Part shown: one piece after another, positions 1 through 64,000 of the stretch
Layout of the letters: each line of letters starts with the position of its first letter
How positions within the stretch are numbered: the stretch's first letter is position 1
Made by a program: the position numbers and the translations under genes
DNA from: Marinobacter sediminum
Lineage (GTDB): Bacteria > Pseudomonadota > Gammaproteobacteria > Pseudomonadales > Oleiphilaceae
Assembly: GCF_023657445.1 (NCBI RefSeq)
Contig: NZ_JAGTWY010000001.1
Coordinates: forward strand, 1,302,001 to 1,366,000
Length of the DNA stretch: 64,000 bases
Direction of reading: 5' to 3'
Notes under the pieces: model-generated
Seen by the model: only the letters and a program-made list of their open reading frames with translations
Database searches by the model: none
What the model was told of the DNA's origin: nothing

Positions 1-21
1 TCGCGAGCGACAGCTAACTGG

Positions 22-1485
22 ATGGGCAAACTTGCCTCCAGGCTACTGGTGTTCATTGCCTTAACCGGTTTCGTGGTTTGCGCACAGGCCGCGCCGGAGG
101 CCGAGCAGAAACCCGAAGCAGTCGCCGAGCGGGCATACCTTTACGGACTCCAGCAGGCTATCTTTTATGGCCAGCGTTGGATTTATACCCAGAACGACGC
201 CGAGACGAATGACATCTATTCGGGGCTGAACCGGTTCTTCTGGGTGCGCAAGCAGATCACCCCGGATTTTCCCGTCGTGACGCCGAATGCGACAACGCTC
301 TATGGCTCGGGCTTTCTGGACCTGCGCGACGGTCCCGTTGTGATCGAAGTGCCCGAAATCACCGACCGCTATTTCAGCGTCCAGATTATGGACCCATACG
401 GCATTTTCCGAATCATCGTCGGCTCGCCCTTCAACGGCACCAAGGCGCGGAAGTACATCCTGGTTCCGCCGGGATTTGAGGGCAATGTTCCGGCGGATTT
501 CCCGACCACGGACATTATGCAATGGCCGTCGAAAACCGCTTACGGTGTGGTCCGCATGGCGGTCAAGACCGGATCAGATTCGGAGATAGCAACGATCAAT
601 GCCTATCAGGACCAGGTCACGGTTACGCCCCTGGCCGATTGGCTGTCCAATGGCAATAAGGGGATCGCCCAGGCAGATCGGGATATCGTTCCCGGCGATT
701 TTGTTGTTCCCGCCGGACTGCCGGATTATTCGGTAGGTCAGGTCGACAAACAGACGGCCGAGCAATTCTTTACCTTGCTCAACGTTATCCTTAACGATGC
801 GACCATGCCGGTGCTGGAGGATTCGCTGCTTGAGTCGCAGATGCTTGCGCAACTCAGGTCGATCGGTATCGGCAAAGGCCTGACATTCGACTGGGAGAAG
901 ATGACAGCCGATCAGCAAGCCGCGCTGGAGGCCGGGTTCAAGGCGGGTTTCGAAAATGTCCGAAAAACGTTGAAGTCGAACCTCATTAACATGAACGGCT
1001 GGGGTATCGTGCGCAATGACGGCGGATTCGAGACCAAGTGGATGGACCGGGCCGTGATTGCCGATGCGGCCTGGGCGGCACCGGACAAGAACATTTCGCA
1101 CGGCGGCGCGTTCCTCTTCACCGACGCCGATGGCAAGCCGCTGTCTGGTGCCAACAAGTATACGATGACCTTCGACATGAACGATTTGCCGCCAGTGACC
1201 CAGTTCTGGTCAATTCCGATCTATGACGCCAACGGTTATTTCGTCGCAAACGAGATCAACCGCTATACGGTGAACAGCTTCATGCTGGACGCAGGCGATT
1301 TGGTGGTCAAGGACGGCAAGCTGGTGATCTATGTGCAGAACGCGAAACCGACGGATCCAGACCAGGCCAAGAACTGGCTGCCGGCACCGAAGGAAGGGTT
1401 CAGGTTCACATCGCGGTACTACGGGCCCTATGCCCCGCTGACGAATGGCACGTACAACATGCCCAAGGTCGTCCGGGTGAAATGA
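22..1485 (+). CDS. DUF1254/DUF1214 domain exported protein
   Basis: Exported protein of 487 residues. An N-terminal signal peptide ends near residue 23 (AQA, then APEAEQ). The body fits the DUF1254 (N-terminal half) plus DUF1214 (C-terminal half) architecture: an early AYLYG motif, TPNATTLYGSGFLDLRDGP, then the late FWSIPIYDANGYF and the C-terminal RYYGPYAPL. These proteins are periplasmic or surface-located and their biochemical role is not established. The next gene, 69 bp downstream on the same strand, is a second member of the family, so the two probably form a tandem transcription unit. The ATG at 22 precedes a proper signal peptide, and too little sequence lies upstream to see a promoter. 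Family assignment is firm; function is unknown. Confidence 0.85.
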   Translation: MGKLASRLLVFIALTGFVVCAQAAPEAEQKPEAVAERAYLYGLQQAIFYGQRWIYTQNDAETNDIYSGLNRFFWVRKQITPDFPVVTPNATTLYGSGFLDLRDGPVVIEVPEITDRYFSVQIMDPYGIFRIIVGSPFNGTKARKYILVPPGFEGNVPADFPTTDIMQWPSKTAYGVVRMAVKTGSDSEIATINAYQDQVTVTPLADWLSNGNKGIAQADRDIVPGDFVVPAGLPDYSVGQVDKQTAEQFFTLLNVILNDATMPVLEDSLLESQMLAQLRSIGIGKGLTFDWEKMTADQQAALEAGFKAGFENVRKTLKSNLINMNGWGIVRNDGGFETKWMDRAVIADAAWAAPDKNISHGGAFLFTDADGKPLSGANKYTMTFDMNDLPPVTQFWSIPIYDANGYFVANEINRYTVNSFMLDAGDLVVKDGKLVIYVQNAKPTDPDQAKNWLPAPKEGFRFTSRYYGPYAPLTNGTYNMPKVVRVK

Positions 1486-1554
1486 GCGCGTAACAAACCA
1501 AGGGGGTAGCCGCCCGTTGGGCGGCTGATGCTTACAAGGGAATGAGGAAGAGCA

Positions 1555-3069
1555 ATGAAAATTAAATTGACTACGATGGCATTAGCCACTTCACTGGCAC
1601 TCACCACTGGCCCTGCACAGGCAGACAGTGCGAGGGAGGCTGCGAAAACCGAGGCAGCGTCGATACCGGACAAGGTGCAAACGGTTGCCGGTGAACTGGA
1701 GTTTTTCGATGGCGTGCCGATCGGAGGCACCAATGACCAGGTATACGATTATCTGGACCGCGCGCGGGCTCTTGGTGTCTATCTGGATAACATCGGTGCT
1801 GTGTCGATCTACGCAGTTCTGCTCGGGATGGCACAGCAAGGGGCGGACGCTCCCAACAAAATCGCCCTCTGGGAACAGTTGATGGACTCGCGCACGCCGG
1901 TCATCACGTCAAATACATCGACCATGTATGCCTACGCGCCCACAGACCTGGCGAACGATGGGCCGACCGTCATTGAAGTGCCACCCGGCATGCTTGGCTT
2001 TCTCAATGATGCCTGGCAGCGTTTTGTCGGAGATATCGGTGCTACCGGGCCCGACAAAGGCAAGGGTGGCAAGTACCTTGTGTTGCCTCCGGGCTATGAA
2101 GGCGAGATACCGGACGGCTACTACCTGCTCAAACCGTCAACCAACAAGAATTTCCTGTTCCTTCGTGGTTCGATCAAGGATGGCCTCAAGGCCGCAGCTG
2201 ACAACTTCAAGGCGGGGCTACGCATCTATCCCTTAAAGGATAAGAGCAATCCGGAACCCACCCAGTTCGTCAATATGTCCGGAAAATCGTTCAGCACCAT
2301 CTATCCAAGTACCCTGGAGTACTTTGAAATATTGCACACCATCGTCCAGGCAGAGCCGATCGACGCAGTCGGGCCCGAGGTACGCGGTAACATGGCCGCC
2401 ATCGGTATCGTCAAAGGCAAGCCGTTCAATCCCGACGACCGAATGAAAGGACTTCTCAGCGAAGCAGCCACACTGGGTAACGCCGCAGGGCGATCCATTA
2501 CCTACGATCCGCGGATTGATGGCGTGTACATCTACCCAGGAACGGACAGCAACTGGGTCATGGCATATGCCAACAAGAATACGTCTTTTCAGGCAGACGG
2601 CGTGATGAATCTAGATGCGCGGGTTCTGTTCTACTACAACGCGGGCGGCGTAACGCCGGCGATGGCGGCGACCCGGGCTGGGATGGGCTCCGACTACGCG
2701 CTTGCCATGCTGGACAGTGATGATAACCCGTTCTATGGAGACAAGACCTACCGGCTGCATTTGCCGCCCAATGTGCCGGTAAACAACTTCTGGGCAGTCA
2801 CACTCTATGATACCCAGACGCGTACCCAGCTGCAGACAGGCCAGCTGTTCCCGACGGTTGGCAGTCAGAGCGAGGGTATCAAGCAGAATTCAGATGGATC
2901 CTACGACCTCTATTTCGCGCCGCAGGCACCTGAGGGAAATGAAGGCAATTGGCTGCAAACGGTTCCGGGAAAAAGCTGGTTTGCAATTTTGCGAATGTAC
3001 GGACCCATGGAGCCATGGATCAACCAAACCTGGAGACCCGGCGATATTGAGCTGGTAAAGAAAATGTAG
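1555..3069 (+). CDS. DUF1254/DUF1214 domain exported protein (second copy)
   Basis: Protein of 504 residues with a signal peptide ending near residue 23 (AQA, then DSAREA). A purine-rich ribosome-binding site (GAGGAAGAG) lies just before the ATG. It has the two-domain DUF1254-DUF1214 layout of the preceding gene: SNTSTMYAYAPTDL matches the TPNATTLYG region, and NFWAVTLYDTQTR matches the FWSIPIYDANG region. The paralogues are clearly divergent, so this is not a recent duplication. Likely periplasmic or outer-membrane associated; no enzymatic activity can be assigned. Downstream lies a roughly 700 bp stretch of gene debris. Confidence 0.85.
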   Translation: MKIKLTTMALATSLALTTGPAQADSAREAAKTEAASIPDKVQTVAGELEFFDGVPIGGTNDQVYDYLDRARALGVYLDNIGAVSIYAVLLGMAQQGADAPNKIALWEQLMDSRTPVITSNTSTMYAYAPTDLANDGPTVIEVPPGMLGFLNDAWQRFVGDIGATGPDKGKGGKYLVLPPGYEGEIPDGYYLLKPSTNKNFLFLRGSIKDGLKAAADNFKAGLRIYPLKDKSNPEPTQFVNMSGKSFSTIYPSTLEYFEILHTIVQAEPIDAVGPEVRGNMAAIGIVKGKPFNPDDRMKGLLSEAATLGNAAGRSITYDPRIDGVYIYPGTDSNWVMAYANKNTSFQADGVMNLDARVLFYYNAGGVTPAMAATRAGMGSDYALAMLDSDDNPFYGDKTYRLHLPPNVPVNNFWAVTLYDTQTRTQLQTGQLFPTVGSQSEGIKQNSDGSYDLYFAPQAPEGNEGNWLQTVPGKSWFAILRMYGPMEPWINQTWRPGDIELVKKM

Positions 3070-3149
3070 TCTTGCAACAACAACTTTTAGGGCCTTCGCT
3101 GCCCTTCCCAACTCAGCCAAGTTTCCCCGGGCTGAGTTGGGGTCAATCT

Positions 3150-3372
3150 CCACTCCCGACAGCCTCAAGACCCAGATTGGTACGTTGGAATTCATTGACG
3201 CTGGTTCGACCACTATCAGGATCAGAAATTGGTCACCACTCAGCCTTATTGGATGAGTATCACTTAATCTCAGACTGCCGCAGATCAACTCGGCCACCCG
3301 TTGCAGACAAATGCCTCTTTGCGAGTGTTCCAGAGCTTCGTCATAGGCTTTGAACCGATCGATATCAATCAT
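3150..3372 (-). pseudogene. GGDEF (diguanylate cyclase) domain remnant
   Basis: Read on the minus strand from 3372, the frame gives MIDIDRFKAYDEALEH, then CLQRVAELICGSL, then HPIRLSGDQFLILI. This tracks the core of GGDEF domains (D-x-D-x-F-K-x-x-N, followed by C-L-x-x-V-A and R-x-G-G-E-E-F). The catalytic GGDEF signature is reduced to LSGDQF. No preceding domain or start context exists, and the frame soon loses similarity. It is the fossil of a cyclic-di-GMP synthase and cannot be active. Its 5' side abuts the CsbD relic. Confidence 0.6.
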
Positions 3373-3420
3373 CAGTCGAGTGGTTTACCAGGAGCTTCCT
3401 CGATGAGCAAAACCGGCCAG

Positions 3421-3540
3421 GCACGCGTGCTCACTAGCTATACTACTTCGGGAAATGACGACGTCGTGCAGCTTGCCCCACTGCTCTTTCACTTTACCTT
3501 TGAGTTCTTTCTAGTTGCCTTCAATGGTGTCCTTGTTCAT
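3421..3540 (-). pseudogene. csbD-like stress protein relic with premature amber stop
   Basis: On the minus strand, an AAGGAG ribosome-binding site sits about 7 bases before an ATG at 3540. The frame then reads MNKDTIEGN, an amber codon (3511-3513), and KELKGKVKEQWGKL. That is the start of a CsbD-family protein, where a tryptophan normally follows EGN, so a TGG-to-TAG change explains the stop. After GKL the usual acidic continuation is lost, so the 3' half is deleted or scrambled. CsbD proteins are small stress-induced proteins of poorly known function. The relic is too short to show in ordinary gene calling. Confidence 0.7.
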
Positions 3541-3651
3541 TTTTAGCTCCTTCGGCCCTTCGGCCAGATAACGGGTTCATCGAACGGCGGCACGCGTCAA
3601 AACAAACCGTTCGCCGCCGTCGCATCATCGTCAGTTGAAGCGGGGCCGCTG

Positions 3652-3699
3652 TCTGTGCGTTAACAAACACAGGCTTGTGCAGGTGGGTTAACGCACAGA
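3652..3699. repeat. Perfect 13-bp inverted repeat upstream of the antiporter gene
   Basis: TCTGTGCGTTAAC (3652-3664) and GTTAACGCACAGA (3687-3699) are exact reverse complements separated by 22 bases. The dyad lies 75 bp before the antiporter start. It could be a hairpin in the leader, an operator, or the scar of a small mobile sequence. No T-run follows, so it is not a standard intrinsic terminator. The remaining sequence between 3541 and 3774 shows no gene. Confidence 0.5.
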
Positions 3700-3774
3700 G
3701 GCCGTTCTGCTTTTTGGATAAATTGAACGCCAGGAAAAGGCTTTAGAAATGTTTATGAATTTGAGGAAACAACG

Positions 3775-5064
3775 TTGACCAACGCCATCTGGTTTGTCGT
3801 GATCGGAACCCTGCTGATCCTGATGGGGGTTCGCTCACCGGTGCTTCAGCGTCTGAATCTGACCCCGTCCATGGTTTATTTGAGCGTCGGCGTACTTCTG
3901 GGCCCGTCGATTCTCGGTGTGTTTCATTTTAACCCGCTGCAACAGGCGCATTTGCTGGAAGTACTTGCCGAGCTTGCGGTGTTGGTGTCGTTGTTTATTG
4001 CTGGTACCAAAATGCCCGTGCCCTTCAGATGGAAAGCATGGCGCGTGCCGTTGCGCCTGGCATTTATCTCCATGACGATCAGCGTCGCGCTGACGGCAGC
4101 CTTCGGTTATTACCTGCTTGGCCTGCCCCTGGGAGCAGCGATTCTGTTGGGGGGCATACTGGCGCCCACCGACCCGGTGCTGGCAACGGATGTTCAGGTC
4201 CGGCACATGGGCGATACCGATCCCCTGCGGTTTACCCTTACCAGTGAAGCTGGCATGAACGATGGCAGCGCCTTTCCGTTCGTCATGCTGGGGCTGTTGT
4301 TGCTCGGTGCCCCGGCCAGTGACGAATTGCTTGGAGGCTGGGTTCTCAAGGACGTTGTATGGTCAACGACCTCGGCCATTGTCGTCGGGCTTGTGACCGG
4401 GCAGCTGTTGGCCCAGCTTGTGCGGGGGCAGCGCTCATCCGAAGAACAGGGCCCGTTGCTGGATGATTTCCTGGGCCTGGGCCTGATCGGTCTGACCTAT
4501 GGCGTGTGCCTGCTGATTGATGCCTGGGGATTTCTGGGTGTGTTTGTTACTGCCATTTCGCTGCGGCAATCCGAAATGACGCTGGCCAAAACCGAAAACT
4601 TGGACCAGCACCCTGATGCCGCTGCAGAATCTTACGATAAGCCCAGCGAAGCCGCTCTGCAGCCCCCTAGCCAGGTATCGAAAGGCTCTTTGATCTTCAA
4701 AGAGCCCCTTGAACGCTTGTCCGAACTGGTATTGGTGGTGTTGCTGGGTGGCATGTTGTTTACCGATTCCTGGAGCCTCCGGGCCGTTGGCCTCGGGTTA
4801 TTCCTGTTTGTGGTTGTTCGCCCGGTCAGCGTATTTCTTGGTTTGCTTGGCTCGGGTGCATCTTGGCGGCTGCAGATGCTGGTGGGCTGGTTCGGGGTAC
4901 GGGGAATTGGTTCTCTTTACTATCTGATGTTCGCCGTTGTCTTTGGCCTGCCGGAAGAGCTGGCCGTGGAGCTTATTCACATCACCTTGGTGGTGGTCGT
5001 GCTTTCCATCATCATTCACGGGCTGACCGTGAAACCAATGATGACCCGATGGTGGGGCCCGTGA
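3775..5064 (+). CDS. Cation:proton antiporter (CPA1 / NhaP-type)
   Basis: Integral membrane protein of 429 residues with about 11-12 hydrophobic segments, predicted to exchange Na+ or K+ for H+ across the inner membrane. The family's ion-site signatures are visible: PTDPVLATDVQ (TM5 region) and SEAGMNDGSAFPF (the ND-type motif). A hydrophilic insert of about 50 residues, rich in Gln, Glu and Pro, lies before the last helices. The start is TTG at 3775, preceded by GAGGAA about 6 bases upstream; no ATG gives a better-placed start. It stands alone between eroded genes and is preceded by a 13-bp inverted repeat. Ion specificity cannot be read from sequence. Confidence 0.85.
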   Translation: MTNAIWFVVIGTLLILMGVRSPVLQRLNLTPSMVYLSVGVLLGPSILGVFHFNPLQQAHLLEVLAELAVLVSLFIAGTKMPVPFRWKAWRVPLRLAFISMTISVALTAAFGYYLLGLPLGAAILLGGILAPTDPVLATDVQVRHMGDTDPLRFTLTSEAGMNDGSAFPFVMLGLLLLGAPASDELLGGWVLKDVVWSTTSAIVVGLVTGQLLAQLVRGQRSSEEQGPLLDDFLGLGLIGLTYGVCLLIDAWGFLGVFVTAISLRQSEMTLAKTENLDQHPDAAAESYDKPSEAALQPPSQVSKGSLIFKEPLERLSELVLVVLLGGMLFTDSWSLRAVGLGLFLFVVVRPVSVFLGLLGSGASWRLQMLVGWFGVRGIGSLYYLMFAVVFGLPEELAVELIHITLVVVVLSIIIHGLTVKPMMTRWWGP

Positions 5065-5253
5065 AGTTCTTTCGATGCTTGTGTGTGCTTACGAACAGAC
5101 AGATAGGTGGTCCAGCCCTGATTCTGGGAAGGTGGGCTCGCACCGAATGGACGTAACATTATTTACCGCGATTCGCTGCGCCACGGTCCGCGTCAGATCC
5201 TCATTGGCGCATTATGGAAATGCAATCTGAACAATGTGAGCAAGGAGCTTGTC

Positions 5254-5801
5254 ATGATCAGAATCAAGATGCGGCGATCACTTTCTGTCTTCTAGGTGCC
5301 CTGCCTCTGGCAGTATCCGCACAATCCGCTGAGTTTGGACCGAGCGAAGGCGACCGTGAATTCTCCCTCTCCGGAACCGGCAGTAACGACCAGAAGTTCA
5401 ACAGCGGTAGCTTCGGCGTGAGCGGTGATCTGGGCTGGTATCTGAAAGACAATGTCGTGGCCGGTGTCCGCCAGAGTGTGAATTTCGCCGATATCGAGGG
5501 CGAAGGTGTCACGGACGATTTCTGGAACGGCTCAACCCGTGGATACCTCGATTATCAATTCCTCAACGACCGCCCACGGCCATTTGTCGGTGCTAGCCTT
5601 GGCGGTATTTATGGCGACGGGGTCAAGGACAGCGCGTTTGCCGGCCTGGAAGGAGGATTAAAGTACTACGTGCAGACCAAGACCTATTTCCTGGCCCGCG
5701 CCGAGTATCAGTTCCTGTTCAGCGACTCCAGTGATGCCACCGATGCCTTCCAGGATGATGGCATCTGGGCCTATACCGTGGGTCTGGGTTATAACTTCTG
5801 A
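5254..5801 (+). CDS. Outer-membrane beta-barrel protein, signal peptide broken by an apparent frameshift
   Basis: The mature part (from about 5310) is a small barrel: alternating aromatic/glycine strands such as DLGWYLKDNVVAGVRQ and a C-terminal YTVGLGYNF ending in phenylalanine, the outer-membrane assembly signal. AAGGAG precedes an ATG at 5254 that encodes MIRIKMRRSLSVF, a good signal-peptide beginning, but that frame stops at 5293. The hydrophobic and cleavage part (LGALPLAVSAQSA) continues in the frame one base back. A single-base deletion near 5281-5294, or a sequencing error, would explain this. An alternative in-frame start at 5214 gives a hydrophilic, non-secretory N-terminus. Probable function: unspecific outer-membrane protein, OmpW/opacity-like size. 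Confidence 0.6.
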
Positions 5802-5839
5802 ACCTGGTTAAAGTGCTGATTCGGTAAGCCTGGAGTCGG

Positions 5840-5894
5840 TGCCGGTGCCCGGTCCGACTCCGGTGATCAGGGCGAGGGGTTTGTCGTCATTCAT
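5840..5894 (-). pseudogene. Short-chain dehydrogenase N-terminal stub
   Basis: A GAGGAGGGG ribosome-binding site precedes an ATG at 5894 on the minus strand. The frame reads MNDDKPLALITGVGPGTG, the first beta-strand and glycine-rich cofactor loop (TGxxxGxG) of an SDR oxidoreductase. Similarity ends immediately after the loop, so more than 90 percent of the gene is gone. The ATG overlaps the stop of the next relic in ATGA fashion, as in an intact operon. Confidence 0.55.
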
Positions 5895-5965
5895 GCTGTC
5901 CCCTCCTCTCGCGCCAGTTCTTCGCGCACAAAATCCAGCCGGTCGTTGCCGAAGAACATGGCGTC
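5891..5965 (-). pseudogene. HCCA-isomerase-like (DsbA family) C-terminal stub
   Basis: Upstream of the SDR stub on the minus strand, the frame ending at 5891 reads DAMFFGNDRLDFVREEL and about eight more residues. This is the typical C-terminal end of 2-hydroxychromene-2-carboxylate isomerase/GST-kappa-like proteins, which commonly carry F(F/W)G-x-DRLDFV near their end. Only about 24 residues remain, cut off just beyond the hydrolase stop at 5970. With the SDR stub it marks the two ends of a deleted operon. Confidence 0.5.
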
Positions 5966-5969
5966 CGAT

Positions 5970-6890
5970 TTATTTAAGAAAAGCGCTGATATAGCTGACC
6001 GAAAGTTCCGGGTACTGAAAATGGGGGGCATGGCCAGCATCCGGCATGGAGATCAATTGCAGCGTTGGCGCGTTCCCAATGATCGGGTACCAGTTATCCA
6101 CAGAAAACGAGATGTCATGGTCGCCCGATATGGCGAGCATAGGGACGTCCGTTGAAGCGAACTTGCTTCGGAAATCCAGCTCGTCAACGACCATACCCTT
6201 CAATCCGGCCACATAGCGTTGTAACAGTTCCTGTGCCTTGGGCACCTTTGTCTGGTCCACGTCAGGCCATGTTCGTTCCATGGACGATTTAGCGGCCCGT
6301 TTGCTTGTCACCGAGTCAGGTTCAAAGAACAGCAATGTGTAGTCGTTCAGGTTGTACTCAGGTTTGAAGGCCGTCTGCACAAAAATCGGCTCGAAAGGCA
6401 CCGCATTCTTACCGGGCGGATTGGTGCCAATCAGAACCGCTTTGCCGACCCGCTCCGGATATAGAAAGGCAACGTACTGGGCGATCAGCCCCCCATAGGA
6501 CCAACCCAATACATCGTATTTTTCCAGTTGCAGATGCTCTGCCAGTTTCGCAACTTCTGCGGCCACTTCTTTAGCATCTGTGGGCAACGTACCTTCGGAA
6601 TAGCCAATACCCGGGTAATCCAGCGTAATCACCGTGTGCGACTGCGCCAGCAGTTCCAGGAACAGAGGGTCCCAGGTGTCGAGGGTGCCCCTGAAACGGT
6701 TGATCAAAACAATGGGCGATCCTTTACCCATCGTTCGATAGGCAATTTTTCGATCCCCGATAGTGGCATATTGCGTCTCGGAGGCTGCGATTGATGGGCT
6801 TACAGGGTTCGTATTGGCTACCGAACTACAGGCCGCACTCATGACAGCGGCGCCAACCACTAGAATCAGGGCTTGCAGGGTGTTGCTCAT
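5970..6890 (-). CDS. Alpha/beta hydrolase, probable lipoprotein
   Basis: Protein of 306 residues. It has an N-terminal hydrophobic stretch followed by SAAC (Cys21), a plausible though weak lipobox, so it is probably exported and lipid-anchored. The alpha/beta-hydrolase fold shows the nucleophile elbow GWSYGG (Ser131), an acid in SGDHD and a late histidine in DAGHAPHF. The substrate is unknown; family members cleave esters, epoxides or carbon-carbon bonds. It is divergently transcribed from a TetR-family regulator, with a perfect operator-like dyad between them, so it is likely repressed by that protein. The hydrolase and the regulator sit between gene stubs at both ends, as if brought in together. 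Confidence 0.8.
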   Translation of the reverse strand: MSNTLQALILVVGAAVMSAACSSVANTNPVSPSIAASETQYATIGDRKIAYRTMGKGSPIVLINRFRGTLDTWDPLFLELLAQSHTVITLDYPGIGYSEGTLPTDAKEVAAEVAKLAEHLQLEKYDVLGWSYGGLIAQYVAFLYPERVGKAVLIGTNPPGKNAVPFEPIFVQTAFKPEYNLNDYTLLFFEPDSVTSKRAAKSSMERTWPDVDQTKVPKAQELLQRYVAGLKGMVVDELDFRSKFASTDVPMLAISGDHDISFSVDNWYPIIGNAPTLQLISMPDAGHAPHFQYPELSVSYISAFLK

Positions 6891-6950
6891 GGTCTTCTCC
6901 TTCGCATGACGGGGATCAATGAAGTCGCCCGCTGTGAACGTTCGACCTAA

Positions 6951-6970
6951 TAGATGATAGTCATCATCTA
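6951..6970. promoter_or_regulatory. TetR-type operator (perfect 8-bp arms)
   Basis: TAGATGAT-AGTC-ATCATCTA is a perfect 8-bp inverted repeat with a 4-bp spacer. It lies 60 bp before the hydrolase start and 67 bp before the regulator start. The size and placement fit a TetR-family dimer site controlling both divergent genes. The dyad also rules out the far-upstream ATG at 6954 as the regulator start. Confidence 0.75.
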
Positions 6971-7037
6971 TTTGTTTAAATTATGCCCATCATTTAAAAT
7001 GCGTGTCAACGAGTTTAATCGCGATTGGGTCCAAGTC

Positions 7038-7595
7038 ATGAGAGTGAGTCGAGAGCAGGCGGAAAAAAATCGACAGGCGGTTCTGGAAACCGCCGCGCAA
7101 CTGTTTCGTCAGCGCGGTGTTGATGGCGTCGGTGTTGCCGACCTGATGAAAGCGGCCGGCTTAACCCACGGCGGGTTCTATGGTCAATTCAAATCCAAGG
7201 AAGATCTGGTCACACAGGCTACAACCCAGGCATTGCAGGAGAATGAGGACAACCGGCAGCGGGCCCTTAAAAGTACGGATAATCCCTGGGAGGCCATAAA
7301 GCAAAGTTATCTCTCGCCGCTGCATCGTCGGCATCCGGAAGCTGGCTGCGCCTTTACCACCCTGGCAGTGGAAGGACCCCGACGCGGCGAACCGTTGCAA
7401 TCGGTGCTGACCAGCGGACTGGAGCACTTTCTTAGCGATCTGGAACCCATTGTGCCCCGCAAACGCGGCAAAACGCGGAGGGAACAATCCATTACGGCGC
7501 TTTCCGCCATGGTGGGAGCGATGGTTCTGGCGCGTGCCGTGGATGATGAAGCCCTGGCGACGGAGATTCTGGACACCGTCAAAGACAGCCTCTAG
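7038..7595 (+). CDS. TetR/AcrR family transcriptional regulator
   Basis: Protein of 185 residues when started at ATG 7038 (MRVSREQAEKNRQAV). The N-terminal helix-turn-helix is clear: AAQLFRQRGVDGVGVADLMKAAGLTHGGFYGQFKSKEDL. The C-terminal part is a ligand-binding helical domain with CAFTTLAVEGPR in the centre. The start at 7038 is preferred because the longer frame would run through the operator at 6951-6970. It probably represses itself and the divergent hydrolase. The inducer is unknown. Confidence 0.88.
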   Translation: MRVSREQAEKNRQAVLETAAQLFRQRGVDGVGVADLMKAAGLTHGGFYGQFKSKEDLVTQATTQALQENEDNRQRALKSTDNPWEAIKQSYLSPLHRRHPEAGCAFTTLAVEGPRRGEPLQSVLTSGLEHFLSDLEPIVPRKRGKTRREQSITALSAMVGAMVLARAVDDEALATEILDTVKDSL

Positions 7596-7753
7596 TCACT
7601 CGTCCGAGAGAGTTCGATTGCTCTCTTGCGGCTTATTTAGTGCGGTCGGCCACTGTGGCGATAATGCTGCTTGCGTGTTGCGGGCTCGACGGACGTAATT
7701 GTCTAGATCGTCGAGGGTTCTCTTAAAGCTTAGCAGCACAGGCATTGAGCCAG

Positions 7754-7975
7754 CTATCGCTCAATCATTTCAACAATCTCGTGAGACGTCTGCGCCATCG
7801 GCTCAAAATGCGCGTGCTCCCCGGTGGTGAGCAGGGATACATGGCGCACCTGATAGATGGCATAGGCAGCCAGCAAACCCAGAACAACCGCCATGTAGAA
7901 CGGCATTCCCTGAATACCCACCAGATTCATGATCGCACCCACCAGCAGAGGTGCCAGGGCAGCGCCAGCGCGGTA
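7754..7975 (-). pseudogene. MFS transporter C-terminal remnant
   Basis: The minus-strand frame from about 7975 reads YRAGAALAPLLVGAIMNLVG and then FYMAVVLGLLAAYAIYQVRHV. These are two transmembrane helices plus a tail resembling the last helices of YcaD-like major facilitator transporters. Upstream of it (7976-8080) the frame continues without recognisable similarity and has no start context. The 7596-7753 stretch holds no gene I can see. This is the surviving end of a transporter and should be non-functional. Confidence 0.55.
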
Positions 7976-8119
7976 ACTCCGCGGAAGTGTCCCTACCGTG
8001 GAATGGGAAAAGTCCGACAGCGTGTAGCGCCTCAGCCATTCCTGAAATAAGAACGTATGAACTAGACTCAGGATATGCAATGTGACCTTCTATCCCCCAC
8101 AACATAGCGAGGACAAACA

Positions 8120-8713
8120 ATGAAACTGCAGGCGAATTCGCGCATCTGGCTATCTTTGGCTTTCTGCCTGGGTCTCTCTGCAACCGCTTTTACGGCGCAC
8201 GCACACGAGGGCTCGGCACCGTCTGCATCAGACAGTGACGCTAGCCAACCCGATGGAGGCAAAGCGGCTGGAATGCAGCACCACCACCCTCACGGAAACG
8301 GTTACAAAGGACACCATGGTGCAAGCGGACACTCCAGTCATCATGGCATGGGCGGTCAAGGCGGGATGCATCATGGTATGAACGGTTATGAGGGTATGCC
8401 GCAAAGGCCGATGATGGAGCTTGATCTGAACGATGAACAGCTTCAAGAGATTGCCGGGATCCGAAAAGAGCTGCGATCAGAGCTTCGAGAGCTGAAGGTC
8501 GAAAGGTACGAGGAATCGCTCAAGTTACAGGAGCTTTACGCCGAAGATGAGCTCGATGCGGGTGATATTAATGATCAACAGCAAAAGGTTTTCGACGTCA
8601 TCAAGGAAATAACGGAATTACAGGTTGAAGCCCAACAGGACATTCGCGACCTGTTAAACTCCGAGCAGAGAAATCAGCTTCTGCGTTCCGGTGGCTGGCT
8701 CATGTCGAATTGA
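8120..8713 (+). CDS. Spy/CpxP-like periplasmic chaperone with His-rich segment
   Basis: Protein of 197 residues with a signal peptide ending near THAHA. A roughly 70-residue Gly/His/Met-rich linker follows (many HH, HG and GM repeats), able to bind metals such as Cu, Zn or Ni. The C-terminal half is an all-helical Spy/CpxP/ZraP-type domain (LNDEQLQEIAGIRKELRSEL, with LLNSEQRNQLL near the end, close to the LTxxQR-type motifs of the family). Proteins of this type act in envelope stress, folding protection and metal tolerance. GCGAGGA precedes the ATG. It is probably a single-gene unit. Confidence 0.75.
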   Translation: MKLQANSRIWLSLAFCLGLSATAFTAHAHEGSAPSASDSDASQPDGGKAAGMQHHHPHGNGYKGHHGASGHSSHHGMGGQGGMHHGMNGYEGMPQRPMMELDLNDEQLQEIAGIRKELRSELRELKVERYEESLKLQELYAEDELDAGDINDQQQKVFDVIKEITELQVEAQQDIRDLLNSEQRNQLLRSGGWLMSN

Positions 8714-8750
8714 TTTCACTTTATCAAGCAGAATACTTCGATGATCAACT

Positions 8751-9689
8751 ATGACACATGGGATCGTCACACCCCTGACCCAGGCGCTTGAAGAGAGCAA
8801 ACTAACCCGCGCCGAGTTGAAGGCCTTGATGCAACGATCGGACGGGCCCGCCCTGCTCCATTTGGTGCTCTGGGCGCTGTTGCTGGCCGGAACCACGACG
8901 CTGATCACACTTGCCTGGAACAGTTGGCTCGTCTGGCCTGCCATTTTTTTGCATGGAATCGTTCTGGTACATCATTTCTCGCTTCAACATGAGTGTGTCC
9001 ATTACACCGTGTTCCGGACCCGCAAGCTCAACAACATCGTTGGGCAGATCTGTGGGCTGATCATTATCCTGCCGCACCGCTTTTTTCGGTATGAGCATTG
9101 CGACCACCACACCTATACGCAGCTGGCCGGCCAGGACCCAGAGCTGATCCCGATGCCAAAAACCCTGGGCGAATACATGCTCTATCTATCCTCCATCCCC
9201 TACTGGAAAGCCAAGTTCACCGAGATTGCGCGCCACGCCATGGGGCGGCTTTCGGACGTCGAAAGGCGCTTCATCCCTAAGGAAGAGCATGCCTCGGTAT
9301 ACCGGGACGCGCGGATGATGCTGGGAATATACGCGCTGATCTTTGCCGGCATGGCTGTCACCGGCTGGTGGGGGCTGATCTGGTACTGGATCATTCCGTT
9401 GTTCCTGGCCGAACCAGTGATGCGTTTTATCCGCATGACAGAACATGTGGGTCGTCCAACGGTGGCGCAGATGAGCGAGAACACCCGCAGCAACCTGGTT
9501 TCAGCGCCATGGCGGTTCCTGTGCTGGAATATGAACTATCACGCGGAACATCACTATGTGCCCTTGGTTCCATACCACGCCCTGCCACGTCTGCACGAAA
9601 AGCTGCGCGACCATATCCATGTCGAGCCGCGCGGCTATCTCGGTGCGCATATCGAAATCCTGCGCCAGATCCACGAGGCGAAGGCATGA
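8751..9689 (+). CDS. Membrane fatty-acid-desaturase/hydroxylase-like di-iron enzyme
   Basis: Membrane protein of 312 residues with the three histidine clusters that bind the di-iron centre: H80-ECV-H84, H116-CD-HH120 and H264-AE-HH268. Hydrophobic segments lie around residues 37-60, 62-75 and 190-225. The family uses O2 and electrons to desaturate or hydroxylate lipids, hydrocarbons or small molecules. The next gene, overlapping by 4 bp (ATGA), is a Rieske ferredoxin that should be its dedicated electron donor. This resembles the MocD/MocE pair of rhizopine-catabolising rhizobia. No ferredoxin reductase is adjacent. The substrate is unknown, though the downstream amino-acid dehydrogenase and aldolase hint at a small polar molecule rather than a fatty acid. 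Confidence 0.85.
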   Translation: MTHGIVTPLTQALEESKLTRAELKALMQRSDGPALLHLVLWALLLAGTTTLITLAWNSWLVWPAIFLHGIVLVHHFSLQHECVHYTVFRTRKLNNIVGQICGLIIILPHRFFRYEHCDHHTYTQLAGQDPELIPMPKTLGEYMLYLSSIPYWKAKFTEIARHAMGRLSDVERRFIPKEEHASVYRDARMMLGIYALIFAGMAVTGWWGLIWYWIIPLFLAEPVMRFIRMTEHVGRPTVAQMSENTRSNLVSAPWRFLCWNMNYHAEHHYVPLVPYHALPRLHEKLRDHIHVEPRGYLGAHIEILRQIHEAKA

Positions 9690-10000
9690 GCGACAAGCCC
9701 TGGCGCGACGTGATCGCGGTGGAAGAGCTGGAAAAGGACTGGGTCACGCGGGTTGAGGTGGGACGGCGGATCATCGCCGTCTATGACACGCCAACCGGGA
9801 TCTATGCCTCGCTCGCAATTTGCACTCATGGTGGCGCTGATCTGTGCGACGGGTATTTCGACGATCATGTTATTGAATGCCCGCTGCATCAGGGAGCATT
9901 TGACGTTCGCGACGGAAGGCCCATCGCCGCTCCCGCGACTCGGGCGATGCGAGTGCTTGAGGTACGGGTTCGGGACGGGAAGGTTCAGATACGGGTGTGA
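9686..10000 (+). CDS. Rieske [2Fe-2S] ferredoxin (MocE-like)
   Basis: Small soluble protein of 104 residues with a complete Rieske motif: C46-T-H48 and C65-PL-H68, 16 residues apart. It starts at ATG 9686 inside the desaturase stop codon (ATGA), so the two are translationally coupled. Length and motif spacing fit the MocE / NdoA-type non-haem-iron oxygenase ferredoxins. It most likely passes electrons to the di-iron centre of the desaturase-like partner. Confidence 0.9.
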   Translation: MSDKPWRDVIAVEELEKDWVTRVEVGRRIIAVYDTPTGIYASLAICTHGGADLCDGYFDDHVIECPLHQGAFDVRDGRPIAAPATRAMRVLEVRVRDGKVQIRV

Positions 10001-10149
10001 TTCAAATCAGGCGGGGAAATCTGGTTTCCAAAGAGATCCCACGGCCCGGGAAGCCAGCAAAGTTTTTTGGAAAGACTAGGATCGCATTCCTGCTCCGGCA
10101 GGGATCGCTATTTTCGAAATACGGCATAGCAACCTGAAGGGACACTGCC

Positions 10150-10353
10150 GTGACTGAGAACCGGAACGAAACTGGGGCGGATTTGGCGGAACTAATGCGG
10201 GCTGGCTTAACCTGTTTAGTAATTGCCCCACCCATTACAAACCCCGGCGATAAATGGCACTTGATCCGCAGCGACTGCTATGTTGAGAGTCGGGAAGATT
10301 TCTTGTCTGGCCTGATGCCGGGCAAGGAGCAGTGTTCGACTCAACCTGTGTGA
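10150..10353 (+). CDS. Small hypothetical protein (67 aa)
   Basis: GTG-started frame with GAAGGGA about 8 bases upstream. It encodes MTENRNETGADLAELMRAG followed by a central region with LVIAPPITNPGDKWH and two isolated cysteines. There is no signal peptide or membrane segment. It ends 8 bp before the start of the amino-acid dehydrogenase, consistent with an operon leader gene or a genuine small protein. I do not recognise a family, and it could be a chance frame. Confidence 0.35.
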   Translation: MTENRNETGADLAELMRAGLTCLVIAPPITNPGDKWHLIRSDCYVESREDFLSGLMPGKEQCSTQPV

Positions 10354-10361
10354 GGAATGTC

Positions 10362-11603
10362 ATGGATTATGATTTTTTGGATGAAAGCGGGCAGATTCTT
10401 CGTGACGCGGGCCGTCTCGGCAAGATTGATCCCAATGTCATTGAGTTTCTTGCCGCACCGGGGCGTGTGGTGACGTTTCGCATCCCGATGAAAATGGACG
10501 ACGGCAGTTTCCGGGTGTTTGATGCCCATCGTGTCCGCTACAACGATGCCCTCGGGCCGAGCCGGGACGGGACGCGGATTTCCCCCGATCTCGACCTGGA
10601 TGAGGTGAAATCCCTCGCGATGATCATGTCGATCAAGCATGCCGCGGGACGCATCCCCGCCGGTGGCGGCAAGGGGGGTATCGTGGCCGACCCGCGTGAA
10701 CTGAGTAACCGGGAGTTCGAGTCACTTTGCCGCGCCTATATCCGCTTCCTGCGTCCGAGAGGGCAAGCCTACGATGTCCCCGGCGCCGATATCGGCACGG
10801 ATCTGCAAACCATGAGCTGGATGCTGGACGAATACGAGTCGATCACCGGCTACCATGAACCGGCTGCGGTCAATGACAAACCGCCCATCCTCGGCGGCTC
10901 GCTGGGGGGCTATGAGGCCACCGGGAGCGGTGTTTTCGATGTGTTCCGGGAAGCGGCGAGGCAGGCCGACTTTGACATCGAAAATGCCCGCGTTGCCATC
11001 CAGGGGTTCGGCCAGGTCGGCTCGGTGGCGGCGACCATGTTCTACGAAGCCGGCTGTGATGTTGTGGCAGTTTGCGATAGCCGTGGCGGCGTTTATTCCA
11101 AGGATGGTATCGATATTCCGGCCCTGTTGGCGCACAAGAAATCGACCGGAAAAGTCTCGGACTATGCCGGCAGCGAGCCGATAACCAGTGAATCCATTCT
11201 GGAATGTGATTGCGATGTGCTGGTGCCTGCTTCGGTTCAGGGCGTAATTACCATGGACAACGCTGACCGGATCCAGGCCCGGATGGTGGTAGAGGCGGCG
11301 AATGCGCCAACCACGCTGAAAGCCGATGCGATGCTGCTGGAAAGGGGTGTGATCATTGTGCCGGATGTGCTGGCCAATGCCGGCAGCGTGCACCTGTGCC
11401 AGATGGAGCGCAGTCAGGGCCTCTCGGATAATTACTGGGATATCGAGACCATCAACGGCCTCCGACAGGAACGGTTAGCGCGGGGCTACCGGGAAGCCAT
11501 GAACACGGCGGCTGCGCACCAGCTGAAATCAGTCCGGCTGGGCGCGTGGATCAACGGACTCAAGCGCATTGAAGAGGCGATGCACCTGCGTGGTTGGTGC
11601 TAG
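10362..11603 (+). CDS. Glu/Leu/Phe/Val-type amino-acid dehydrogenase
   Basis: Protein of 413 residues of the glutamate-dehydrogenase superfamily, catalysing NAD(P)-dependent reversible oxidative deamination of an amino acid. The substrate domain has the glycine-rich, catalytic-lysine region HAAGRIPAGGGKGGI and DIGTD. The nucleotide domain carries GFGQVGS followed by late NAPTT and DVLANAGSV. GAGGA stands 5 bases before ATG 10362, so this start is preferred over the GTG at 10332. It follows the desaturase/Rieske pair on the same strand with a 67-codon frame between. The sequence is divergent from classical GdhA, so I leave the amino acid unspecified. Confidence 0.85.
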   Translation: MDYDFLDESGQILRDAGRLGKIDPNVIEFLAAPGRVVTFRIPMKMDDGSFRVFDAHRVRYNDALGPSRDGTRISPDLDLDEVKSLAMIMSIKHAAGRIPAGGGKGGIVADPRELSNREFESLCRAYIRFLRPRGQAYDVPGADIGTDLQTMSWMLDEYESITGYHEPAAVNDKPPILGGSLGGYEATGSGVFDVFREAARQADFDIENARVAIQGFGQVGSVAATMFYEAGCDVVAVCDSRGGVYSKDGIDIPALLAHKKSTGKVSDYAGSEPITSESILECDCDVLVPASVQGVITMDNADRIQARMVVEAANAPTTLKADAMLLERGVIIVPDVLANAGSVHLCQMERSQGLSDNYWDIETINGLRQERLARGYREAMNTAAAHQLKSVRLGAWINGLKRIEEAMHLRGWC

Positions 11604-11615
11604 AGCCCCGTCCGG

Positions 11616-12545
11616 CTAAACGGGTATCGCCAGGTCCGCACCACCGGTTGGCGAGCATTTGAGTTCCGGGTTCTCCCGGCCGATGAGCTCCAGTGCCACG
11701 GCGGCATTGCGCACCCGGTCGCGCATCATTTCGTTGTGGTAGCTGTCCGGGTTCCAGGGCGAGTACATGGCTTCCTCCGAGGGACCGGGCTCGATCTTGA
11801 AATAGCAGGGAGCCGCGATTCGGGCGATCTCGGCAGCCTCGTAGAAGCGCACAAAACCACCCATGGACTGGACCAGGCAAAGGTAGATATCCATCGGGAT
11901 CTGGATGCTGCTGCGGATGGCCGACAGCATCGGCAGGCTCAGGTCCGCGAGCGGATTGAAAGTATCCGCCCCCAGTTGCTGGGCCACATGGGCGCCTGCC
12001 GGGTTGGCTTGGCCGGCAAAGACAGAGAGCTTGAAGATGACATCCTTCGGAATGACTCCCTTCTGGCGTAACTGGTTGACCAGCCAAAGTACGCCTTCGT
12101 CTGTTACCAGAAAACCGCGAAACCCTGCATTCATGCACCGTTCGATGTCTTTCAGCCAGTGCCGGACGGAATCCATGCCACGCAGCCGCATGCCCGAAAC
12201 CAGGCCTTCCGGGGTGGACATCTGACGGCCGGCGTCCCAGCTGCGGCGCGGGCCGGGAGTCATCACCACTTCGATCTTCTGTTCCCGGGCCAGTTGTGCG
12301 AAATCCCGCAATTCCGGCTGGGTGAGATAGGTTGCCCCACCGACGGTAGCGATGATGCGATGCACCGGTACTTTTTGGCGTTCCGCCTCCTTGATCATCG
12401 CCTCCAGGGCGGAGACCCGCTCGACCCCGGAGATTTCGATACGGTAGTGGCCATCATCGGGGAACCGCAACCCCGATGATGGCAGCTGATTGTTGTCATG
12501 AGCCGGGAGACCGAGTTCCTCAAGCGCCTGTTCCAGATTATCCAT
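11616..12545 (-). CDS. TIM-barrel protein, peptidase U32-like
   Basis: Protein of about 309 residues (two adjacent ATGs; the second is better spaced from AGAGG). The pattern of alternating strands and helices (YRIEISGVE, KVPVHRIIATVGG, RGFLVTDEGVLWLV, DVIFKLSVF, IPMDIYLCLVQSMGGF, PCYFKIEPG) indicates a TIM barrel, and proteins of this kind are often filed as U32 peptidase-like. No catalytic residues can be named with confidence. It is convergent with the dehydrogenase and divergent from the DHDPS-family gene, sharing an 82-bp promoter region, so it probably belongs to the same pathway. Confidence 0.55.
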   Translation of the reverse strand: MDNLEQALEELGLPAHDNNQLPSSGLRFPDDGHYRIEISGVERVSALEAMIKEAERQKVPVHRIIATVGGATYLTQPELRDFAQLAREQKIEVVMTPGPRRSWDAGRQMSTPEGLVSGMRLRGMDSVRHWLKDIERCMNAGFRGFLVTDEGVLWLVNQLRQKGVIPKDVIFKLSVFAGQANPAGAHVAQQLGADTFNPLADLSLPMLSAIRSSIQIPMDIYLCLVQSMGGFVRFYEAAEIARIAAPCYFKIEPGPSEEAMYSPWNPDSYHNEMMRDRVRNAAVALELIGRENPELKCSPTGGADLAIPV

Positions 12546-12627
12546 CATTGCCTCTTGTTTTCAGTTGTTTGAGCTATCCTTCACTATTAGCACACCAAAC
12601 CGGAAAAGGTGGAAAACGGAGGTTCCC

Positions 12628-13698
12628 ATGCCACTGAGTAGCGCCGAACTCATTCGCGATCCCATCGGTTGTTACCCACAGGCGACCGTGGCCTGCTTTG
12701 ATCCCACCCGTGGCGACCTGCCACGGCGGCAGCTGGATGAAACCCGGACCCGAAAGTTTCTCGAACGCCTGGATGAAACCGGGGCGCCCGCTGCGCTCAT
12801 TGCGTCATCCACCGGGCAGGGGCACCTGCGCACCGTGGATGAGCTGGCAGCGTGGTTTCGTTGCGCCGCAAGGGCGAACACCCGTGACATGCTGCTTATG
12901 GGTCTGCTGAGGCCGGAAGACGGTATCGAGGACAACCAGCGGCTTTTGGACGTGCTGGCCGAGCTTCAGTACCCGGTGGCGTTTGTGCGCCCGGGAACCG
13001 ATCTGCCCGCGCAGGCCAGCGACGAGGCGGTGACCGAAAGCTTGGCGCCGATCATTGCCGCGGCTGCAGATCGGGAGTTGGCCATTGGCTTGTATTCCAT
13101 TCCCGATGTCAGTGGCCTGCCGTTAAGAGCCGAATCGGCGGCGCAACTGCTCGGTTGCGATGGCGGTGATCACATCGTTGCCGTGAAAGTGACCGAGACC
13201 GACTACGAGACGAGCACCGCACGATTTCTGGAGCACCCGGCGCTCAGTCGCCTGAAGATTGTTCAGGGTTGGGACCCTCACCTGAGCCGCGCTTTGCGGG
13301 ATGGCCCTCGTTTTGATGCTGAGGGTCGGCAACGGGCCGGGATCACATCGGGGCTGATGTCGCTGGCGGTGTACCAGTACCTGCATATTCTGGGCGCGGC
13401 CGACCGAGAGGACTGGGACGAGGTTGCGGCGGCGCAGCAGTCGACGGATGCCATATTCCGCTCAATGCAGGATGACCCCAGACATTTTGCAGACCTCCAG
13501 CGCGCCAAGTTCATGATGGGCCTCGGGCATCCGTTAACCGGACAGATCAGCAACCAGCAGGTCGAGCGGGTTTTTGAGGCACTGGAACATCTGCCCCGAC
13601 ACGCGGATCGCCAGCGCATTGCCCGCAGTCTTGATTTGATGGGCGACAGCCCGTTTCACGATCGACTGGGTCTGTTGCGGGGCAATACCGGAGCCTAG
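12628..13698 (+). CDS. Dihydrodipicolinate synthase (DapA/NanA) superfamily aldolase-like protein
   Basis: Protein of 356 residues, longer than the usual 290-300 of the class I aldolase family. The Schiff-base strand is recognisable as HIVAVKVTE (Lys in VAVKV), and LAIGLYSIPDVSG corresponds to the strand carrying the Tyr of the catalytic triad. An N-terminal APAALIASSTGQGHL matches the family's substrate-binding GTTGE-like turn, altered here. ATG 12628 with a strong GGAGG six bases upstream is preferred over the longer in-frame start at 12565. Likely role: pyruvate-dependent aldol cleavage or condensation in the same pathway as its neighbours. The substrate is unknown. Confidence 0.7.
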   Translation: MPLSSAELIRDPIGCYPQATVACFDPTRGDLPRRQLDETRTRKFLERLDETGAPAALIASSTGQGHLRTVDELAAWFRCAARANTRDMLLMGLLRPEDGIEDNQRLLDVLAELQYPVAFVRPGTDLPAQASDEAVTESLAPIIAAAADRELAIGLYSIPDVSGLPLRAESAAQLLGCDGGDHIVAVKVTETDYETSTARFLEHPALSRLKIVQGWDPHLSRALRDGPRFDAEGRQRAGITSGLMSLAVYQYLHILGAADREDWDEVAAAQQSTDAIFRSMQDDPRHFADLQRAKFMMGLGHPLTGQISNQQVERVFEALEHLPRHADRQRIARSLDLMGDSPFHDRLGLLRGNTGA

Positions 13699-13718
13699 GT
13701 CTCGTCGCGCCTTGCACT

Positions 13719-14942
13719 TTACTCCTCAAAGCCAGCCAGCACATGATTAGCCCACTGCCGGCACTCGAGGAAATAAGTGTTCAGTTTGGCAATGCTTTTG
13801 GGGCTCGCTTTCCGAAGTTTGGCATGCTCGAACATATGGACGAGCCTCAGGATCTTTCCCAGCTCTCCCGCATGGTCGATGAGCGCATCCCGGATTTCAA
13901 CGCTCAGTAATGGTTCTTCACAGAACTCTTCGAGGCTCATTCCCAGCATTGGACCTGCTTTTGATAGCAGTCCTGCCATGAATGCCGCATCTGGGTCTGC
14001 TTTGAAGTCGTGACTCGCGAGTTTCTCGCACATTGCCGCGCAGGTCAGAACTTCAGGCAGCTGTACAAGACTGGTAGGCTCATCATTTGCGAGCATCAAC
14101 GTAATGATAAGGGTGTGCAGCCTGTTCAGGCCAAGAAGGTTCAACGTATGTTTTATGCTCGTTATTGGGACTGCTCGTCGGAATTGCGCCGAGTTTGCCA
14201 TACGCAGAAGGCGCACGCACAGGTCGGGGTTCTGTTTCAGAAGCTGTTCAACTTCATGGAAGGTAACCTGCGGATTCTTGAGCGCGTTGATGAGCGGTAG
14301 CTGCGCCCTGAGATTATGGCCTCCCCGGAATGCCGTCGACTTTCGCGCTGTGGGTCGCGCGTAAAAATATCCTTGGAAGAGCGTGAATCCTCTCTCCCGG
14401 CAGTATTCATAGGTTTCCCAATCCTCGACCTTCTCTGCAAGCAACGTTATGTCACGCGACAGGTAGTGATCAATGTCAGCTGAACGGACGTCAGTCTCAA
14501 GAACATCAATTTTTATGATGTCCGCGAATTCAAGAAGCGGCCTGGTCTGGGGGGTCAGAACAAAGTCATCCAGGGCTATTGTGTAACCGCGGCTTTTAAG
14601 CTCTCTCAGTGCGCTGACCACCTCAGCATCACCCTGAACACTTTCAAGAACCTCTAGCACAATTCGCTCAGACTCGTGCGGCATCAGTTCGGGCTTGATA
14701 AGCCAGTCTCTCGGTGCATTAAAGAACATGCGCCGGTTACCGCTGAGAGCTTTAACGCCTATTTCATAAAAAGCAGTATTGCATACCCGCGCGGTAGCGG
14801 TTACCGGGTCGTCAATAACTGCATCGGAGGCTTCGCCTGTTGCGCGGTACAACAATTCATCCGCAACATGCCTGAGAGAGGAATCACAAATAGGCTGAAG
14901 AGCAATGCAGTAACTCGAGTGATCTGGTCTGGCATTGGGCAT
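13719..14942 (-). CDS. EAL and HDOD domain signalling protein (YuxH-like)
   Basis: Protein of 407 residues. The N-terminal half (about 1-200) is an EAL-type domain with ALQPICDSSLRHVADELLYR at the EAL position, IALDDF and IKIDVLE. Several canonical metal-site residues appear changed, so cyclic-di-GMP hydrolysis is doubtful. The C-terminal half is an HDOD domain: PDLCVRLLRMANSAQF, ITSIKHTLNLLGLNRL and AAFMAGLLSKAGPMLG. Such YuxH-type proteins act as signalling adaptors in motility or stress. It is monocistronic and convergent with the aldolase gene. The 258 bp upstream (14943-15200) holds no gene I can support. Confidence 0.88.
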   Translation of the reverse strand: MPNARPDHSSYCIALQPICDSSLRHVADELLYRATGEASDAVIDDPVTATARVCNTAFYEIGVKALSGNRRMFFNAPRDWLIKPELMPHESERIVLEVLESVQGDAEVVSALRELKSRGYTIALDDFVLTPQTRPLLEFADIIKIDVLETDVRSADIDHYLSRDITLLAEKVEDWETYEYCRERGFTLFQGYFYARPTARKSTAFRGGHNLRAQLPLINALKNPQVTFHEVEQLLKQNPDLCVRLLRMANSAQFRRAVPITSIKHTLNLLGLNRLHTLIITLMLANDEPTSLVQLPEVLTCAAMCEKLASHDFKADPDAAFMAGLLSKAGPMLGMSLEEFCEEPLLSVEIRDALIDHAGELGKILRLVHMFEHAKLRKASPKSIAKLNTYFLECRQWANHVLAGFEE

Positions 14943-15200
14943 TAAAAACCTTGCTTAGCCGTTTTTAGCTCAGTGATGTTTGTTATTTGGCGCACTGCAT
15001 CGTTGCAAGGCCAACTAGTGTAAATCGGAGTTCTTACATGAGGTAAGATAAACCTAAAGCGACAGAAATTCAGCATCCGATACTAAGAACTCATAAGCCT
15101 ATCGGTTACTCCGAATTGGGTTCATACTGGATTGTGTAAGCATTGGCATCACACAGCGCATTTGTGCCGATGCATCTGCGATCAGAGGTCAATAGATAGT

Positions 15201-15317
15201 ATGAGCAAAAGCCAGGACAGAAAAAAAGACACCAAAAAGAAGCCGCTTTTAACCGCAAAAGAAAAGAAAAGGGATAAAAAAGCAAAGAAAAACGAAACCG
15301 ATGTACTGGGAAATTGA
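15201..15317 (+). CDS. Lysine-rich miniprotein (38 aa)
   Basis: Frame starting ATG 15201 encodes MSKSQDRKKDTKKKPLL followed by TAKEKKRDKKAKK and a short acidic tail. Very basic Ser/Lys/Thr-rich miniproteins with a T-x-K-E-K-(R/K) core occur in many gammaproteobacteria and are commonly left as hypothetical. AGAGG lies rather far upstream (about 11 bases). A strong hairpin follows within 6 bp of the stop, which supports a real short transcription unit. The function is unknown; nucleic-acid or ribosome binding is only suggested by charge. Confidence 0.5.
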   Translation: MSKSQDRKKDTKKKPLLTAKEKKRDKKAKKNETDVLGN

Positions 15318-15322
15318 TCAAA

Positions 15323-15342
15323 GGGGAGGTTGAAGCCTCCCC
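15323..15342. terminator. GC-rich hairpin between convergent genes
   Basis: GGGGAGG-TTGAAG-CCTCCCC forms a 7-bp perfect stem with a 6-nt loop just after the miniprotein stop and before the convergent selO end. The T-run is weak on either strand, so termination efficiency is uncertain. Confidence 0.5.
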
Positions 15343-15388
15343 AAACGGGTCGGTGCGGAGTACTTTGCGTGGTCGTTGAGGGTGCCGG

Positions 15389-17104
15389 TCACGATGAGCA
15401 GCTATAGTGTGACGATCCACCAACCTCGAAGAGCTCTGGCGGTTTCAGTCTGTAGTATTTGTTCTCCACGTCCTTCGATTGCTCGGCGTATGGCTGCGTC
15501 ATGACTTCCTGCAGTTCCCGCAGCAAAGCGTAGTTCCCCGCCGCCGCTTGCTGATAGGCAGGCACAACGAACCATTCCCTCAAACTGTACTTCGGGTTGA
15601 CGAGCTTCATCTGACTGGAAAGCTCTTCACGAGAGCGAGCTTGAGTGAGCGATTGCCATTTTGTGAGCCACGCTGACCAGCGCCTGTCTATCCCTTCTGG
15701 GTCTGCAGCATACGTCCGGCCCTTGTAGAAGCTTTTTTTGAGCGGCCCAATGTCGTCCGGCAACAACGAGAGTTCCCGGAAAAACAGGATGTAATCAACA
15801 GGCGTTTGCATCATCAGCGTTGCCAGCTCGCTGAATAGGCCTGCGTCAAAAGCGTCAAGTCCAAGTTTGGCCGCCCACATCTTCTCCATTTGCTCTTGCA
15901 TCACCTTCGGAAACTCACTTTCAATTTCGTCGAGCTGGCGCAGACAGTCCTGATGCGCCGTCAACAGTGGCCGCAACGCCGAACAAAACGAGTGGAAATT
16001 GCGTTCTGCCGCCATTGGTTGGTTAAGGAACGAAAAGTGACGTCCGCCACCCGTCCATGGTTGGTACTGCGGATCAAACAAATCGCAGAACCCAAAGGGC
16101 CCATAGTCGAGCGTGAAGCCGCCGGCCGCACAGTTGTCGCTGTTGAAGTTACCCTGGCAGTAGCCGACACGGATCCAGTTCGCCACAAGCGACGTCAGTC
16201 GGCTGCGGAACTCACGCGCAAGCAACACCACTTTTTCGGCGGTGGTCAGTGTCTGGTCGATAACGCCATCGTACTCACGATCGATCAGGTGCAAGACTAT
16301 CTTCTCGAGCTCCTCCATCGCCTGCGGGTGCTCGTTCTTGCGGGCACGACGACTGAAGAGCTCGAGCTGCCCTACCCGAATGAACGACGGTGCAACCCGT
16401 GTAGAGATGGCAACTGGCTCGGATATAAGCACGTCTGGATTTATTGAGTGTGAGCCCTCCGAATACCAGGGACGCCTGACTTTCTCGGTTTTCGACACGT
16501 ACAGACTCAAAGACCGTGACGTTGGCACACCAAGCGCGTGCATGTGCTCCTGGGCCAGGAACTCCCTGACACTGGACCGCAGAACCGCCCGGCCGTCCGC
16601 ACCGCGGCAATACGGTGTACGCCCTGCCCCTTTTAGCTGCATTTCCCAGCGCTGACCGTTGATGACAGCCTCAAGCACTGATATCGCGCGACCGTCGCCG
16701 TAGGCGTTGCCGGTCTGGAACGGGCATTGCTGAATGAATTCGGTGCCGTAGATAGAAAGTGCGTAGCCACATGCCCACCCAGCTTTGCGCATCGAGTCCG
16801 GAACATGCGATAAGTCGCCGGAAAACATGCGGACGAAGTCGTCCGACCGTGCCATATGGTCGGCGAAGCCCAGTTCGCGAAACAGGTTTTTTCCGTGCGC
16901 GACGTATTCGGGGTTTTCGATGGGCGTGGGGTTGACCGGAACATAATGGCCCGAGAAGACTTGTCGTGGCGCGTGGTCGGCTCCGTTTGCATTTCCCTCA
17001 GGGTCGCCGTTGAGAGTGTCGATGAGCGAATAGTCTGCCAACGTTGCGAGATCGTCGAGGGTCGCGACAATAGTGGGGGTTTCCCGGTGCAGTCGCTTTA
17101 GCAT
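15389..17104 (-). CDS. selO: SelO family protein adenylyltransferase (YdiU)
   Basis: Protein of 571 residues of the SelO/YdiU pseudokinase family, which transfers AMP to Ser/Thr/Tyr of protein substrates. Family landmarks are [51 protein letters not shown] (ATP-binding and inverted kinase-fold region) and [26 protein letters not shown] with the metal-binding N-x-D-N. The C-terminus ends in HYSCSS: a cysteine (TGC) occupies the position that is selenocysteine in eukaryotic SelO. The length exceeds that of E. coli YdiU (about 478) and is closer to other proteobacterial forms. It is transcribed alone. Confidence 0.93.
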
Positions 17105-17291
17105 AGGGGCTCCTCATGCTTGGGTTTGATTAATGCTTTCTGAAATCCAGGACGTTTTGAAAGGCGGGAGAAATAGTTACGAAACAGGTCATAACAGGAG
17201 CTGGAAAAATCAAGACGTGCCACGCTAACAAGGTTTGTCCGCGACCCATCAGTGAGCGGGCGCTCGAAAGCCCCCGCCCCTCCCAAGACGA

Positions 17292-17762
17292 TTACTTCAT
17301 CGTGATGCTTCCCTCAGATCGGCTGGTCCAGGCGCGCCCATCGCTGCGACGGGACGTAACGGTCGACGTTCCACTGCCGGTAGCGCCTTCATATGCACCT
17401 GTACCGCCCATTACTGTCCAGGTTGCTGGCTCCTCTTCTCCACCAAGCAAATAGGAACTGTATACCATGTCGCCGTTGTCCAAGATACCCGTGCAATAGC
17501 CGGCGCCTCCGGCTTGTCCTGAAGCATCGACGCCCTGGTGTCCAGTGCACCATTGGCTGGATACGTCGCCGTCTGCCCGAACCACGGTTGCATGGGCTCT
17601 CATGACCGTTCTACCTTTTGCCCCGCTCGGCATCTCCACAGCTACTCCCGGCGAAGTTTGTACCCAATACATAGTGCTGTCGTACTTCATGGTCTCTGCC
17701 TGGGCAGTAAACGCTAGACAGATTGCAAAAGCGCCAATGGCGCCGATATATATGTTTTTCAT
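17292..17762 (-). CDS. Secreted small beta-barrel-like protein
   Basis: Protein of 156 residues with a clear signal peptide (MKNIYIGAIGAFAICLAFTAQA). AAGGGA lies about 9 bases before ATG 17762. The mature protein is Gly/Ser/Thr-rich and mostly beta, with the phrase VMGGTGAYEGATGSGT, reminiscent of the GGTG-x-Y-x-G-A-x-G loop of allene-oxide-cyclase/dirigent-like barrels. Two cysteines (WCTGHQ and YCTGI) could form a disulfide. I cannot assign a function. The upstream 365 bp holds two dyads and a strong hairpin but no other gene. Confidence 0.6.
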   Translation of the reverse strand: MKNIYIGAIGAFAICLAFTAQAETMKYDSTMYWVQTSPGVAVEMPSGAKGRTVMRAHATVVRADGDVSSQWCTGHQGVDASGQAGGAGYCTGILDNGDMVYSSYLLGGEEEPATWTVMGGTGAYEGATGSGTSTVTSRRSDGRAWTSRSEGSITMK

Positions 17763-17891
17763 GATTGCTATCCCTTTCAGTTGCCATCCGTTTTGTAGGA
17801 CTTCTAGCGCAGGAAATGGTATTACCCACACTGGCGCTTTGGTCTCAACAAAACATCAGCTGAAGAAGGGGCGCGCCAACACTCTCCATTG

Positions 17892-17946
17892 ATACGTGTG
17901 TCTACGTATATAGTTCACAATTGCACATATTTGTTCGGGTGTGCAA
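17892..17946. promoter_or_regulatory. Two dyads upstream of the secreted-protein gene
   Basis: ATACGT-GTGTCT-ACGTAT (17892-17909) and TTGCACA-N12-TGTGCAA (17921-17946) are perfect inverted repeats 130-185 bp upstream of the secreted protein start. They are candidate regulator sites; nothing in the window identifies the regulator. Confidence 0.35.
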
Positions 17947-18080
17947 GTCGTAAATTCCAAATCGGCAGACGACGCTAAAATACCGCTTTTTAGAAGTGTT
18001 TAACCGTAATTGCGTCCATGGTGTATCCGGCCCCATCAGGCTTTGATGCGACCCGCTCTGGCTGCCTCTAAAGCTGGACT

Positions 18081-18110
18081 GTTTGCGGTGCTCTTTAAAG
18101 CACCGCAAAC
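18081..18110 (-). terminator. Strong hairpin at the end of the lactam operon
   Basis: GTTTGCGGTGCT-CTTTAA-AGCACCGCAAAC is a perfect 12-bp stem with a 6-nt loop, 17 bp after the last gene of the large minus-strand operon. There is no long U-tract, but position and stability make it the likely transcript end. Confidence 0.6.
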
Positions 18111-18127
18111 AGCAAACAAAGTCGCCC

Positions 18128-19102
18128 TTAGCTCAATACTTCGCGAATCTCATCCATGATGGTCGCCTGCTCCTTGCGCGCGGCAAGGGCCGCTTCCATA
18201 TCCACTTTCACGAACCGAACGGGCGTATTCGGCTGCAACTGGCCGATCAAGTCCATGTCGGCCGAAATAACGGCACCTAACATGAAATACCCCCCACCCG
18301 ACACTGCATCACGGTGCAGTACGATCGGCTCGGATCCGCTGGGTACCTGTATTGATCCGTAGGGATAACAGGCGTCGGTGATGTTGGACGGGTCGGCGCC
18401 GGCACTGAACGGCTGTTCACGTTCCACAAACTCAAGTTTGCGCCCGCCCTGAAATCGATAACCCATGCGGTCGGCTTCGTTGGCGACTTTCCAGGTATCC
18501 TCAAAAAAATTCTTCTGGGCCTGTTCAGTAATTCGATGCCAGTAAAGCCCGGGCAGCACACGTATCTCGGCCGGGCTGGACGGGCCACGGCGTAGCGCTT
18601 TGGGTACCGATAATCCGTCTTTGACCGTTTTGCTGCTTTTGCCGAGCGGCAGCGAATCGCCGGGCTGGACAGGGCGGCCGTTAACACCGCCGAGCGCGCC
18701 AATGGCATAGGTCGAGCGACTGCCAAGGTGCATGGGGGTGGTGATGCCGCCGGAAATGGCAATGTAGATTCGCGCGCCGGATTTCAGAAAATCGAAGGAC
18801 AGCACCTGGCCGGCTTTCACCGTAAAGGCGGTCCAGGTGTCACGAGCCTCGCCATCCACTTTCGGTGGCAATTCTGCGCCGCAGACGGCGACGGTCACAT
18901 CCTGGGTGAATTCAAGTTCCGGCCCGACGAATACGGATTCGAGCCCGGCTGCTCCCTCATCGTTGCCAACAAGCAGGTTGGCGGTTTTGAGCGCTAGACG
19001 ATCCATCGCCCCACCCATGGGAATACCAAGATGATAATAGCCCGGCCGTCCCAGGTCCTGGATCGTGGTGGCAATACCGGCTGAGATAACATTAATGGTC
19101 AT
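18128..19102 (-). CDS. Biotin-dependent carboxyltransferase domain protein (PxpC/KipA-like)
   Basis: Protein of 324 residues of the AHS2/KipA family. N-terminal ISAGIATTIQDLGRPGYYHLGIPMGGAMD is the family signature; GVPMSGAMD-like and LESVFVGPELEF follow. In Pxp 5-oxoprolinase this subunit (PxpC) works with PxpB to hydrolyse the activated lactam. In urea carboxylase the homologous region is the carboxyltransferase. It is the last gene of the operon, overlapping the preceding PxpB-like gene by 11 bp, which implies translational coupling. The biotin carrier and biotin carboxylase in the same operon favour the carboxyltransferase-like role. Confidence 0.85.
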   Translation of the reverse strand: MTINVISAGIATTIQDLGRPGYYHLGIPMGGAMDRLALKTANLLVGNDEGAAGLESVFVGPELEFTQDVTVAVCGAELPPKVDGEARDTWTAFTVKAGQVLSFDFLKSGARIYIAISGGITTPMHLGSRSTYAIGALGGVNGRPVQPGDSLPLGKSSKTVKDGLSVPKALRRGPSSPAEIRVLPGLYWHRITEQAQKNFFEDTWKVANEADRMGYRFQGGRKLEFVEREQPFSAGADPSNITDACYPYGSIQVPSGSEPIVLHRDAVSGGGYFMLGAVISADMDLIGQLQPNTPVRFVKVDMEAALAARKEQATIMDEIREVLS

Positions 19103-19967
19103 ACAGGGCCTCCATCAACTTGGCGTTGGTACCGTCCATATCGGCATTGAATTCGCTTAGCGAAAAGCGAACGTTTCGCATGCGGGGCATGAATTCACCC
19201 GCCTGCACTTGGGCAATCGCCGCGTCATACTCTTCCCGGTTGATTGGCTTAAACCTGACGATGTCCCCCGGCTTGAAGAAGACCATGAAGTCTTTGAGAT
19301 AGGGAACATTCTGCTCAGGGTCGAAGATCGGCATCGGGGTAATGCCGAACATCTGGTAGCCGCCGGCGCCGCGAACGGAATAGATGCAGGAGAAACTGCC
19401 CCCATAGCCAACTGTCTGCCGTGGTGTGTCGGTGCGCGGGCTAAGGTATTTTGGTACCTGGATCTGACGCGACCGGTCGACCATCTGATAAAGAAACGGC
19501 AGACCGGATACAAAACCGACCATTGAGACGAACCAGGGTGCTCCGGAATGCGCCTCAATGAATTTCTCTACGCTGTCATAGCCATTGATTGATGCTGCGT
19601 ATTCGATGTCGGTCCCGCTAGGGTCCTGATGGCGTTCGCGAAACCGCATCAGCGTATCGTGCGTCCAGGGATCCTGATAATAGACGGGAACTTCGATAAT
19701 GCGCGTTTCCAGGACATTGTCGCCCTGCTCTGCCTCGGCTTCCAGTCGCTTCAATTCCTTCATCATGTCGTCGGGGTGAATCACATCCGGATCAAACTTG
19801 ATCTGGAACGAGGCGTTGGCCGGGCAGATTTCGGTAACGCCCTTGATGTTGGCCTTGCGCACAGCGTTGGTCATGGACAGTGAGACAAAGAATGCCTCAA
19901 GCGACATTTCTTCGTCGACTTCTACGAAAACATGCTCATCGCCGCCAAATGTGTATCGACTACTCAT
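19092..19967 (-). CDS. Allophanate-hydrolase-subunit-1 family protein (PxpB/KipI-like), long form
   Basis: Protein of 291 residues with the AHS1/KipI fold, somewhat longer than typical KipI/PxpB (about 220-240). Landmarks are VPVYYQDPWTHDTL, WFVSMVGFVSGLPFLYQM, VPKYLSPRTDTPRQTVGYGG, SCIYSVRGAGGYQMFGITPMPIFDP and the late FFKPGDIVRFKPI. It starts at ATG 19967, overlapping the biotin carboxylase stop by 8 bp; a longer frame upstream is only a shadow of that gene. It should pair with the PxpC-like protein as the two halves of an AHS1-AHS2 enzyme. Confidence 0.85.
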   Translation of the reverse strand: MSSRYTFGGDEHVFVEVDEEMSLEAFFVSLSMTNAVRKANIKGVTEICPANASFQIKFDPDVIHPDDMMKELKRLEAEAEQGDNVLETRIIEVPVYYQDPWTHDTLMRFRERHQDPSGTDIEYAASINGYDSVEKFIEAHSGAPWFVSMVGFVSGLPFLYQMVDRSRQIQVPKYLSPRTDTPRQTVGYGGSFSCIYSVRGAGGYQMFGITPMPIFDPEQNVPYLKDFMVFFKPGDIVRFKPINREEYDAAIAQVQAGEFMPRMRNVRFSLSEFNADMDGTNAKLMEALYDH

Positions 19968-21357
19968 GAGTTTGAGCCCCTTTTTGTTTGATGAGATCAA
20001 GGTTGTTTTCCAGCCACGGCTCCAGCCAACGGGTATGGACAGCATTTTGCTGCAGCTCTTCACTTTCGAGCAAAGCCTGGAACAGCGGCGCAGTGGTGGG
20101 CAGGCCCTCGATATGTAGCTCGCCGAGGGCGCGTTTGAGGCGTAGCAGTGCACAGTCGCGGTCTTCGGCCCAGACAATCAGTTTGCCCAGCAGCGAATCG
20201 TAGAAAGGCGGAACGGCATAGCCCGGATAGAGCATGTGATCGAAACGCACTCCCGGCCCGTCCGGGGTGAGCAAGTTTTCGACGATGCCGGGAAACGGCA
20301 TGAAATTATTAGCCGGATCCTCTGCGTTTAACCGAACTTCGATGGCGTGCCCTGCTCTGCGTATTGTCTCCTGTGTAACACGCATCTTTGTACCGCCAGC
20401 GATCAAAATCATCTCGGCGACCAAGTCAAAACCACAGATCATTTCGGTCACAGGATGTTCGACCTGGATGCGGGTGTTCATCTCAATGAAATAGAAGTTT
20501 TCTGTCTCGTCGTCGTAGAGGTACTCGATGGTGCCGGCGCCCTTATAGTGGACGGCCTTTGCCAGCGCGACGGCCGAGCGGTAAAGTTTATCGCGAACCT
20601 GATCATTCAAGGCGACCGACGGAGCTTCTTCCCATACCTTCTGCCGGCGGCGCTGCAAAGAGCACTCGCGCTCAAAGAAATGCACGACGTTTTCGCCATC
20701 ACCCAGTATCTGGACCTCGATGTGCCGGGCACGCTCAATGACTTTCTCTATATAGACGCCTCCGTCACCGAACGTTGCCGCGGCCTCAGAAGAAGCCTGG
20801 GGGGCAAGCTTCCGGAACTCATCCGCGTCATGAGCAACACGGATGCCGCGACCGCCCCCTCCGGCGGCCGCCTTGATCATTACCGGGAATCCAATGTCCT
20901 CTGCTATTTTCGCCGCAGCGTCCATGTCCTCTATGACGCCGTCACTGCCTGGCACCGTTGGTACATTCGCCTTGTTCGACTCGCTCCGCGCAGCCGCCTT
21001 ATCGCCCATCAGGCGAATAGTATTACCGTCCGGACCTACGAAATGGAGGCCTGCGGCGGCTACGGCATCTGCAAAATCCGGATTTTCGGCGAGAAAGCCA
21101 TAACCAGGATGGATAGCGTCGGCACCGGTTTCCTTCGCCGCTTTCAGGATCGCATCGATAGAGAGATAGGATTTTGCCGCTTGCGGTGGCCCAATGTTGA
21201 CCGTTTCATCCGCCATCTGCACGGCTCGACTTTCGGCGTCAGCGTCGCTGTACACGACCACAGAAGCGATGCCGAGATCGCGCGCGGCACGGATGATTCG
21301 AACTGCTATTTCACCGCGGTTGGCAATCAGCAGTTTTTGAATGCCTGAGTTTTTCAT
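19960..21357 (-). CDS. Biotin carboxylase subunit (AccC-like)
   Basis: Protein of 465 residues with the full biotin carboxylase architecture: N-terminal LLIANRGEIAVRIIRAARDLGI, ATP-grasp glycine loop AAAGGGGRGIR, metal/ATP site FIEMNTRIQVEHPVTE and the C-terminal lobe. It carboxylates biotin on the adjacent carrier protein using ATP and bicarbonate. Standard AccC is about 450 residues and lies with accB. Here the gene sits in a PxpABC-like operon with a short carrier protein, so it is very likely a dedicated paralogue rather than the fatty-acid-synthesis enzyme. Confidence 0.9.
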   Translation of the reverse strand: MKNSGIQKLLIANRGEIAVRIIRAARDLGIASVVVYSDADAESRAVQMADETVNIGPPQAAKSYLSIDAILKAAKETGADAIHPGYGFLAENPDFADAVAAAGLHFVGPDGNTIRLMGDKAAARSESNKANVPTVPGSDGVIEDMDAAAKIAEDIGFPVMIKAAAGGGGRGIRVAHDADEFRKLAPQASSEAAATFGDGGVYIEKVIERARHIEVQILGDGENVVHFFERECSLQRRRQKVWEEAPSVALNDQVRDKLYRSAVALAKAVHYKGAGTIEYLYDDETENFYFIEMNTRIQVEHPVTEMICGFDLVAEMILIAGGTKMRVTQETIRRAGHAIEVRLNAEDPANNFMPFPGIVENLLTPDGPGVRFDHMLYPGYAVPPFYDSLLGKLIVWAEDRDCALLRLKRALGELHIEGLPTTAPLFQALLESEELQQNAVHTRWLEPWLENNLDLIKQKGAQTHE

Positions 21358-21364
21358 GATTACC

Positions 21365-21604
21365 TCAGCTCAATTCCGCAATCACCTGCCCGGCCATAAC
21401 GGGTTCACCGTCACTGACCGGAAAGCCGGCAATCGTTCCGTTGGCATCCGCTTTCACTTCATGAAAGGTCTTCATAACCTCGACAAGACCAATGGTTTCG
21501 CCTTTGCTGACGGTATCGCCAACTTCGAAGTAGGCTGGCTGGTCCGGCGCCGGTTTACGGTAGAAGGTTCCTGGGATGGGTGATTTCACTTCATGCTTGG
21601 ACAT
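21365..21604 (-). CDS. Biotin carboxyl carrier protein (short, AccB-like)
   Basis: Protein of 79 residues consisting only of a biotinyl domain. The biotinylation site is in VEVMKTFHEV (the canonical form is E-(A/V)-M-K), preceded by VKSPIPGTFY and followed by GEPVMAGQ. AccB of fatty-acid synthesis has an additional N-terminal thumb-containing region, absent here, which fits a dedicated carrier for the neighbouring carboxylase. It lies 7 bp upstream of the biotin carboxylase gene. Confidence 0.9.
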   Translation of the reverse strand: MSKHEVKSPIPGTFYRKPAPDQPAYFEVGDTVSKGETIGLVEVMKTFHEVKADANGTIAGFPVSDGEPVMAGQVIAELS

Positions 21605-21648
21605 CGGTTATGCCTCCTGATTGTTGTTCTGGCGCTATCTCAGGCCGT

Positions 21649-22368
21649 TTAAAGCTGGTTGACTGCCGCATTGACCGCCTTCGCGATGTCAATGGCATTG
21701 GGTGTGTCGGAATGGACACAGATGGTGTCGGCGCGAACAGGCAGTGGCTTTCCATTGACGCTGTCCACTTTGCCATTGCGCATTGCGTCGATAACGCGCG
21801 ATGCCGCGTATCCTGGATCAACCTCACCATGCGACCGGGTGATGATCAGACTTCCGTTGTCATCGTATTCCAGATCGGCAAAGAACTCTGCCGAGAAGGG
21901 GATACCGCGTTCTTTGTAAACCATTTCGTGCTGGGTGCCAGCTAGTCCAAGCACGGGCACACCATAGACTTCGGCGGCATCGGCAACGGCATGGGCGATG
22001 TGCTCCATGCGCGCTGCCATGCCATAGAGTGCGCCGTGTGGTTTGAGGTGGGACAGCGCGACACCGCCGGCATCGAGAAAGCCCTTCAGTGCTCCGATCT
22101 GATAGAGGATGATATTGGCCATTTCCTCACGGCCAATCTTCATTTCCCGCCGGCCGAATCCGGCCAGATCGGGGAGCGAGAAATGTGCACCAATTTTTAC
22201 GTTATTCTTGCGGGCCAGCTCTACGGTGCTGCGCATGTGGTTAGGGTCGGAGCCATGGAAACCGCAGGCTATGTTTGCCTGAGTGATGTACGGCATCATG
22301 CCTTCATCATCACCCATTTTGTAAAGGCCGAAGCTTTCACCCATGTCACAATTAATATCTGCATGCAT
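21649..22368 (-). CDS. LamB/YcsF family protein (PxpA-like 5-oxoprolinase subunit A)
   Basis: Protein of 239 residues with the family start MHADINCDMGESFGLYKMGDD, the catalytic-region NIACGFHGSDP, and HLKPHGALYG and RSHGEVDPGY. In Bacillus and E. coli PxpA acts with PxpBC to open 5-oxoproline (pyroglutamate) with ATP. Here it lies between the ABC permease gene (12 bp upstream) and the biotin carrier. The gene order supports one enzyme complex whose substrate is imported by the linked transporter. Confidence 0.9.
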   Translation of the reverse strand: MHADINCDMGESFGLYKMGDDEGMMPYITQANIACGFHGSDPNHMRSTVELARKNNVKIGAHFSLPDLAGFGRREMKIGREEMANIILYQIGALKGFLDAGGVALSHLKPHGALYGMAARMEHIAHAVADAAEVYGVPVLGLAGTQHEMVYKERGIPFSAEFFADLEYDDNGSLIITRSHGEVDPGYAASRVIDAMRNGKVDSVNGKPLPVRADTICVHSDTPNAIDIAKAVNAAVNQL

Positions 22369-22380
22369 CGTTTGTTCTCC

Positions 22381-23415
22381 TTAATTCTTGAGGGAGGCAA
22401 CGTAGCGAAGCCTGATCTGGTCAGCGATGACCGCGAGTATCAGCAAAGTGCCAAGCACTACAGTTTGTAAGTAGGATTCGATTTGCGCGAGGTTCATGCC
22501 GTTCTGAATCAGTCCGATGAACAGTGCACCGAGTACGACGCTCTCAAGGCGCCCCACACCACCTCGAAGACTGACTCCAGCGATGACGCAGGCGGCAATT
22601 GATTCCAACGGCATCGAAGCACCAATGTTGGCTTCGCCGGTGTCAATACGCGCCGTCAAAAGCATACCGGCGACGGCTGCGAAGAAAGCGCTCAGCACAT
22701 AGGTGAAGAACAGCGTGGCTTTAGTGTTGATGCCGGACAGTGATGCAGCCTTCAGATTGCCGCCGACCGCATAGAAATACCGGCCCTGAGGCGTACGGTA
22801 GAGGAACACATAGAGTGCAATCGCCAGCAATACAGCCACAAAGACTGGCGCGGGTATACCGAGCAGGGAACCATAGCCAAAGGTGTCGCTGAAGGCGCGA
22901 GGCATCCCGTAAACAGGCACGCCACCGGTCAGGTATAGCGCGACACCGAAACCGACCGATGCCATGCCGAGCGACACCATGAAAGGCGACACGTTGAAGA
23001 AGGCGACGCCCGCACCGTTGACGACACCAATCATGACGCCTGCCAGAATGCCGGCCAAACAGCCAACGGCGATGGCCAACCAGACCATGTCGGGAGCCAT
23101 CGAGAAGATGGTGGCCATCACCAACGCCCCGACCACTGAGCTCAGTGCCAGGGCCGTGCCAACCGACAGGTCAAAGCCCCCGGTGAGCAGGGCCATCATC
23201 TGGCCAAGTGCAACAATCATGAGGTAGACCGATTGGCGAAGCACGTTCATCAGGTTTTGCAGCGTAAGGAAGTTGTCCGACAACAGTGTGAACACAACCA
23301 TGGCGATGAACAGTAGAAACGGCAGAATGCCGAGCTTGACGAACAGACGTTTGGTTAAGTTCCCAAGGCCGCCGATGGCCGGCGCGCTCGGCGCAGTATC
23401 AGATTGCTCAGCCAT
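22381..23415 (-). CDS. ABC transporter permease (ribose/CUT2 type)
   Basis: Inner-membrane protein of 344 residues with about 9-10 hydrophobic segments and the RbsC/BPD_transp_2 pattern: LRQSVYLMIVALGQMMALLTGGFDLSVGT, and YAVGGNLKAASLSGI near the EAA-like loop, then ESIAACVIAGVSLRGGVGRL. It forms the channel of a ribose-type importer, probably as a dimer. Its ATG overlaps the stop of the ATPase gene at 23415, so the two are tightly coupled. Confidence 0.9.
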   Translation of the reverse strand: MAEQSDTAPSAPAIGGLGNLTKRLFVKLGILPFLLFIAMVVFTLLSDNFLTLQNLMNVLRQSVYLMIVALGQMMALLTGGFDLSVGTALALSSVVGALVMATIFSMAPDMVWLAIAVGCLAGILAGVMIGVVNGAGVAFFNVSPFMVSLGMASVGFGVALYLTGGVPVYGMPRAFSDTFGYGSLLGIPAPVFVAVLLAIALYVFLYRTPQGRYFYAVGGNLKAASLSGINTKATLFFTYVLSAFFAAVAGMLLTARIDTGEANIGASMPLESIAACVIAGVSLRGGVGRLESVVLGALFIGLIQNGMNLAQIESYLQTVVLGTLLILAVIADQIRLRYVASLKN

Positions 23416-24968
23416 TAGCAGGCCTCCTTTTCGAAGAAATGGGCAAGCACCTTCTCCTCTGTGAGTTCATCGGCCTGCAGTTCGGCCTGAGTCCGTCCGT
23501 GGTAAAAAACGTAGGCGCGGGTAGTAAGGTGAAGTATTTCAGGCAGGTCGGACGAAATAAGGATGATGGCCACACCGCTGCGTGCGAGTTCAATAATGAA
23601 CTCATAAATTGAAGCGCGTGTGCCAACATCGACGCCCACTGTTGGTTCGTCGAAAACGATCAGGTCGTACTTGCGGGTCAAGGCACGGGCAAGCATCACC
23701 TTTTGCTGGTTGCCACCGGAAAAGTGTTCGACCGTACGTTCAATTTGCGGCGGCGACAGATTGAGCCTTGTGGTGAGAGCTTCAACTGCCTTTTTTTCGC
23801 CACCACGATTGATAAAAATACCCTTTGAGAATGGCTCGATGTCGAGTGAAGCGAGCGCAACATTCTCGCGCACCGATCGCGTCATCATCAGGCCCTCGTT
23901 GTGCCTGTCTGCAGGCAAATAGAGGAAACCATCCCGTATATTGCGTTTTGGTGTGTGGCCGGCAATATCCTGGCCCTTCAACGTGACAGTCCCGGTGCGG
24001 ATTGCCATTGCACCGAAACAGGCCTGCATCAGTTCCGATTTTCCCGATCCAACCAGACCGGCCATGCCAACCACCTCACCGGCCCGCACGGTCATGGATG
24101 CATCGACCACTGTGCCGTCGTGTGTCGTGACATTCCTGGCGTCAAGTACCACCTCGCCCGGCGCATTCAGGTTCAGCTCCGGAAAGATGGCACCAACCAC
24201 ACGACCGGTCATGAGCTGCACCAGATCATCCTCCGTCGCTTCCGTCGCATTGACAGTATCGATGTAGCGGCCGTCGCGAAGAACAGTGATACGGTCGCCA
24301 ATACGACGAATTTCAGCCATCCGGTGAGTAATGTAGATGACTCCAACACCCCGTTCCTTTAAGCCACCAATCAATTCGAACAACTGGTCAGTCTCATGCG
24401 TGGTGAGTGAGGCCGTAGGTTCATCGAGAATCAAAACCTGAAGTTCGGAACGAAATGCCTTGGCGATCTCGACCATCTGTTGCTCTGCACGGGTGAGGTT
24501 ATCGACAAGCTGGTCGGGTCTCAGCGCGAAGCCAAGCTCATCAAGCGTCTCCTTTGCCTCCCGGCTGATACGAGCCCGGTCGAGTAATCCGGCGCGTCTG
24601 GGCTCGGCACCAAGAAACAGGTTCTCCTCTACTGTCATTTGAGAGATCAATGAGAATTCCTGGAAAACCGCCGAAATTCCCAGGGAGCGAGCGTCGTGAA
24701 CCGAAGCCAGTGTCACCGGCTTACCTTTGTAGGTTATTTGGCCGGTGCTCGGCTGGTTGGCACCAGCCAGAATGGAAATCAGGGTTGACTTCCCTGCACC
24801 GTTCTCACCGAACAGCACATGCACTTCACCGGGAAGCAGCTCGAAATCCACGCCATCGAGCGCCCGGACGCCGGGATAGTCCTTGGTAATAGCCTGGGTC
24901 TGGAGGAGCGGGAGCAGGTTTGCTCCCCCCTCCTCACAAACCTGCTGGTTGTTGATTGAATTCAACAT
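23415..24968 (-). CDS. ABC transporter ATP-binding protein (ribose type, two nucleotide-binding domains)
   Basis: Protein of 517 residues made of two fused ABC domains, typical of RbsA/CUT2 ATPases. The first domain has a perfect Walker A (GENGAGKST), a signature region NLTRAEQQMVEIAKAF and Walker B LILDEPTASLT. The second has a degenerate Walker A (GLVGSGKSE), FSGGNQQKVMLARAL and DLIVFDEPTVGVD. It powers the neighbouring permease. It begins 3 bp after the stop of the binding-protein gene. Confidence 0.93.
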   Translation of the reverse strand: MLNSINNQQVCEEGGANLLPLLQTQAITKDYPGVRALDGVDFELLPGEVHVLFGENGAGKSTLISILAGANQPSTGQITYKGKPVTLASVHDARSLGISAVFQEFSLISQMTVEENLFLGAEPRRAGLLDRARISREAKETLDELGFALRPDQLVDNLTRAEQQMVEIAKAFRSELQVLILDEPTASLTTHETDQLFELIGGLKERGVGVIYITHRMAEIRRIGDRITVLRDGRYIDTVNATEATEDDLVQLMTGRVVGAIFPELNLNAPGEVVLDARNVTTHDGTVVDASMTVRAGEVVGMAGLVGSGKSELMQACFGAMAIRTGTVTLKGQDIAGHTPKRNIRDGFLYLPADRHNEGLMMTRSVRENVALASLDIEPFSKGIFINRGGEKKAVEALTTRLNLSPPQIERTVEHFSGGNQQKVMLARALTRKYDLIVFDEPTVGVDVGTRASIYEFIIELARSGVAIILISSDLPEILHLTTRAYVFYHGRTQAELQADELTEEKVLAHFFEKEAC

Positions 24969-24971
24969 GAC

Positions 24972-26045
24972 TTATTTTACCGAAAACACGGGGCGGAAGC
25001 CGTCTGGTGCCAGGGTCGAAGCCGGGTCGAACTCGTCGTAGTTGTCCTGCGTTACCACATAGAGCTTCGGGCCAACATGCTTGAGATAATCTTTGCCTTC
25101 CAGTATCCGCACGGCCTGGTCGACAGCGATGCGGCCCTGGACGACGGTGGAGTCTGTTGGTGCAGCAAGGATCTGGCCACGCGCGATACCCCGATCAACA
25201 CCTGGAGCATAATAATAAGAGACCACCTTGACTTTATCCGTCAGACCGCGTGAACGCAGGATTGGAATGGCTGCTTCTGCTGTGACCGCAGTGCCGACAA
25301 TGTAGTCAAGGTCCGGATAGGTCTGGAGGGTATCCTCAACGAGCCTAGCCTGGGCTTCCTTACCGGTGTCACCGTATTTCGTTTCTATCATCTCAATAGC
25401 GGAACCCTCTACCGCGCCCAGAAAGCCGGTATTCCCCGCTTCGACCCAGCCGGCACCGGCAGGTCCCGGGAACCAGGCCACTTTCGCGGACTCACCACCG
25501 GCAGGATGCAGATCGGCCAGGAATTCACCGGCCTTGGCACCCATTTCGCCAAAGGAAACCAGCGACTTGGCCGAGAGCTTGTCAGACGACATTCCGTTGA
25601 TGACGTCGATGACCGGGACACCTTTCTCACTGATCTCAGCGACCAGGTTGTTAAGCCCGTCATAGGCGATGGCGCCGATGATAACGGCATCAGCACCTGC
25701 TGAAACGCAGTCCTCGATCTGGGAGATCTGAGTGTTCAGGTTGGTGTAGCCACCCGCATCAGTCACAGTGGCTGCCACACCGACCCGTTTGGCTTCTTCG
25801 GTGATGCCGTAGTTGACGCCTAGCCAGTAGGCATCCTTCATGTGCGGGAAAGAAACGCAGAGATTCCATTTTTGTGCAGCTTGGTCGACTGGAACGTAAT
25901 CCGCCTTGCTGCGCGGGCTCTCCATATTAAAAGGCGGGGTCCAGACTTCGACAGGATAGGGGTACCATTCCTCTGCCATTGCGCTGCTCGATATTGCAAA
26001 TGCCATTGCCACGGTCGCAGTCGACGCACTGAGAATTCTTTTCAT
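24972..26045 (-). CDS. TorT-like periplasmic substrate-binding protein
   Basis: Protein of 357 residues with a signal peptide (SSSAMA, then EEWY) and an AGGAGA site before ATG 26045. The mature protein matches E. coli TorT in layout and wording: WNLCVSFPHMKDAYWLGVNYGITEEAKRVGV, then DAGGYTNLNTQISQIEDC, GTAVTAEAA and DGFRPVF at the end. TorT itself is a TMAO sensor partner of a histidine kinase and has no transporter. Here the protein heads an ABC operon, so it is most likely the ligand receptor of that importer. The ligand is unknown; small N-containing compounds are plausible. Confidence 0.85.
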   Translation of the reverse strand: MKRILSASTATVAMAFAISSSAMAEEWYPYPVEVWTPPFNMESPRSKADYVPVDQAAQKWNLCVSFPHMKDAYWLGVNYGITEEAKRVGVAATVTDAGGYTNLNTQISQIEDCVSAGADAVIIGAIAYDGLNNLVAEISEKGVPVIDVINGMSSDKLSAKSLVSFGEMGAKAGEFLADLHPAGGESAKVAWFPGPAGAGWVEAGNTGFLGAVEGSAIEMIETKYGDTGKEAQARLVEDTLQTYPDLDYIVGTAVTAEAAIPILRSRGLTDKVKVVSYYYAPGVDRGIARGQILAAPTDSTVVQGRIAVDQAVRILEGKDYLKHVGPKLYVVTQDNYDEFDPASTLAPDGFRPVFSVK

Positions 26046-26137
26046 TTTTTGGTTCTCCTGATGTGAAAGGATCTGTGCTGACCCAACGCCAGTCCTTTTG
26101 GAAAGGCATTAAATTAAGCATAGGATGAGGTAGTAAA

Positions 26138-26152
26138 ATTGTATAATACGAT
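26138..26152. promoter_or_regulatory. Candidate LysR box (T-N11-A dyad)
   Basis: ATTGTAT-A-ATACGAT is a 15-bp near-perfect palindrome (one mismatched pair) containing T-N11-A. It lies in the 331-bp AT-rich region between the divergent LysR gene and the transporter operon, 93 bp upstream of the binding-protein start. This is the expected place for an activator site. Confidence 0.55.
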
Positions 26153-26376
26153 TTTCATCTGCCTAATATCTTTTAAACTGATACAGTGAATATGGTCCTG
26201 TGGCGGTTAACTTCGACATGCCGCGAAGGCTTGAACGGGATCGGGATAATTTGATGTAGCTGAAATTAAAGAAAAATGGAAAGGCAAGGCGGCTGCAAAG
26301 ACGAGGTACCTAGTGACCTCAGTGCGATCCGATATTATTTTTTCACTCTGTTTAATCAATAGTTATTATAAAAATT

Positions 26377-27288
26377 ATGAATGTACCAACGATCCGTCAG
26401 ATCCGTTATTTCATCGCTGTCGCGAATGTGGGGCAGATTTCACGCGCGGCTCTGGAGCTTAATGTTTCCCAATCTGCAGTGACGACGGCTATAAAACAGA
26501 TCGAGGAAATTGTCGGAACACCGCTGCTGTCAAGACATGCTGGTGGTGTGGCACTAACCTACGAGGGCAACATCTTTTTCGACCACGCCCGGCGAATAAT
26601 TGGTTCGGTGGAGGAGGCAGTCAGGTCGCCGCGCCGCTTACGCCATGACGTAAAGGGCACTCTTCGTTTGGCAATGACCTACACGGTTGCTGGCTACTAT
26701 ATTCCAACTTATATCGAGCGATTCCTTCGCGTCTTTCCCGGGGTTGACCTTCAGTTGACCGAATCTTCGCGAACTGCGATAGAAGACGGGCTTGCTTCGG
26801 GGGTGTTCGATCTCGCAGTGATGCTGACCTCAAATATTGTCGATCAGGAGGGAATATCCTACGAAACGCTGCTGCAATCACGTCGCAGGCTGTGGTTGTC
26901 GGCGGACCACCCCCTTCTCGAACTGCAATCAATCTCCCTGGCCGATGTTGCTGCCCAGCCCTACATCATGCTGACGGTCGACGAAGCCAGTAACACAGCG
27001 CAGCGCTACTGGAATCGCACGAACTATCGACCACATACAATCTTCAGAACGAGTTCAGTTGAAGCCGTGCGCTCAATGGTTGCCAGCGGCATGGGGGTCA
27101 CGATCCTGTCTGACATGATCTATCGGCCATGGTCGCTGGATGGGCGCCGCGTTGAGGTCACCTCCCTGGCCGACAGCATACCGACAATGGATGTGGGGCT
27201 AGCCTGGGCCACCAATGTCGAGCAAAACACGGCCGCTTCCGCTTTTCGTGAATTTATGCATGTTGGTGAAGAGCCTGACGTGCAGTGA
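26377..27288 (+). CDS. LysR family transcriptional regulator
   Basis: Protein of 303 residues. The N-terminal winged helix-turn-helix (IRYFIAVANVGQISRAALELNVSQSAVTTAIKQIEEIVGTPLL) is followed by a periplasmic-binding-type effector domain from about residue 90 (LRLAMTYTVAGYYIPTYI). It is divergent from the TorT-ABC-Pxp operon with a T-N11-A dyad between. It should activate that operon in response to its substrate or a product. The ATG at 26377 has a weak upstream site (AT-rich leader). Confidence 0.9.
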   Translation: MNVPTIRQIRYFIAVANVGQISRAALELNVSQSAVTTAIKQIEEIVGTPLLSRHAGGVALTYEGNIFFDHARRIIGSVEEAVRSPRRLRHDVKGTLRLAMTYTVAGYYIPTYIERFLRVFPGVDLQLTESSRTAIEDGLASGVFDLAVMLTSNIVDQEGISYETLLQSRRRLWLSADHPLLELQSISLADVAAQPYIMLTVDEASNTAQRYWNRTNYRPHTIFRTSSVEAVRSMVASGMGVTILSDMIYRPWSLDGRRVEVTSLADSIPTMDVGLAWATNVEQNTAASAFREFMHVGEEPDVQ

Positions 27289-27659
27289 GCGCATCAGTTG
27301 CATCTCTGATTCAAGTCTTCCCTTTTGCCGGGCCCTGCCTTACCCAAATGCCAGTTCATTCGGTGCCGTTTTGCTACTAAAACCAGTGTCTCCTGTTCGC
27401 TAACCTGGATTGCGCAACGAAGTCTATTATGCGGAGAGTTGCTGTGTTCCAGTCCCACGTTTCTAATTTCACCAAGAGCGACTATATTGGTGGTGACAAT
27501 CGGGATGCACTGGCCCGATGGGAGCTTCCACGAGTCCTGGTTTCGCGCCTGGCGCTTGGTCGACCCAAGCCATGTTAACGAGGCTGTCTGACGGCTCCGC
27601 CCAATCAGTTTGCTCCATCGTGGGTGCAGTGCTGAATTAACCAGTAAGGAGAACATAAA
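27289..27659. other. 371-bp stretch without a supported gene
   Basis: Between the LysR gene and the ATP-grasp gene. A minus-strand frame of 120 codons (27294-27656) and a plus-strand frame of 88 codons both cross it, but neither has a family I recognise or a convincing ribosome-binding site. A good AAGGAG lies at the downstream end and serves the ATP-grasp gene. It probably holds the promoter of that gene and possibly eroded sequence. Confidence 0.4.
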
Positions 27660-28967
27660 GTGTCGATGGCATCAGAGAAAGAAATGCCCAAAGAGGTCGC
27701 AGCCTGGAAGGATCCGGAGATGGACTCGGTTAAAGGAACCGAGACCCCCAAGGATCCAAACAAGGGCTACATCGCCCTGCTTGGCTGGAGCATCAATGCG
27801 ATCAAGGCTGCGCAAAAGTTTGACCGGCGCTATATCGTGGTTGCTCCGGATTGGGCAGCGGATTTCTGTACCGCAAACAAGATACCGTTCATCCCATGGG
27901 ATTTTATCCGTCTCAATGATCGCTCCATGGAGATTGCTGAAAAGCTAAAGGCGGAAGGTGTCGATGTCGCCATCCCGTTATTTGAGGAAACCGTCGAGTG
28001 GTCCGGTGCCATAAACTCCGTCCTCCTCGACAGCCCTCGTATGTACGGCCAATCTATCCTGTTTCGTGACAAGGCTCTGATGAAGCGCCGTGCACAGCTG
28101 GGTGGTATTCGCGTCGGGATTTTCGAGGAAGCGCACGAGAAAGACGACATCGTCCGCTTCATGAAGCGCGTCAACCAGACGTTGCTCAAACTTGATGGTG
28201 ACCCGGACGACCCGATTCACGTCAAGGCATTCGACAAAGCCGGTTGCCTCGGCCATCGAATGATTCGCACGATAGAAGAAATCGACCATATTCCGGACGA
28301 AGAATATCCCCTGTTGATGGAAAGTCACCTGAGTGGCTGGGAGTTTGCCGTTGAGGCCTGGATCCACGATGGCAAAATCAAGTTCCTCAATATTTCCGAA
28401 TACGTGACATTGGGCTATTCGGTGTTTGTCCCTGCTACCGAGCAACTTGAGAGCTGGCGCAACGCGATAACCAAGCAGATCGAGCTGTTGATCAAAACCT
28501 TCGACATCAAGTTCGGTTTGATCCATCCCGAGTACTTCGTCACTTCTGACGGCGAAATGTACTTTGGCGAAATTGCGTATCGTCCGCCGGGGTTCAAGGC
28601 TTTCGAGCTTATCGAGCGAGCCTATGGATTCAGCGCGTACCAGGCGTCAATGCTGGTGTTTGACCCCAAGAGCACCAAAGAGGAAGTGGATGCATTCTTC
28701 CCGAAGGAAGTCGTCGACGCGAAGGGCTACGCCGGTTGCTTCGGTGTGTACCCAAGACGTCGTGTGGTCAGCAAGCTGGAAATGCCCAAGGAAACGATTG
28801 AGCATCCCTACTTCGAGTCTCACGAATTGGTCGCGCCGACAGAAGAGACGGTTCCTGACCGGTCAGCCTTCGGAACCCATTGGGGCCTGATTTTCTTCTT
28901 TGGTGACGACCCCATCAAGATGCGGGACCTGCTGAAAGCCCAGGAAGATCTGGACTTCTACGTTTAG
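27660..28967 (+). CDS. ATP-grasp domain carboxylate-amine ligase-like protein
   Basis: Protein of 435 residues. GTG 27660 is preferred because AAGGAG ends about 10 bases upstream; an ATG two codons later is too far away. The N-terminal third is a nucleotide-fold pre-domain (GYIALLGWSINAIKAAQKF). The ATP-grasp core follows, with ILFRDKALMKRRAQLGGI, IHVKAFDKAG, YPLLMESHLSGWEFAVEAWIHDGKI (the acidic strand) and MYFGEIAYRPPG as the metal-binding E-x-x-x-R-P-G. Such enzymes join a carboxylate to an amine or thiol via acyl phosphate. It has no obvious partner gene; a 12-bp-stem hairpin ends the unit. The substrate is unknown. Confidence 0.75.
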   Translation: MSMASEKEMPKEVAAWKDPEMDSVKGTETPKDPNKGYIALLGWSINAIKAAQKFDRRYIVVAPDWAADFCTANKIPFIPWDFIRLNDRSMEIAEKLKAEGVDVAIPLFEETVEWSGAINSVLLDSPRMYGQSILFRDKALMKRRAQLGGIRVGIFEEAHEKDDIVRFMKRVNQTLLKLDGDPDDPIHVKAFDKAGCLGHRMIRTIEEIDHIPDEEYPLLMESHLSGWEFAVEAWIHDGKIKFLNISEYVTLGYSVFVPATEQLESWRNAITKQIELLIKTFDIKFGLIHPEYFVTSDGEMYFGEIAYRPPGFKAFELIERAYGFSAYQASMLVFDPKSTKEEVDAFFPKEVVDAKGYAGCFGVYPRRRVVSKLEMPKETIEHPYFESHELVAPTEETVPDRSAFGTHWGLIFFFGDDPIKMRDLLKAQEDLDFYV

Positions 28968-28983
28968 AGGTTCGACAAAGAAC

Positions 28984-29010
28984 GCCTGGTTTCCCCATGG
29001 GAAGCCAGGC
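28984..29010 (+). terminator. Hairpin after the ATP-grasp gene
   Basis: GCCTGGTTTCCC-CAT-GGGAAGCCAGGC: a 12-bp stem with one G-U pair, 16 bp after the stop. No U-tract follows, so it is only a probable terminator. Confidence 0.5.
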
Positions 29011-29271
29011 TAGTCGGTTGTAATGTTCAAGCAGACTCGCTTAAACGCAGCCGAAAGTAGGTTGAAGTTCGTTGCGTGGCCACCCGATAGCTTCGTGAAA
29101 TAGCCCATTGCCCCTGCATACCGCCCCTATCCTGCCAGCCATTGCCACTTCCCAATCAGAAAAAGGCACAACTCATACACAGTCTACAGAACGCCGGATT
29201 AAGCACTTTCTGCGGAAAATGACCCGTCGCAGAGTTTAAAAAAGGCCGTCAGGTCTACCCGAGAACTGCAG

Positions 29272-29287
29272 TTTACGTTAAGGTAAA
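29272..29287. promoter_or_regulatory. LiuR-like palindrome upstream of the bkd operon
   Basis: TTTACGTTAAGGTAAA is a 16-bp palindrome with a single mismatched pair, 110 bp before the E1 alpha start. It resembles the TTTACGT-x-ACGTAAA-type site I recall for LiuR, the MerR-family regulator of branched-chain amino-acid degradation in gammaproteobacteria. Its position ahead of a branched-chain 2-oxoacid dehydrogenase operon strongly supports this. The rest of 29011-29397 holds no gene. Confidence 0.65.
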
Positions 29288-29397
29288 TGTCGCTTGGCAC
29301 GAATCACACCAGATTCTTCCAGGCTGTCTACAATGACATTAACTACACTCCCACAAGGAGTGTTTGTTCCTCAGGCCATTACCCCAGGAAGAGGATT

Positions 29398-30582
29398 ATG
29401 ACAACAACAAAGTCCAAAGTTGTGTATTCCCCAGTGTTTACCGACGGTGCGGAATTTCGGATTCCCACGTTCAAGCTTCTGAAACAGGACGGCAAGCTCT
29501 ACAAGAGCGCCAAGGCTCCTGATCTCGATAAAGACAAGGCCCTTCGGATTTACCGGGCCATGGTCACCACCCGAATCCTCGACGAGCGCATGCTTGCCGC
29601 TCAGCGGCAGGGCCGCTTGAGCTTCTACATGCAGTGCACCGGCGAGGAAGCCGCCGTGATCGGCAGTGCCGCCGCACTGGATGATGGCGACATGATCATG
29701 GCGCAGTATCGGGAGCAAGGTGCCCTCGCCTATCGCGGCTTTACCATCGACGAATTCATGAACCAGTTGTTCGGCAACGAGATGGACTATGGCAAGGGCC
29801 GCCAGATGCCGGTTCACTATGGTTCCAGCAAGCTGAACTACATGACCATCTCCTCCCCGCTGGCAACGCAGATACCCCAGGCCGCCGGCTACGCTTATGG
29901 TCAGAAACTCCGGGGCGAAGGTCTCTGCACCATTACCTATTTTGGTGAAGGCGCCGCCTCGGAAGGCGACTTTCATGCTGCGCTGAATATGGCCGCGGTT
30001 CATCGCGTGCCGGTTATCTTCCTGTGCCGCAATAACGGCTATGCCATTTCCACACCAGCCGCCGAACAGTTTGCTGCCGATGGTGTGGCACCCCGTGCCT
30101 ACGGCTACAAGATGGACGTCATCCGGGTGGATGGTAACGACATTCTTGCGATGTATCAGGCTACACAGGAAGCGCGAAAGCTGGCCGTGGAACACAACCG
30201 CCCGGTGCTGATTGAGGCCATGAGCTATCGCCTGGCTGCTCATTCTTCATCCGACGACCCGTCCGGCTATCGCAGCAAGGATGAAGAAGCCGTATGGCGC
30301 GAGAAAGATCCCATCCTGCGCATGCGCCTCTGGCTGGAAAGCAAGAAATGGTGGAGCGAGGACGACGAAAAGCAGCTCCAGGAAAACATGCGCCGCGAAG
30401 TGCTCGAAACCATGAAGCGGGCCCAGAAACGGCCGCCGCCCCCGCTTGAAACCTTGGTGAGCGATGTCTACGACGAAGTCCCGCCCGCCCTGGCTGAGCA
30501 GTTCGACAAACTGAAAGCACATATCCGCCGCTACCCGGATGAGTACCCAAAGAGTGCCGAACACGCCAAGGGAGGAGCATGA
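29398..30582 (+). CDS. bkdA1: Branched-chain 2-oxoacid dehydrogenase E1 alpha subunit
   Basis: Protein of 394 residues; ATG 29398 with AGGAAGAGG upstream is preferred over a distant ATG at 29287 that would overlap the operator. It is a thiamine-diphosphate decarboxylase subunit: [20 protein letters not shown], then the ThDP motif [31 protein letters not shown]. The loop [17 protein letters not shown] (Ser283-285) is equivalent to the phosphorylation loop of mammalian E1 alpha. With E1 beta and E2 it converts 2-oxo acids from Val, Leu and Ile to acyl-CoA. It heads the operon and ends 1 bp before the E1 beta start. Confidence 0.93.
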
Positions 30583-30583
30583 G

Positions 30584-31561
30584 ATGACCAAGATGAATAT
30601 GCTCCAGGCGATCAATAATGCCCTCGACACCGCCATGGCAGAAGACGAGCGAGTGCTGTGTTTCGGTGAGGATGTCGGCGTTTTCGGCGGCGTTTTCCGT
30701 GCCACCAGCAACCTGCAACAGAAGTACGGCAAGGCTCGCTGCTTCAACACACCGCTGGTGGAACAGGGCATCATCGGCTTTGCTAACGGCCTCGCCGCGC
30801 AGGGCTCGGTGCCAGTGGCCGAGATTCAGTTCGCCGACTACATCTTTCCGGCCTTCGACCAGATCGTCAACGAATCCGCAAAGTTCCGTTACCGTTCCGG
30901 CAACCTGTTCAACGTCGGTGGGCTGACCATTCGCGCGCCATACGGCGGCGGCATTGCCGGTGGCCTTTATCACTCCCAGTCACCGGAAGCCTACTTTGCC
31001 CACACGCCGGGTCTCAAGATTGTGGTGCCGCGCAACCCGCACCAGGCCAAAGGACTGTTACTGGGTGCCATCCATGATTCCAACCCGACCCTGTTTTTTG
31101 AGCCGAAACGACTTTATAGAGCTTCCGTTGGCGAGGTGCCGGATGAAGACTACCGTCTGCCGCTGGGCGAAGCCGAAGTGCTCAAGGAGGGCACCGACGT
31201 AACGCTACTGGGCTGGGGCGCTCAGATGGAAGTTATCGAAAAGGCCGTTGAGGCTGCGGAGAAGGATGGCATTTCCTGCGAAGTCATCGACCTGAGAACG
31301 ATTCTGCCCTGGGATGTGGAAACCGTCGCCAATTCGGTGTTCAAGACCGGGCGCCTGGTGGTTACCCACGAAGCTCCCCTGACCGGCGGTTTCGCCGGTG
31401 AAATCGCCGCGACCATACAGGAGCGTTGTTTCCTGTATCTGGAGTCTCCGATCGCACGGGTTACCGGGATGGATACTCCCTTCCCGCTGGTGCTGGAAAA
31501 AGAGCACCTGCCCAATCACCTGAAGGTCTACGAGGCCATCAGGGCGAGCGTTGAATTCTAG
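30584..31561 (+). CDS. bkdA2: Branched-chain 2-oxoacid dehydrogenase E1 beta subunit
   Basis: Protein of 325 residues with GGAGGA before ATG 30584. Transketolase pyrimidine-binding pattern: [65 protein letters not shown] and [20 protein letters not shown]. The C-terminal domain has [13 protein letters not shown] and [14 protein letters not shown]. It forms the alpha2-beta2 E1 with the preceding gene product. The E2 gene follows after 26 bp. Confidence 0.95.
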
Positions 31562-31587
31562 GCTGATATCAGGACAGGAGAGCAACT

Positions 31588-33198
31588 ATGAGTGATTTTA
31601 TACTGCCCGATATCGGCGAAGGTATCGTGGAATGTGAACTGGTCAAATGGCTGGTCAGTGAAGGCGACGTGATCGAAGAAGACCAGCCGGTGGCCGAGGT
31701 GATGACTGACAAGGCTCTGGTCGAGATTCCGGCACCGTACAAGGGCCGGGTGACTCGCCTTTACCATAAGGAAGGTGACATCGCGAAGGTCCACGCCCCA
31801 CTTTTTGAACTGGTTGATGAGAGCGCGGACACAGGCACGGACATAGGACAGCAAACTCCGGATGCTAGTGAAACGTCACCCTCTGCCGACAAGGCACCGG
31901 AAGTAAATGCGCAGTCGGGAAAAAGCCCGGGGGCCGGCGACGAGACCACCGAAGACTTTATCCTGCCGGATATTGGCGAAGGCATCGTTGAGTGTGAAGT
32001 GATGGAATGGCGTGTGGCCGAAGGTGACGAGATCGAGGAAGACCAGCCTGTGGTCGATGTCATGACCGACAAGGCCGTGGTTGAAATCACAGCCCCTAAA
32101 GCCGGCCGCATCACCAAGCTTTACCATGAGCAACAGGCTATGGCCCGGGTGCATTCACCGCTATTCGCCTTTATTCCCCGCGACCGTGATGAGCCGCATG
32201 AGACAAAAGCCGAATCAAAGCCGGCACCGGAACCCTCACCGGCAGCGGAAAAACCCGTTGCGGCCGGGAACCGGCAACGTATTCCCGCCAGTCCGGCTGT
32301 CCGTCGACTGGTCAGGGAAAACGACCTGAACCTGGGTGAAATCGCCGGTTCCGGCAAGGACGGACGCGTACTGAAAGCCGATGTGCTGGCTCACCTCGAC
32401 AAGCCCGCGGCCCCTGCCCGGAGCCAGGAGTCCTCCAGCGAATCACAGCCAGCAACCATGAACCGTGAAAGCAGGAAGCCGGCCAGTGAACAGGAAGTTC
32501 GGGTGGAGCCGATCAGAGGCATGAAAGCGGCGATGGCCCGCAGCATGGTTACGTCGGCAACCACTATCCCTCACTTTATCTACAGCGAGGATATTGATGT
32601 CACCGACCTGCTGAGCCTGCGGGAGCAACTCAAACCTGAGGCAGAGGCCAGCGGCTCGCGGCTGACACTGATGCCCTTCTTTATGAAGGCGATGGCTCTC
32701 GCGGTCCAGGAGTTCCCGGTACTCAACAGTCGGATTAACGACGACGTATCGGAGATTCACTACCTGCCCCGGTGCAATATCGGCATGGCCGTGGACAGTA
32801 AAGCCGGTCTGATGGTTCCGAACGTCAAAAGCGTTGAGAGCCTGACCTTGCTGGGCGTTGCTGATGAAGTGGCCCGCCTGACCGAGGCGGCCCGATCAGG
32901 CCGGGTAAGCCAGGAGGACCTCAAGGGCGGTACCATCACCATCTCCAATATCGGCGCGCTGGGTGGCACCTATGCCTCACCCATTATCAACGCTCCGGAA
33001 GTGGCGATTGTGGCTCTGGGCCGGACCCAGAAACTGCCACGCTTCGACGCCAACGGCCAGGTCGTGGAGCGAGCCATCCTGACTGTGAGTTGGGCCGGAG
33101 ACCATCGAGTTATCGATGGCGGTACCATTGCCCGTTTCTGCAATCGGTGGAAAGGCTATCTGGAATCGCCCCAATCGATGCTATTGCATCTGGGCTGA
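31588..33198 (+). CDS. bkdB: 2-oxoacid dehydrogenase E2 (dihydrolipoyl acyltransferase) with two lipoyl domains
   Basis: Protein of 536 residues. Two tandem lipoyl domains lie at about 1-78 and 122-200, with lipoylated lysines in VMTDKALVEI and VMTDKAVVEI and nearly the same surrounding sequence. A Pro/Ala/Glu linker follows, then the peripheral-subunit-binding domain (PASPAVRRLVRENDLNL) at about 230-270, another linker, and the catalytic domain from about 305 ending with the active-site DHRVIDGGTIARF. BkdB proteins usually carry one lipoyl domain, so the duplicate is noteworthy. No E3 (lipoamide dehydrogenase) gene is next to it. The protein kinase gene starts 9 bp later. Confidence 0.93.
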   Translation: MSDFILPDIGEGIVECELVKWLVSEGDVIEEDQPVAEVMTDKALVEIPAPYKGRVTRLYHKEGDIAKVHAPLFELVDESADTGTDIGQQTPDASETSPSADKAPEVNAQSGKSPGAGDETTEDFILPDIGEGIVECEVMEWRVAEGDEIEEDQPVVDVMTDKAVVEITAPKAGRITKLYHEQQAMARVHSPLFAFIPRDRDEPHETKAESKPAPEPSPAAEKPVAAGNRQRIPASPAVRRLVRENDLNLGEIAGSGKDGRVLKADVLAHLDKPAAPARSQESSSESQPATMNRESRKPASEQEVRVEPIRGMKAAMARSMVTSATTIPHFIYSEDIDVTDLLSLREQLKPEAEASGSRLTLMPFFMKAMALAVQEFPVLNSRINDDVSEIHYLPRCNIGMAVDSKAGLMVPNVKSVESLTLLGVADEVARLTEAARSGRVSQEDLKGGTITISNIGALGGTYASPIINAPEVAIVALGRTQKLPRFDANGQVVERAILTVSWAGDHRVIDGGTIARFCNRWKGYLESPQSMLLHLG

Positions 33199-33207
33199 CG
33201 GGATATC

Positions 33208-35052
33208 ATGGCACAGAAGACGGAACTGCAGCAGTTCTACATTCCCGAAGAGCAGTCGATCTATCTGCTCAGCCATGACGATGCCAAGAAGCTCAAGGAC
33301 TGGGTGGCGCTCTGCGCCGCCCAGCTCCGCCAACTGGGTTATCGGGACATTGAGCTGATCGGCAAGGGTGCCTACGGTTTTGTGTTCGCAGGCCGACTGC
33401 CAGGCCAGGCCAAAAGTGGCCCGGAGCACGTCTTCAAATTCACCCGCATCAATCTGCCCCAACACCTGCAGGACCGACTGGAGGATGAGGCTTACATACT
33501 TGAGCAGGTCCGGCACCCAAGGGTACCCCAGCTGATTTCCTATCAGCGTGCCAACAACCAGCCAATTCTGGTCATGGAACGTGCTGCCGGCCTTAACCTG
33601 GAGGAAGTCTCTCTGCGTGAGGGGCGCCTGAAACCCCGGCTCATCATGAGAATCGCCGACCAGCTTGCGGATATACTACGCAGCCTGCGCCGTGAAAATG
33701 GCCGTGCCGGGCGGCCTATCGTCCATGGCGACATCAAACCATCAAACCTGGTCTTTGACGCCACCACCGAAAACATTGCTCTGATCGACTGGGGCTCGTC
33801 GGTGTTTGCTCAGCTGGATGCCAACCAGCAGTTCATTACCGCGAACGTTATGGAGCTCATGTCCGACAACCTCCAGCAAACCAATGCCAGGCTGGGCGAT
33901 GTTTACTTCATCGGAACAGAGCAACTTAACGGCGGGCTATCATCGCCGCGTTTTGACGAACAGGGTGCAGCAGGAACGCTATATGCACTGGCTTCAGCCC
34001 AGTCGTGCCGGTTCGGTCACCGGGCTATCCCCGCCACATCACTGGGGCTGCCGATGGAATTTGCGCGCATGCTGGACGGCATGCTGGCGGCGGATCCTGA
34101 AACCCGACGCAAAGCGGGCGATTACTACCTGAAGGAAATGCCACGCATGGCACGCACCGTGATGATTGATTTGCCGGAGCAGCCCGTCGCAGTGCAGGTA
34201 CCGGTGTGGGTGCGAGCCTCAGAACAGGAAATCGACACGGTTGTATACAGTTCACGCAAATCGTTTCTGCGCGAGGAAGGCGCGCCGGAGACCCTCAACG
34301 ATGTCAATGACGTGCAACTGGATCGCTACTACAAGAATTTCATGCAGGGTATGGGCGAAACCGAGAAAGCGTTTCTGGCCGCTGTCAGCCGGCTTGGCCG
34401 GTACCCTGTCGAGGGCGGCCTCGCAGTGCGATGGGAAACCGACGGTATTTATATCGACACCTCGTTGAACCTGCACGATCCGGATCTGAAGTCGGCCTTC
34501 GAACAGGCAGTCAACAACATGGTGTATCTGGCTCAGGCCATCTATCGCAAGGGCATCTTCAAGAGTTGCCTGTTCAATGCCCGCAACACCCTTCACATTG
34601 ACCGGGCGGAACCCGACCAGCCATTTCTGGTAACGCCCGGGATGAGGTTGCATTACGAGGTGAGCGCTGCACCGGAAGTGGAGGACGAGACTCGCGTGCA
34701 TTCGTACTTCGAGGATGGGCCCGACCCGGAAGAGTTTCTCGTCCTGCCCGAAACCATCATCGGATCGCTCGAGGCACTGAACGACATCCACCACACCGGC
34801 ATGATCATCTTCGAAGCCCTGCCCCGCCATCTCAAGATTCACAGCCACTACCGGCTGCTTGACCCGGACCGGGAACATGAATTCAGCCGGCTTTTGGACG
34901 AGATCCTGTCAGCGGTTGAACAGATCACCGGGCTCGGCGTTTCCGGCTTTATGAAAATGCCCTACAAAGACACCCGGTTTTTCCCTCATATCGAGCGCTT
35001 GCCGGAACGCTACTATCCCCGTAACCCCAGAACCGAAAGTGCTTCCTCCTGA
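33208..35052 (+). CDS. Eukaryotic-type Ser/Thr protein kinase with C-terminal extension
   Basis: Protein of 614 residues. The kinase domain spans about residues 45-300 with a glycine loop GKGAYGFVFAG (52-57), Lys77 in VFKF, HGDIKPSN (Asp175, Asn180) and DWGSS (DFG variant at 194-196), so the catalytic residues are present. A further 300 residues (from about 330) have no family I recognise, and there is no transmembrane segment. The gene begins 9 bp after bkdB stops, with a short GGGA site, and is evidently co-transcribed. A regulatory or assembly role for the dehydrogenase is attractive but unproven. It is not related to the mammalian BCKDH kinase fold. Confidence 0.85.
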   Translation: MAQKTELQQFYIPEEQSIYLLSHDDAKKLKDWVALCAAQLRQLGYRDIELIGKGAYGFVFAGRLPGQAKSGPEHVFKFTRINLPQHLQDRLEDEAYILEQVRHPRVPQLISYQRANNQPILVMERAAGLNLEEVSLREGRLKPRLIMRIADQLADILRSLRRENGRAGRPIVHGDIKPSNLVFDATTENIALIDWGSSVFAQLDANQQFITANVMELMSDNLQQTNARLGDVYFIGTEQLNGGLSSPRFDEQGAAGTLYALASAQSCRFGHRAIPATSLGLPMEFARMLDGMLAADPETRRKAGDYYLKEMPRMARTVMIDLPEQPVAVQVPVWVRASEQEIDTVVYSSRKSFLREEGAPETLNDVNDVQLDRYYKNFMQGMGETEKAFLAAVSRLGRYPVEGGLAVRWETDGIYIDTSLNLHDPDLKSAFEQAVNNMVYLAQAIYRKGIFKSCLFNARNTLHIDRAEPDQPFLVTPGMRLHYEVSAAPEVEDETRVHSYFEDGPDPEEFLVLPETIIGSLEALNDIHHTGMIIFEALPRHLKIHSHYRLLDPDREHEFSRLLDEILSAVEQITGLGVSGFMKMPYKDTRFFPHIERLPERYYPRNPRTESASS

Positions 35053-35081
35053 ATTATGTATCCTTCGTCTGATTTCGGCAT

Positions 35082-37304
35082 TCAATAAACGTCCTCCAGA
35101 TACCGGCCTTCCCGCTTCAGGTTCTCCACATCCATTTCCAGTGGCTTCAGGATTTCATTGATCACCTGTTTTACGCCCAAAGCCATATCACGCCCACCAC
35201 AGACGAGTATCTGTGCCCCCATTTCAATCATCTGGCGCACGTCCGGCGCATCCTCAATGATTTTATCCTGAACGTAGGCGCTCTCCCGGGTTCTGGAAAA
35301 GGCGGTGTTTAAACGTGTAAGGCGCTGGTCTTCAAGGTAACGGCCAAGCTCCGGCTTGTAGAGGAAATCCGATTGGGGATTCCGGCCGCCCCAGTACAGG
35401 TACATTGGGTGACGAGAGTTATTTTTCCTGATAAACCCTGCGAGTGGTCCGATACCGGCGCCCGCACCAATCAGAATGATCGGTTGGTTTCCCGACGCCG
35501 GTCGGAAATCCGGATTGTGTTGAATGAATCCCTGAATACGCTCGCCAGGCCCCAGATCATGAAGAAATCCGGAACACAACCCTCCGGGCTGCTTGCGAAC
35601 ACAGATTTCAAGCAAGCCGTCATCGCTGGAAGAGGCCAATGAATAATACCTGGCTGGCTTATCGCCGGGTGGAAAAACGCCGACCAGATCACCGGCTTCG
35701 AAATCAGGCAATCGGCAGACTCTTTTCCCGAACAAGCCCAGGGCGCTCCGCTTCTTAGTGGCAGGTCCGAAACGAAGAATACTGGTGGGTGCCCCAATGT
35801 CCAGACCAAAATCGGCTCGGTCTACCAGCTCCAGGTCAAACCGGCTGACAGGTTCTGGATGATAGTTGAGAGTAAGCGGCACTCCCGTCAGATCGGCAAT
35901 GCGATCTCCCCATTCACTGAACTGCTCAGCCGATTGCCGATCAATCAGGGTAACTTCCTCTAACCTTTCGAGCCCGTGATAGCCGAGGGCTTCGTCCACA
36001 TCCACGGCAAACTGACAAAACCGGGGAAACTGCCGGTCACCAAACCCGAGCACCGCGTACTTCAGGCCACGTGTCTCCCGGAAACGCCTGAGCCTCTCCA
36101 TAAACCCGTTCGCTGAAGCCGGTGCACCGCCATCACCATAGGTGGATGTCAGCACGAAAAGTATCGACGCCAGGGGGTATTCTTCGGCGAACCGATTCAT
36201 GTCGACAGAAACAACCCGGCGCCCCGCCCCAGTGAGTTGCTCGTGGAGCACCCTCGCAAACCCCCAGGTCGTATTGTTCTCGGAACCCACCAGGATCACG
36301 GTATCTGCGGTGTCGTTATCGGCATTATCCTGGAGATTTCCTGACGCACGACGACGCAACCACCAGATTCGGGCGCCGGTGACCGAGAGCACCGGAACCG
36401 TCAATGCAGCGGCCCCCACTATCAGGCCAAGCCACCATAAGCCCTCCCCGGTATGGAGTCGGACAATCCACTCAACCATCCGGCTTTTAGCTGGCGTCGC
36501 CTGATATTTCAGAAATTGGCCGGTCGATTGATCAATGAATCCTGAGCCCTGGCGGGTGGTCAGGGAAAACACATCCCGGGGGTCGTTCGGATAAGGAAAC
36601 ACGAGTTCGCGGAGGTTATTGAGGTCTGTATTTTTAAGCGCCTCAAGTGATCCGATGGGTGCCGGTTCGCCACCTGAAACCTCTGCAGGAAACGATGGCT
36701 CGTTGCCGGCCGCATCAGGCAATAAGCCGAATCGTGCCGCTGACATGTAACTGCCGGTCAGGGCGGATAACAACAATCCGATGGCCGCAAACCGTGCCAA
36801 CTCCGAATGGATCCTGTGATCACCGGCACCCTTGAACGGCTTCAAGAGAAAACGCCACCCACCAACGCGACGGGACAACATGAACGCCCCCGAAACACAC
36901 ATCAGGACCATCATGAAAGCCATCGCGCCAGCCAACAGCCGACCGCCATCATCCTGGAGAAAGGCGCGGTGAAGGTCTTTAACCCAACGAAAGAAAGGCG
37001 ATGGCTGATAGGGCCCTATACCCTCGCCTGTTATCGGGTTCACCAGGTCCGCCCCGGGGTTTCCTTCAAGCGTGTAATAGACGATGACCGCGCCTGAGGG
37101 CGACCGTTTGATCTGCTCGGTGCCCGGATAATGCGCCGTCACGCGTTCAACAACCTGCGCCACACTGACCTCACCCGAAGCCGGAATGACCGCACTGGAA
37201 CGCTCCAGCGCGGGTGATACCGATAAGATCGCACCTGTAATGGCAAGGACTGTCAGAAACAAGGCTGCGAACAGGCCCGGAATCGAGTGAAGCTTGCGCA
37301 ACAT
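35082..37304 (-). CDS. PepSY-TM / flavodoxin / FNR fusion reductase
   Basis: Protein of 740 residues. The N-terminal part (about 1-330) has four hydrophobic segments with PepSY-type repeats (LHRAFLQDDGGRLLAG, RLHTGEGLWWLGLI). A flavodoxin domain follows (VILVGSENNTTWGFARVLHEQL, FVLTSTYGDGGAP), then a CysJ-like FAD/NAD(P)H domain (RYYSLASSSDDG, PIILIGAGAGIGPLAGFI, CGGRDMALGV). It should carry electrons from NAD(P)H across the inner membrane to a periplasmic acceptor, as for PepSY-flavoreductases linked to iron or flavin metabolism. It is followed on the same strand by DUF2271 and PepSY genes upstream, and two-component genes are divergent. Confidence 0.85.
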   Translation of the reverse strand: MLRKLHSIPGLFAALFLTVLAITGAILSVSPALERSSAVIPASGEVSVAQVVERVTAHYPGTEQIKRSPSGAVIVYYTLEGNPGADLVNPITGEGIGPYQPSPFFRWVKDLHRAFLQDDGGRLLAGAMAFMMVLMCVSGAFMLSRRVGGWRFLLKPFKGAGDHRIHSELARFAAIGLLLSALTGSYMSAARFGLLPDAAGNEPSFPAEVSGGEPAPIGSLEALKNTDLNNLRELVFPYPNDPRDVFSLTTRQGSGFIDQSTGQFLKYQATPAKSRMVEWIVRLHTGEGLWWLGLIVGAAALTVPVLSVTGARIWWLRRRASGNLQDNADNDTADTVILVGSENNTTWGFARVLHEQLTGAGRRVVSVDMNRFAEEYPLASILFVLTSTYGDGGAPASANGFMERLRRFRETRGLKYAVLGFGDRQFPRFCQFAVDVDEALGYHGLERLEEVTLIDRQSAEQFSEWGDRIADLTGVPLTLNYHPEPVSRFDLELVDRADFGLDIGAPTSILRFGPATKKRSALGLFGKRVCRLPDFEAGDLVGVFPPGDKPARYYSLASSSDDGLLEICVRKQPGGLCSGFLHDLGPGERIQGFIQHNPDFRPASGNQPIILIGAGAGIGPLAGFIRKNNSRHPMYLYWGGRNPQSDFLYKPELGRYLEDQRLTRLNTAFSRTRESAYVQDKIIEDAPDVRQMIEMGAQILVCGGRDMALGVKQVINEILKPLEMDVENLKREGRYLEDVY

Positions 37305-37326
37305 GCTGGTTCCTCTTGCCTATGGT

Positions 37327-37797
37327 TCAGAGATCGTAAGTGAACGAGTGCACATAGCCCCGTCCGTTGACGGGTTTACCTGCTCCCTCGGTGGTCAGGG
37401 GAACAACCACATCAGCGCGGTTGTCTCGCATATCTTCCACCGCGGTGTCGACGCGGACCTGATACCCGCTATCAAACAACGAATCGTCCAGATCCATGGT
37501 CATTTTCAGGGTTCGGCCACTGGTGACGCTTGCACCGGTCAACCCGTCATATTCGGACCGGTTCATGCCGCTACCTCTGGCCCAGTCCCGCAGATGCTTG
37601 TAGTACTTGCTTTTTGTCCCGGCAATCCAGAGTGTGCCCTGATACACGCCGTTCGAATCGGTGAGGTAGATCGCCATGTACGCGCCATCGCCACGGTAGT
37701 TATTCAACTGGGTGGTGAACGTTACTTCCCTTGCTTGCGCGTAGGCCGGAATGGCCAGCACCAACACAAGTCCAAAAATAAAAGACAGTTTTCTCAT
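37327..37797 (-). CDS. DUF2271 domain periplasmic protein
   Basis: Protein of 156 residues with a signal peptide (LVLAIPAYAQA) and AAGGAG before ATG 37797. The mature part begins REVTFTTQLNNYRGDGAYMAIYLTD and contains YKHLRDWARGS and DGLTGAS, typical of DUF2271 proteins. These are usually co-encoded with PepSY reductases and periplasmic flavin-transfer proteins, and probably bind a cofactor or metal. It lies between the reductase and a PepSY protein gene. Confidence 0.8.
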   Translation of the reverse strand: MRKLSFIFGLVLVLAIPAYAQAREVTFTTQLNNYRGDGAYMAIYLTDSNGVYQGTLWIAGTKSKYYKHLRDWARGSGMNRSEYDGLTGASVTSGRTLKMTMDLDDSLFDSGYQVRVDTAVEDMRDNRADVVVPLTTEGAGKPVNGRGYVHSFTYDL

Positions 37798-37838
37798 ACT
37801 CTTATCTCCTTTACGGCCCGTCATAGCGGGCCAGCGGT

Positions 37839-38249
37839 TTACTGAACGGTCACATCAGGACGACTCTTCACAATGCCGTTGCCCGGCAAGGGCCTTTCGC
37901 CAGACACCTTGTCCTTATTCCGGTAATTGCCGTCCTTCCGTCCGTTACGGTCGTCGTATTCATCGTCCTCATCGTATTCGTCGTCCTCATGCTCCATCTC
38001 CCTGAGTTCCAGAGATGAGGGAGCGAAACTGGCCTCTACTCGGTTGCCTTCGTTATCCCGTCCCTTCGCTTCATAACAGCCGTCGTCAACCTTTATCCGG
38101 TAAACGGTCCAGCCCTGGGCTTCGAGTTGCTGCCGCAGGTTCTCTCGTGGCTGCCAGCCTGAAACCGGGTCATCGCAGTCATCATCGGCAAGCGTCGCCC
38201 CACTCAAAAGCAACATTGAGAGGGCCAGTGCAATAGATGTGGTCTTCAT
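37839..38249 (-). CDS. PepSY domain periplasmic protein with acidic tail
   Basis: Protein of 136 residues with AGGAGG before ATG 38249 and a signal peptide ending TLA. A PepSY fold follows (RENLRQQLEAQGWTVYRIKVDDGCYEAKGRDNEG), then a strongly acidic stretch (EDDEYDEDDEYDD) and a basic tail. The acidic run could bind divalent metal. It is the first gene of the minus-strand unit, divergent from the response regulator with 171 bp between, which fits control by that two-component system. Confidence 0.8.
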   Translation of the reverse strand: MKTTSIALALSMLLLSGATLADDDCDDPVSGWQPRENLRQQLEAQGWTVYRIKVDDGCYEAKGRDNEGNRVEASFAPSSLELREMEHEDDEYDEDDEYDDRNGRKDGNYRNKDKVSGERPLPGNGIVKSRPDVTVQ

Positions 38250-38420
38250 GTTCGTCCTCCTTATTTTCGTTGTACCCAATGTATCCGGCGTTCCTGACAA
38301 CAGGCTGAACGAACTGAAATATCTTCGTTAATTGGGCGCAATGCCGGTGGAAAGGATTTCAGGCTGCTGTCAGGATCGAGCTGTAGTATCGTTGCCAAAT
38401 CACCGGTTTAAGGACGAGAC

Positions 38421-39086
38421 ATGCGGGTGTTATTGGTGGAAGACGCCACCGGACTGGGAGAGGCAGTTCAGGAGCAAATCAGTGAAGATGGACACGCCGT
38501 GGACTGGGTACAGAGTCTTGGGTTTGCCGAAACCAGTGTCAGAACCACAACCTACGACCTGGTGCTTCTGGATCTGATGCTGCCAGATGGCCATGGCATC
38601 GACTTCCTGAGGAAACTGAGACAGGCCGGTAACGCCACGCCCGTGATCATTCTTACCGCGCGTGACCAGGTCTCGGACCGCATCGACGGTCTGAACGCGG
38701 GTGCGGATGACTATCTGGTCAAGCCTTTTGACCTGACGGAGTTGTCCGCCCGCATAGCAGCGGTGGCGAGACGGTATCGTGGCAATCCGAACCCGGTTGT
38801 CTGTGTCGGCGATCTGAACGTTAACCTCGGTGATCATAAAGTGCTCCGCAACGGCCACTCCGTAGAGTTAACCGCCCGGGAGTGGGCGCTTTTGGAGGCC
38901 TTCATCCAGCACCCCGGGATGCTGCTTTCCCGCTCGCAACTTGAAGACAGGCTCTACGAGTTCGGTGCCGAGATTGAAAGCAATACCATTGAGGTCTATA
39001 TCAGCCGGCTTCGCAAAAAACTGGGAAAGGACCTGATTGTGACCGTTCGTGGAATGGGCTACCGGTTGAAAACCTATGAAAGCTAG
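38421..39086 (+). CDS. OmpR family response regulator
   Basis: Protein of 221 residues: receiver domain (RVLLVEDATGLGEAVQEQI, phospho-acceptor Asp in LVLLDLMLPDGHG, Lys in DYLVKPFDL) and a winged-helix DNA-binding domain (ELTAREWALLEAFIQHPG, SNTIEVYISRLRKKLG, IVTVRGMGYRL). Close in style to QseB/PmrA. It overlaps the sensor kinase gene by 11 bp and is divergent from the PepSY-DUF2271-reductase genes it probably controls. Confidence 0.92.
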   Translation: MRVLLVEDATGLGEAVQEQISEDGHAVDWVQSLGFAETSVRTTTYDLVLLDLMLPDGHGIDFLRKLRQAGNATPVIILTARDQVSDRIDGLNAGADDYLVKPFDLTELSARIAAVARRYRGNPNPVVCVGDLNVNLGDHKVLRNGHSVELTAREWALLEAFIQHPGMLLSRSQLEDRLYEFGAEIESNTIEVYISRLRKKLGKDLIVTVRGMGYRLKTYES

Positions 39087-40404
39087 GCGCAGCCTGCAAA
39101 AGACGCTCAGCATCGGGCTCACCGTCGGCGTCACCTTGCTTTGGTTGATGGGAGTCACAGCCTCGGGCCTGGTCGCCCAGCATGAGATGAACGAGGTATT
39201 CGACAGCGCGCTGGAAGAAACCGCTCAGCGCATTCTCCCCCTTGCGGTTACTGATATCCTCAGCCGGGAATCCGGCGCTGGTCAAAAAAGAGCGCCGGCT
39301 ATGGAAGACCATGAGGAGTACCTCACCTACCTGGTCCGGGACGCTTCGGGACAGATCCTGCTCCAGTCCCACGATACGGACATTTCGGTATTCGGTGCCC
39401 GCCCCAAAAAGGGGTTCTTTGATACCGCTACCCATCGGATCTACGGTGCATCTGCAGTCAGTGATACTCTTTTTATCGAGGTTGCCGAACCTCTGGCACA
39501 CCGTCGGGAGGCAGCGTTTGAAGCTGGCCTCGCCCTGCTCTTACCGCTCTTGTTCCTGATTCCGGTCAGCCTGATTGGCGTGTGGTGGGCTGTCAGGTTC
39601 TCACTTCGCCGGGTTGTGGTTTTTCGGGAATCCCTGGAGTCTCGAGGGTCCGGGGATCTGTCATCTGTTTCCGTAGAGCAGCTCCCCACGGAGTTCGAGC
39701 CCATTGCAGCCTCAATCAACCGGTTGCTTGAACGACTTCGACGCGCTCTTGAATCGGAGCGGAGCTTTACCGCGAACAGCGCCCATGAGCTGAGAACTCC
39801 CCTCGCGACGGCGCTGGCGAAAGTCCAACGGCTGAAAACGGAGTTGTCGGAGGAAACCTCTCTCCAGAAAGCCTGTGAGATCGAAGATTCTCTTCGCGAC
39901 CTGGCACGGCTATCCCAGAAGTTGTTGGAACTGGCGAAGGCCGAAGGCGGTGGTGTTCTGTCAGAGAAAGCTCAGGATCTCGTGCCAATCCTTCAAACCA
40001 TCATCGGTGACTACGAACGATTGGAGCCAGGGCGGATCGACATACAGGTTCCGGATACTCAGGTTAACTCACTACTGAATCAGGATGCGTTTGCAATTCT
40101 GGTCAGAAACCTTGTTGAGAATGCACTCAAACATGGCGACACAGGGGCACCGGTCAGGGTACGCCTCTCCGCCGACGGAACCCTGAGTGTCGCCAATCGC
40201 GGTGACATTATTGCCCCGGATGAGCTGGCCCTGTTACGGAACCGGTTTGTTCGCTCCAAAACAGACGCACTTGGATCAGGGCTGGGGCTCGCAATAGTGG
40301 AAGCCATCGTCGAAGGCGCCGGGGTCCAACTCGCCCTTCACTCACCCGCTCAGGGCCAACTGGATGGCTTTGAAGCCGAACTGAACATAGTCATCAATCG
40401 ATGA
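39076..40404 (+). CDS. Sensor histidine kinase
   Basis: Protein of 442 residues with an N-terminal membrane segment (about 12-35), a periplasmic sensor loop (about 36-150), a second membrane segment (about 150-175) and a HAMP-like linker. A dimerisation domain with the phospho-acceptor SAHELRTPLATALAKVQ and a kinase domain with NLVENALKHG and GSGLGLAIVEAIVEGAG complete it. The translational overlap with the response regulator indicates one operon, ended by a strong terminator at 40483-40504. The signal is unknown, perhaps iron or redox given the neighbours. Confidence 0.92.
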   Translation: MKARRSLQKTLSIGLTVGVTLLWLMGVTASGLVAQHEMNEVFDSALEETAQRILPLAVTDILSRESGAGQKRAPAMEDHEEYLTYLVRDASGQILLQSHDTDISVFGARPKKGFFDTATHRIYGASAVSDTLFIEVAEPLAHRREAAFEAGLALLLPLLFLIPVSLIGVWWAVRFSLRRVVVFRESLESRGSGDLSSVSVEQLPTEFEPIAASINRLLERLRRALESERSFTANSAHELRTPLATALAKVQRLKTELSEETSLQKACEIEDSLRDLARLSQKLLELAKAEGGGVLSEKAQDLVPILQTIIGDYERLEPGRIDIQVPDTQVNSLLNQDAFAILVRNLVENALKHGDTGAPVRVRLSADGTLSVANRGDIIAPDELALLRNRFVRSKTDALGSGLGLAIVEAIVEGAGVQLALHSPAQGQLDGFEAELNIVINR

Positions 40405-40482
40405 CTGTCCGAGACATCGTGAGACCCCCTGTCACAATGACAGTGAGGCATTACCGGGGTACTGATAAATCCCCGGCCAGTT

Positions 40483-40504
40483 AACGCCGCAAAGGGCGTT
40501 TTTT
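40483..40504 (+). terminator. Intrinsic terminator of the two-component operon
   Basis: AACGCC-GCAAAG-GGCGTT followed by TTTT. A second hairpin, CCGGGG-N11-CCCCGG (40454-40476), lies just before it. Confidence 0.8.
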
Positions 40505-40764
40505 CAGGAATGGCGTTTAACGTTGTTTGAGGCAGTAAACACTTTCCAGTCTACGACGTTGCCATCGGAATCAAAGTGAACATAGCCGCGGAAACTGGGA
40601 TTATCTTCCCACGCTTTCACAAACCCGACCGTTTCGCCCGTTTGGGAGACCAGCTCATAGCCTTCGCTGTGATGGTGGCCGGCACCATTGTGGCTTACGT
40701 CAGATCGCTTAAGGGTAAGGGAGGAGTCGAGTGGAAAGGTGCTTTGAAGGAATTCCTGGATCAT
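40504..40764 (-). CDS. Small hypothetical protein (86 aa)
   Basis: AGGAGA stands 8 bases before ATG 40764. The protein has no signal peptide. It contains an HHH cluster (GAGHHHSEGYELVS) and a compact beta-rich C-terminal part (VGFVKAWEDNPSFRGYVHFDSDGNVVDWKVF). It probably is a real, monocistronic small gene convergent with the two-component operon. I do not recognise a family. The 250 bp upstream to 41015 shows no gene. Confidence 0.55.
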   Translation of the reverse strand: MIQEFLQSTFPLDSSLTLKRSDVSHNGAGHHHSEGYELVSQTGETVGFVKAWEDNPSFRGYVHFDSDGNVVDWKVFTASNNVKRHS

Positions 40765-41015
40765 GGTCGCGCTCTCCTTTTCAGGTTGAACCGTTCTGGT
40801 TCTGGAGGTTGCAACACTATAGGCCGATCTGGATGTGGGGGATACAGATCCAAATCAATTCTTTTAGACTTTTTAGGGATAAAAGCCTTTAAGAACAAAC
40901 GCATATTTCATTTCGATGACGGCCATCTCGGCTCTGACGCGGATTGGAGCGGCAGAAACCGGGGCGGAGTCCACTTGATCAATTGACTACTCCGCCCTGT
41001 GCCCCGAGGGGTCTA

Positions 41016-41168
41016 TCAGAACTCCCAAAACGGGGTATTCAACCTTTTTGCAACAACTTCCGGTGAAAACCCGACGTCGTTTAGCAAACGGCTATCCATA
41101 GTAGTAACGAGGTGAACGAAGTTGCGCTTCATTCGCCAACCTTTGTAAAGCGATGCTGCTCTTTTCAT
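41016..41168 (-). CDS. DUF1127/YjiS-like small protein (50 aa)
   Basis: The minus-strand frame from ATG 41168, with GGAG about 8 bases upstream, encodes 50 residues beginning MKRAASLYKGWRMKRNF and continuing LVTTMDSRLLNDVGFSPEVV. The (L/M)-D-x-R-x-L-x-D-(V/I)-G core is the hallmark of DUF1127 proteins, small arginine-rich proteins linked to stress, phosphate or RNA metabolism. It is shorter than most gene-calling cut-offs and easily missed. Confidence 0.65.
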   Translation of the reverse strand: MKRAASLYKGWRMKRNFVHLVTTMDSRLLNDVGFSPEVVAKRLNTPFWEF

Positions 41169-41332
41169 TTTGCGTCTCCAGATTCAGGGTTTAACTGTTC
41201 CGGTTATCGTTAACCGGGATCAAGTTTGATTAGCCACCTATTCTAATGACCTGGCAGCCTTTCCTGAATACTTGGAAACCCCTATCTGGCGCGCTTTTCA
41301 GCGTTTTCCGGAAACTTTTTGTTGCGCCATTT

Positions 41333-41584
41333 TCAGGAAGCTTCAGCGTTTTTTATCAGCGCTTGATAAAGATCATCTTTCAGCTGAGCCCGTTGCTGTT
41401 TCATCCGGTGGAGTTTGTCGTCTCCGACGGGGGCGTCTCTTTTTTCAAGTCCTTCTATTTCCTGATCCAACTCTGCGTATCGTTTGAACTTCTCATTGAA
41501 TTTCAGATCGTTTTGTTTCAGCTCGTCTATCAGATCCTTGTACTGCGGAAATTCATTGTGAAGTTCGTGGTTGGATATTCCCAT
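41333..41584 (-). CDS. YdcH family protein (DUF465)
   Basis: Protein of 83 residues; GGAGA precedes ATG 41584. It is an all-helical coiled-coil protein with the DUF465 layout: HELHNEFPQYKDLIDELKQNDLKFNEKFKRYAELDQEIEGLEKRDAP, then DDKLHRMKQQRAQLKDDLYQAL. The function of YdcH proteins is unsettled. It is monocistronic, as usual for the family. Confidence 0.85.
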   Translation of the reverse strand: MGISNHELHNEFPQYKDLIDELKQNDLKFNEKFKRYAELDQEIEGLEKRDAPVGDDKLHRMKQQRAQLKDDLYQALIKNAEAS

Positions 41585-41746
41585 CGTGGTTCTCTCCTCT
41601 TGGTTACAAAGTCGGATCACTGTCTACTTCATGATAGTCGAGCGTGCCAGTTTCGGTGGGTCTTTGACAAATCGCTAATAACGCACGACGGTTCATAGGT
41701 ATAGCATGGAGGGACGATAAACAGTTACGCCTCGGGACTTTCACGA

Positions 41747-42715
41747 ATGACGTTTGCACGAATTACCGGCACCGGTTCTTACCTGCCTGACAATATCGTT
41801 ACCAACAAAGACCTGGAAAAGATGGTCGACACCACTGACCAGTGGATTCGTGAACGCACGGGTATCGAGCAGCGACATATTGCAGTTGAAGGTCAGACTA
41901 CAGTCGACCTTGCAGAACACGCCGCCCGCAATGCAATAGAGGCCGCAGGTATTGATGCCAGGGACATCGACCTGATCGTTTTTGCTACTTCCACCCCGGA
42001 CAAAATCTTTCCCAGTTCCGCCTGCATTCTCCAGGCGCGGCTCGGCATTCATGGCTGTCCTGCTTTTGATATTCAGGCGGTTTGCAGTGGCTTTGTTTAT
42101 GCCCTCGCCACCGCGGAGAAGTTCATCAAAACCGGAACCAGCAAAAAGGCGCTGGTGATAGGCGCTGAGGTGTTCTCTCGTATCATCAACTGGGAAGACC
42201 GCGGCACCTGTGTGCTCTTCGGTGATGGCGCTGGCGCCGTGATCCTGGAAGCCGATAACGAAACCGGCATCCTTTCGACCCATATCCATGCCGACGGTCA
42301 GTACGAAGAACTTCTTCAAGTCCCGTGTGGTATCGCTGATGGCTACGACCAGGTCAAAGCCGGGCGAGCCTTTGTGGAAATGAAAGGCAATGAAGTCTTC
42401 AAGGTCGCTGTGAACACGTTGGGCAAGATCGTGGATGAGACCCTGGCGGCCAATCAGATGGAAAAGTCTGATATTGACTGGCTGGTACCCCACCAGGCCA
42501 ACCTGCGGATCATTTCCGCCACCGCCAAGAAGCTGAACATGTCCATGGATCAGGTGGTGGTTACCGTCCAGGAGCACGGCAATACGTCGGCAGCTTCAAT
42601 TCCCCTGGCACTGGATGCCGCCGTTCGCGACGGCCGCATCAAGCGCAACGAGGTGATCATGCTGGAAGCCTTCGGCGGCGGCTTTACCTGGGGATCCGCC
42701 CTGCTCCGCTACTGA
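41747..42715 (+). CDS. fabH: Beta-ketoacyl-ACP synthase III
   Basis: Protein of 322 residues that condenses acetyl-CoA (or branched acyl-CoA) with malonyl-ACP to start fatty-acid synthesis. The catalytic triad is visible: Cys113 in [10 protein letters not shown], His in [10 protein letters not shown] and Asn in [11 protein letters not shown]. Start motif [19 protein letters not shown] and end [14 protein letters not shown] are typical. It is a stand-alone fabH outside the usual fab cluster, so it is possibly a second copy in the genome. Branched-chain acyl-CoA from the nearby bkd operon would be a suitable primer, but that link is only inference. Confidence 0.95.
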
Positions 42716-42719
42716 GCGC

Positions 42720-43658
42720 TCAGAAGTAATCGAACTCAAGTCGCTGGTAGACTCGCCCTGCGTTTTTACCAGCCAACTCCTCAAACGTGTCCAGATAGGC
42801 CCACTCCGACTGGTCTATGTTGTATGCCTCATCCAGACCGCCGCCACTCTCAAGAATCTCGATAACCGCACTTCTTAAAAACACCAGGTACCCTCTGGTT
42901 TCCCGGGCGACGACATCCAGCGTGGTCGGCTCGCCATGCCCAGGTATAACGATCCCGGTATTCAGCTCACTCATCTTGTCGAAGGACTCGATCCAGGCAC
43001 CGGTGTCCGTATCATCAAAAACCGCCAACAATCGCTGGTGAAACCCCAGATCACCGGTGATCAGAAGTTTGTCCTGAGGTATCCAGAGCGCGATGTCTCC
43101 TGGTGAATGGCCCGGACCAAAATAACGCAGCTCGATTTTCACATTCCCCATATCCAGGTCATATTGGTCGGAAAATCCAATGTCCGGAACCGCCACGTAG
43201 GTGCCTTCTGCCTTTTCCCTGTTCCGGCTTTCCATGGATGCCAGTTTGAGATCACCATGCTCCCGGAACTCTTCTATCGCTGACTCATGAGCAATGATCG
43301 GTACGCCCTGATCCCGCCAGTAACTGTTTCCGAGCATGGCGTGCCCCTGGCCGTTTTCATTGACCACGAACTTGACCTGTTTATCCGTTACGCTTTGAAT
43401 CGAATTATGAAAGGCCTTGGCGAGAAGGTAGTTATCGCCTCCATTCATCACTACCACGCCCTTGTCGGTAATGATGAAACTCAGATTATTGTTGTGGCCG
43501 TTATTTTCGTATGTACCCGGTGCTGTCTCGCCAATTGCGGAGTACACCCGGTCTGATACCTTGATCAGCTCAAGCTGGTCCGGCACCCCTGACTCTGCGG
43601 CAAACACCAGAATCGGGACGAAAAGCATCAGCCCTGAAAAGAAATTGCGTAATGACAT
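42720..43658 (-). CDS. Sox-linked MBL-fold protein with degenerate HxHxDH site
   Basis: Protein of 312 residues starting at ATG 43658 (GAGGT about 8 bases upstream; the ATG six codons earlier lacks a site). It has a signal peptide (LFVPILVFAA). The metallo-beta-lactamase fold is clear (LSFIITDKGVVVMNGG, GPGHSPGDIALWIPQDKLLITGDL, PGHGEPT). The usual HxHxDH zinc motif is replaced by VVNENGQGHAML: aligned ligands become Asn, Gln, His and Ala, while later ligands His, Asp and His remain. It ends the sox cluster on the same strand. It may bind one metal differently or be non-catalytic. Confidence 0.75.
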   Translation of the reverse strand: MSLRNFFSGLMLFVPILVFAAESGVPDQLELIKVSDRVYSAIGETAPGTYENNGHNNNLSFIITDKGVVVMNGGDNYLLAKAFHNSIQSVTDKQVKFVVNENGQGHAMLGNSYWRDQGVPIIAHESAIEEFREHGDLKLASMESRNREKAEGTYVAVPDIGFSDQYDLDMGNVKIELRYFGPGHSPGDIALWIPQDKLLITGDLGFHQRLLAVFDDTDTGAWIESFDKMSELNTGIVIPGHGEPTTLDVVARETRGYLVFLRSAVIEILESGGGLDEAYNIDQSEWAYLDTFEELAGKNAGRVYQRLEFDYF

Positions 43659-43687
43659 TGTCCGTACCTCATCCATACATCGCCCAA

Positions 43688-44443
43688 TTACTCTGGTGAC
43701 CGGAAAACCGCCTGCGATAGCGCCAGATCGTCCGGAAGACCAACGATCTTTCGAATCTCTCCACGTTCATCTCGGTACAGAACCGAAGGTGTCGCTGATA
43801 CTGCAAGCGCCTCCATCAGCTGGTTGTTATTCCGGATTTTGACTCGGAGTGGTTCTGGAATGTTTTCCGCCGTCTCAAGCCAGTCTTTAGGAAACTGGCT
43901 GTCGTGAAAATCAAGCTGAGCCACCGGATCGTCTGAGGCGATCACACTTGCTGCCTTGGCCAGGCTGGACGGCTGAATGATGCCAACCATGATGTGTCTC
44001 AGCTGGATACCGCGATTCAGAAAAGCCTGAGCCTTTTCTCTGAACACAATGCAATAGCCGCAATTGGGATCGGTGAAAACGTAGACGATGCGTTTCGCAT
44101 CCTCGGGTCCTTCTGGAATCCATGTTGCGCTTTCCAGTTTCGCCCAGGCCGCCGTCAGATCCGTTTTCGGCAACCAGGCGCGAATATGATCTGCGCTCAG
44201 GTCCTGCCCAAAGCCGTCCACCATTTTGCCGATAACGACATGTTCACCATCCGGCATCAGGTAAAGCGAAACCGGATGACCGTTCCGACGGCCAACGTAG
44301 CCCTCTACGCCACCCGGGGCACTGAAGCTCGCCTCAACCTTCAGCCCTTCGTCAATCAGGATCTGCACCGCGTCCGGGTACTGACCAAACGCTACCCCGG
44401 GCAACCATATCAAAAGACAAATAGCTTTAAGAGATTCGCGCAC
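43688..44443 (-). CDS. dsbG: DsbC/DsbG-family thiol:disulfide protein
   Basis: Protein of 251 residues with a signal peptide (LLIWLPGVAFG). An N-terminal dimerisation region is followed by a thioredoxin domain whose active site is C128-G-Y-C131 in VFTDPNCGYCIVFREK and whose cis-proline loop is SATPSVLYRD. In sox clusters such proteins (SoxS/W-like role) keep the SoxY cysteine or other periplasmic thiols reduced. It lies 29 bp from the degenerate MBL gene and 39 bp from the HbpS-like gene on the same strand. Confidence 0.85.
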   Translation of the reverse strand: MRESLKAICLLIWLPGVAFGQYPDAVQILIDEGLKVEASFSAPGGVEGYVGRRNGHPVSLYLMPDGEHVVIGKMVDGFGQDLSADHIRAWLPKTDLTAAWAKLESATWIPEGPEDAKRIVYVFTDPNCGYCIVFREKAQAFLNRGIQLRHIMVGIIQPSSLAKAASVIASDDPVAQLDFHDSQFPKDWLETAENIPEPLRVKIRNNNQLMEALAVSATPSVLYRDERGEIRKIVGLPDDLALSQAVFRSPE

Positions 44444-44482
44444 TATATTGTTTTCGCTATTTTTTATTTCGAATTTCGCCTG

Positions 44483-44995
44483 CTAAAATGACGCCATTTC
44501 GAGATCCATTTCAACGGCATCCACACCTGCCTGGGCACAGTTTTCATCAGTCTCGCCGGAGGGTGCTCCACTCACACCGACACCTCCAATCGTCTCACCG
44601 CTCGCCTGTATGGGGACACCACCTGCAGACAAAAGAACCTTCTCAACCTTGCCAACGGAAAATGGTCCGGTGAAACGGTCTTCAAGCGCCGATGTGTTAC
44701 TTGCGAACGTCATGGCTGTGTAAGCCTTTCGGTAGCTGACTTCCAGCGAAAGATCCATGGCCAAAACATCACGCAGTACCACTTGTGGGTGGCCTCCGCG
44801 ATCAACCACGGTGACAGAAACCTGGACGCCCTGCTGCCGGCATGTATCAATAGCGGTTTTGGCGATGGTCAGAGCGGTGTCCATGGACAAACGCTTGAGT
44901 TCAACCATCACCGGCTGGTCTGTCTCGGCAGCATTGGTCAGTCCCGTTGCGGCCATAGCTGCTGTAAGCATCAATGTTGATAGTGTCGAGCGCAT
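44483..44995 (-). CDS. GlcG/HbpS family periplasmic protein
   Basis: Protein of 170 residues with a signal peptide (ATGLTNA). The GlcG/HbpS fold is recognised by ALTIAKTAIDTCRQQGVQVSVTVVDRGGHPQVVLRD, YRKAYTAMTFAS and the central PIQASGETIGGVGVSGAPSGETDENCAQAG. Family members bind haem or cobalamin and are often exported. Its presence in a sox operon suggests haem handling for SoxX/A/D or a sensor role; this is inference. Confidence 0.85.
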   Translation of the reverse strand: MRSTLSTLMLTAAMAATGLTNAAETDQPVMVELKRLSMDTALTIAKTAIDTCRQQGVQVSVTVVDRGGHPQVVLRDVLAMDLSLEVSYRKAYTAMTFASNTSALEDRFTGPFSVGKVEKVLLSAGGVPIQASGETIGGVGVSGAPSGETDENCAQAGVDAVEMDLEMASF

Positions 44996-45024
44996 TGTTT
45001 GTTTCCTTTACCGGGCCCCGTATA

Positions 45025-45495
45025 TCAGGGGCGGACCAAAACGTATCCTTGTTCAACTCTCTCAAGAATATGGGCAACACCTACCTGCACAGGCAGACTT
45101 TGCGGATGGAGCTCAGGTCTTTCACCAGTCGTCCTCTCGATGGTGTCTATCGTATTCATGCACACCGAAAACCTAACCCCCTGGGCCATCAGGCTGCTGA
45201 TCTGTTCCCGGTGCTCGTTGTCGGCATAAAGCAGTCGAACGCCCGGCCCGAATACTGTGATCTCGATATCAATCAGGTCCAGATCGTAATGCTCCAGAAG
45301 GTTGCCAGCCACGCTCAGGACGATTGACTGCTTATCCGGATCGCTATCGCTCAACTGGAGAAGCAGAAACTTTTCGGCGAAAGGTTTATCCGGGTTCAAA
45401 GGCTCATCGGCATGGAGGTTCATCCCGGCTGATAGTAGAGTCATAAAAACCAGTAATATCAAACCAATCCGTGGTAAACCTCGAATGCTTCTCAT
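45025..45495 (-). CDS. DsrE-family periplasmic protein of the sox cluster
   Basis: Protein of 156 residues with a signal-like N-terminus (GLILLVFMTLLSAGMNLHA). The C-terminal part has a DsrE/DsrF-type fold: KQSIVLSVAGNLLEHYDLDLIDIEITVFGPGVRLLYAD, then GVRFSVCMNTIDTI with a cysteine at the conserved sulfur-transfer position, ending VGVAHILERVEQGYVLVRP. Likely a periplasmic sulfur-relay or sulfur-binding protein. It overlaps the 3' end of soxB by 4 bp. Confidence 0.8.
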   Translation of the reverse strand: MRSIRGLPRIGLILLVFMTLLSAGMNLHADEPLNPDKPFAEKFLLLQLSDSDPDKQSIVLSVAGNLLEHYDLDLIDIEITVFGPGVRLLYADNEHREQISSLMAQGVRFSVCMNTIDTIERTTGERPELHPQSLPVQVGVAHILERVEQGYVLVRP

Positions 45496-47249
45496 GATGG
45501 ATAATCTTCCAGTCCCGGATTACCCTCCACGTTTTTAAGGCGCGGCGTATTAAACTTGGTAATCTTGACGGTTTTCTCCGATCTCAGATAATCAGCGACC
45601 ACATCCCAGATCGGTCGACCAGGCGCCTTCGAGTTTACGGTTGCCCAGCCGGCCACTTTATACATCTTGTCGGCTTGAATGAGCTCTCCGTTATCCAGGC
45701 GCATATCGGAAATCCGGCCATTCATACTGCCTGTCGGATCACAGGTGTAGTCGAGGCCACCGACCCGCACCATATCACCACCCTGCTGGTAGTAAGGATC
45801 CTTGTTGAACAGGTTATCCGCCACGTCTTCCATGATCAGCTTCAGGTCGGCGCCCGACATTTCACGCACATAGGTTTCAGGATAGGTAATCGCAGTTGCG
45901 TTCATCACATCGTCCATTGTGATTGCGTCCCCAGGCAGAACAGTGGTGCCCCAACGGAATCCCGGTGACAGGGAAATCTGCGCATCCAGAACCTTTCTCT
46001 GGGCGTCACAGATCACCTGGTCCATAGTTCCGTTGAAGTTGCCCCGGCGGTAAAGCAACTCGTCTGCGATAGCGAGCTTCTCACCGAGCTTGTCCATATA
46101 GGGCGCTCGTACCTCCTGGATAAAGCTGCTCATCGCTGCGTCCGGCTTGATCAGATCCGAGAAAACCGGCAACAGTTTGTATTCATATCCCCGCACTCCG
46201 CTGTCTCCGATATCCAGATCCAGCACAGCCACATACTTGCCATTGGTGCCGGCGTTACTGACCAGGGTCTTACCACCGGAGTTCTTGACGACAGTCGGCT
46301 GCGGTACTGCGTCGTGCGTATGGCCACCGAGAATTGCATCGATACCGCTTACCCGGCTAGCCATTTTCAGGTCTACATCCATGCCGTTATGGGAAATAAC
46401 GACGACGGCATTAACCTTTTCGGTTTCCCGGATTTCGTTAACCAGCGCCTGCATCTCGTTTTCCCGAATACCAAAGCGCCAGTCAGGAATGAAATAGGAC
46501 GGATTGGCGATCGGCGTGTACGGAAAGGCCTGGCCAATGACTGCAACACGCTTTCCACCAAGCTCACGGATCGAATAAGGTTTAAAAACCCGACCACTCG
46601 CTTCGTCAAAAGACTCGGCACCCATAAACATGGCTTCGTCCGACAAAAAGATGTTCTGGGCCAGAAACTCGCCCTTGAAACCGTTTATGTTTTTCCGGAT
46701 TTGTTCTTCCGGGTAAGTGAACTCCCAATGCCCCGTCAAAATGTCGATGCCAAGACGATTGCTGGCTTCTACCATATCCTCGCCCTGGGTCCAGTAGGCG
46801 GTTCCTGATCCCTGCCACAGATCCCCGCCATCGAGCAGCAAGGAATTGCCCGGCCCCGCTTGCTCGCGCAACTGGTCGATAAGCGTTTTCAGGTGGGCAA
46901 AGCCGCCCAGGCGGCCATATTCCTGTGCAGCTTCCTGGTAATTCAGGTAGGTAAAAGCATGGGACCGTGAGGAATTTGCAGGGATCCCGAAGTGCTCAAG
47001 GAAATGCGAACCCACAAGGTGGGGCGCCTTGCCCCTGCTGGGGCCGACCCCGAGATTCACATTAGGCTCACGAAAGTACACCGGTGATAGCTGGGCGTGA
47101 ATATCTGTCAGATGCAGCAGCCGCACATTGCCATACTTCGGTATGTCGTACAGTCCCTCTCCCCCTTTCGCCAGAGCAAGTTTCGGGGCAAGGCCGGCAA
47201 TGGCGGCTGCTTGCATGGCTAACAGAAAATCTCGGCGGGAAATCGACAC
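45492..47249 (-). CDS. soxB: Thiosulfohydrolase SoxB
   Basis: Protein of 585 residues. A Tat signal (SRRDFLL with R5-R6) is consistent with export of a folded dimanganese enzyme. Metallophosphoesterase/5'-nucleotidase motifs follow: LLHLTDIHAQL, LLLDGGDLWQGSGT, GHWEFTYP (the Asn-His position), VVVISHNGMDVD and ILGGHTHD. The 5'-nucleotidase C-terminal domain follows (GTTVLPGDAITMDDVMNATAITYPETYVREMSG). SoxB hydrolyses the SoxY-bound sulfonate to release sulfate. It follows soxK after 104 bp. Confidence 0.96.
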   Translation of the reverse strand: MSISRRDFLLAMQAAAIAGLAPKLALAKGGEGLYDIPKYGNVRLLHLTDIHAQLSPVYFREPNVNLGVGPSRGKAPHLVGSHFLEHFGIPANSSRSHAFTYLNYQEAAQEYGRLGGFAHLKTLIDQLREQAGPGNSLLLDGGDLWQGSGTAYWTQGEDMVEASNRLGIDILTGHWEFTYPEEQIRKNINGFKGEFLAQNIFLSDEAMFMGAESFDEASGRVFKPYSIRELGGKRVAVIGQAFPYTPIANPSYFIPDWRFGIRENEMQALVNEIRETEKVNAVVVISHNGMDVDLKMASRVSGIDAILGGHTHDAVPQPTVVKNSGGKTLVSNAGTNGKYVAVLDLDIGDSGVRGYEYKLLPVFSDLIKPDAAMSSFIQEVRAPYMDKLGEKLAIADELLYRRGNFNGTMDQVICDAQRKVLDAQISLSPGFRWGTTVLPGDAITMDDVMNATAITYPETYVREMSGADLKLIMEDVADNLFNKDPYYQQGGDMVRVGGLDYTCDPTGSMNGRISDMRLDNGELIQADKMYKVAGWATVNSKAPGRPIWDVVADYLRSEKTVKITKFNTPRLKNVEGNPGLEDYPS

Positions 47250-47353
47250 TGTCTTTTCCTCTCTTTGTCTTTGTCTTTGTTGGAATCGACGAGCAATCCC
47301 TGCGACCTGGGCGGAGCCCAGGACACAGGGTCTAGCTGTTTTGCGGGGGAGCT

Positions 47354-47659
47354 CTAGCCGCCTAGCGCGACGTTACGCCAGGCTTCTCCCTGATCCTTTC
47401 GCTGGGCAACGGACTCCTTCGCCAGCTCCACGGCCTCGCTGGCCATGGTTTTCGCTTTGTCGTAATCACCGTTCTCGGCCGCGGACTTGGCGGCTTTGAG
47501 CCGGTCTGATGTCGTCGTCCACTGGAAGTTTCCAGCATCCTCATGGATGCTCTCAGCCTCCGAGTAAATCGCTTGAAAATCCTCTTTGGGCCCTGCCTGG
47601 ACCGAAAGGGATATACCAAAGGCCAGGAACGCACTGAGTGTCAGTAATGATTTATTCAT
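47354..47659 (-). CDS. soxK: SoxXA-binding protein SoxK
   Basis: Protein of 101 residues with a signal peptide (ISLSVQA). The helical mature part (EDFQAIYSEAESIHEDAGNFQWTTTSDRLKAAKSAAENGDYDKAKTMASEAVELAKESVAQR) fits the SAXB/SoxK family, which associates with the SoxXA cytochrome. The position between soxA and soxB is standard. Confidence 0.85.
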   Translation of the reverse strand: MNKSLLTLSAFLAFGISLSVQAGPKEDFQAIYSEAESIHEDAGNFQWTTTSDRLKAAKSAAENGDYDKAKTMASEAVELAKESVAQRKDQGEAWRNVALGG

Positions 47660-47685
47660 TTCAATTCTCCCAACTCCGTTCCCGA

Positions 47686-48525
47686 TTATGGGCGTGTGGC
47701 CGGACCAACCACTGGCAGGCCGTTGCTCATGTAGGTCAGGAAGTACTCAAGGTTCCGGTACTCCAGACTCTGAGGTGGTAAGGGCTCAGCACGAACGTTG
47801 TTATTACACCCGGCGAATCGGCGGTGCAAAGTGCCCAGCTCGCCCCACTTCGAACGATGAACAGGGAAGTTGGAGGGCTGCCCCAGCGCCGGTGAAAGCA
47901 GGTCTGCACGAATCCAGTTGCCCGGGTTTTGTACGTGGCAGCTGGCGCAGGAAAAGTTCAGCTGGCCTCTGCGACTGTAATAGAATTCCTTACCATCCTT
48001 ATAAGCCGCCATCGCCGCCGGTTCATCCGGAACCTTGATATCGAACGCCTTGCCCTCAGAGGTCGAAGCCATGTACGCCGAGATTGAGGCAATATCCCCT
48101 TTCTTGTATCTCAGGGGCTTCTCACCATTTGCCTCCCGACAACGGTTGATGGCCAGCTCGAGCGTTATAACTTCCTTCTTCTCCATATCGAAGTAAGGGT
48201 AGTTCTGACGTATCCCTATGCCGCCATTCTCGAAACAGCTTGCATAGGTCTTGCCATTGGCAAAGGGTGTCTCAAACATCTCCTGGCCTTCCGCTACCGC
48301 GAACTCATAGGGCGGAAAATCCTGTAACGATTCCCACTGGGACCGTCGGTCTTCATCCAGTGCGTACTGACCGTTGACGAATTCCTTGAACGGAACGTCG
48401 GGGAATCTCTGCTTGAAGTACTCAACCGCTGCTTTCCGGTCTTCTTCCGGCGAACTTGCTGCCAGTGCCTGTGGCAAGACCATTGCCGCTCCCAAGGCGA
48501 CCAGGATGACTTTCGCTTTAAGCAT
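47686..48525 (-). CDS. soxA: L-cysteine S-thiosulfotransferase subunit SoxA (mono-haem type)
   Basis: Protein of 279 residues from ATG 48525, with a signal peptide (LPQALA). One haem site, C193-AS-CH197, and the active-site cysteine C240 in RRFAGCNNNVRAEP, which carries the persulfide ligand. The N-terminal haem of di-haem SoxA is missing: TYASCFENGG (C97) has no CxxCH and presumably makes a disulfide with C129 in NRCREANG. With SoxX it attaches thiosulfate to SoxYZ. SoxZ is upstream and SoxK downstream. Confidence 0.95.
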   Translation of the reverse strand: MLKAKVILVALGAAMVLPQALAASSPEEDRKAAVEYFKQRFPDVPFKEFVNGQYALDEDRRSQWESLQDFPPYEFAVAEGQEMFETPFANGKTYASCFENGGIGIRQNYPYFDMEKKEVITLELAINRCREANGEKPLRYKKGDIASISAYMASTSEGKAFDIKVPDEPAAMAAYKDGKEFYYSRRGQLNFSCASCHVQNPGNWIRADLLSPALGQPSNFPVHRSKWGELGTLHRRFAGCNNNVRAEPLPPQSLEYRNLEYFLTYMSNGLPVVGPATRP

Positions 48526-48581
48526 GTCCAATCCTCCTCTGCGGCGGTGCAAAACCCCGGGGCCTTGTCCGCCAGCAACCT

Positions 48582-48893
48582 TTAGCCGATCGTCGCTGTG
48601 GTTGAATCACTCTCGCCTTTGTTATCCACCCAGCTGATCGTGAGCTTGTCTCCTTTCTTGGCACCCTCGAACCGGCACTCAAGAAACGGATCCTTTGAAA
48701 CGGCAGGTCCCCAATGGGCAACAAACACGTCTTTACCGTTATGGTTAATAGTCAACACCTGAATGAAGTGAGCGGGAATCACATTTCCGGCGGAGTCCTT
48801 GACGAACCCCGAATCCATTGGATGCCGGACCAGGGCCTTGAGTGACGTTACGCCACCGTTTTCTACTGCACGTACTCTGATACTGGAAGCCAT
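48582..48893 (-). CDS. soxZ: Sulfur carrier complex protein SoxZ
   Basis: Protein of 103 residues, the immunoglobulin-like partner of SoxY. Typical landmarks: IRVRAVENGGVTSLKALVRHPMDSGF, KDSAGNVIPAHFIQVLTINHNGK, WGPAVSKDPFLECRFEGAKKGDKLTISWVDNKGES. It has no signal peptide, so it is exported hitch-hiking with Tat-exported SoxY. It lies 25 bp after soxY. Confidence 0.95.
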   Translation of the reverse strand: MASSIRVRAVENGGVTSLKALVRHPMDSGFVKDSAGNVIPAHFIQVLTINHNGKDVFVAHWGPAVSKDPFLECRFEGAKKGDKLTISWVDNKGESDSTTATIG

Positions 48894-48918
48894 TCTTTCT
48901 CTCCTGTCCCTCTAGCGA

Positions 48919-49407
48919 TCAACCACCGCAGCCGCCGACGGTCACTTTCACATTCTTGGTGGCCCTGTAGGCCTTGCCATCGGAAATAACCACCGCTATG
49001 ACGTCTGTGGTCTCGGCCATTTTCAGCCGGTTAGATACAAACGGTAGCGCCCCCTCAGGGATCTTGAACGATGCCGCCAGAGCGTTCGGGTTCTGCGCAA
49101 CCAGCAATGCAATACTCGTCACATTTGGCAGTGTGGTTTCGACCGTTACCGGCACCACTGCGCCGTTTTGAGCAATGGTTGGCAGATCCACAGAAATCTT
49201 GTCAGATTGTTCTGCGTCCATTCCATAGAGCTCAGAAATCGTTTCGTCGACACCCGGCGTGTTGAACGCTTTTTTAGGCCAGTCGCCTGCGTCCGGGGCC
49301 GTCGCGGCCTCAACCCGAAGCGGTACAATTCCGGAACCCAATGCAAAGCCGGCAACACCTACGCCCAGCACTCCTTTCAAAAAGCCTCTTCGCCTTTCGT
49401 CAATCAC
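48919..49407 (-). CDS. soxY: Sulfur carrier protein SoxY
   Basis: Protein of 162 residues with a Tat signal (ERRRGFLKGVLGVGVAGFALGSG). The C-terminal swinging arm ends VTVGGCGG, whose cysteine carries the sulfur intermediate through the Sox cycle. The rest is the family's SoxY fold (PVTVETTLPNVTSIALLVAQNPN, EGALPFVSNRLKMAETTDVIAVVISDGK). It forms the SoxYZ carrier with the next gene. Confidence 0.96.
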   Translation of the reverse strand: MIDERRRGFLKGVLGVGVAGFALGSGIVPLRVEAATAPDAGDWPKKAFNTPGVDETISELYGMDAEQSDKISVDLPTIAQNGAVVPVTVETTLPNVTSIALLVAQNPNALAASFKIPEGALPFVSNRLKMAETTDVIAVVISDGKAYRATKNVKVTVGGCGG

Positions 49408-49426
49408 GGCAACTCCTCCTCCGCTA

Positions 49427-49783
49427 TTACAGCGTATACAGATAATCGATAATCCGGTTGATCTCTTCTTTACTCAGGATCGTGTGACGCCCGAACGGAG
49501 GCATCACCGTCACCGGATTGAACTTAGTTTCGTCCCAAATTCGTTGGAACAGCATTTCCCGGTCCGGAAAGCGCGTTTCCATATCCGCCAGGGCCGGTCC
49601 GATAGTGCCAGTCAGCTTACCGTCATCCATCTTGTGGCAGGCCAGACAGTTTCCGTCTTTGCGACTGAACGCCAGCTCCTTGCCCCGATCAATCTCAGCC
49701 TGTGTCGGCCCTGCAAAGACCGACGGTGTGGCGCTCAGTGCGAGCGTGGTTAAACACACGGAAATTAACCCTTTACGCATCAC
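49427..49783 (-). CDS. soxX: Cytochrome c SoxX
   Basis: Protein of 118 residues with a signal peptide (SATPSVFA). One c-type haem site, C46-LA-CH50, a distal Met in VMPPFGRHTILSKEEINRIIDYLYTL and TIGPAL typical of SoxX. It forms the SoxXA complex that oxidatively couples thiosulfate to SoxY. It lies 19 bp upstream of soxY on the operon strand. Confidence 0.93.
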   Translation of the reverse strand: MMRKGLISVCLTTLALSATPSVFAGPTQAEIDRGKELAFSRKDGNCLACHKMDDGKLTGTIGPALADMETRFPDREMLFQRIWDETKFNPVTVMPPFGRHTILSKEEINRIIDYLYTL

Positions 49784-49828
49784 TCAATCCTCCTCGGCAC
49801 GTTTCAAGTGGCCCCGCCTCTTCAGTTA

Positions 49829-50506
49829 TTACTCTGTAAGCCCCTTGTCGAGCGGGCCGGTCGTGCTTGGTGTCAGATTCTTGCCCACTGCCGAATCCTT
49901 TATTTCCACCTCACCCCTGCAATTCTTCATACAGCGTTCGTTACGGATTTCAGGTCGCGGGTCTTCCCAGATAAACCCATCTTCGTTGGGCATTTTCACT
50001 TTTGGCAGCGTATCGCTGTTGGCGACAAAATCTCCGTCGACGATGTAGTTCAGGTTGAGAACATAGGCTGTCAGGGCATACACCTGGTCATCGGTCAGAG
50101 ACTGCGGCGCAAAAAATGGCATGGCTCTGTGAATGTAATCCCAAAGGGTACTGGCGTAGGGCCAAAAACTGCCCACGGTCTTTTCCGGGCGATCCTCAGC
50201 GAGGCTCCCATCACCGCCAGCAAGCTTGGGGAACCGCCCCATACCTTCACCGAAAGCTCCATGACAGGATGAACAGTATGTTTCGAAGACGTTCATGCCT
50301 TCGTCCACGGTGCCACTGCCTTTCGGTAGTCCTTTCCCATCGGGACGAACATCAATATCCCACCCGGCAATCTGATCCTCAGTCGCAGGCTCGCCATAGC
50401 CGTAATGCCCGGCTGGTTCGGCATGGCAAACCGCTGTCAGAGTGACTAACAGCACCCCGGACCCGAGACTGGCCAGGATTCGCGAAGATTTATCAAAGCT
50501 GAACAT
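49829..50506 (-). CDS. soxD: Sulfane dehydrogenase cytochrome subunit SoxD (mono-haem form)
   Basis: Protein of 225 residues with a signal peptide and one haem-binding site, C78-SS-CH82 (FETYCSSCHGAFGEGMGRFPKLAGG), with MPFFAPQSLTDDQVYALTAYVLNLNYIV typical of SoxD. Classical di-haem SoxD is about 380 residues; the second domain is absent here. Two further cysteines near the C-terminus (CMKNC) do not form a haem site. It overlaps the end of soxC by 14 bp. SoxCD oxidises the sulfane sulfur on SoxY. Confidence 0.88.
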   Translation of the reverse strand: MFSFDKSSRILASLGSGVLLVTLTAVCHAEPAGHYGYGEPATEDQIAGWDIDVRPDGKGLPKGSGTVDEGMNVFETYCSSCHGAFGEGMGRFPKLAGGDGSLAEDRPEKTVGSFWPYASTLWDYIHRAMPFFAPQSLTDDQVYALTAYVLNLNYIVDGDFVANSDTLPKVKMPNEDGFIWEDPRPEIRNERCMKNCRGEVEIKDSAVGKNLTPSTTGPLDKGLTE

Positions 50507-51824
50507 TGTTCACACTCCCATCTGGCTTCACCTGCCACGTCTGGATCGCATTCTTGTGGTATATCGAATTTGTGCCGCGAACCTCTTTAAGCTGAGCGAG
50601 TGTGGGCTGCACATAACCGGTCTCATCAATGACGCGGGACTGCAGCAGCGCAGGATTGCCGTCCCAGCTCCACTCGAGTGAGAATCGCGTTAGCGACTTC
50701 GACATCACCGGTTCCCGCAGTCGCGCCTGTGTCCAGTTGCGTCCGCCATCCACGGAAACGTCCACTGCCTTCACCTTGCCTCGCCCACTCCAGGCAATGC
50801 CTTCGATCTGGTAAATACCACTGCCGCGCATAGGCATTTCCGGGCAAGGCGAAGTAATGACCGACTTGGCCTCCATGACCCAGGTGAATCCATGCGCCGT
50901 GCCGTCCGACATCAGGTCGGTGTACTTTGAGGTTTCTTCCCGTTGCATCCATGGTTTGTCACCGACTTCCAGACGACGCAACCACTTCACATGGGTATTG
51001 CCTTCCCAGCCAGGAACGACAAGTCGTATCGGATAGCCCTGTTCCCGCCGTAGTGCCTCGCCATTTTGGGCAAAGGCAACGATGACATCGTCCAGGGCCT
51101 TTTCCATCGGGATACTGCGGGTCATAGCAGCACCGTCGGATCCCTCAGCCAACAGCCATTTGCCTTCCGGCTTCATGCCTACTTCCTGCAACAGGGTTGA
51201 AAGCCGGACGCCAGTCCACTCCGCACAGCTCACCATGCCATGCAGGAACTGAAGGGAATTCAACTGCGCACCGCGCCATTCCATCCCTCCGTTTGCGGGG
51301 CATTCAATAAAGTTGATCTGCGAGACACTGGGAAACCGCTGCAGGTCTTCCATGGAAAGGATGATTGGGCGCTCGACAAGACCGTGGATCATCAGACGAT
51401 GCTGCTGGGGATCCACTTCCGGTCGGCCAGCATGGTGGCGCTCAAAGAACAGGCCATTCGGTGTGATAATGCCTTTCAGATGCTGAATCGGCGAGAAACT
51501 GATGGAAGATGTCTTTTCAGCCGTAAGCCAGGGTACATTCCGTCTGATCACCTCTTTCTCGAATGGCGACGGAACACCATAGGGGTCGGTGACAACACCA
51601 GGCCCAAGCGAACGGGTCCATGACGGAATTTCAGGTGGATACTGGGTTTCTGCGGCACCAAGTCTTGGAGACATACCCGCGAGGGCTCCTCCGACCATGG
51701 CGCCACCAGCAGTGAACAGGCCGTTTCTCAGGAAACGCCGGCGTTCGTTCGAGGGTAAGCTGTTTGATTCTTCCAGAGCGATTCTGGAAATGTCCTGATT
51801 AAGCCGGCGGAGTTTGCCGAACAT
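50493..51824 (-). CDS. soxC: Sulfane dehydrogenase molybdopterin subunit SoxC
   Basis: Protein of 443 residues with a Tat-like signal (RRRFLRNGLFTAGGAMVGGAL). It belongs to the sulfite-oxidase/SorA molybdopterin family: the Mo-ligand cysteine in FIECPANGGMEW, substrate and cofactor regions VRLSTLLQEVG, IRLVVPGWEGNTHVKWLRRLEV, and the Ig-like dimerisation domain (VKAVDVSVDGGRNW). First gene of the sox operon; the divergent region to 52083 carries a dyad. With SoxD it gives complete oxidation of thiosulfate to sulfate without globule formation. Confidence 0.95.
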   Translation of the reverse strand: MFGKLRRLNQDISRIALEESNSLPSNERRRFLRNGLFTAGGAMVGGALAGMSPRLGAAETQYPPEIPSWTRSLGPGVVTDPYGVPSPFEKEVIRRNVPWLTAEKTSSISFSPIQHLKGIITPNGLFFERHHAGRPEVDPQQHRLMIHGLVERPIILSMEDLQRFPSVSQINFIECPANGGMEWRGAQLNSLQFLHGMVSCAEWTGVRLSTLLQEVGMKPEGKWLLAEGSDGAAMTRSIPMEKALDDVIVAFAQNGEALRREQGYPIRLVVPGWEGNTHVKWLRRLEVGDKPWMQREETSKYTDLMSDGTAHGFTWVMEAKSVITSPCPEMPMRGSGIYQIEGIAWSGRGKVKAVDVSVDGGRNWTQARLREPVMSKSLTRFSLEWSWDGNPALLQSRVIDETGYVQPTLAQLKEVRGTNSIYHKNAIQTWQVKPDGSVNNVQL

Positions 51825-51841
51825 ATTGTTATCCTCCTTTG

Positions 51842-51971
51842 GTGCCCTTTGCGAGCATTCGGCCAGCGTTCAGTTCGCAAACTGAAGGGCACACTTGTTG
51901 TTGGAGTTATAAGGATATAACTTATTTATAGCGGGCAAAGGCGACGGTTACAAGCACTTTTTTTTGTGCTT
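51842..51971. promoter_or_regulatory. Dyad-rich sox promoter region
   Basis: Between divergent soxC and the MBL gene. Inverted repeats: GTGCCCTT (51842-51849) with AAGGGCAC (51885-51892) enclosing CAGTT-CGCA-AACTG (51871-51884); AGTTATA-AGGA-TATAACT (51905-51922), a perfect operator-like dyad; and AAGCAC-T8-GTGCTT (51952-51971). ArsR-family SoxR proteins bind such AT-rich dyads in other sox systems, but no soxR gene is in this window. Confidence 0.5.
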
Positions 51972-52082
51972 TGTCCTCCGGAGGCGATACCGGGTTTTCC
52001 GGTTGAAAGTTGTCGGAACAGAGAAAATCATAACCAATACAGATAGTTAAAAATCAATCAAAAACGGTCCGAGGGAAGAAAA

Positions 52083-53087
52083 ATGAGCCAACACAAAGGA
52101 AAAACTGATGCTACTCTGATCGTTCTGGCGGCGGGACTGATACTTCTCCCCGGGACAGTTCTGGCCGAATCCGGTTCGCCCTACCCGGATATCTCAATCC
52201 CTTTTGGTGCTGAGACGATAAACGGGGAAGGTATTTACTTTTTCCAGGGACAATCGGGGGTGCCGGGCGAAACCAATCAAGGCTTTACCGCGAATGCCGG
52301 ATTCGTAATAACCGGAGAGGGTGTGGTTGTCTTTGATGCCCTGGGCACGCCGAGTCTGGGCGACGCTATGATCCGGGAAATACGGAAGCTGACTGATCAG
52401 CCCATAACGCACGTGGTGGTCAGCCACTACCATGCCGACCACATATATGGCCTTCAGGCTTTCAAGAACCTGACGAAAGCCAAAATTATCGCCCAGGACA
52501 GCTCCAGCGGTTACATCACCAGTCCTGATGCGGAACAGCGCCTGGCCCAACGACAGCAGGCTCTGACCCCCTGGGTTAATGAGAAAACACGGGTAATTCC
52601 GCCAGACGTCACGCTTGCGGATGAAATGTTCCTGGAATCCGGTTCATACCGATTCAGTATTTACCATGCAGGCCCTGCGCACTCGCCCGACGACAGTATG
52701 ATGATGGTGGAACCCGCCGGAGTGCTGTTTTCAGGCGATATCATCCAGAACGGCAGGGTTCCGTTTCTGAACAGTGACCAGGTTGATACCGAAAACTGGA
52801 TGAAGGCTATCGAAAAGGTCAGGAAGCTGGAGCCAAAGATTTTGCTACCCGGCCACGGACCTGCGTCCCCGAACGCAATGGAAGCACTGGACTTCACCTA
52901 TAATTACCTGTCTTTCGTGCGCAGCCAGATGAAGGATGCCGTGGAAAACTGGGTGCCTTTTGAGGATGCCTATCAGCAAACCGACTGGTCCCGTTACGAA
53001 TCTTTGCCAGCTTTTGAGGCATCAAACAAGGCAAATGCGTACCGCGTTTACCTGGACATGGAAAAGGCTGCCCTTGGAAGTGAATGA
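52083..53087 (+). CDS. MBL-fold metallohydrolase, SoxH-like, divergent from sox
   Basis: Protein of 334 residues with a signal peptide (LLPGTVLA). The intact zinc-binding motif VVSHYHADHIYG (HxHxDH) is followed by HSPDDSMMMVEPAGVLFSGDII and LLPGHGPASP. Of the SoxH / quinoprotein-relay type seen at the edge of sox clusters. Divergent from soxC across a dyad-rich promoter, so probably co-regulated. Compare the degenerate homologue at the other end of the cluster. Confidence 0.8.
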   Translation: MSQHKGKTDATLIVLAAGLILLPGTVLAESGSPYPDISIPFGAETINGEGIYFFQGQSGVPGETNQGFTANAGFVITGEGVVVFDALGTPSLGDAMIREIRKLTDQPITHVVVSHYHADHIYGLQAFKNLTKAKIIAQDSSSGYITSPDAEQRLAQRQQALTPWVNEKTRVIPPDVTLADEMFLESGSYRFSIYHAGPAHSPDDSMMMVEPAGVLFSGDIIQNGRVPFLNSDQVDTENWMKAIEKVRKLEPKILLPGHGPASPNAMEALDFTYNYLSFVRSQMKDAVENWVPFEDAYQQTDWSRYESLPAFEASNKANAYRVYLDMEKAALGSE

Positions 53088-53138
53088 TCCGTATGCCTTT
53101 GACCAACAAGTGTTGTGTCGGGCACGCCCCATTCTGTA

Positions 53139-53158
53139 CACTGTCTTTTTATACAGTA
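53139..53158. promoter_or_regulatory. LexA (SOS) box before yebG
   Basis: CTGT-N8-ACAG (53141-53156), with surrounding bases close to TACTGTATATATATACAGTA, 30 bp before the yebG start. This is the standard LexA operator geometry. Confidence 0.85.
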
Positions 53159-53186
53159 TTACGCACATTCACTGCGAGGAACGACC

Positions 53187-53459
53187 ATGGCGGTACAAGC
53201 AGTCTATTTTTCTGATAGGGACGGCCTGGAAATGGCACTTAAACATCCTGATACGATGCTCTTCACTTCAAAGGCAGACGCGGACGCAAGAGACAAGATC
53301 CTGGAGCTGGCGGAAGAAATTCAGGTATTTCTGACCCGCAAGGTGGAAGGACTGAGTGACGAGCAGGCGGAACTCTGTGCCATGGCGATTGCCGAGGAGA
53401 AAGACCTGTTCCAGAAAGCTCTGAAAAAGCCGGAACTTCTGAACGCGGAGCAGGAATAA
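53187..53459 (+). CDS. yebG: YebG family SOS-induced protein
   Basis: Protein of 90 residues; GCGAGGA precedes ATG 53187. YebG layout: MAVQAVYFSDRDGLEMAL, then TSKADADARDKILELAEEIQVFLTRKVEGLSDEQAELCAMAIAEEKDLFQKALKKPE. In E. coli yebG is a LexA-controlled damage-inducible gene of unknown biochemical role. The LexA box upstream and the strong terminator downstream make a neat single-gene unit. Confidence 0.9.
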   Translation: MAVQAVYFSDRDGLEMALKHPDTMLFTSKADADARDKILELAEEIQVFLTRKVEGLSDEQAELCAMAIAEEKDLFQKALKKPELLNAEQE

Positions 53460-53462
53460 TAG

Positions 53463-53494
53463 AAAACCGGGCAGCGAAACTGCCCGGTTTTTTT
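53463..53494. terminator. Bidirectional intrinsic terminator between yebG and dabA
   Basis: AAAACCGGGCAG-CGAAA-CTGCCCGGTTTT followed by TTT; 12-bp stem with T-runs on both strands, so it serves yebG and the convergent dabA. Confidence 0.85.
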
Positions 53495-55931
53495 ACCATG
53501 TTTGCCAATTGCCGTTTTTATACTGCTCCACCCCCTCCCCGGCAAACCGGAACAACCACAACCACCGGTTTTCAACCAGTCTTGCCACGTCAGGCTGCCC
53601 GGCGATAACCTTCTCAATACTCTGACGCGAGGCGTCGATGAAGACGCTAAGCCTCACTGGCTCGTGGCGCCAGTTCTGACCGTCGTGGACTGACTGGTGT
53701 GAAAGACCAATCCGCAGATCCGGATCGTTGCCTTCGATTACACCAACATTTCCACCCACAACCGAATGAAGCAACTTGTTGCCCGCGCCGAAGGTATCCG
53801 GGGCCGCTACCGAACCCAGGTACTGCAGATTGATCCAGCTGGCGACAACCATCGGGGCGGTCATCAAACTCTCAAGCACCTTGGCCTTGGGGTCCAGAGA
53901 TTCATCGTAGTCGTGGAGGAATGTGCGTCCAGCCAGGTTCAGCCCTCTCGTACGGTGTCGTTTTGCAAAGACAATTGCGCCGTTGTTGGCCAGCCCCCAC
54001 TCAGGCCGCACTTCCGACCAGTTGACTGTTCGTTTATCCATTTGCTGTGAGAGGCTGTCATCGTCCAGTCCATTGAGGCCCAGCGTTACCGCCCGTTCAC
54101 GACGTGTTCGTTTGGCCGCCTCAGCAAAGCCGCTTTCAAGTTTGGCGAGTTTCGACAGATAGCTGTCTGGAATGTGTTCCCTGTCCAGAACGGTCACCTG
54201 GTCGGTCACCGTGCAATGTTCCGCGGCAATCGCAAGTGTGAAATCTGGAATCCTTATCCCGCGCGCCGCCAACCCTGAACGCACAGCGGTATCATTGATC
54301 AGCCTGGCTGCGAGACCGGCATTTATACCGCCGTTCTGACCGCCACACGCCCCGCAGGCGAGGCCTGCCTGATGGGGGTTATTGTCGGTATGGCTGCCAT
54401 GGCCAACGAACGCCAGCAAACCGGCAAACCCGGAGGTGAGCGACATGCCGCGAAGCAGTTGTTCCGCCAGATCGACCTTTTCAGTATCAGATACGGGATC
54501 GCCCCCATGACGATGAAATAGCCCGCTGTTTAATGAACCCGCTGGGGTCATCGTCCCGCTGTTCAGATTCAGACTGTCGCGCACCAGTTTCCACGCCCAG
54601 GCAATCCCGGTTGTTTCAACCAGAGTGAAACTCGACAAGCTACTGTACTTTGCCTTGCGGACAGTCTGACGGGCCATCTCGCGCTGATCAGAGGCGCGGC
54701 TCTGGGCCAGGTCTTTCTCCCGGTCACCGGTGGAATCTGCCAACCGGTAAGCGGGGGCAAGCAGCCCCGGGAGCCTTGGCATATCGCCCTCCGGCCCCAG
54801 GCTCTGATGAGTCACTGGCATCCCGAAAAAACCGGCAAATCCGAGGGTCTGTGCGGTTGGGCATACCGATTCAAGATGACGACGCATCAGCTCGGACCGA
54901 ACATCGATACAAAACGCTGCCTGAAACTCGGTACTGGCAGTATCCGCCGACGTTGCACCGGATTTGTCGCTGCCATCGGTCAGCGTTTGAATCAACGTGC
55001 GTTGATAGCCCAGCTCATAAGCCCGATGCCATACCCACATGAGCTCCTCGCCGGATTGCGGCAATTTTCCCCGATGTTTCACCCAGGCCGTCTGCCATTG
55101 GTGTCGCTGCTCCGGGGATGCCAGCGTTACTCCGAGTGCTTCCCACACCAGCAAAATTGCGAGCAGTTGATCACACAGTCCTGACTCAGTGCCCTCGAGC
55201 TCTGCTCGCCAATCAATGCCTTTGCACCAGGAACTCCAGCCAACCAGCTTGAAGAGCAGGCGCTGGGCCAGGGCTTCAAGATCCTCTCCCGAGAGGTTCA
55301 ACACACTTATTGCCCAATCGGTCGCTTCGGGCGCGTCTTTCGGTAAGCTTTGAACCAACGACCTGGCCCCAAACAGTCCGGTTCTCCGGTCCAGCAATAG
55401 ATCATTCCCGGTCTGTTCCAGCCAGCTTTCAAACAGGCTATCCGGGCTGATTCCCACCAGCCACCGCGATTGGCGTGAGTCAAAGAAAAGTCCGCACGCG
55501 CGGGCAACCTGCTGCCGCACAGCGTCTGTCGGAACCTGTTTGCCAGTGCCGAAGACCAGATCAAGAATCGAAGGCGCCCCCGCCTTGGTGCTGACAGATT
55601 CTCTATCCAGCATCGCAAGCAGAGTTTTCAGCTCCGTCCTGATACCGGATTCGCTCATTGCGTCACGGACATCCTCTTCCCGAATTCGGCCACCGACCCA
55701 TGCGTCACGGTAAAACACTGAAGGCATTAGCATCGACGTGCTTGCTTTGGCGCCCGGGATACCGACGGCACGTTCCGCTGGCAGATGCCGCAGACCCCAC
55801 CAGGGATTCACGGCAATCCAGCGATCCAGCGGCCATGACGGCGGGATAATGGATGTTGCGCGCGCCAGTGCCTCTGTTTGATCCACCTTTAAAGCCGGCT
55901 TTCCGGAGCGGGATACGAGGGCTTGATTCAT
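53493..55931 (-). CDS. dabA: Inorganic carbon transporter subunit DabA
   Basis: Protein of 812 residues of the DUF2309/DabA family. The beta-carbonic-anhydrase-like zinc site residues align as Cys341 and Asp343 in FCIDVRSE, His514 in GHGSHTDNN and Cys529 in CGACGGQNGG; the spacing (173 and 15 residues) is what I recall for the characterised Halothiobacillus protein. DabA is the soluble catalytic half of an energy-coupled CO2 trap that turns CO2 into bicarbonate, driven by cation flow through DabB. It overlaps dabB by 4 bp. Confidence 0.93.
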   Translation of the reverse strand: MNQALVSRSGKPALKVDQTEALARATSIIPPSWPLDRWIAVNPWWGLRHLPAERAVGIPGAKASTSMLMPSVFYRDAWVGGRIREEDVRDAMSESGIRTELKTLLAMLDRESVSTKAGAPSILDLVFGTGKQVPTDAVRQQVARACGLFFDSRQSRWLVGISPDSLFESWLEQTGNDLLLDRRTGLFGARSLVQSLPKDAPEATDWAISVLNLSGEDLEALAQRLLFKLVGWSSWCKGIDWRAELEGTESGLCDQLLAILLVWEALGVTLASPEQRHQWQTAWVKHRGKLPQSGEELMWVWHRAYELGYQRTLIQTLTDGSDKSGATSADTASTEFQAAFCIDVRSELMRRHLESVCPTAQTLGFAGFFGMPVTHQSLGPEGDMPRLPGLLAPAYRLADSTGDREKDLAQSRASDQREMARQTVRKAKYSSLSSFTLVETTGIAWAWKLVRDSLNLNSGTMTPAGSLNSGLFHRHGGDPVSDTEKVDLAEQLLRGMSLTSGFAGLLAFVGHGSHTDNNPHQAGLACGACGGQNGGINAGLAARLINDTAVRSGLAARGIRIPDFTLAIAAEHCTVTDQVTVLDREHIPDSYLSKLAKLESGFAEAAKRTRRERAVTLGLNGLDDDSLSQQMDKRTVNWSEVRPEWGLANNGAIVFAKRHRTRGLNLAGRTFLHDYDESLDPKAKVLESLMTAPMVVASWINLQYLGSVAAPDTFGAGNKLLHSVVGGNVGVIEGNDPDLRIGLSHQSVHDGQNWRHEPVRLSVFIDASRQSIEKVIAGQPDVARLVENRWLWLFRFAGEGVEQYKNGNWQTW

Positions 55932-57541
55932 GACTTTTCTCCCAGTATTGATGCTTCTTTTTCTTCGGTTCCGCGACCCTGCTTGAACGAATCCAGGTAG
56001 TCCGAGAGGCGTACCGTAATGTGGTCAAAAGGCAACATCAGATAAAACCCGTTGCTGACATGAAAGCGCAGTGTTTTCACCATCGGACTCTGTGGTTTCA
56101 TCAGCATCATCAGGGACAGGAGCCCCAGGGAACCCACCACCATCAGCCCGATCATTACGCCAGCGAGAGGCAACTCAAAGCCAGGCTGCTGGATAATGAC
56201 AGGCCCCAGCATCCAGTGGACGATTCCATACAGGGGCACCAGAGAGACTGCCAGGCAGCTCAGGGCCAGTTTGCGCAGCGAGTGAGTGGCTGCCGGAAGG
56301 CCGAGTACGGCGCCGAGGACGGCCATAACCAGCATCGCGCCCAACACCGGATTGCTTTCAACGAGACCCGGGGTAAGCCAGAGAATGAATGACGCCGTGC
56401 CTGCGGCCGCCATGCTCCACGTCAGGCGAACCCTGAGCTCTGCCTCTTCAAACGGTGCCACTCTGGATGCGGAAACTGTGCGCCCCGAAGCAAGAAAGGA
56501 GTGCGCCTTGTAGAGCGAATGCGCAAGCAGGTGCAGAAACGCCAGGGTGTATGCGCCCATGCCAATTTCGAACAGCATAAATCCCATCTGCGCTGAGGTA
56601 GACCAGGCGAGCGCATGCTTCACAGAAGCCTGACTCATCATCGTCAACACCCCGACAACCGCGGTGATTCCACCCACCGTCAGGAGAATCAGGTGCCCGA
56701 CTGTAAAGCCATCAAACACCGGGAACAGCCGAAGCCACAGGAAGCCTCCCAGATTGATCACACCTGCATGAAGCAAGGCCGAGACGGGCGTTGGCGCCTC
56801 CATGACACGAAGCAGCCAGCCGTGGAATGGCATCTGAGCGCACTTGAGGACAGCCGCCACAGCGAGAAAGACGGAAGCCCACTCAAGAGCCGGAGAGCTT
56901 TGCAGCGCGTCGCCGGCCGAAACAAGCATGACCGGTAGGTCGAAGGTTCCGTAGTGAAGATACAGAAGCCATACACCGGCAATAACACAGACATCCCCCA
57001 CGCGACTGACGATAAATTTCTGGAACGCCGCAAGGCGCGCTTCAGGCCTGTCGTTATAGAGGGTAAGCAGATGATGCAGGGCAAGGCTGACACCGATCCA
57101 TGCGCCTGCAAGCACCAGAAGATTGTTGGTAAAAATCAGAAACAGAACACTGGCTAACGTCGTCAAAAACCAGGGTAGAAAGCGGTCCCGCACCGGATCG
57201 CCCCGCAGATAGTGCTCCGCGTACCGGAGAATGACCCAGCCAACAAAGGCAACCATTAACGCCATCCAGACAGCCAGCCCGTCCGGCTGCAGGCCAAAGC
57301 GGTGCCCAAGCTCCGGCAAGCCTGTATCCACTACCCAGGCATCCAGAATGAGAAGCAGACCAATCGCTCCCGTCGCCAACATCGAGAATGCCAGCAGCCG
57401 GCTTGCAGTCCGCCAGCAATGGTCTGTTTTTTGTGGATTGGTCGTCCAGCCACTGAACGCCGCCAGCAGGAGAAGTGAAACCGGCAAAAGCAGCCAGACC
57501 AGCAAAGCTGGCACGGAAAAAGCCGTCGCAATATCGTTCAT
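55928..57541 (-). CDS. dabB: Inorganic carbon transporter membrane subunit DabB
   Basis: Protein of 537 residues from ATG 57541, with AGGGG a few bases upstream; an earlier TTG start adds only five residues. About 13-14 hydrophobic segments and the NuoL/MrpA-type proton channel pattern: HLLTLYNDRPEARLAAFQKFIVSRVGD, MPFHGWLLRVMEAPTPVSALLHAGVINLGG, and SVKHALAWSTSAQMGFMLFEIG. It couples ion movement to the DabA reaction. It is homologous to NDH-1 antiporter subunits but lacks the rest of the complex, as expected for Dab. Confidence 0.9.
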   Translation of the reverse strand: MNDIATAFSVPALLVWLLLPVSLLLLAAFSGWTTNPQKTDHCWRTASRLLAFSMLATGAIGLLLILDAWVVDTGLPELGHRFGLQPDGLAVWMALMVAFVGWVILRYAEHYLRGDPVRDRFLPWFLTTLASVLFLIFTNNLLVLAGAWIGVSLALHHLLTLYNDRPEARLAAFQKFIVSRVGDVCVIAGVWLLYLHYGTFDLPVMLVSAGDALQSSPALEWASVFLAVAAVLKCAQMPFHGWLLRVMEAPTPVSALLHAGVINLGGFLWLRLFPVFDGFTVGHLILLTVGGITAVVGVLTMMSQASVKHALAWSTSAQMGFMLFEIGMGAYTLAFLHLLAHSLYKAHSFLASGRTVSASRVAPFEEAELRVRLTWSMAAAGTASFILWLTPGLVESNPVLGAMLVMAVLGAVLGLPAATHSLRKLALSCLAVSLVPLYGIVHWMLGPVIIQQPGFELPLAGVMIGLMVVGSLGLLSLMMLMKPQSPMVKTLRFHVSNGFYLMLPFDHITVRLSDYLDSFKQGRGTEEKEASILGEKS

Positions 57542-57641
57542 ATATGCCCCCTTCAAAGTTGTTACTACTTTGCCGGTAATGCATTAATATAAAAAATAGT
57601 TTATAAGGATCGTACTGTTCACTTTTTGGGAACGTAAACCA

Positions 57642-58550
57642 ATGAAGCTGAATTACCATCACCTGTTCTATTTCTGGAACGTGGCCAAAACCGGTCATCT
57701 CACCCGAGCCGCAGAGTCTCTTCATGTTTCCCAATCGGCCTTGTCCGGGCAGATACGAAAACTGGAAGACAGTCTTGGATATGAATTATTTGTTCGGGAA
57801 GGTCGCCGGCTCAGGCTTTCCGAAGCGGGGCGAGTTGCCTTTGGTTATGCGGAAGATATTTTCAGACAGGGCGAGGAGCTGACAGCGTTGTTCAGTTCCG
57901 GAACCCAAACCAATCGTGAAAGCCTCAAGGTCGGTGCCGTCGCAACGCTGTCGAGAAACTTTCAGGAAGGGTTCCTTAAGCCGCTACTGGGACGCGAAGA
58001 TCTGGAATTGAGCATTCAAAGCGGAACCCTTGAGGACCTGTTGAGACGACTCTCAGCCAACAGACTCGACCTTGTGCTATCGAACCAGCCCGTTCACGGT
58101 GATGAAGAAAACCCGTGGCGATCCCGGAGAATTGCCCGGCAGTCAGTGAGTGTAATCGGACCGCCAGGTGCCACGGACGCAAAAACCTTTCCTGAATTAC
58201 TGACCGAACGAAGCCTGATCGTGCCAGGGCAGGAAAACAATATCCGTCACGCATTCGATCAGTTATGCGACTACCACAAGCTCAGCCCGCGGATTGTTGC
58301 CGAAGTGGATGACATGGCCATGATGCGCCTGCTGGCCAGGGATACCCGGCATTTTGCGGTATTACCGCCGGTGGTTGTCCGGGACGAACTTCAGGCTGGG
58401 AGCCTTTTTGACTATGGTGCCCTACCCGGCGTGTTTGAAGAGTTCTACGCTGTCAGCATTCGCCGCCAGTTCGAACCGCCGCTGCTGACAAGTCTTCTGT
58501 CGCAACCATCGGAAGAATTGCTGACCCGGTCTTCGAATTGGTCGTTCTGA
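57642..58550 (+). CDS. LysR family regulator (NhaR-like) divergent from dabAB
   Basis: Protein of 302 residues. The N-terminal MKLNYHHLFYFWNVAKTGHLTRAAESLHVSQSALSGQIRKLEDSLGYELFVREGRRLRLSEAG is typical of the NhaR branch of LysR regulators. The effector domain follows. It is divergent from dabB with a 100-bp AT-rich gap, the normal arrangement for a LysR regulator and its target. It probably controls inorganic-carbon uptake. Confidence 0.85.
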   Translation: MKLNYHHLFYFWNVAKTGHLTRAAESLHVSQSALSGQIRKLEDSLGYELFVREGRRLRLSEAGRVAFGYAEDIFRQGEELTALFSSGTQTNRESLKVGAVATLSRNFQEGFLKPLLGREDLELSIQSGTLEDLLRRLSANRLDLVLSNQPVHGDEENPWRSRRIARQSVSVIGPPGATDAKTFPELLTERSLIVPGQENNIRHAFDQLCDYHKLSPRIVAEVDDMAMMRLLARDTRHFAVLPPVVVRDELQAGSLFDYGALPGVFEEFYAVSIRRQFEPPLLTSLLSQPSEELLTRSSNWSF

Positions 58551-58646
58551 CCAACCGACCTGTCGTAAAAAGTCATCCAAGGAGTGGCCAAGGCCCCGTA
58601 TACTCGTCTTATCACCATTAAAATAATAAAACGCCGGACAATGCTC

Positions 58647-60134
58647 ATGACTCAGAATAACAAACCTTATTTTCCATCCATTGTGATTGTCGGGACCGGT
58701 TTTGGCGGTCTCGGCATGGCGATTCAACTAAAAAAAGCCGGCTTCCACGATTTTACGCTGCTGGAAAAAGCCGACCGCATCGGTGGAACCTGGCGGGACA
58801 ACACCTACCCGGGTGCCGCCTGCGATGTTCAGTCTCATTTATACTCCTACTCCTTTGAGCCCAAACACGACTGGTCTTGTAAATTCGGACACCAGCGGGA
58901 AATTCTCGATTACCTGGAGCATTGCGTTCGCAAATATGGTCTTGCGGATCACATACGATTCAACGCCGAAGTGCAGGATGCCGCGTTTGATGAGGTGCTG
59001 AATCGATGGACCGTCACTCTCGAGCACGGTGAAACACTGACCGCCAACATCCTGATAACAGCGACGGGGCAGCTTAATCAGCCTGCCTGGCCGAAAATCA
59101 AAGGCATGGAAAGCTTTGCGGGCAGGATGTTCCACTCAGCCCGCTGGGATCACGAGTACGACCTGACGAACAAACAGGTGGCCGTGATTGGTACCGGTGC
59201 CAGTGCCATCCAGTTTGTTCCCGAAATTGCCAGACAGGTTAAATCCCTGTCTCTGTTCCAGCGCTCCGCCGCCTGGGTTCTTCCCAAACCTGACCGTAAC
59301 TTCAAAGCCTGGGAACAGTTTCTTTTCAAATATATCCCTGCCTGGGACCGGTTATACCGCTACTACATTTACTGGAGAAACGAGAGTCGTGCCGTGGCCT
59401 TGATCAAGTTCAACGGGCTTCTGGAGGCCATTGCCAGCAAGGTGAGAAAAGAGGCGCAGAGGCAGGTAAGAGACCCGGAAAAACTCAAACACAGCATTCC
59501 GGACTATCAGATAGGCTGTAAACGAATTCTGATTTCCAACGACTGGTATACAACGATTAATCAGCCGCACGTCAATCTGGTCACTGACCCGATTGATCAC
59601 ATCGATAAAGACGGCGTGGTTACCCGGGACGGAAATCATTTCCCGGTAGACGCAATTATCTTCGGTACCGGGTTCAGGGCGTCGGAACTCCTCTCACCCA
59701 TGACAATTCGGGGTCGCTCCGGAACTCAACTGAATGAGGCATGGAAGGATGGAGCATCCGCATTCAAGGGAATTACCGTCAGCGGCTTCCCCAACCTGTT
59801 CATTCTCTACGGCCCTAACACCAACCTCGGGCACAACTCCATTGTTTATATGCTTGAGTCACAATTTCGCTACGTACTCGATGCACTCAGCGCACTCAGG
59901 AAATACCCCGGCTCAGCCATGGATGTCCGAAAGGACAGACAGGATCGTTTTGCCGCCAAGATCCAAAGCGGGCTCAAAGGCAGTGTCTGGGAGTCTGGCT
60001 GCAGCTCCTGGTACCTCGACGCGAATGGCAAGAATACCGCCATCTGGCCAGGGTTTACATTTACCTACCGATTCGCGACGCGGCGGGTAGATACCGCCGA
60101 TTACCAGTTTACCTACCCTGCCAATAAGGCCTGA
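58647..60134 (+). CDS. Flavin-containing Baeyer-Villiger-type monooxygenase
   Basis: Protein of 495 residues. Two Rossmann motifs: GTGFGGLG (FAD) near residue 16 and GTGASAIQ (NADPH). The BVMO fingerprint F-x-G-x-x-x-H-x-x-x-(W/H)-(P/D) appears as FAGRMFHSARWDHEY; GGTWRDNTYPGAACDVQSHLYSYSF is also typical. It oxidises a ketone or hydrocarbon-derived carbonyl to an ester with O2 and NADPH. ATG 58647 is preferred to 58641 for ribosome-site spacing. It is 96 bp from the LysR gene but probably unrelated; the substrate is unknown. Confidence 0.9.
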   Translation: MTQNNKPYFPSIVIVGTGFGGLGMAIQLKKAGFHDFTLLEKADRIGGTWRDNTYPGAACDVQSHLYSYSFEPKHDWSCKFGHQREILDYLEHCVRKYGLADHIRFNAEVQDAAFDEVLNRWTVTLEHGETLTANILITATGQLNQPAWPKIKGMESFAGRMFHSARWDHEYDLTNKQVAVIGTGASAIQFVPEIARQVKSLSLFQRSAAWVLPKPDRNFKAWEQFLFKYIPAWDRLYRYYIYWRNESRAVALIKFNGLLEAIASKVRKEAQRQVRDPEKLKHSIPDYQIGCKRILISNDWYTTINQPHVNLVTDPIDHIDKDGVVTRDGNHFPVDAIIFGTGFRASELLSPMTIRGRSGTQLNEAWKDGASAFKGITVSGFPNLFILYGPNTNLGHNSIVYMLESQFRYVLDALSALRKYPGSAMDVRKDRQDRFAAKIQSGLKGSVWESGCSSWYLDANGKNTAIWPGFTFTYRFATRRVDTADYQFTYPANKA

Positions 60135-60228
60135 CCGGAGGTCAGATGATCCGCATTCAGCGAACCTGCTTGAATGCTGAGGGGATTCATAGGATGATTG
60201 GTTGATGGGTTAACAGGATCATAGACAT

Positions 60229-60906
60229 ATGCTTAAACGTATTCGCAAGGGTTCCCTGGTCGAAACAGCCATCGAGAGCCTCCGACATGCCATCGAACAT
60301 CATCAGTGGGCGGTTGGCGACAGGCTGCCTGTTGAGTCCGATCTGTCGGATGCGTTGGGGGTAAGCAGGAATACCGTTCGGGAAGCAGTTCGGGTTCTGG
60401 CGCACGTGGGCATGCTTGAAACACGTCAGGGTGATGGTACGTATGTGCGCGCAACGCGGGATGCCGGGGAAACACTGCGGCGTATTTCCCGCACCCGGCT
60501 GGCGGATCAGCTGGAAGTGCGCATTATGCTTGAAACGGAAGCGGCCACTCTGGCGGCGTCCAGGAGGACGGATCAGGATCTTCGCGCCATGACCGACGCA
60601 CTAGACGCGCGGGCACGCGCAGGCGATGACCTTCCCGACCGTATCCGGCATGACGAGACCTTTCATCACGCCCTGGTGATAGCGTCCCACAACTCGGCAC
60701 TGGCAGAGCTGTACGACTATTTCTCCCATGCTATCAGCCAGACAATCGAACGCACCGAAACCGACGCCGACTTGCCGGAGCCATCCCAGGAAGAGCATGA
60801 ATTATTGCTTGCGGCGATCCGCCGCCGCGATCCGGCCAAGGCCGAACAACTGGCCAGGACGCTGCTAAAACCGAGTCTTCAGGTATTGAAAAGGAAAGAT
60901 TCCTGA
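60229..60906 (+). CDS. GntR/FadR family transcriptional regulator
   Basis: Protein of 225 residues: winged helix-turn-helix (AIEHHQWAVGDRLPVESDLSDALGVSRNTVREAVRVLAHVGMLETRQGDGTYV) and an all-helical FCD effector domain with a probable metal/ligand site (RHDETFHHALVIASHNSALAELYDYFS, then QEEHELLLAAI). It lies 3 bp before the transporter gene, in the same orientation, so it is presumably in the same unit and controls uptake of the transporter's substrate. Confidence 0.9.
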   Translation: MLKRIRKGSLVETAIESLRHAIEHHQWAVGDRLPVESDLSDALGVSRNTVREAVRVLAHVGMLETRQGDGTYVRATRDAGETLRRISRTRLADQLEVRIMLETEAATLAASRRTDQDLRAMTDALDARARAGDDLPDRIRHDETFHHALVIASHNSALAELYDYFSHAISQTIERTETDADLPEPSQEEHELLLAAIRRRDPAKAEQLARTLLKPSLQVLKRKDS

Positions 60907-60909
60907 ATC

Positions 60910-61947
60910 ATGAAATCGAAGATTGATACCTTCACCCTGCTTTTGCTCGGCGCCGTCGTACTGGCTTCAATCCTGCCGGTCACAGGCACTGCAGCCGACG
61001 TTCTGGCGACCGCAGGTACCGTCGCGGTCGCCCTGCTCTTCTTCTTTCACGGTGCAGCGTTGTCCCGCGAACAGATCATTGCGGGGGCCACGCATTGGCG
61101 GCTGCACATATTGATCACTTCCCTCACCTTCGTTTTCTTTCCCCTGGCGGTGTTGCCCATTAACAGCCTGAGCAGCTTTGCACCTTCGTGGATGCCTGCG
61201 GATTTGGGGCTCGGCTTTCTATACCTTGGCGTACTCCCTTCCGCCGTCTCCTCGTCCATTGCTTACACGGCCATGGCAAGGGGCAACGTGCCCGCTGCCA
61301 TTTGCAGCGCTGCGGCTTCCAACGTGTTCGGCATGATGCTGACACCGTTCCTGTTGCTGTTATTGGTCAGTACGTCCGGTGCCGGGGAGTTTTCAGTGTC
61401 AGAGGCGTTGAAGGACATTACTGTTCAGCTGTTGCTGCCCTTTGCCGCGGGACATGCCATGCGCCCCGTGCTGGGCGGTTATCTCGCGCGCAACGAGAGC
61501 ATGATGGCCCGCTACGATCAGTGCGTTATCTGGTTGATTGTCTATTCCGCCTTTTCCCACTCGGTGGAGAGCGGCCTCTGGCAGAATCTGCCAATCCACG
61601 CCATCGTTTTTGCGATCCTCCTCTGTCTGGGTCTGCTGCTTCTGTTTATGGTGATGGCGCGCTTTCTCGTGCGGCGGTTCGGCTTCAGTCTGGAAGACGA
61701 GGCCGCCGTCGTATTCTGCGGTTCCAAGAAGAGCCTCGCATCGGGACTGCCTATGGCAAAAGTCCTGTTTTCCGGGCACCCGGGTTTCGGCATGATTGTT
61801 CTGCCGATTATGTGCTACAACCAGATTCAGGTCATTGTCGGCGCCTTTCTGGCGCGGAAATACCGTGTGTTGATTGACGAAGAGGCCGCCCGGAGTGCGG
61901 CCTCAACCGCCACCCATCCGTCCAAACAGGGCAGCGAGAATAGCTAG
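60910..61947 (+). CDS. Bile acid:sodium symporter-like (SBF/YfeH-type) transporter
   Basis: Integral membrane protein of 345 residues with about 10 hydrophobic segments and the SBF-like pattern: FLYLGVLPSAVSSSIAYTAMARGNVPAAICSAAASNVFGMMLTPFLL (the crossing-helix region), and EDEAAVVFCGSKKSLASGLPMAKVLF. The substrate of YfeH-like members is not known. It follows the FadR-type regulator by 3 bp. Its 3' end overlaps the convergent J-like gene by 45 bp. Confidence 0.88.
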   Translation: MKSKIDTFTLLLLGAVVLASILPVTGTAADVLATAGTVAVALLFFFHGAALSREQIIAGATHWRLHILITSLTFVFFPLAVLPINSLSSFAPSWMPADLGLGFLYLGVLPSAVSSSIAYTAMARGNVPAAICSAAASNVFGMMLTPFLLLLLVSTSGAGEFSVSEALKDITVQLLLPFAAGHAMRPVLGGYLARNESMMARYDQCVIWLIVYSAFSHSVESGLWQNLPIHAIVFAILLCLGLLLLFMVMARFLVRRFGFSLEDEAAVVFCGSKKSLASGLPMAKVLFSGHPGFGMIVLPIMCYNQIQVIVGAFLARKYRVLIDEEAARSAASTATHPSKQGSENS

Positions 61948-62559
61948 CCCTACGATCCAGCCAACCACCGCCGGCCAGAAGTTGACCATTTGCGGTGGCT
62001 GGTCCTCCTCAGCCTCTGGCCCATCAGCCTCCGGGTAGTCCCTCTGATCCGCTTCCTCCGGGGCACGCTGCAGACTCGACCAGTCAAACCAGCTCCCCAG
62101 GAACTGGGTTACTGATTCCGGAAAGCTGCCATTCTCCGCCATCGGACGGATCTGTGGTTCCAGTTGTCGTGCAATCTCAGCGCGCAGCGGCGTCTGATCT
62201 GCCGGCGGCTCACAAAGGATGGCCTTCCAGATACCGGCATCCTTGCTTCGACCAGGATCGTTTAGCAACGCTTTGATCTGGATAACCACTTCGCGGACAA
62301 CCTGACCTTCATTGCCATCCAGTGGCCGATCAGCTATCTCCCGATTCGTTTCATCAGAAGGCCCGGAGGCCGTATTCGTTGCTTCAGTCTCCGGTTGTGC
62401 TTCCGGAGCGACCGGGGCCTGGCCAGTTGCTTCCCTGAACGCCTGATCGAGACGGTGCGCCTCATCACCTGAAGCGAACTTCATTTGTCGCTCATAGGCC
62501 TGTTGTATCTGCCCATGGTCACCTGTGGGTTCAATTCCGAGGATTTCCCAGCAATTCAT
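61903..62559 (-). CDS. J-like N-terminal domain protein with C-terminal membrane anchor
   Basis: Protein of 218 residues from ATG 62559 (GGGAG upstream; two earlier ATGs lack better sites). The first 45 residues (MNCWEILGIEPTGDHGQIQQAYERQM) have the helix I-II layout of a J-domain but no HPD motif. A low-complexity Pro/Glu/Thr linker follows, then a helical central part (VVREVVIQIKALLNDPGRSKDAGIWKAIL), an acidic stretch and a C-terminal membrane helix (FWPAVVGWIVGLAILAALF). Probably tail-anchored. Function unknown; not a functional DnaK cochaperone by the missing HPD. Confidence 0.6.
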   Translation of the reverse strand: MNCWEILGIEPTGDHGQIQQAYERQMKFASGDEAHRLDQAFREATGQAPVAPEAQPETEATNTASGPSDETNREIADRPLDGNEGQVVREVVIQIKALLNDPGRSKDAGIWKAILCEPPADQTPLRAEIARQLEPQIRPMAENGSFPESVTQFLGSWFDWSSLQRAPEEADQRDYPEADGPEAEEDQPPQMVNFWPAVVGWIVGLAILAALFGRMGGG

Positions 62560-62691
62560 AAAGCTGTAACTCCCAGCCTTGATTTTCATTACATTTTCGA
62601 GAGACAAACAGTCTGTCGTCCCCTACGATAGACACAGACCAAAAAAATACAGTTCCAATTCTTTAGCCCGGCAGATTATAGAACGTCACCC

Positions 62692-64000
62692 ATGAAAGTT
62701 TCGATAAAAAATAACTCAACCAGATCTCCCGAACCGCTGACCAAAAGCCTCGGTTTGACCCTTGCGATAATCTGCGCCGCTCACGCTCCCGTCTTTGCCC
62801 AATCGTCCGACCCTACATTGGCACCAGAGTTCCTTGCCTTCAACGGTGAACCGTCATTGCTACCCGAGGTCCTGACGACAACGCGACTCCGGCAGTCAAA
62901 ACTGAAAGTTCCGGGCACTACAACGATTATTACGGGGGAATTGATTCGCGATCTCGGCGTCATGAACCTGGCGGAGGTGTTCCGGCTGGTCCCCGGCATG
63001 GTTGTTGGTAAACGAGGCAGCAACAATACGGTTACGACTTATCATGGCACCTCCCAGTATGAGCAACGCCGCTTACAAGTGCAGGTCGATGGACGCACCG
63101 CCTACCGCGTCAGCCTCTCGGACGTGGACTGGATCGCCATGCCCGTCGCACTGGAAAACATTGAACGTATTGAGGTGAGCCGCGGCCCGAACTCGGCCGC
63201 TTATGGCATCAACGCCTTTCTCGGAAGCATCAACATCATAACCCGTTCGCCCCAGGATACGGCCGGAGCCGAGTTATACAGCTCGGTGGGTTCACGCGGT
63301 CACCTGCGAACCTTTACATCCGTCGGCGATACAAGTCCCGATACCAGCTGGCGACTTTCCTACGAAAAGCGAAAATCAAACGGGTTCGATGCTCAGATAG
63401 AAGGCAACGAAATACTGCCGTTCCACGATGGCTATGATGTTAACAATTTCAACTTTGACAGCATCCTGGTAATCGACAACCAGCACTCACTGGACCTGAG
63501 AGCGGGTGTCCTCGATGGTGTCAATGAGGAGGATAAATTCAAGTCCGGCAAGCTTGGCGCCGTCACCAACCCCGATATCGAGTTGAATGATTACTATCTG
63601 CAGGCGCGCTTCAATGGAGAAACTTCAGACCAGCACTTTTACTATCTTCAGGTCAGTTACCAAAATCAGAAGCGCAGGCAGAGCTGGTCGGTCTCAATTC
63701 CGGCAGATGCGTTCGTAACACTCCTGCCTCCGTCCGCGCCTGCCTTTCCGACCGATCAGGGTCCCTTCGTGGCCGATCTCAATGAAGACGCTGAAGAATC
63801 ACGACTCGAATTCGAGCTGCAGGACACCCTTGTTCTGAATCCGGAGCTTCAGTTCGTTTCAGGTATCGGCTATCGCGAAGACACCTATCGATCCGAAACC
63901 TTTTTCAACGGTTCCGGCAACAACTACCAGACTCGTTTATTCGCCAACGCAGAATACTCCCCGCTAAACTGGCTGACATTAAACGCAGGCGGTAACTGGG
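62692..64000 (+). CDS. TonB-dependent receptor, truncated by the window end
   Basis: Starts ATG 62692 and runs open to 64000 (about 436 residues seen). The signal peptide ends near VFAQ. The plug domain is typical: VPGTTTIITGELIRDLGVMNLAEVFRLVPGMVVGKRGSNNTV, then LQVQVDGRTAYRVSLSDVDWIAMPVALENIERIEVSRGPNSAAYGINAFLGSINIITRSP. Beta-strands of the barrel follow. An outer-membrane importer of siderophores, vitamin B12 or other scarce ligands; specificity unclear. The 84 bp upstream (62608-62691) shows no gene; no Fur-box match is evident to me. Confidence 0.9.
   Translation, partial: MKVSIKNNSTRSPEPLTKSLGLTLAIICAAHAPVFAQSSDPTLAPEFLAFNGEPSLLPEVLTTTRLRQSKLKVPGTTTIITGELIRDLGVMNLAEVFRLVPGMVVGKRGSNNTVTTYHGTSQYEQRRLQVQVDGRTAYRVSLSDVDWIAMPVALENIERIEVSRGPNSAAYGINAFLGSINIITRSPQDTAGAELYSSVGSRGHLRTFTSVGDTSPDTSWRLSYEKRKSNGFDAQIEGNEILPFHDGYDVNNFNFDSILVIDNQHSLDLRAGVLDGVNEEDKFKSGKLGAVTNPDIELNDYYLQARFNGETSDQHFYYLQVSYQNQKRRQSWSVSIPADAFVTLLPPSAPAFPTDQGPFVADLNEDAEESRLEFELQDTLVLNPELQFVSGIGYREDTYRSETFFNGSGNNYQTRLFANAEYSPLNWLTLNAGGNW

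Follow-up and report, generated by a model that had tools for sequence, protein, structure and literature searches.

The window, a stretch of 64,000 nucleotides from Marinobacter sediminum, carries the gene for a Hanks-type protein kinase within the cluster for branched-chain 2-oxoacid dehydrogenase (BCKDH), which acts in the breakdown of leucine, isoleucine and valine. We consider it likely, with a probability of roughly 0.6, that the product is a Ser/Thr kinase dedicated to BCKDH that docks on the complex, phosphorylates a loop of its E1 alpha subunit and lowers flux. The pairing of kinase and BCKDH in many relatives suggests that bacteria may have evolved a mitochondrial-like phosphorylation switch themselves. 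To our knowledge, control of BCKDH by phosphorylation has been treated as a mitochondrial feature.

As the initial annotation had placed it, the kinase gene follows bkdB by 9 bp: nine bases separate the E2 stop codon from the kinase ATG, and the coordinates hold (Table 1). In E2, Pfam defines a pair of lipoyl domains together with one E3-binding and one catalytic domain. The best PDB matches of E1 alpha are human BCKDHA chains (401.9 bits), the bacterial matches being weaker at 250 (1um9), 240 (1w85) and 214.6 bits (2bp7), and its scores fall under the NCBIfam cut-offs for PDH E1 alpha. Judged from its sequence, E1 alpha is of the mitochondrial type, its closest solved relative being human BCKDHA and not a bacterial 2-oxoacid dehydrogenase. 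Two upstream genes were rejected as operon members: among 80 relatives' loci, none matched the ATP-grasp protein and only two the LysR-type protein, these at 26-28% identity.

Table 1. Features of the BCKDH gene cluster and of the candidate kinase, in positions of the window.
Feature	Position	Strand	Basis
Predicted E1 alpha of mitochondrial-type BCKDH, bkdA1-like, 394 aa	29398..30582	+	PF00676, E 9e-98
E1 alpha loop, residues 277-293	30226..30276	+	Alignment to human chains
Ser283 codon	30244-30246	+	Aligns with human BCKDHA Ser292
Ser293 codon	30274-30276	+	Aligns with human BCKDHA Ser302
E1 beta of BCKDH, bkdA2-like, 325 aa	30584..31561	+	Transket_pyr and Transketolase_C
E2 acyltransferase, bkdB-like, 536 aa	31588..33198	+	PF00364 (two stretches), PF02817, PF00198
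Hanks-type candidate BCKDH kinase, 614 aa	33208..35052	+	PF00069 and model
Kinase domain, residues about 45-318	33340..34161	+	PF00069 match at 45-208; AlphaFold2 model
C-terminal extension, residues 320-614	34165..35049	+	No Pfam family, no PDB relative by sequence
Repeat 1 within the extension, residues 391-450	34378..34557	+	Profile-profile match to repeat 2
Repeat 2 within the extension, residues 519-578	34762..34941	+	Profile-profile match to repeat 1

The kinase is intact and displays the Hanks-type features, namely the glycine-rich loop, the catalytic Lys, the alpha-C Glu, HxDxKxxN and DxG, with a Pfam score for PF00069 of 64 bits against a cut-off of 31.7. The presence of all catalytic residues, noted initially, was confirmed: K77, E94, H173, D175, K177, N180, D194, W195 and G196 do not vary across 74 aligned sequences (the window kinase and 73 relatives picked among the listed homologues, 50-92% identity), and the same nine, K77 to G196, are kept in 164 of 164 kinase-domain loci, some of which repeat a genome. 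The motif DWG (D194-W195-G196) stands in place of DFG. The AlphaFold2 model of the kinase domain, from which the end of the domain was judged, has a pLDDT of 81.5 and a pTM of 0.85, and the 50 PDB matches listed for the kinase model are all protein-kinase entries or complexes with one. Neither the GHKL ATPase nor the BCDHK N-terminal domain is among the five Pfam matches of the kinase at E<=1, and AceK is absent among its Pfam families at E<=1 and NCBIfam families at E<=0.1.

The C-terminal extension of about 300 residues has no match to a known family, in agreement with the initial annotation: all Pfam matches of the kinase (E<=1) lie inside residues 45-218 and the PDB gave none for the extension at E<=1. 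One of the 74 aligned kinases matches DUF3023 (E 0.006, at a position not shown), and a sub-threshold NCBIfam CRP match to the kinase (E 0.064) reaches residues 299-351. A fold comparison of the extension yielded no convincing match. The extension contains an invariant stretch around H498-S499-Y500-F501. Its two internal repeats match each other with an E of 3.5e-4 and a probability of only 37 by profile-profile comparison, against E values of 0.045-0.54 in five column-permuted and two unrelated-segment controls.

The distribution of the kinase follows that of the mitochondrial-type enzyme. It was found in 66 of 79 sampled gammaproteobacterial genomes with a close (mitochondrial-type) E1 alpha, and in none of the 29 whose only E1 alpha is a distant one of about 40% (17 from the order, 12 from the class). 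Among the 390 genomes of the order sample, 53 have a close E1 alpha, 51 the kinase C-terminal domain and 49 both (Fisher p 6e-55, a value that treats related genomes as independent). All five genomes with a close E1 alpha in the class sample (369 genomes, two of the five also in the order sample) have the kinase, and so do all 10 new genomes among the 20 with a close E1 alpha in the phylum sample (329 genomes), at 53-61% identity. Order genomes that lack a close E1 alpha gave a kinase match in only 2 of 337, one of them merely a fragment. The kinase gene lies inside or adjoins the bkd operon in 55 of the 66 genomes having both; in the other 11 it lies far from bkd and is nevertheless retained, which corresponds to three changes on the kinase tree. 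The trees of the two proteins agree, with family-level clades in common and a distance correlation r of 0.83 (42 genomes). Whether the kinase occurs as often away from bkd genes is thereby answered in favour of the initial annotation, and its dedication to BCKDH is well supported. BCKDH is kept without the kinase in 13 of the 79 genomes, and the kinase is thus dispensable.

An unrelated signalling or defence kinase might have been inherited with the operon by hitchhiking, as its position there, taken alone, might be chance, and the best-scoring PADLOC profiles over the kinase domain are PD-T4-6 defence kinases (E 1e-22). The best of these profiles spans residues 35-212 of 614, and the surrounding genes are metabolic. 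Retention in the 11 unlinked genomes, together with the lack of any kinase match in 335 of the 337 order genomes without a close E1 alpha and in the 29 with a distant one, makes such hitchhiking very improbable; we disfavour it.

Several apparent exceptions to the pairing with BCKDH have an explanation. A kinase without E1 alpha occurs in G1091, a genome 80% complete in which the contig breaks off in E2, whose end is still present next to the kinase; the operon is split between contigs in G645 and G801, and the kinase fragment of G362 sits at a contig end. For the kinases of G494, G801 and G1106, the flagged stops fall outside the aligned stretch. Some absences are weak: G1108 was scored kinase-less though its contig stops about 75 bases past E2, as was G1100 with 1.3 kb of sequence past E2, and G1100, G1102 and G1108 are 82-89% complete. 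Two exceptions are unexplained, a kinase fragment with a stop (G684) and a full-length kinase (88% to P0202) in G566, which has no close E1 alpha.

The G566 case bears on the idea that the kinase serves wider branched-chain amino acid catabolism, acting on an acyl-CoA dehydrogenase, on a regulator or on some small molecule of the pathway, with BCKDH a mere usual neighbour. G566 keeps the kinase and an adjoining acyl-CoA dehydrogenase gene with no close E1 alpha or E2 beside them, and within its genus an acyl-CoA dehydrogenase-like gene comes after the kinase in five of the eight kinase-bearing genomes whose flanks were read (G523, G586, G681, G801 and G566). A small-molecule substrate is also conceivable from a weak similarity to APH (PF01636), which at 32 bits (cut-off 23.2) is not the best match, against 64 for PF00069. 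This is, however, one clear case against 66, and clustering of the flanks of the 11 unlinked kinases revealed no gene family beside all of them, few of these neighbours being annotated. Given also the E1 alpha loop signal described below, we regard a wider catabolic role as unlikely.

Both positions of the human loop phosphosites are Ser in the window E1 alpha (Ser283 and Ser293); in human BCKDHA the phosphorylated sites are Ser292 and Ser302. The initial annotation had likened a Ser-rich loop of E1 alpha to the mitochondrial one. Ser283 does align with human Ser292, but the case built on Ser283-285 fails in the form given. All 43 kinase-bearing and all 13 kinase-less close E1 alphas compared have Ser at position 283; being invariant whether or not the kinase is present, this residue proves nothing and was ruled out as a diagnostic. 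Distant kinase-less E1 alphas have Ser (9/12) or Thr (3/12) there. The earlier description gave Ser283-285 and omitted Ser293.

The loop signal comes from elsewhere, mainly from G290 and S293. We compared conservation in lineages with and without the kinase, using for the former 38 of the 66 sampled genomes and five named relatives, chosen for breadth; lineage-collapsed tests are the statistics to weigh, over Fisher values. The 17-residue loop 277-293, which is the initially described loop extended to human Ser302, ranks first of 702 windows from E1 alpha, E1 beta and E2 for conservation lost in kinase-less lineages (p about 0.001), with 6/40 changes in these lineages against 1/129. Because the windows overlap, a first rank among about 700 amounts to roughly 1 in 40. 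The loop still ranked first, of 691 windows, once nine later-found genomes were added; as it had been inspected before the scan, only these nine count as new evidence, and those among them that deviate belong to the G716 clade. Residue 293 is Ser or Thr in 42 of 43 kinase-bearing against 7 of 13 kinase-less close E1 alphas, and all 76 named kinase-bearing loci containing E1 alpha have Ser there. Two loci depart from the pattern, G438 having the kinase yet Asn293, and L048 the kinase yet Ser290. The signal is driven by two of the five kinase-loss lineages, of which one is a six-member clade, and rests on these two, since the other three show no loop drift (one, G737, has only Ser293 changed to Thr). 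The loss of conservation where the kinase is missing points to the loop.

A kinase dedicated to BCKDH could instead act on another part of the complex, such as E2 or E1 beta, or be an assembly partner, and the co-occurrence evidence fits this equally well. Weaker excesses of changes in kinase-less lineages were observed at E1 beta 51-67 (p 0.03-0.05) and E2 515-531 (p 0.04-0.08), but neither ranks as high as the E1 alpha loop, and neither would remain significant once about 40 independent windows are corrected for. With invariant catalytic residues, moreover, the kinase is hardly only structural. Such a role is less probable than phosphorylation of the loop, at perhaps one chance in five.

Under the preferred reading of a loop kinase, the protein and its target would be produced from one gene cluster. 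Its C-terminal domain probably docks it on the complex, or senses a metabolite, and the kinase would place a phosphate on the thiamine-diphosphate-binding loop of E1 alpha, at Ser293, Ser283 or both. BCKDH would then become inactive and the flux of branched-chain keto acids would fall when sparing is needed, until a phosphatase reverses the modification. More tentatively, at slightly below even odds, a kinase of non-mitochondrial fold evolved independently in Gammaproteobacteria, switches the same loop (Ser293/Ser283) and was lost about five times, with loop drift in two lineages. If so, a bacterial kinase of another fold, kept with the same type of enzyme, would show control converging on a single loop. 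A substrate would be gained for bacterial kinases of an orphan family, and the extension would point to a new targeting or sensing domain. Culturable Marinobacter and Halomonas should make the idea testable.

The main text of a 2018 review of bacterial Hanks-type kinases does not contain the word 'dehydrogenase' (PMC6213207). We found no report of a bacterial BCKDH kinase in the open literature, which is weak evidence of novelty as that coverage takes in few subscription articles and no bioRxiv preprints. Mitochondrial BCKDK has a GHKL (histidine-kinase-like) fold. As with BCKDK/PPM1K acting on human BCKDHA, the target E1 alpha appears to be of the same type, with Ser at the Ser292 and Ser302 positions, and the bacterial kinase, by co-occurrence, shares with BCKDK its dedication to BCKDH. 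It differs from BCKDK in being Hanks-type (PF00069) and encoded inside the bkd cluster, and from the BCKDK/PPM1K system in that the scan, confined to neighbour genes, found no phosphatase among them. With bacterial Hanks-type Ser/Thr kinases such as StkP and PknB it has the kinase domain and catalytic motifs in common, whereas DWG in place of DFG, an unclassified C-terminal domain with a weak internal repeat and a location in a metabolic gene cluster set it apart. PD-T4-6 defence kinases resemble it through their profiles, although only over residues 35-212, and differ in that the candidate kinase has a metabolic context and co-occurs with bkd. AceK, the bacterial isocitrate dehydrogenase kinase/phosphatase, is dedicated to one central metabolic enzyme. 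The candidate BCKDH kinase is of a different family, and its target and pathway differ, but like AceK it would be a bacterial kinase devoted to a single enzyme of central metabolism.

The arrangement of the bkd genes and the kinase gene put forward in the initial annotation was borne out, as listed in the table. In a PDB search with E1 alpha, human BCKDHA chains scored 402 bits and the best bacterial chains at most 250, and this subunit is, judged by its sequence, of the mitochondrial BCKDH type. E2 contains two lipoyl domains according to Pfam. The gene upstream of bkd, with its sub-threshold ATP-grasp match, was not detected at the loci of 80 relatives. One gene cluster lies directly upstream of E1 alpha in the relatives' loci L227, L229, L231, L233, L234, L235 and L236; its L227 member is an AstE/AspA-type deacylase, and we know of no link between this cluster and BCKDH. 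In genome G736, the E1 alpha gene adjoins genes for acyl-CoA dehydrogenases, enoyl-CoA hydratase and an HMG-CoA-lyase-like protein, together with carboxyltransferase and biotin carboxylase subunit genes of the methylcrotonyl-CoA carboxylase kind, and members of those gene clusters adjoin E1 alpha in G648, G548, G719 and G629. Because these neighbors belong to leucine catabolism, they support a BCKDH rather than a pyruvate dehydrogenase.

Features at and around the bkd operon (window positions)
Feature	Position	Strand	Remark
Gene upstream of bkd	27669-28967	+	sub-threshold ATP-grasp only (PF13535, 23.6 bits; cut-off 27)
Terminator-like hairpin	29345-29363		ends up about 34 bases before the E1 alpha start; shuffled sequence gives comparable sites about as often
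E1 alpha, E1 beta, E2, kinase (614 residues)	29398-35052	+	kinase start 9 bases beyond E2 stop
PepSY transmembrane, flavodoxin and NAD-binding reductase fusion	35082-37304	-	convergent with kinase gene

A homologue search placed the closest relatives of the kinase in Marinobacter, and the sole further kinase match in the 3.88 Mb source genome is a 29%-identical stretch covering the kinase domain. The top Pfam family is PF00069 (64 bits), with APH (32 bits) among the weaker ones. Residues K77, E94, H173, D175, K177, N180, D194, W195 and G196 are invariant across an alignment of 74 sequences (the window's kinase and 73 picked relatives, 50-92% identity) and in 164/164 loci holding the domain, some of which repeat a genome. 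Residues 320-614 of the window's protein match no Pfam family and no PDB sequence. The sequence suggests an internal duplication in this C-terminal region, involving residues 391-450 and 519-578, whose profile comparison gave an E of 3.5e-4 at a probability of only 37 (seven controls, E 0.045-0.54). Both putative halves share a helix-strand-strand-helix-strand order in the AlphaFold2 model (pLDDT 81.5, pTM 0.85); the C-terminal domain modelled alone gave no convincing match in a fold search.

The kinase is paired with BCKDH across relatives. We compared the 80 closest kinase loci from named genomes: 79 of them have E2 upstream of the kinase, and 76 have E1 alpha there. Three of the four loci without E1 alpha are contig ends, and the fetched stretch of the fourth (L079, Halomonas ramblicola) starts within E1 beta; in that locus about 7.6 kb separate E2 from the kinase. 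This interval holds a methyltransferase-like gene and three long ORFs without a Pfam family match. Whole genomes were sampled at order, class and phylum level without regard to the kinase, and E1 alpha was called close at ≥60% identity and E≤1e-151. The order sample (n=390) includes 53 genomes with close E1 alpha, 51 with the kinase C-terminal domain and 49 with both; the 16 from the window's genus have both genes (12) or neither (4). The kinase is present in 5/5 genomes with close E1 alpha in the class sample (n=369), where a sixth kinase case, G362, is only a fragment at a contig end. The phylum sample (n=329) contains 20 genomes with close E1 alpha, all from the window's class, and the pairing is shown within that class alone; ten were new, and all ten carry the kinase. 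Genomes with only ~40% identical E1 alpha gave no kinase match (0/17 in the order and 0/12 in the class sample). Pooling these samples with the added family and genus of G716 gives 79 different genomes that carry a close E1 alpha; the kinase is present in 66 and absent from 13. Eleven of these 13 fall in one genus, which also includes G681, placed near a SAR92-clade protein; G505 and G737 make up the rest. No further cases came from the 12 genomes of G505's family. Full-length kinase without close E1 alpha occurs in G566 and G1091. In G1091 the end of E2 at the contig end reveals that the operon was present; in G566, bkd may have been lost recently or the kinase may have a wider role. An acyl-CoA dehydrogenase gene follows the kinase in G566 (L154), and the same pair comes after E1 alpha, E1 beta and E2 in G523, from the same genus. 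RlmJ-like and acyl-CoA thioesterase genes flank the kinase in G348 and G1036 (L158, L238).

Of the 66 genomes with both, 55 have the kinase within the operon or next to it; this count allows one intervening gene and includes two operons that contig ends interrupt. In the other 11 it is 50 kb to ~2 Mb from bkd or on other contigs; G648, G569, G548, G719, G526, G629 and G736 belong to one family, G987, G1010 and G1057 another, and the last is G1082. Linkage requires three changes on a tree of 42 kinases. The kinase and E1 alpha trees have family-level clades in common, with weak deep forks, and their distances correlate (r 0.83, exceeding 1000/1000 shuffles). Because the kinase is kept in 11 unlinked genomes, with three changes on the tree and agreeing trees and distances, the pairing is not accounted for by inheritance through proximity alone. 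This retention and the 66/79 co-occurrence support the earlier proposal that the kinase is dedicated to BCKDH.

Ser283 of E1 alpha (human BCKDHA Ser292), from which phosphorylation control had been argued, is Ser in 43/43 kinase-bearing and 13/13 kinase-less close E1 alphas compared and in 76/76 named loci; the distant E1 alphas have either Ser or Thr there (12/12). It is uninformative on such control, because Ser or Thr occupies the position regardless of the kinase. Loop 277-293 does vary with the kinase: of the changes at positions conserved in ≥90% of kinase-bearing sequences, 6/40 in kinase-less versus 1/129 in kinase-bearing E1 alphas fall in the loop. This first test, which treated G716 and G806 as a single lineage among five losses, ranked the loop 1 of 702 windows across E1 alpha, E1 beta and E2. 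The genus of G716 then yielded nine more genomes. Two of them carry the kinase and the usual loop; among the seven that lack it, G290 and/or S293 differ in four and neither differs in three. On a tree built without the loop, the deviating genomes of this genus form a single clade of six, with N, T or G at 293, and G505 deviates separately; kinase absence requires four changes, with G737 a fifth case outside the tree. Repeated with these five lineages, the test still put the loop at the top of 691 windows; p is 0.0013 or 0.0017, depending on which of two counting schemes is used, and the best window apart from the loop has p 0.03-0.04. Position 293 (human Ser302) is S or T in 42/43 kinase-bearing E1 alphas, taken from 38 of the 66 genomes and five named relatives, versus 7/13 kinase-less ones. 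Counter-examples are Asn293 in G438 and Ser290 in L048, both with the kinase, and the loop is unchanged in three kinase-less lineages (G798, the clade of G749, and G737) except for Thr293 in G737.

The loop bearing the mammalian phosphosites binds thiamine diphosphate. On the mammalian model, phosphorylation of the E1 alpha loop by the bacterial kinase would lower BCKDH activity, and this is the likely mechanism. The genomes show the pairing and the loop signal, and we infer the reaction, its sign, its trigger and its reversal. An open-literature search returned no report of such a bacterial BCKDH kinase. In the mammalian complex, as described in PMC9356071, BCKDK inactivates and PPM1K reactivates the enzyme.
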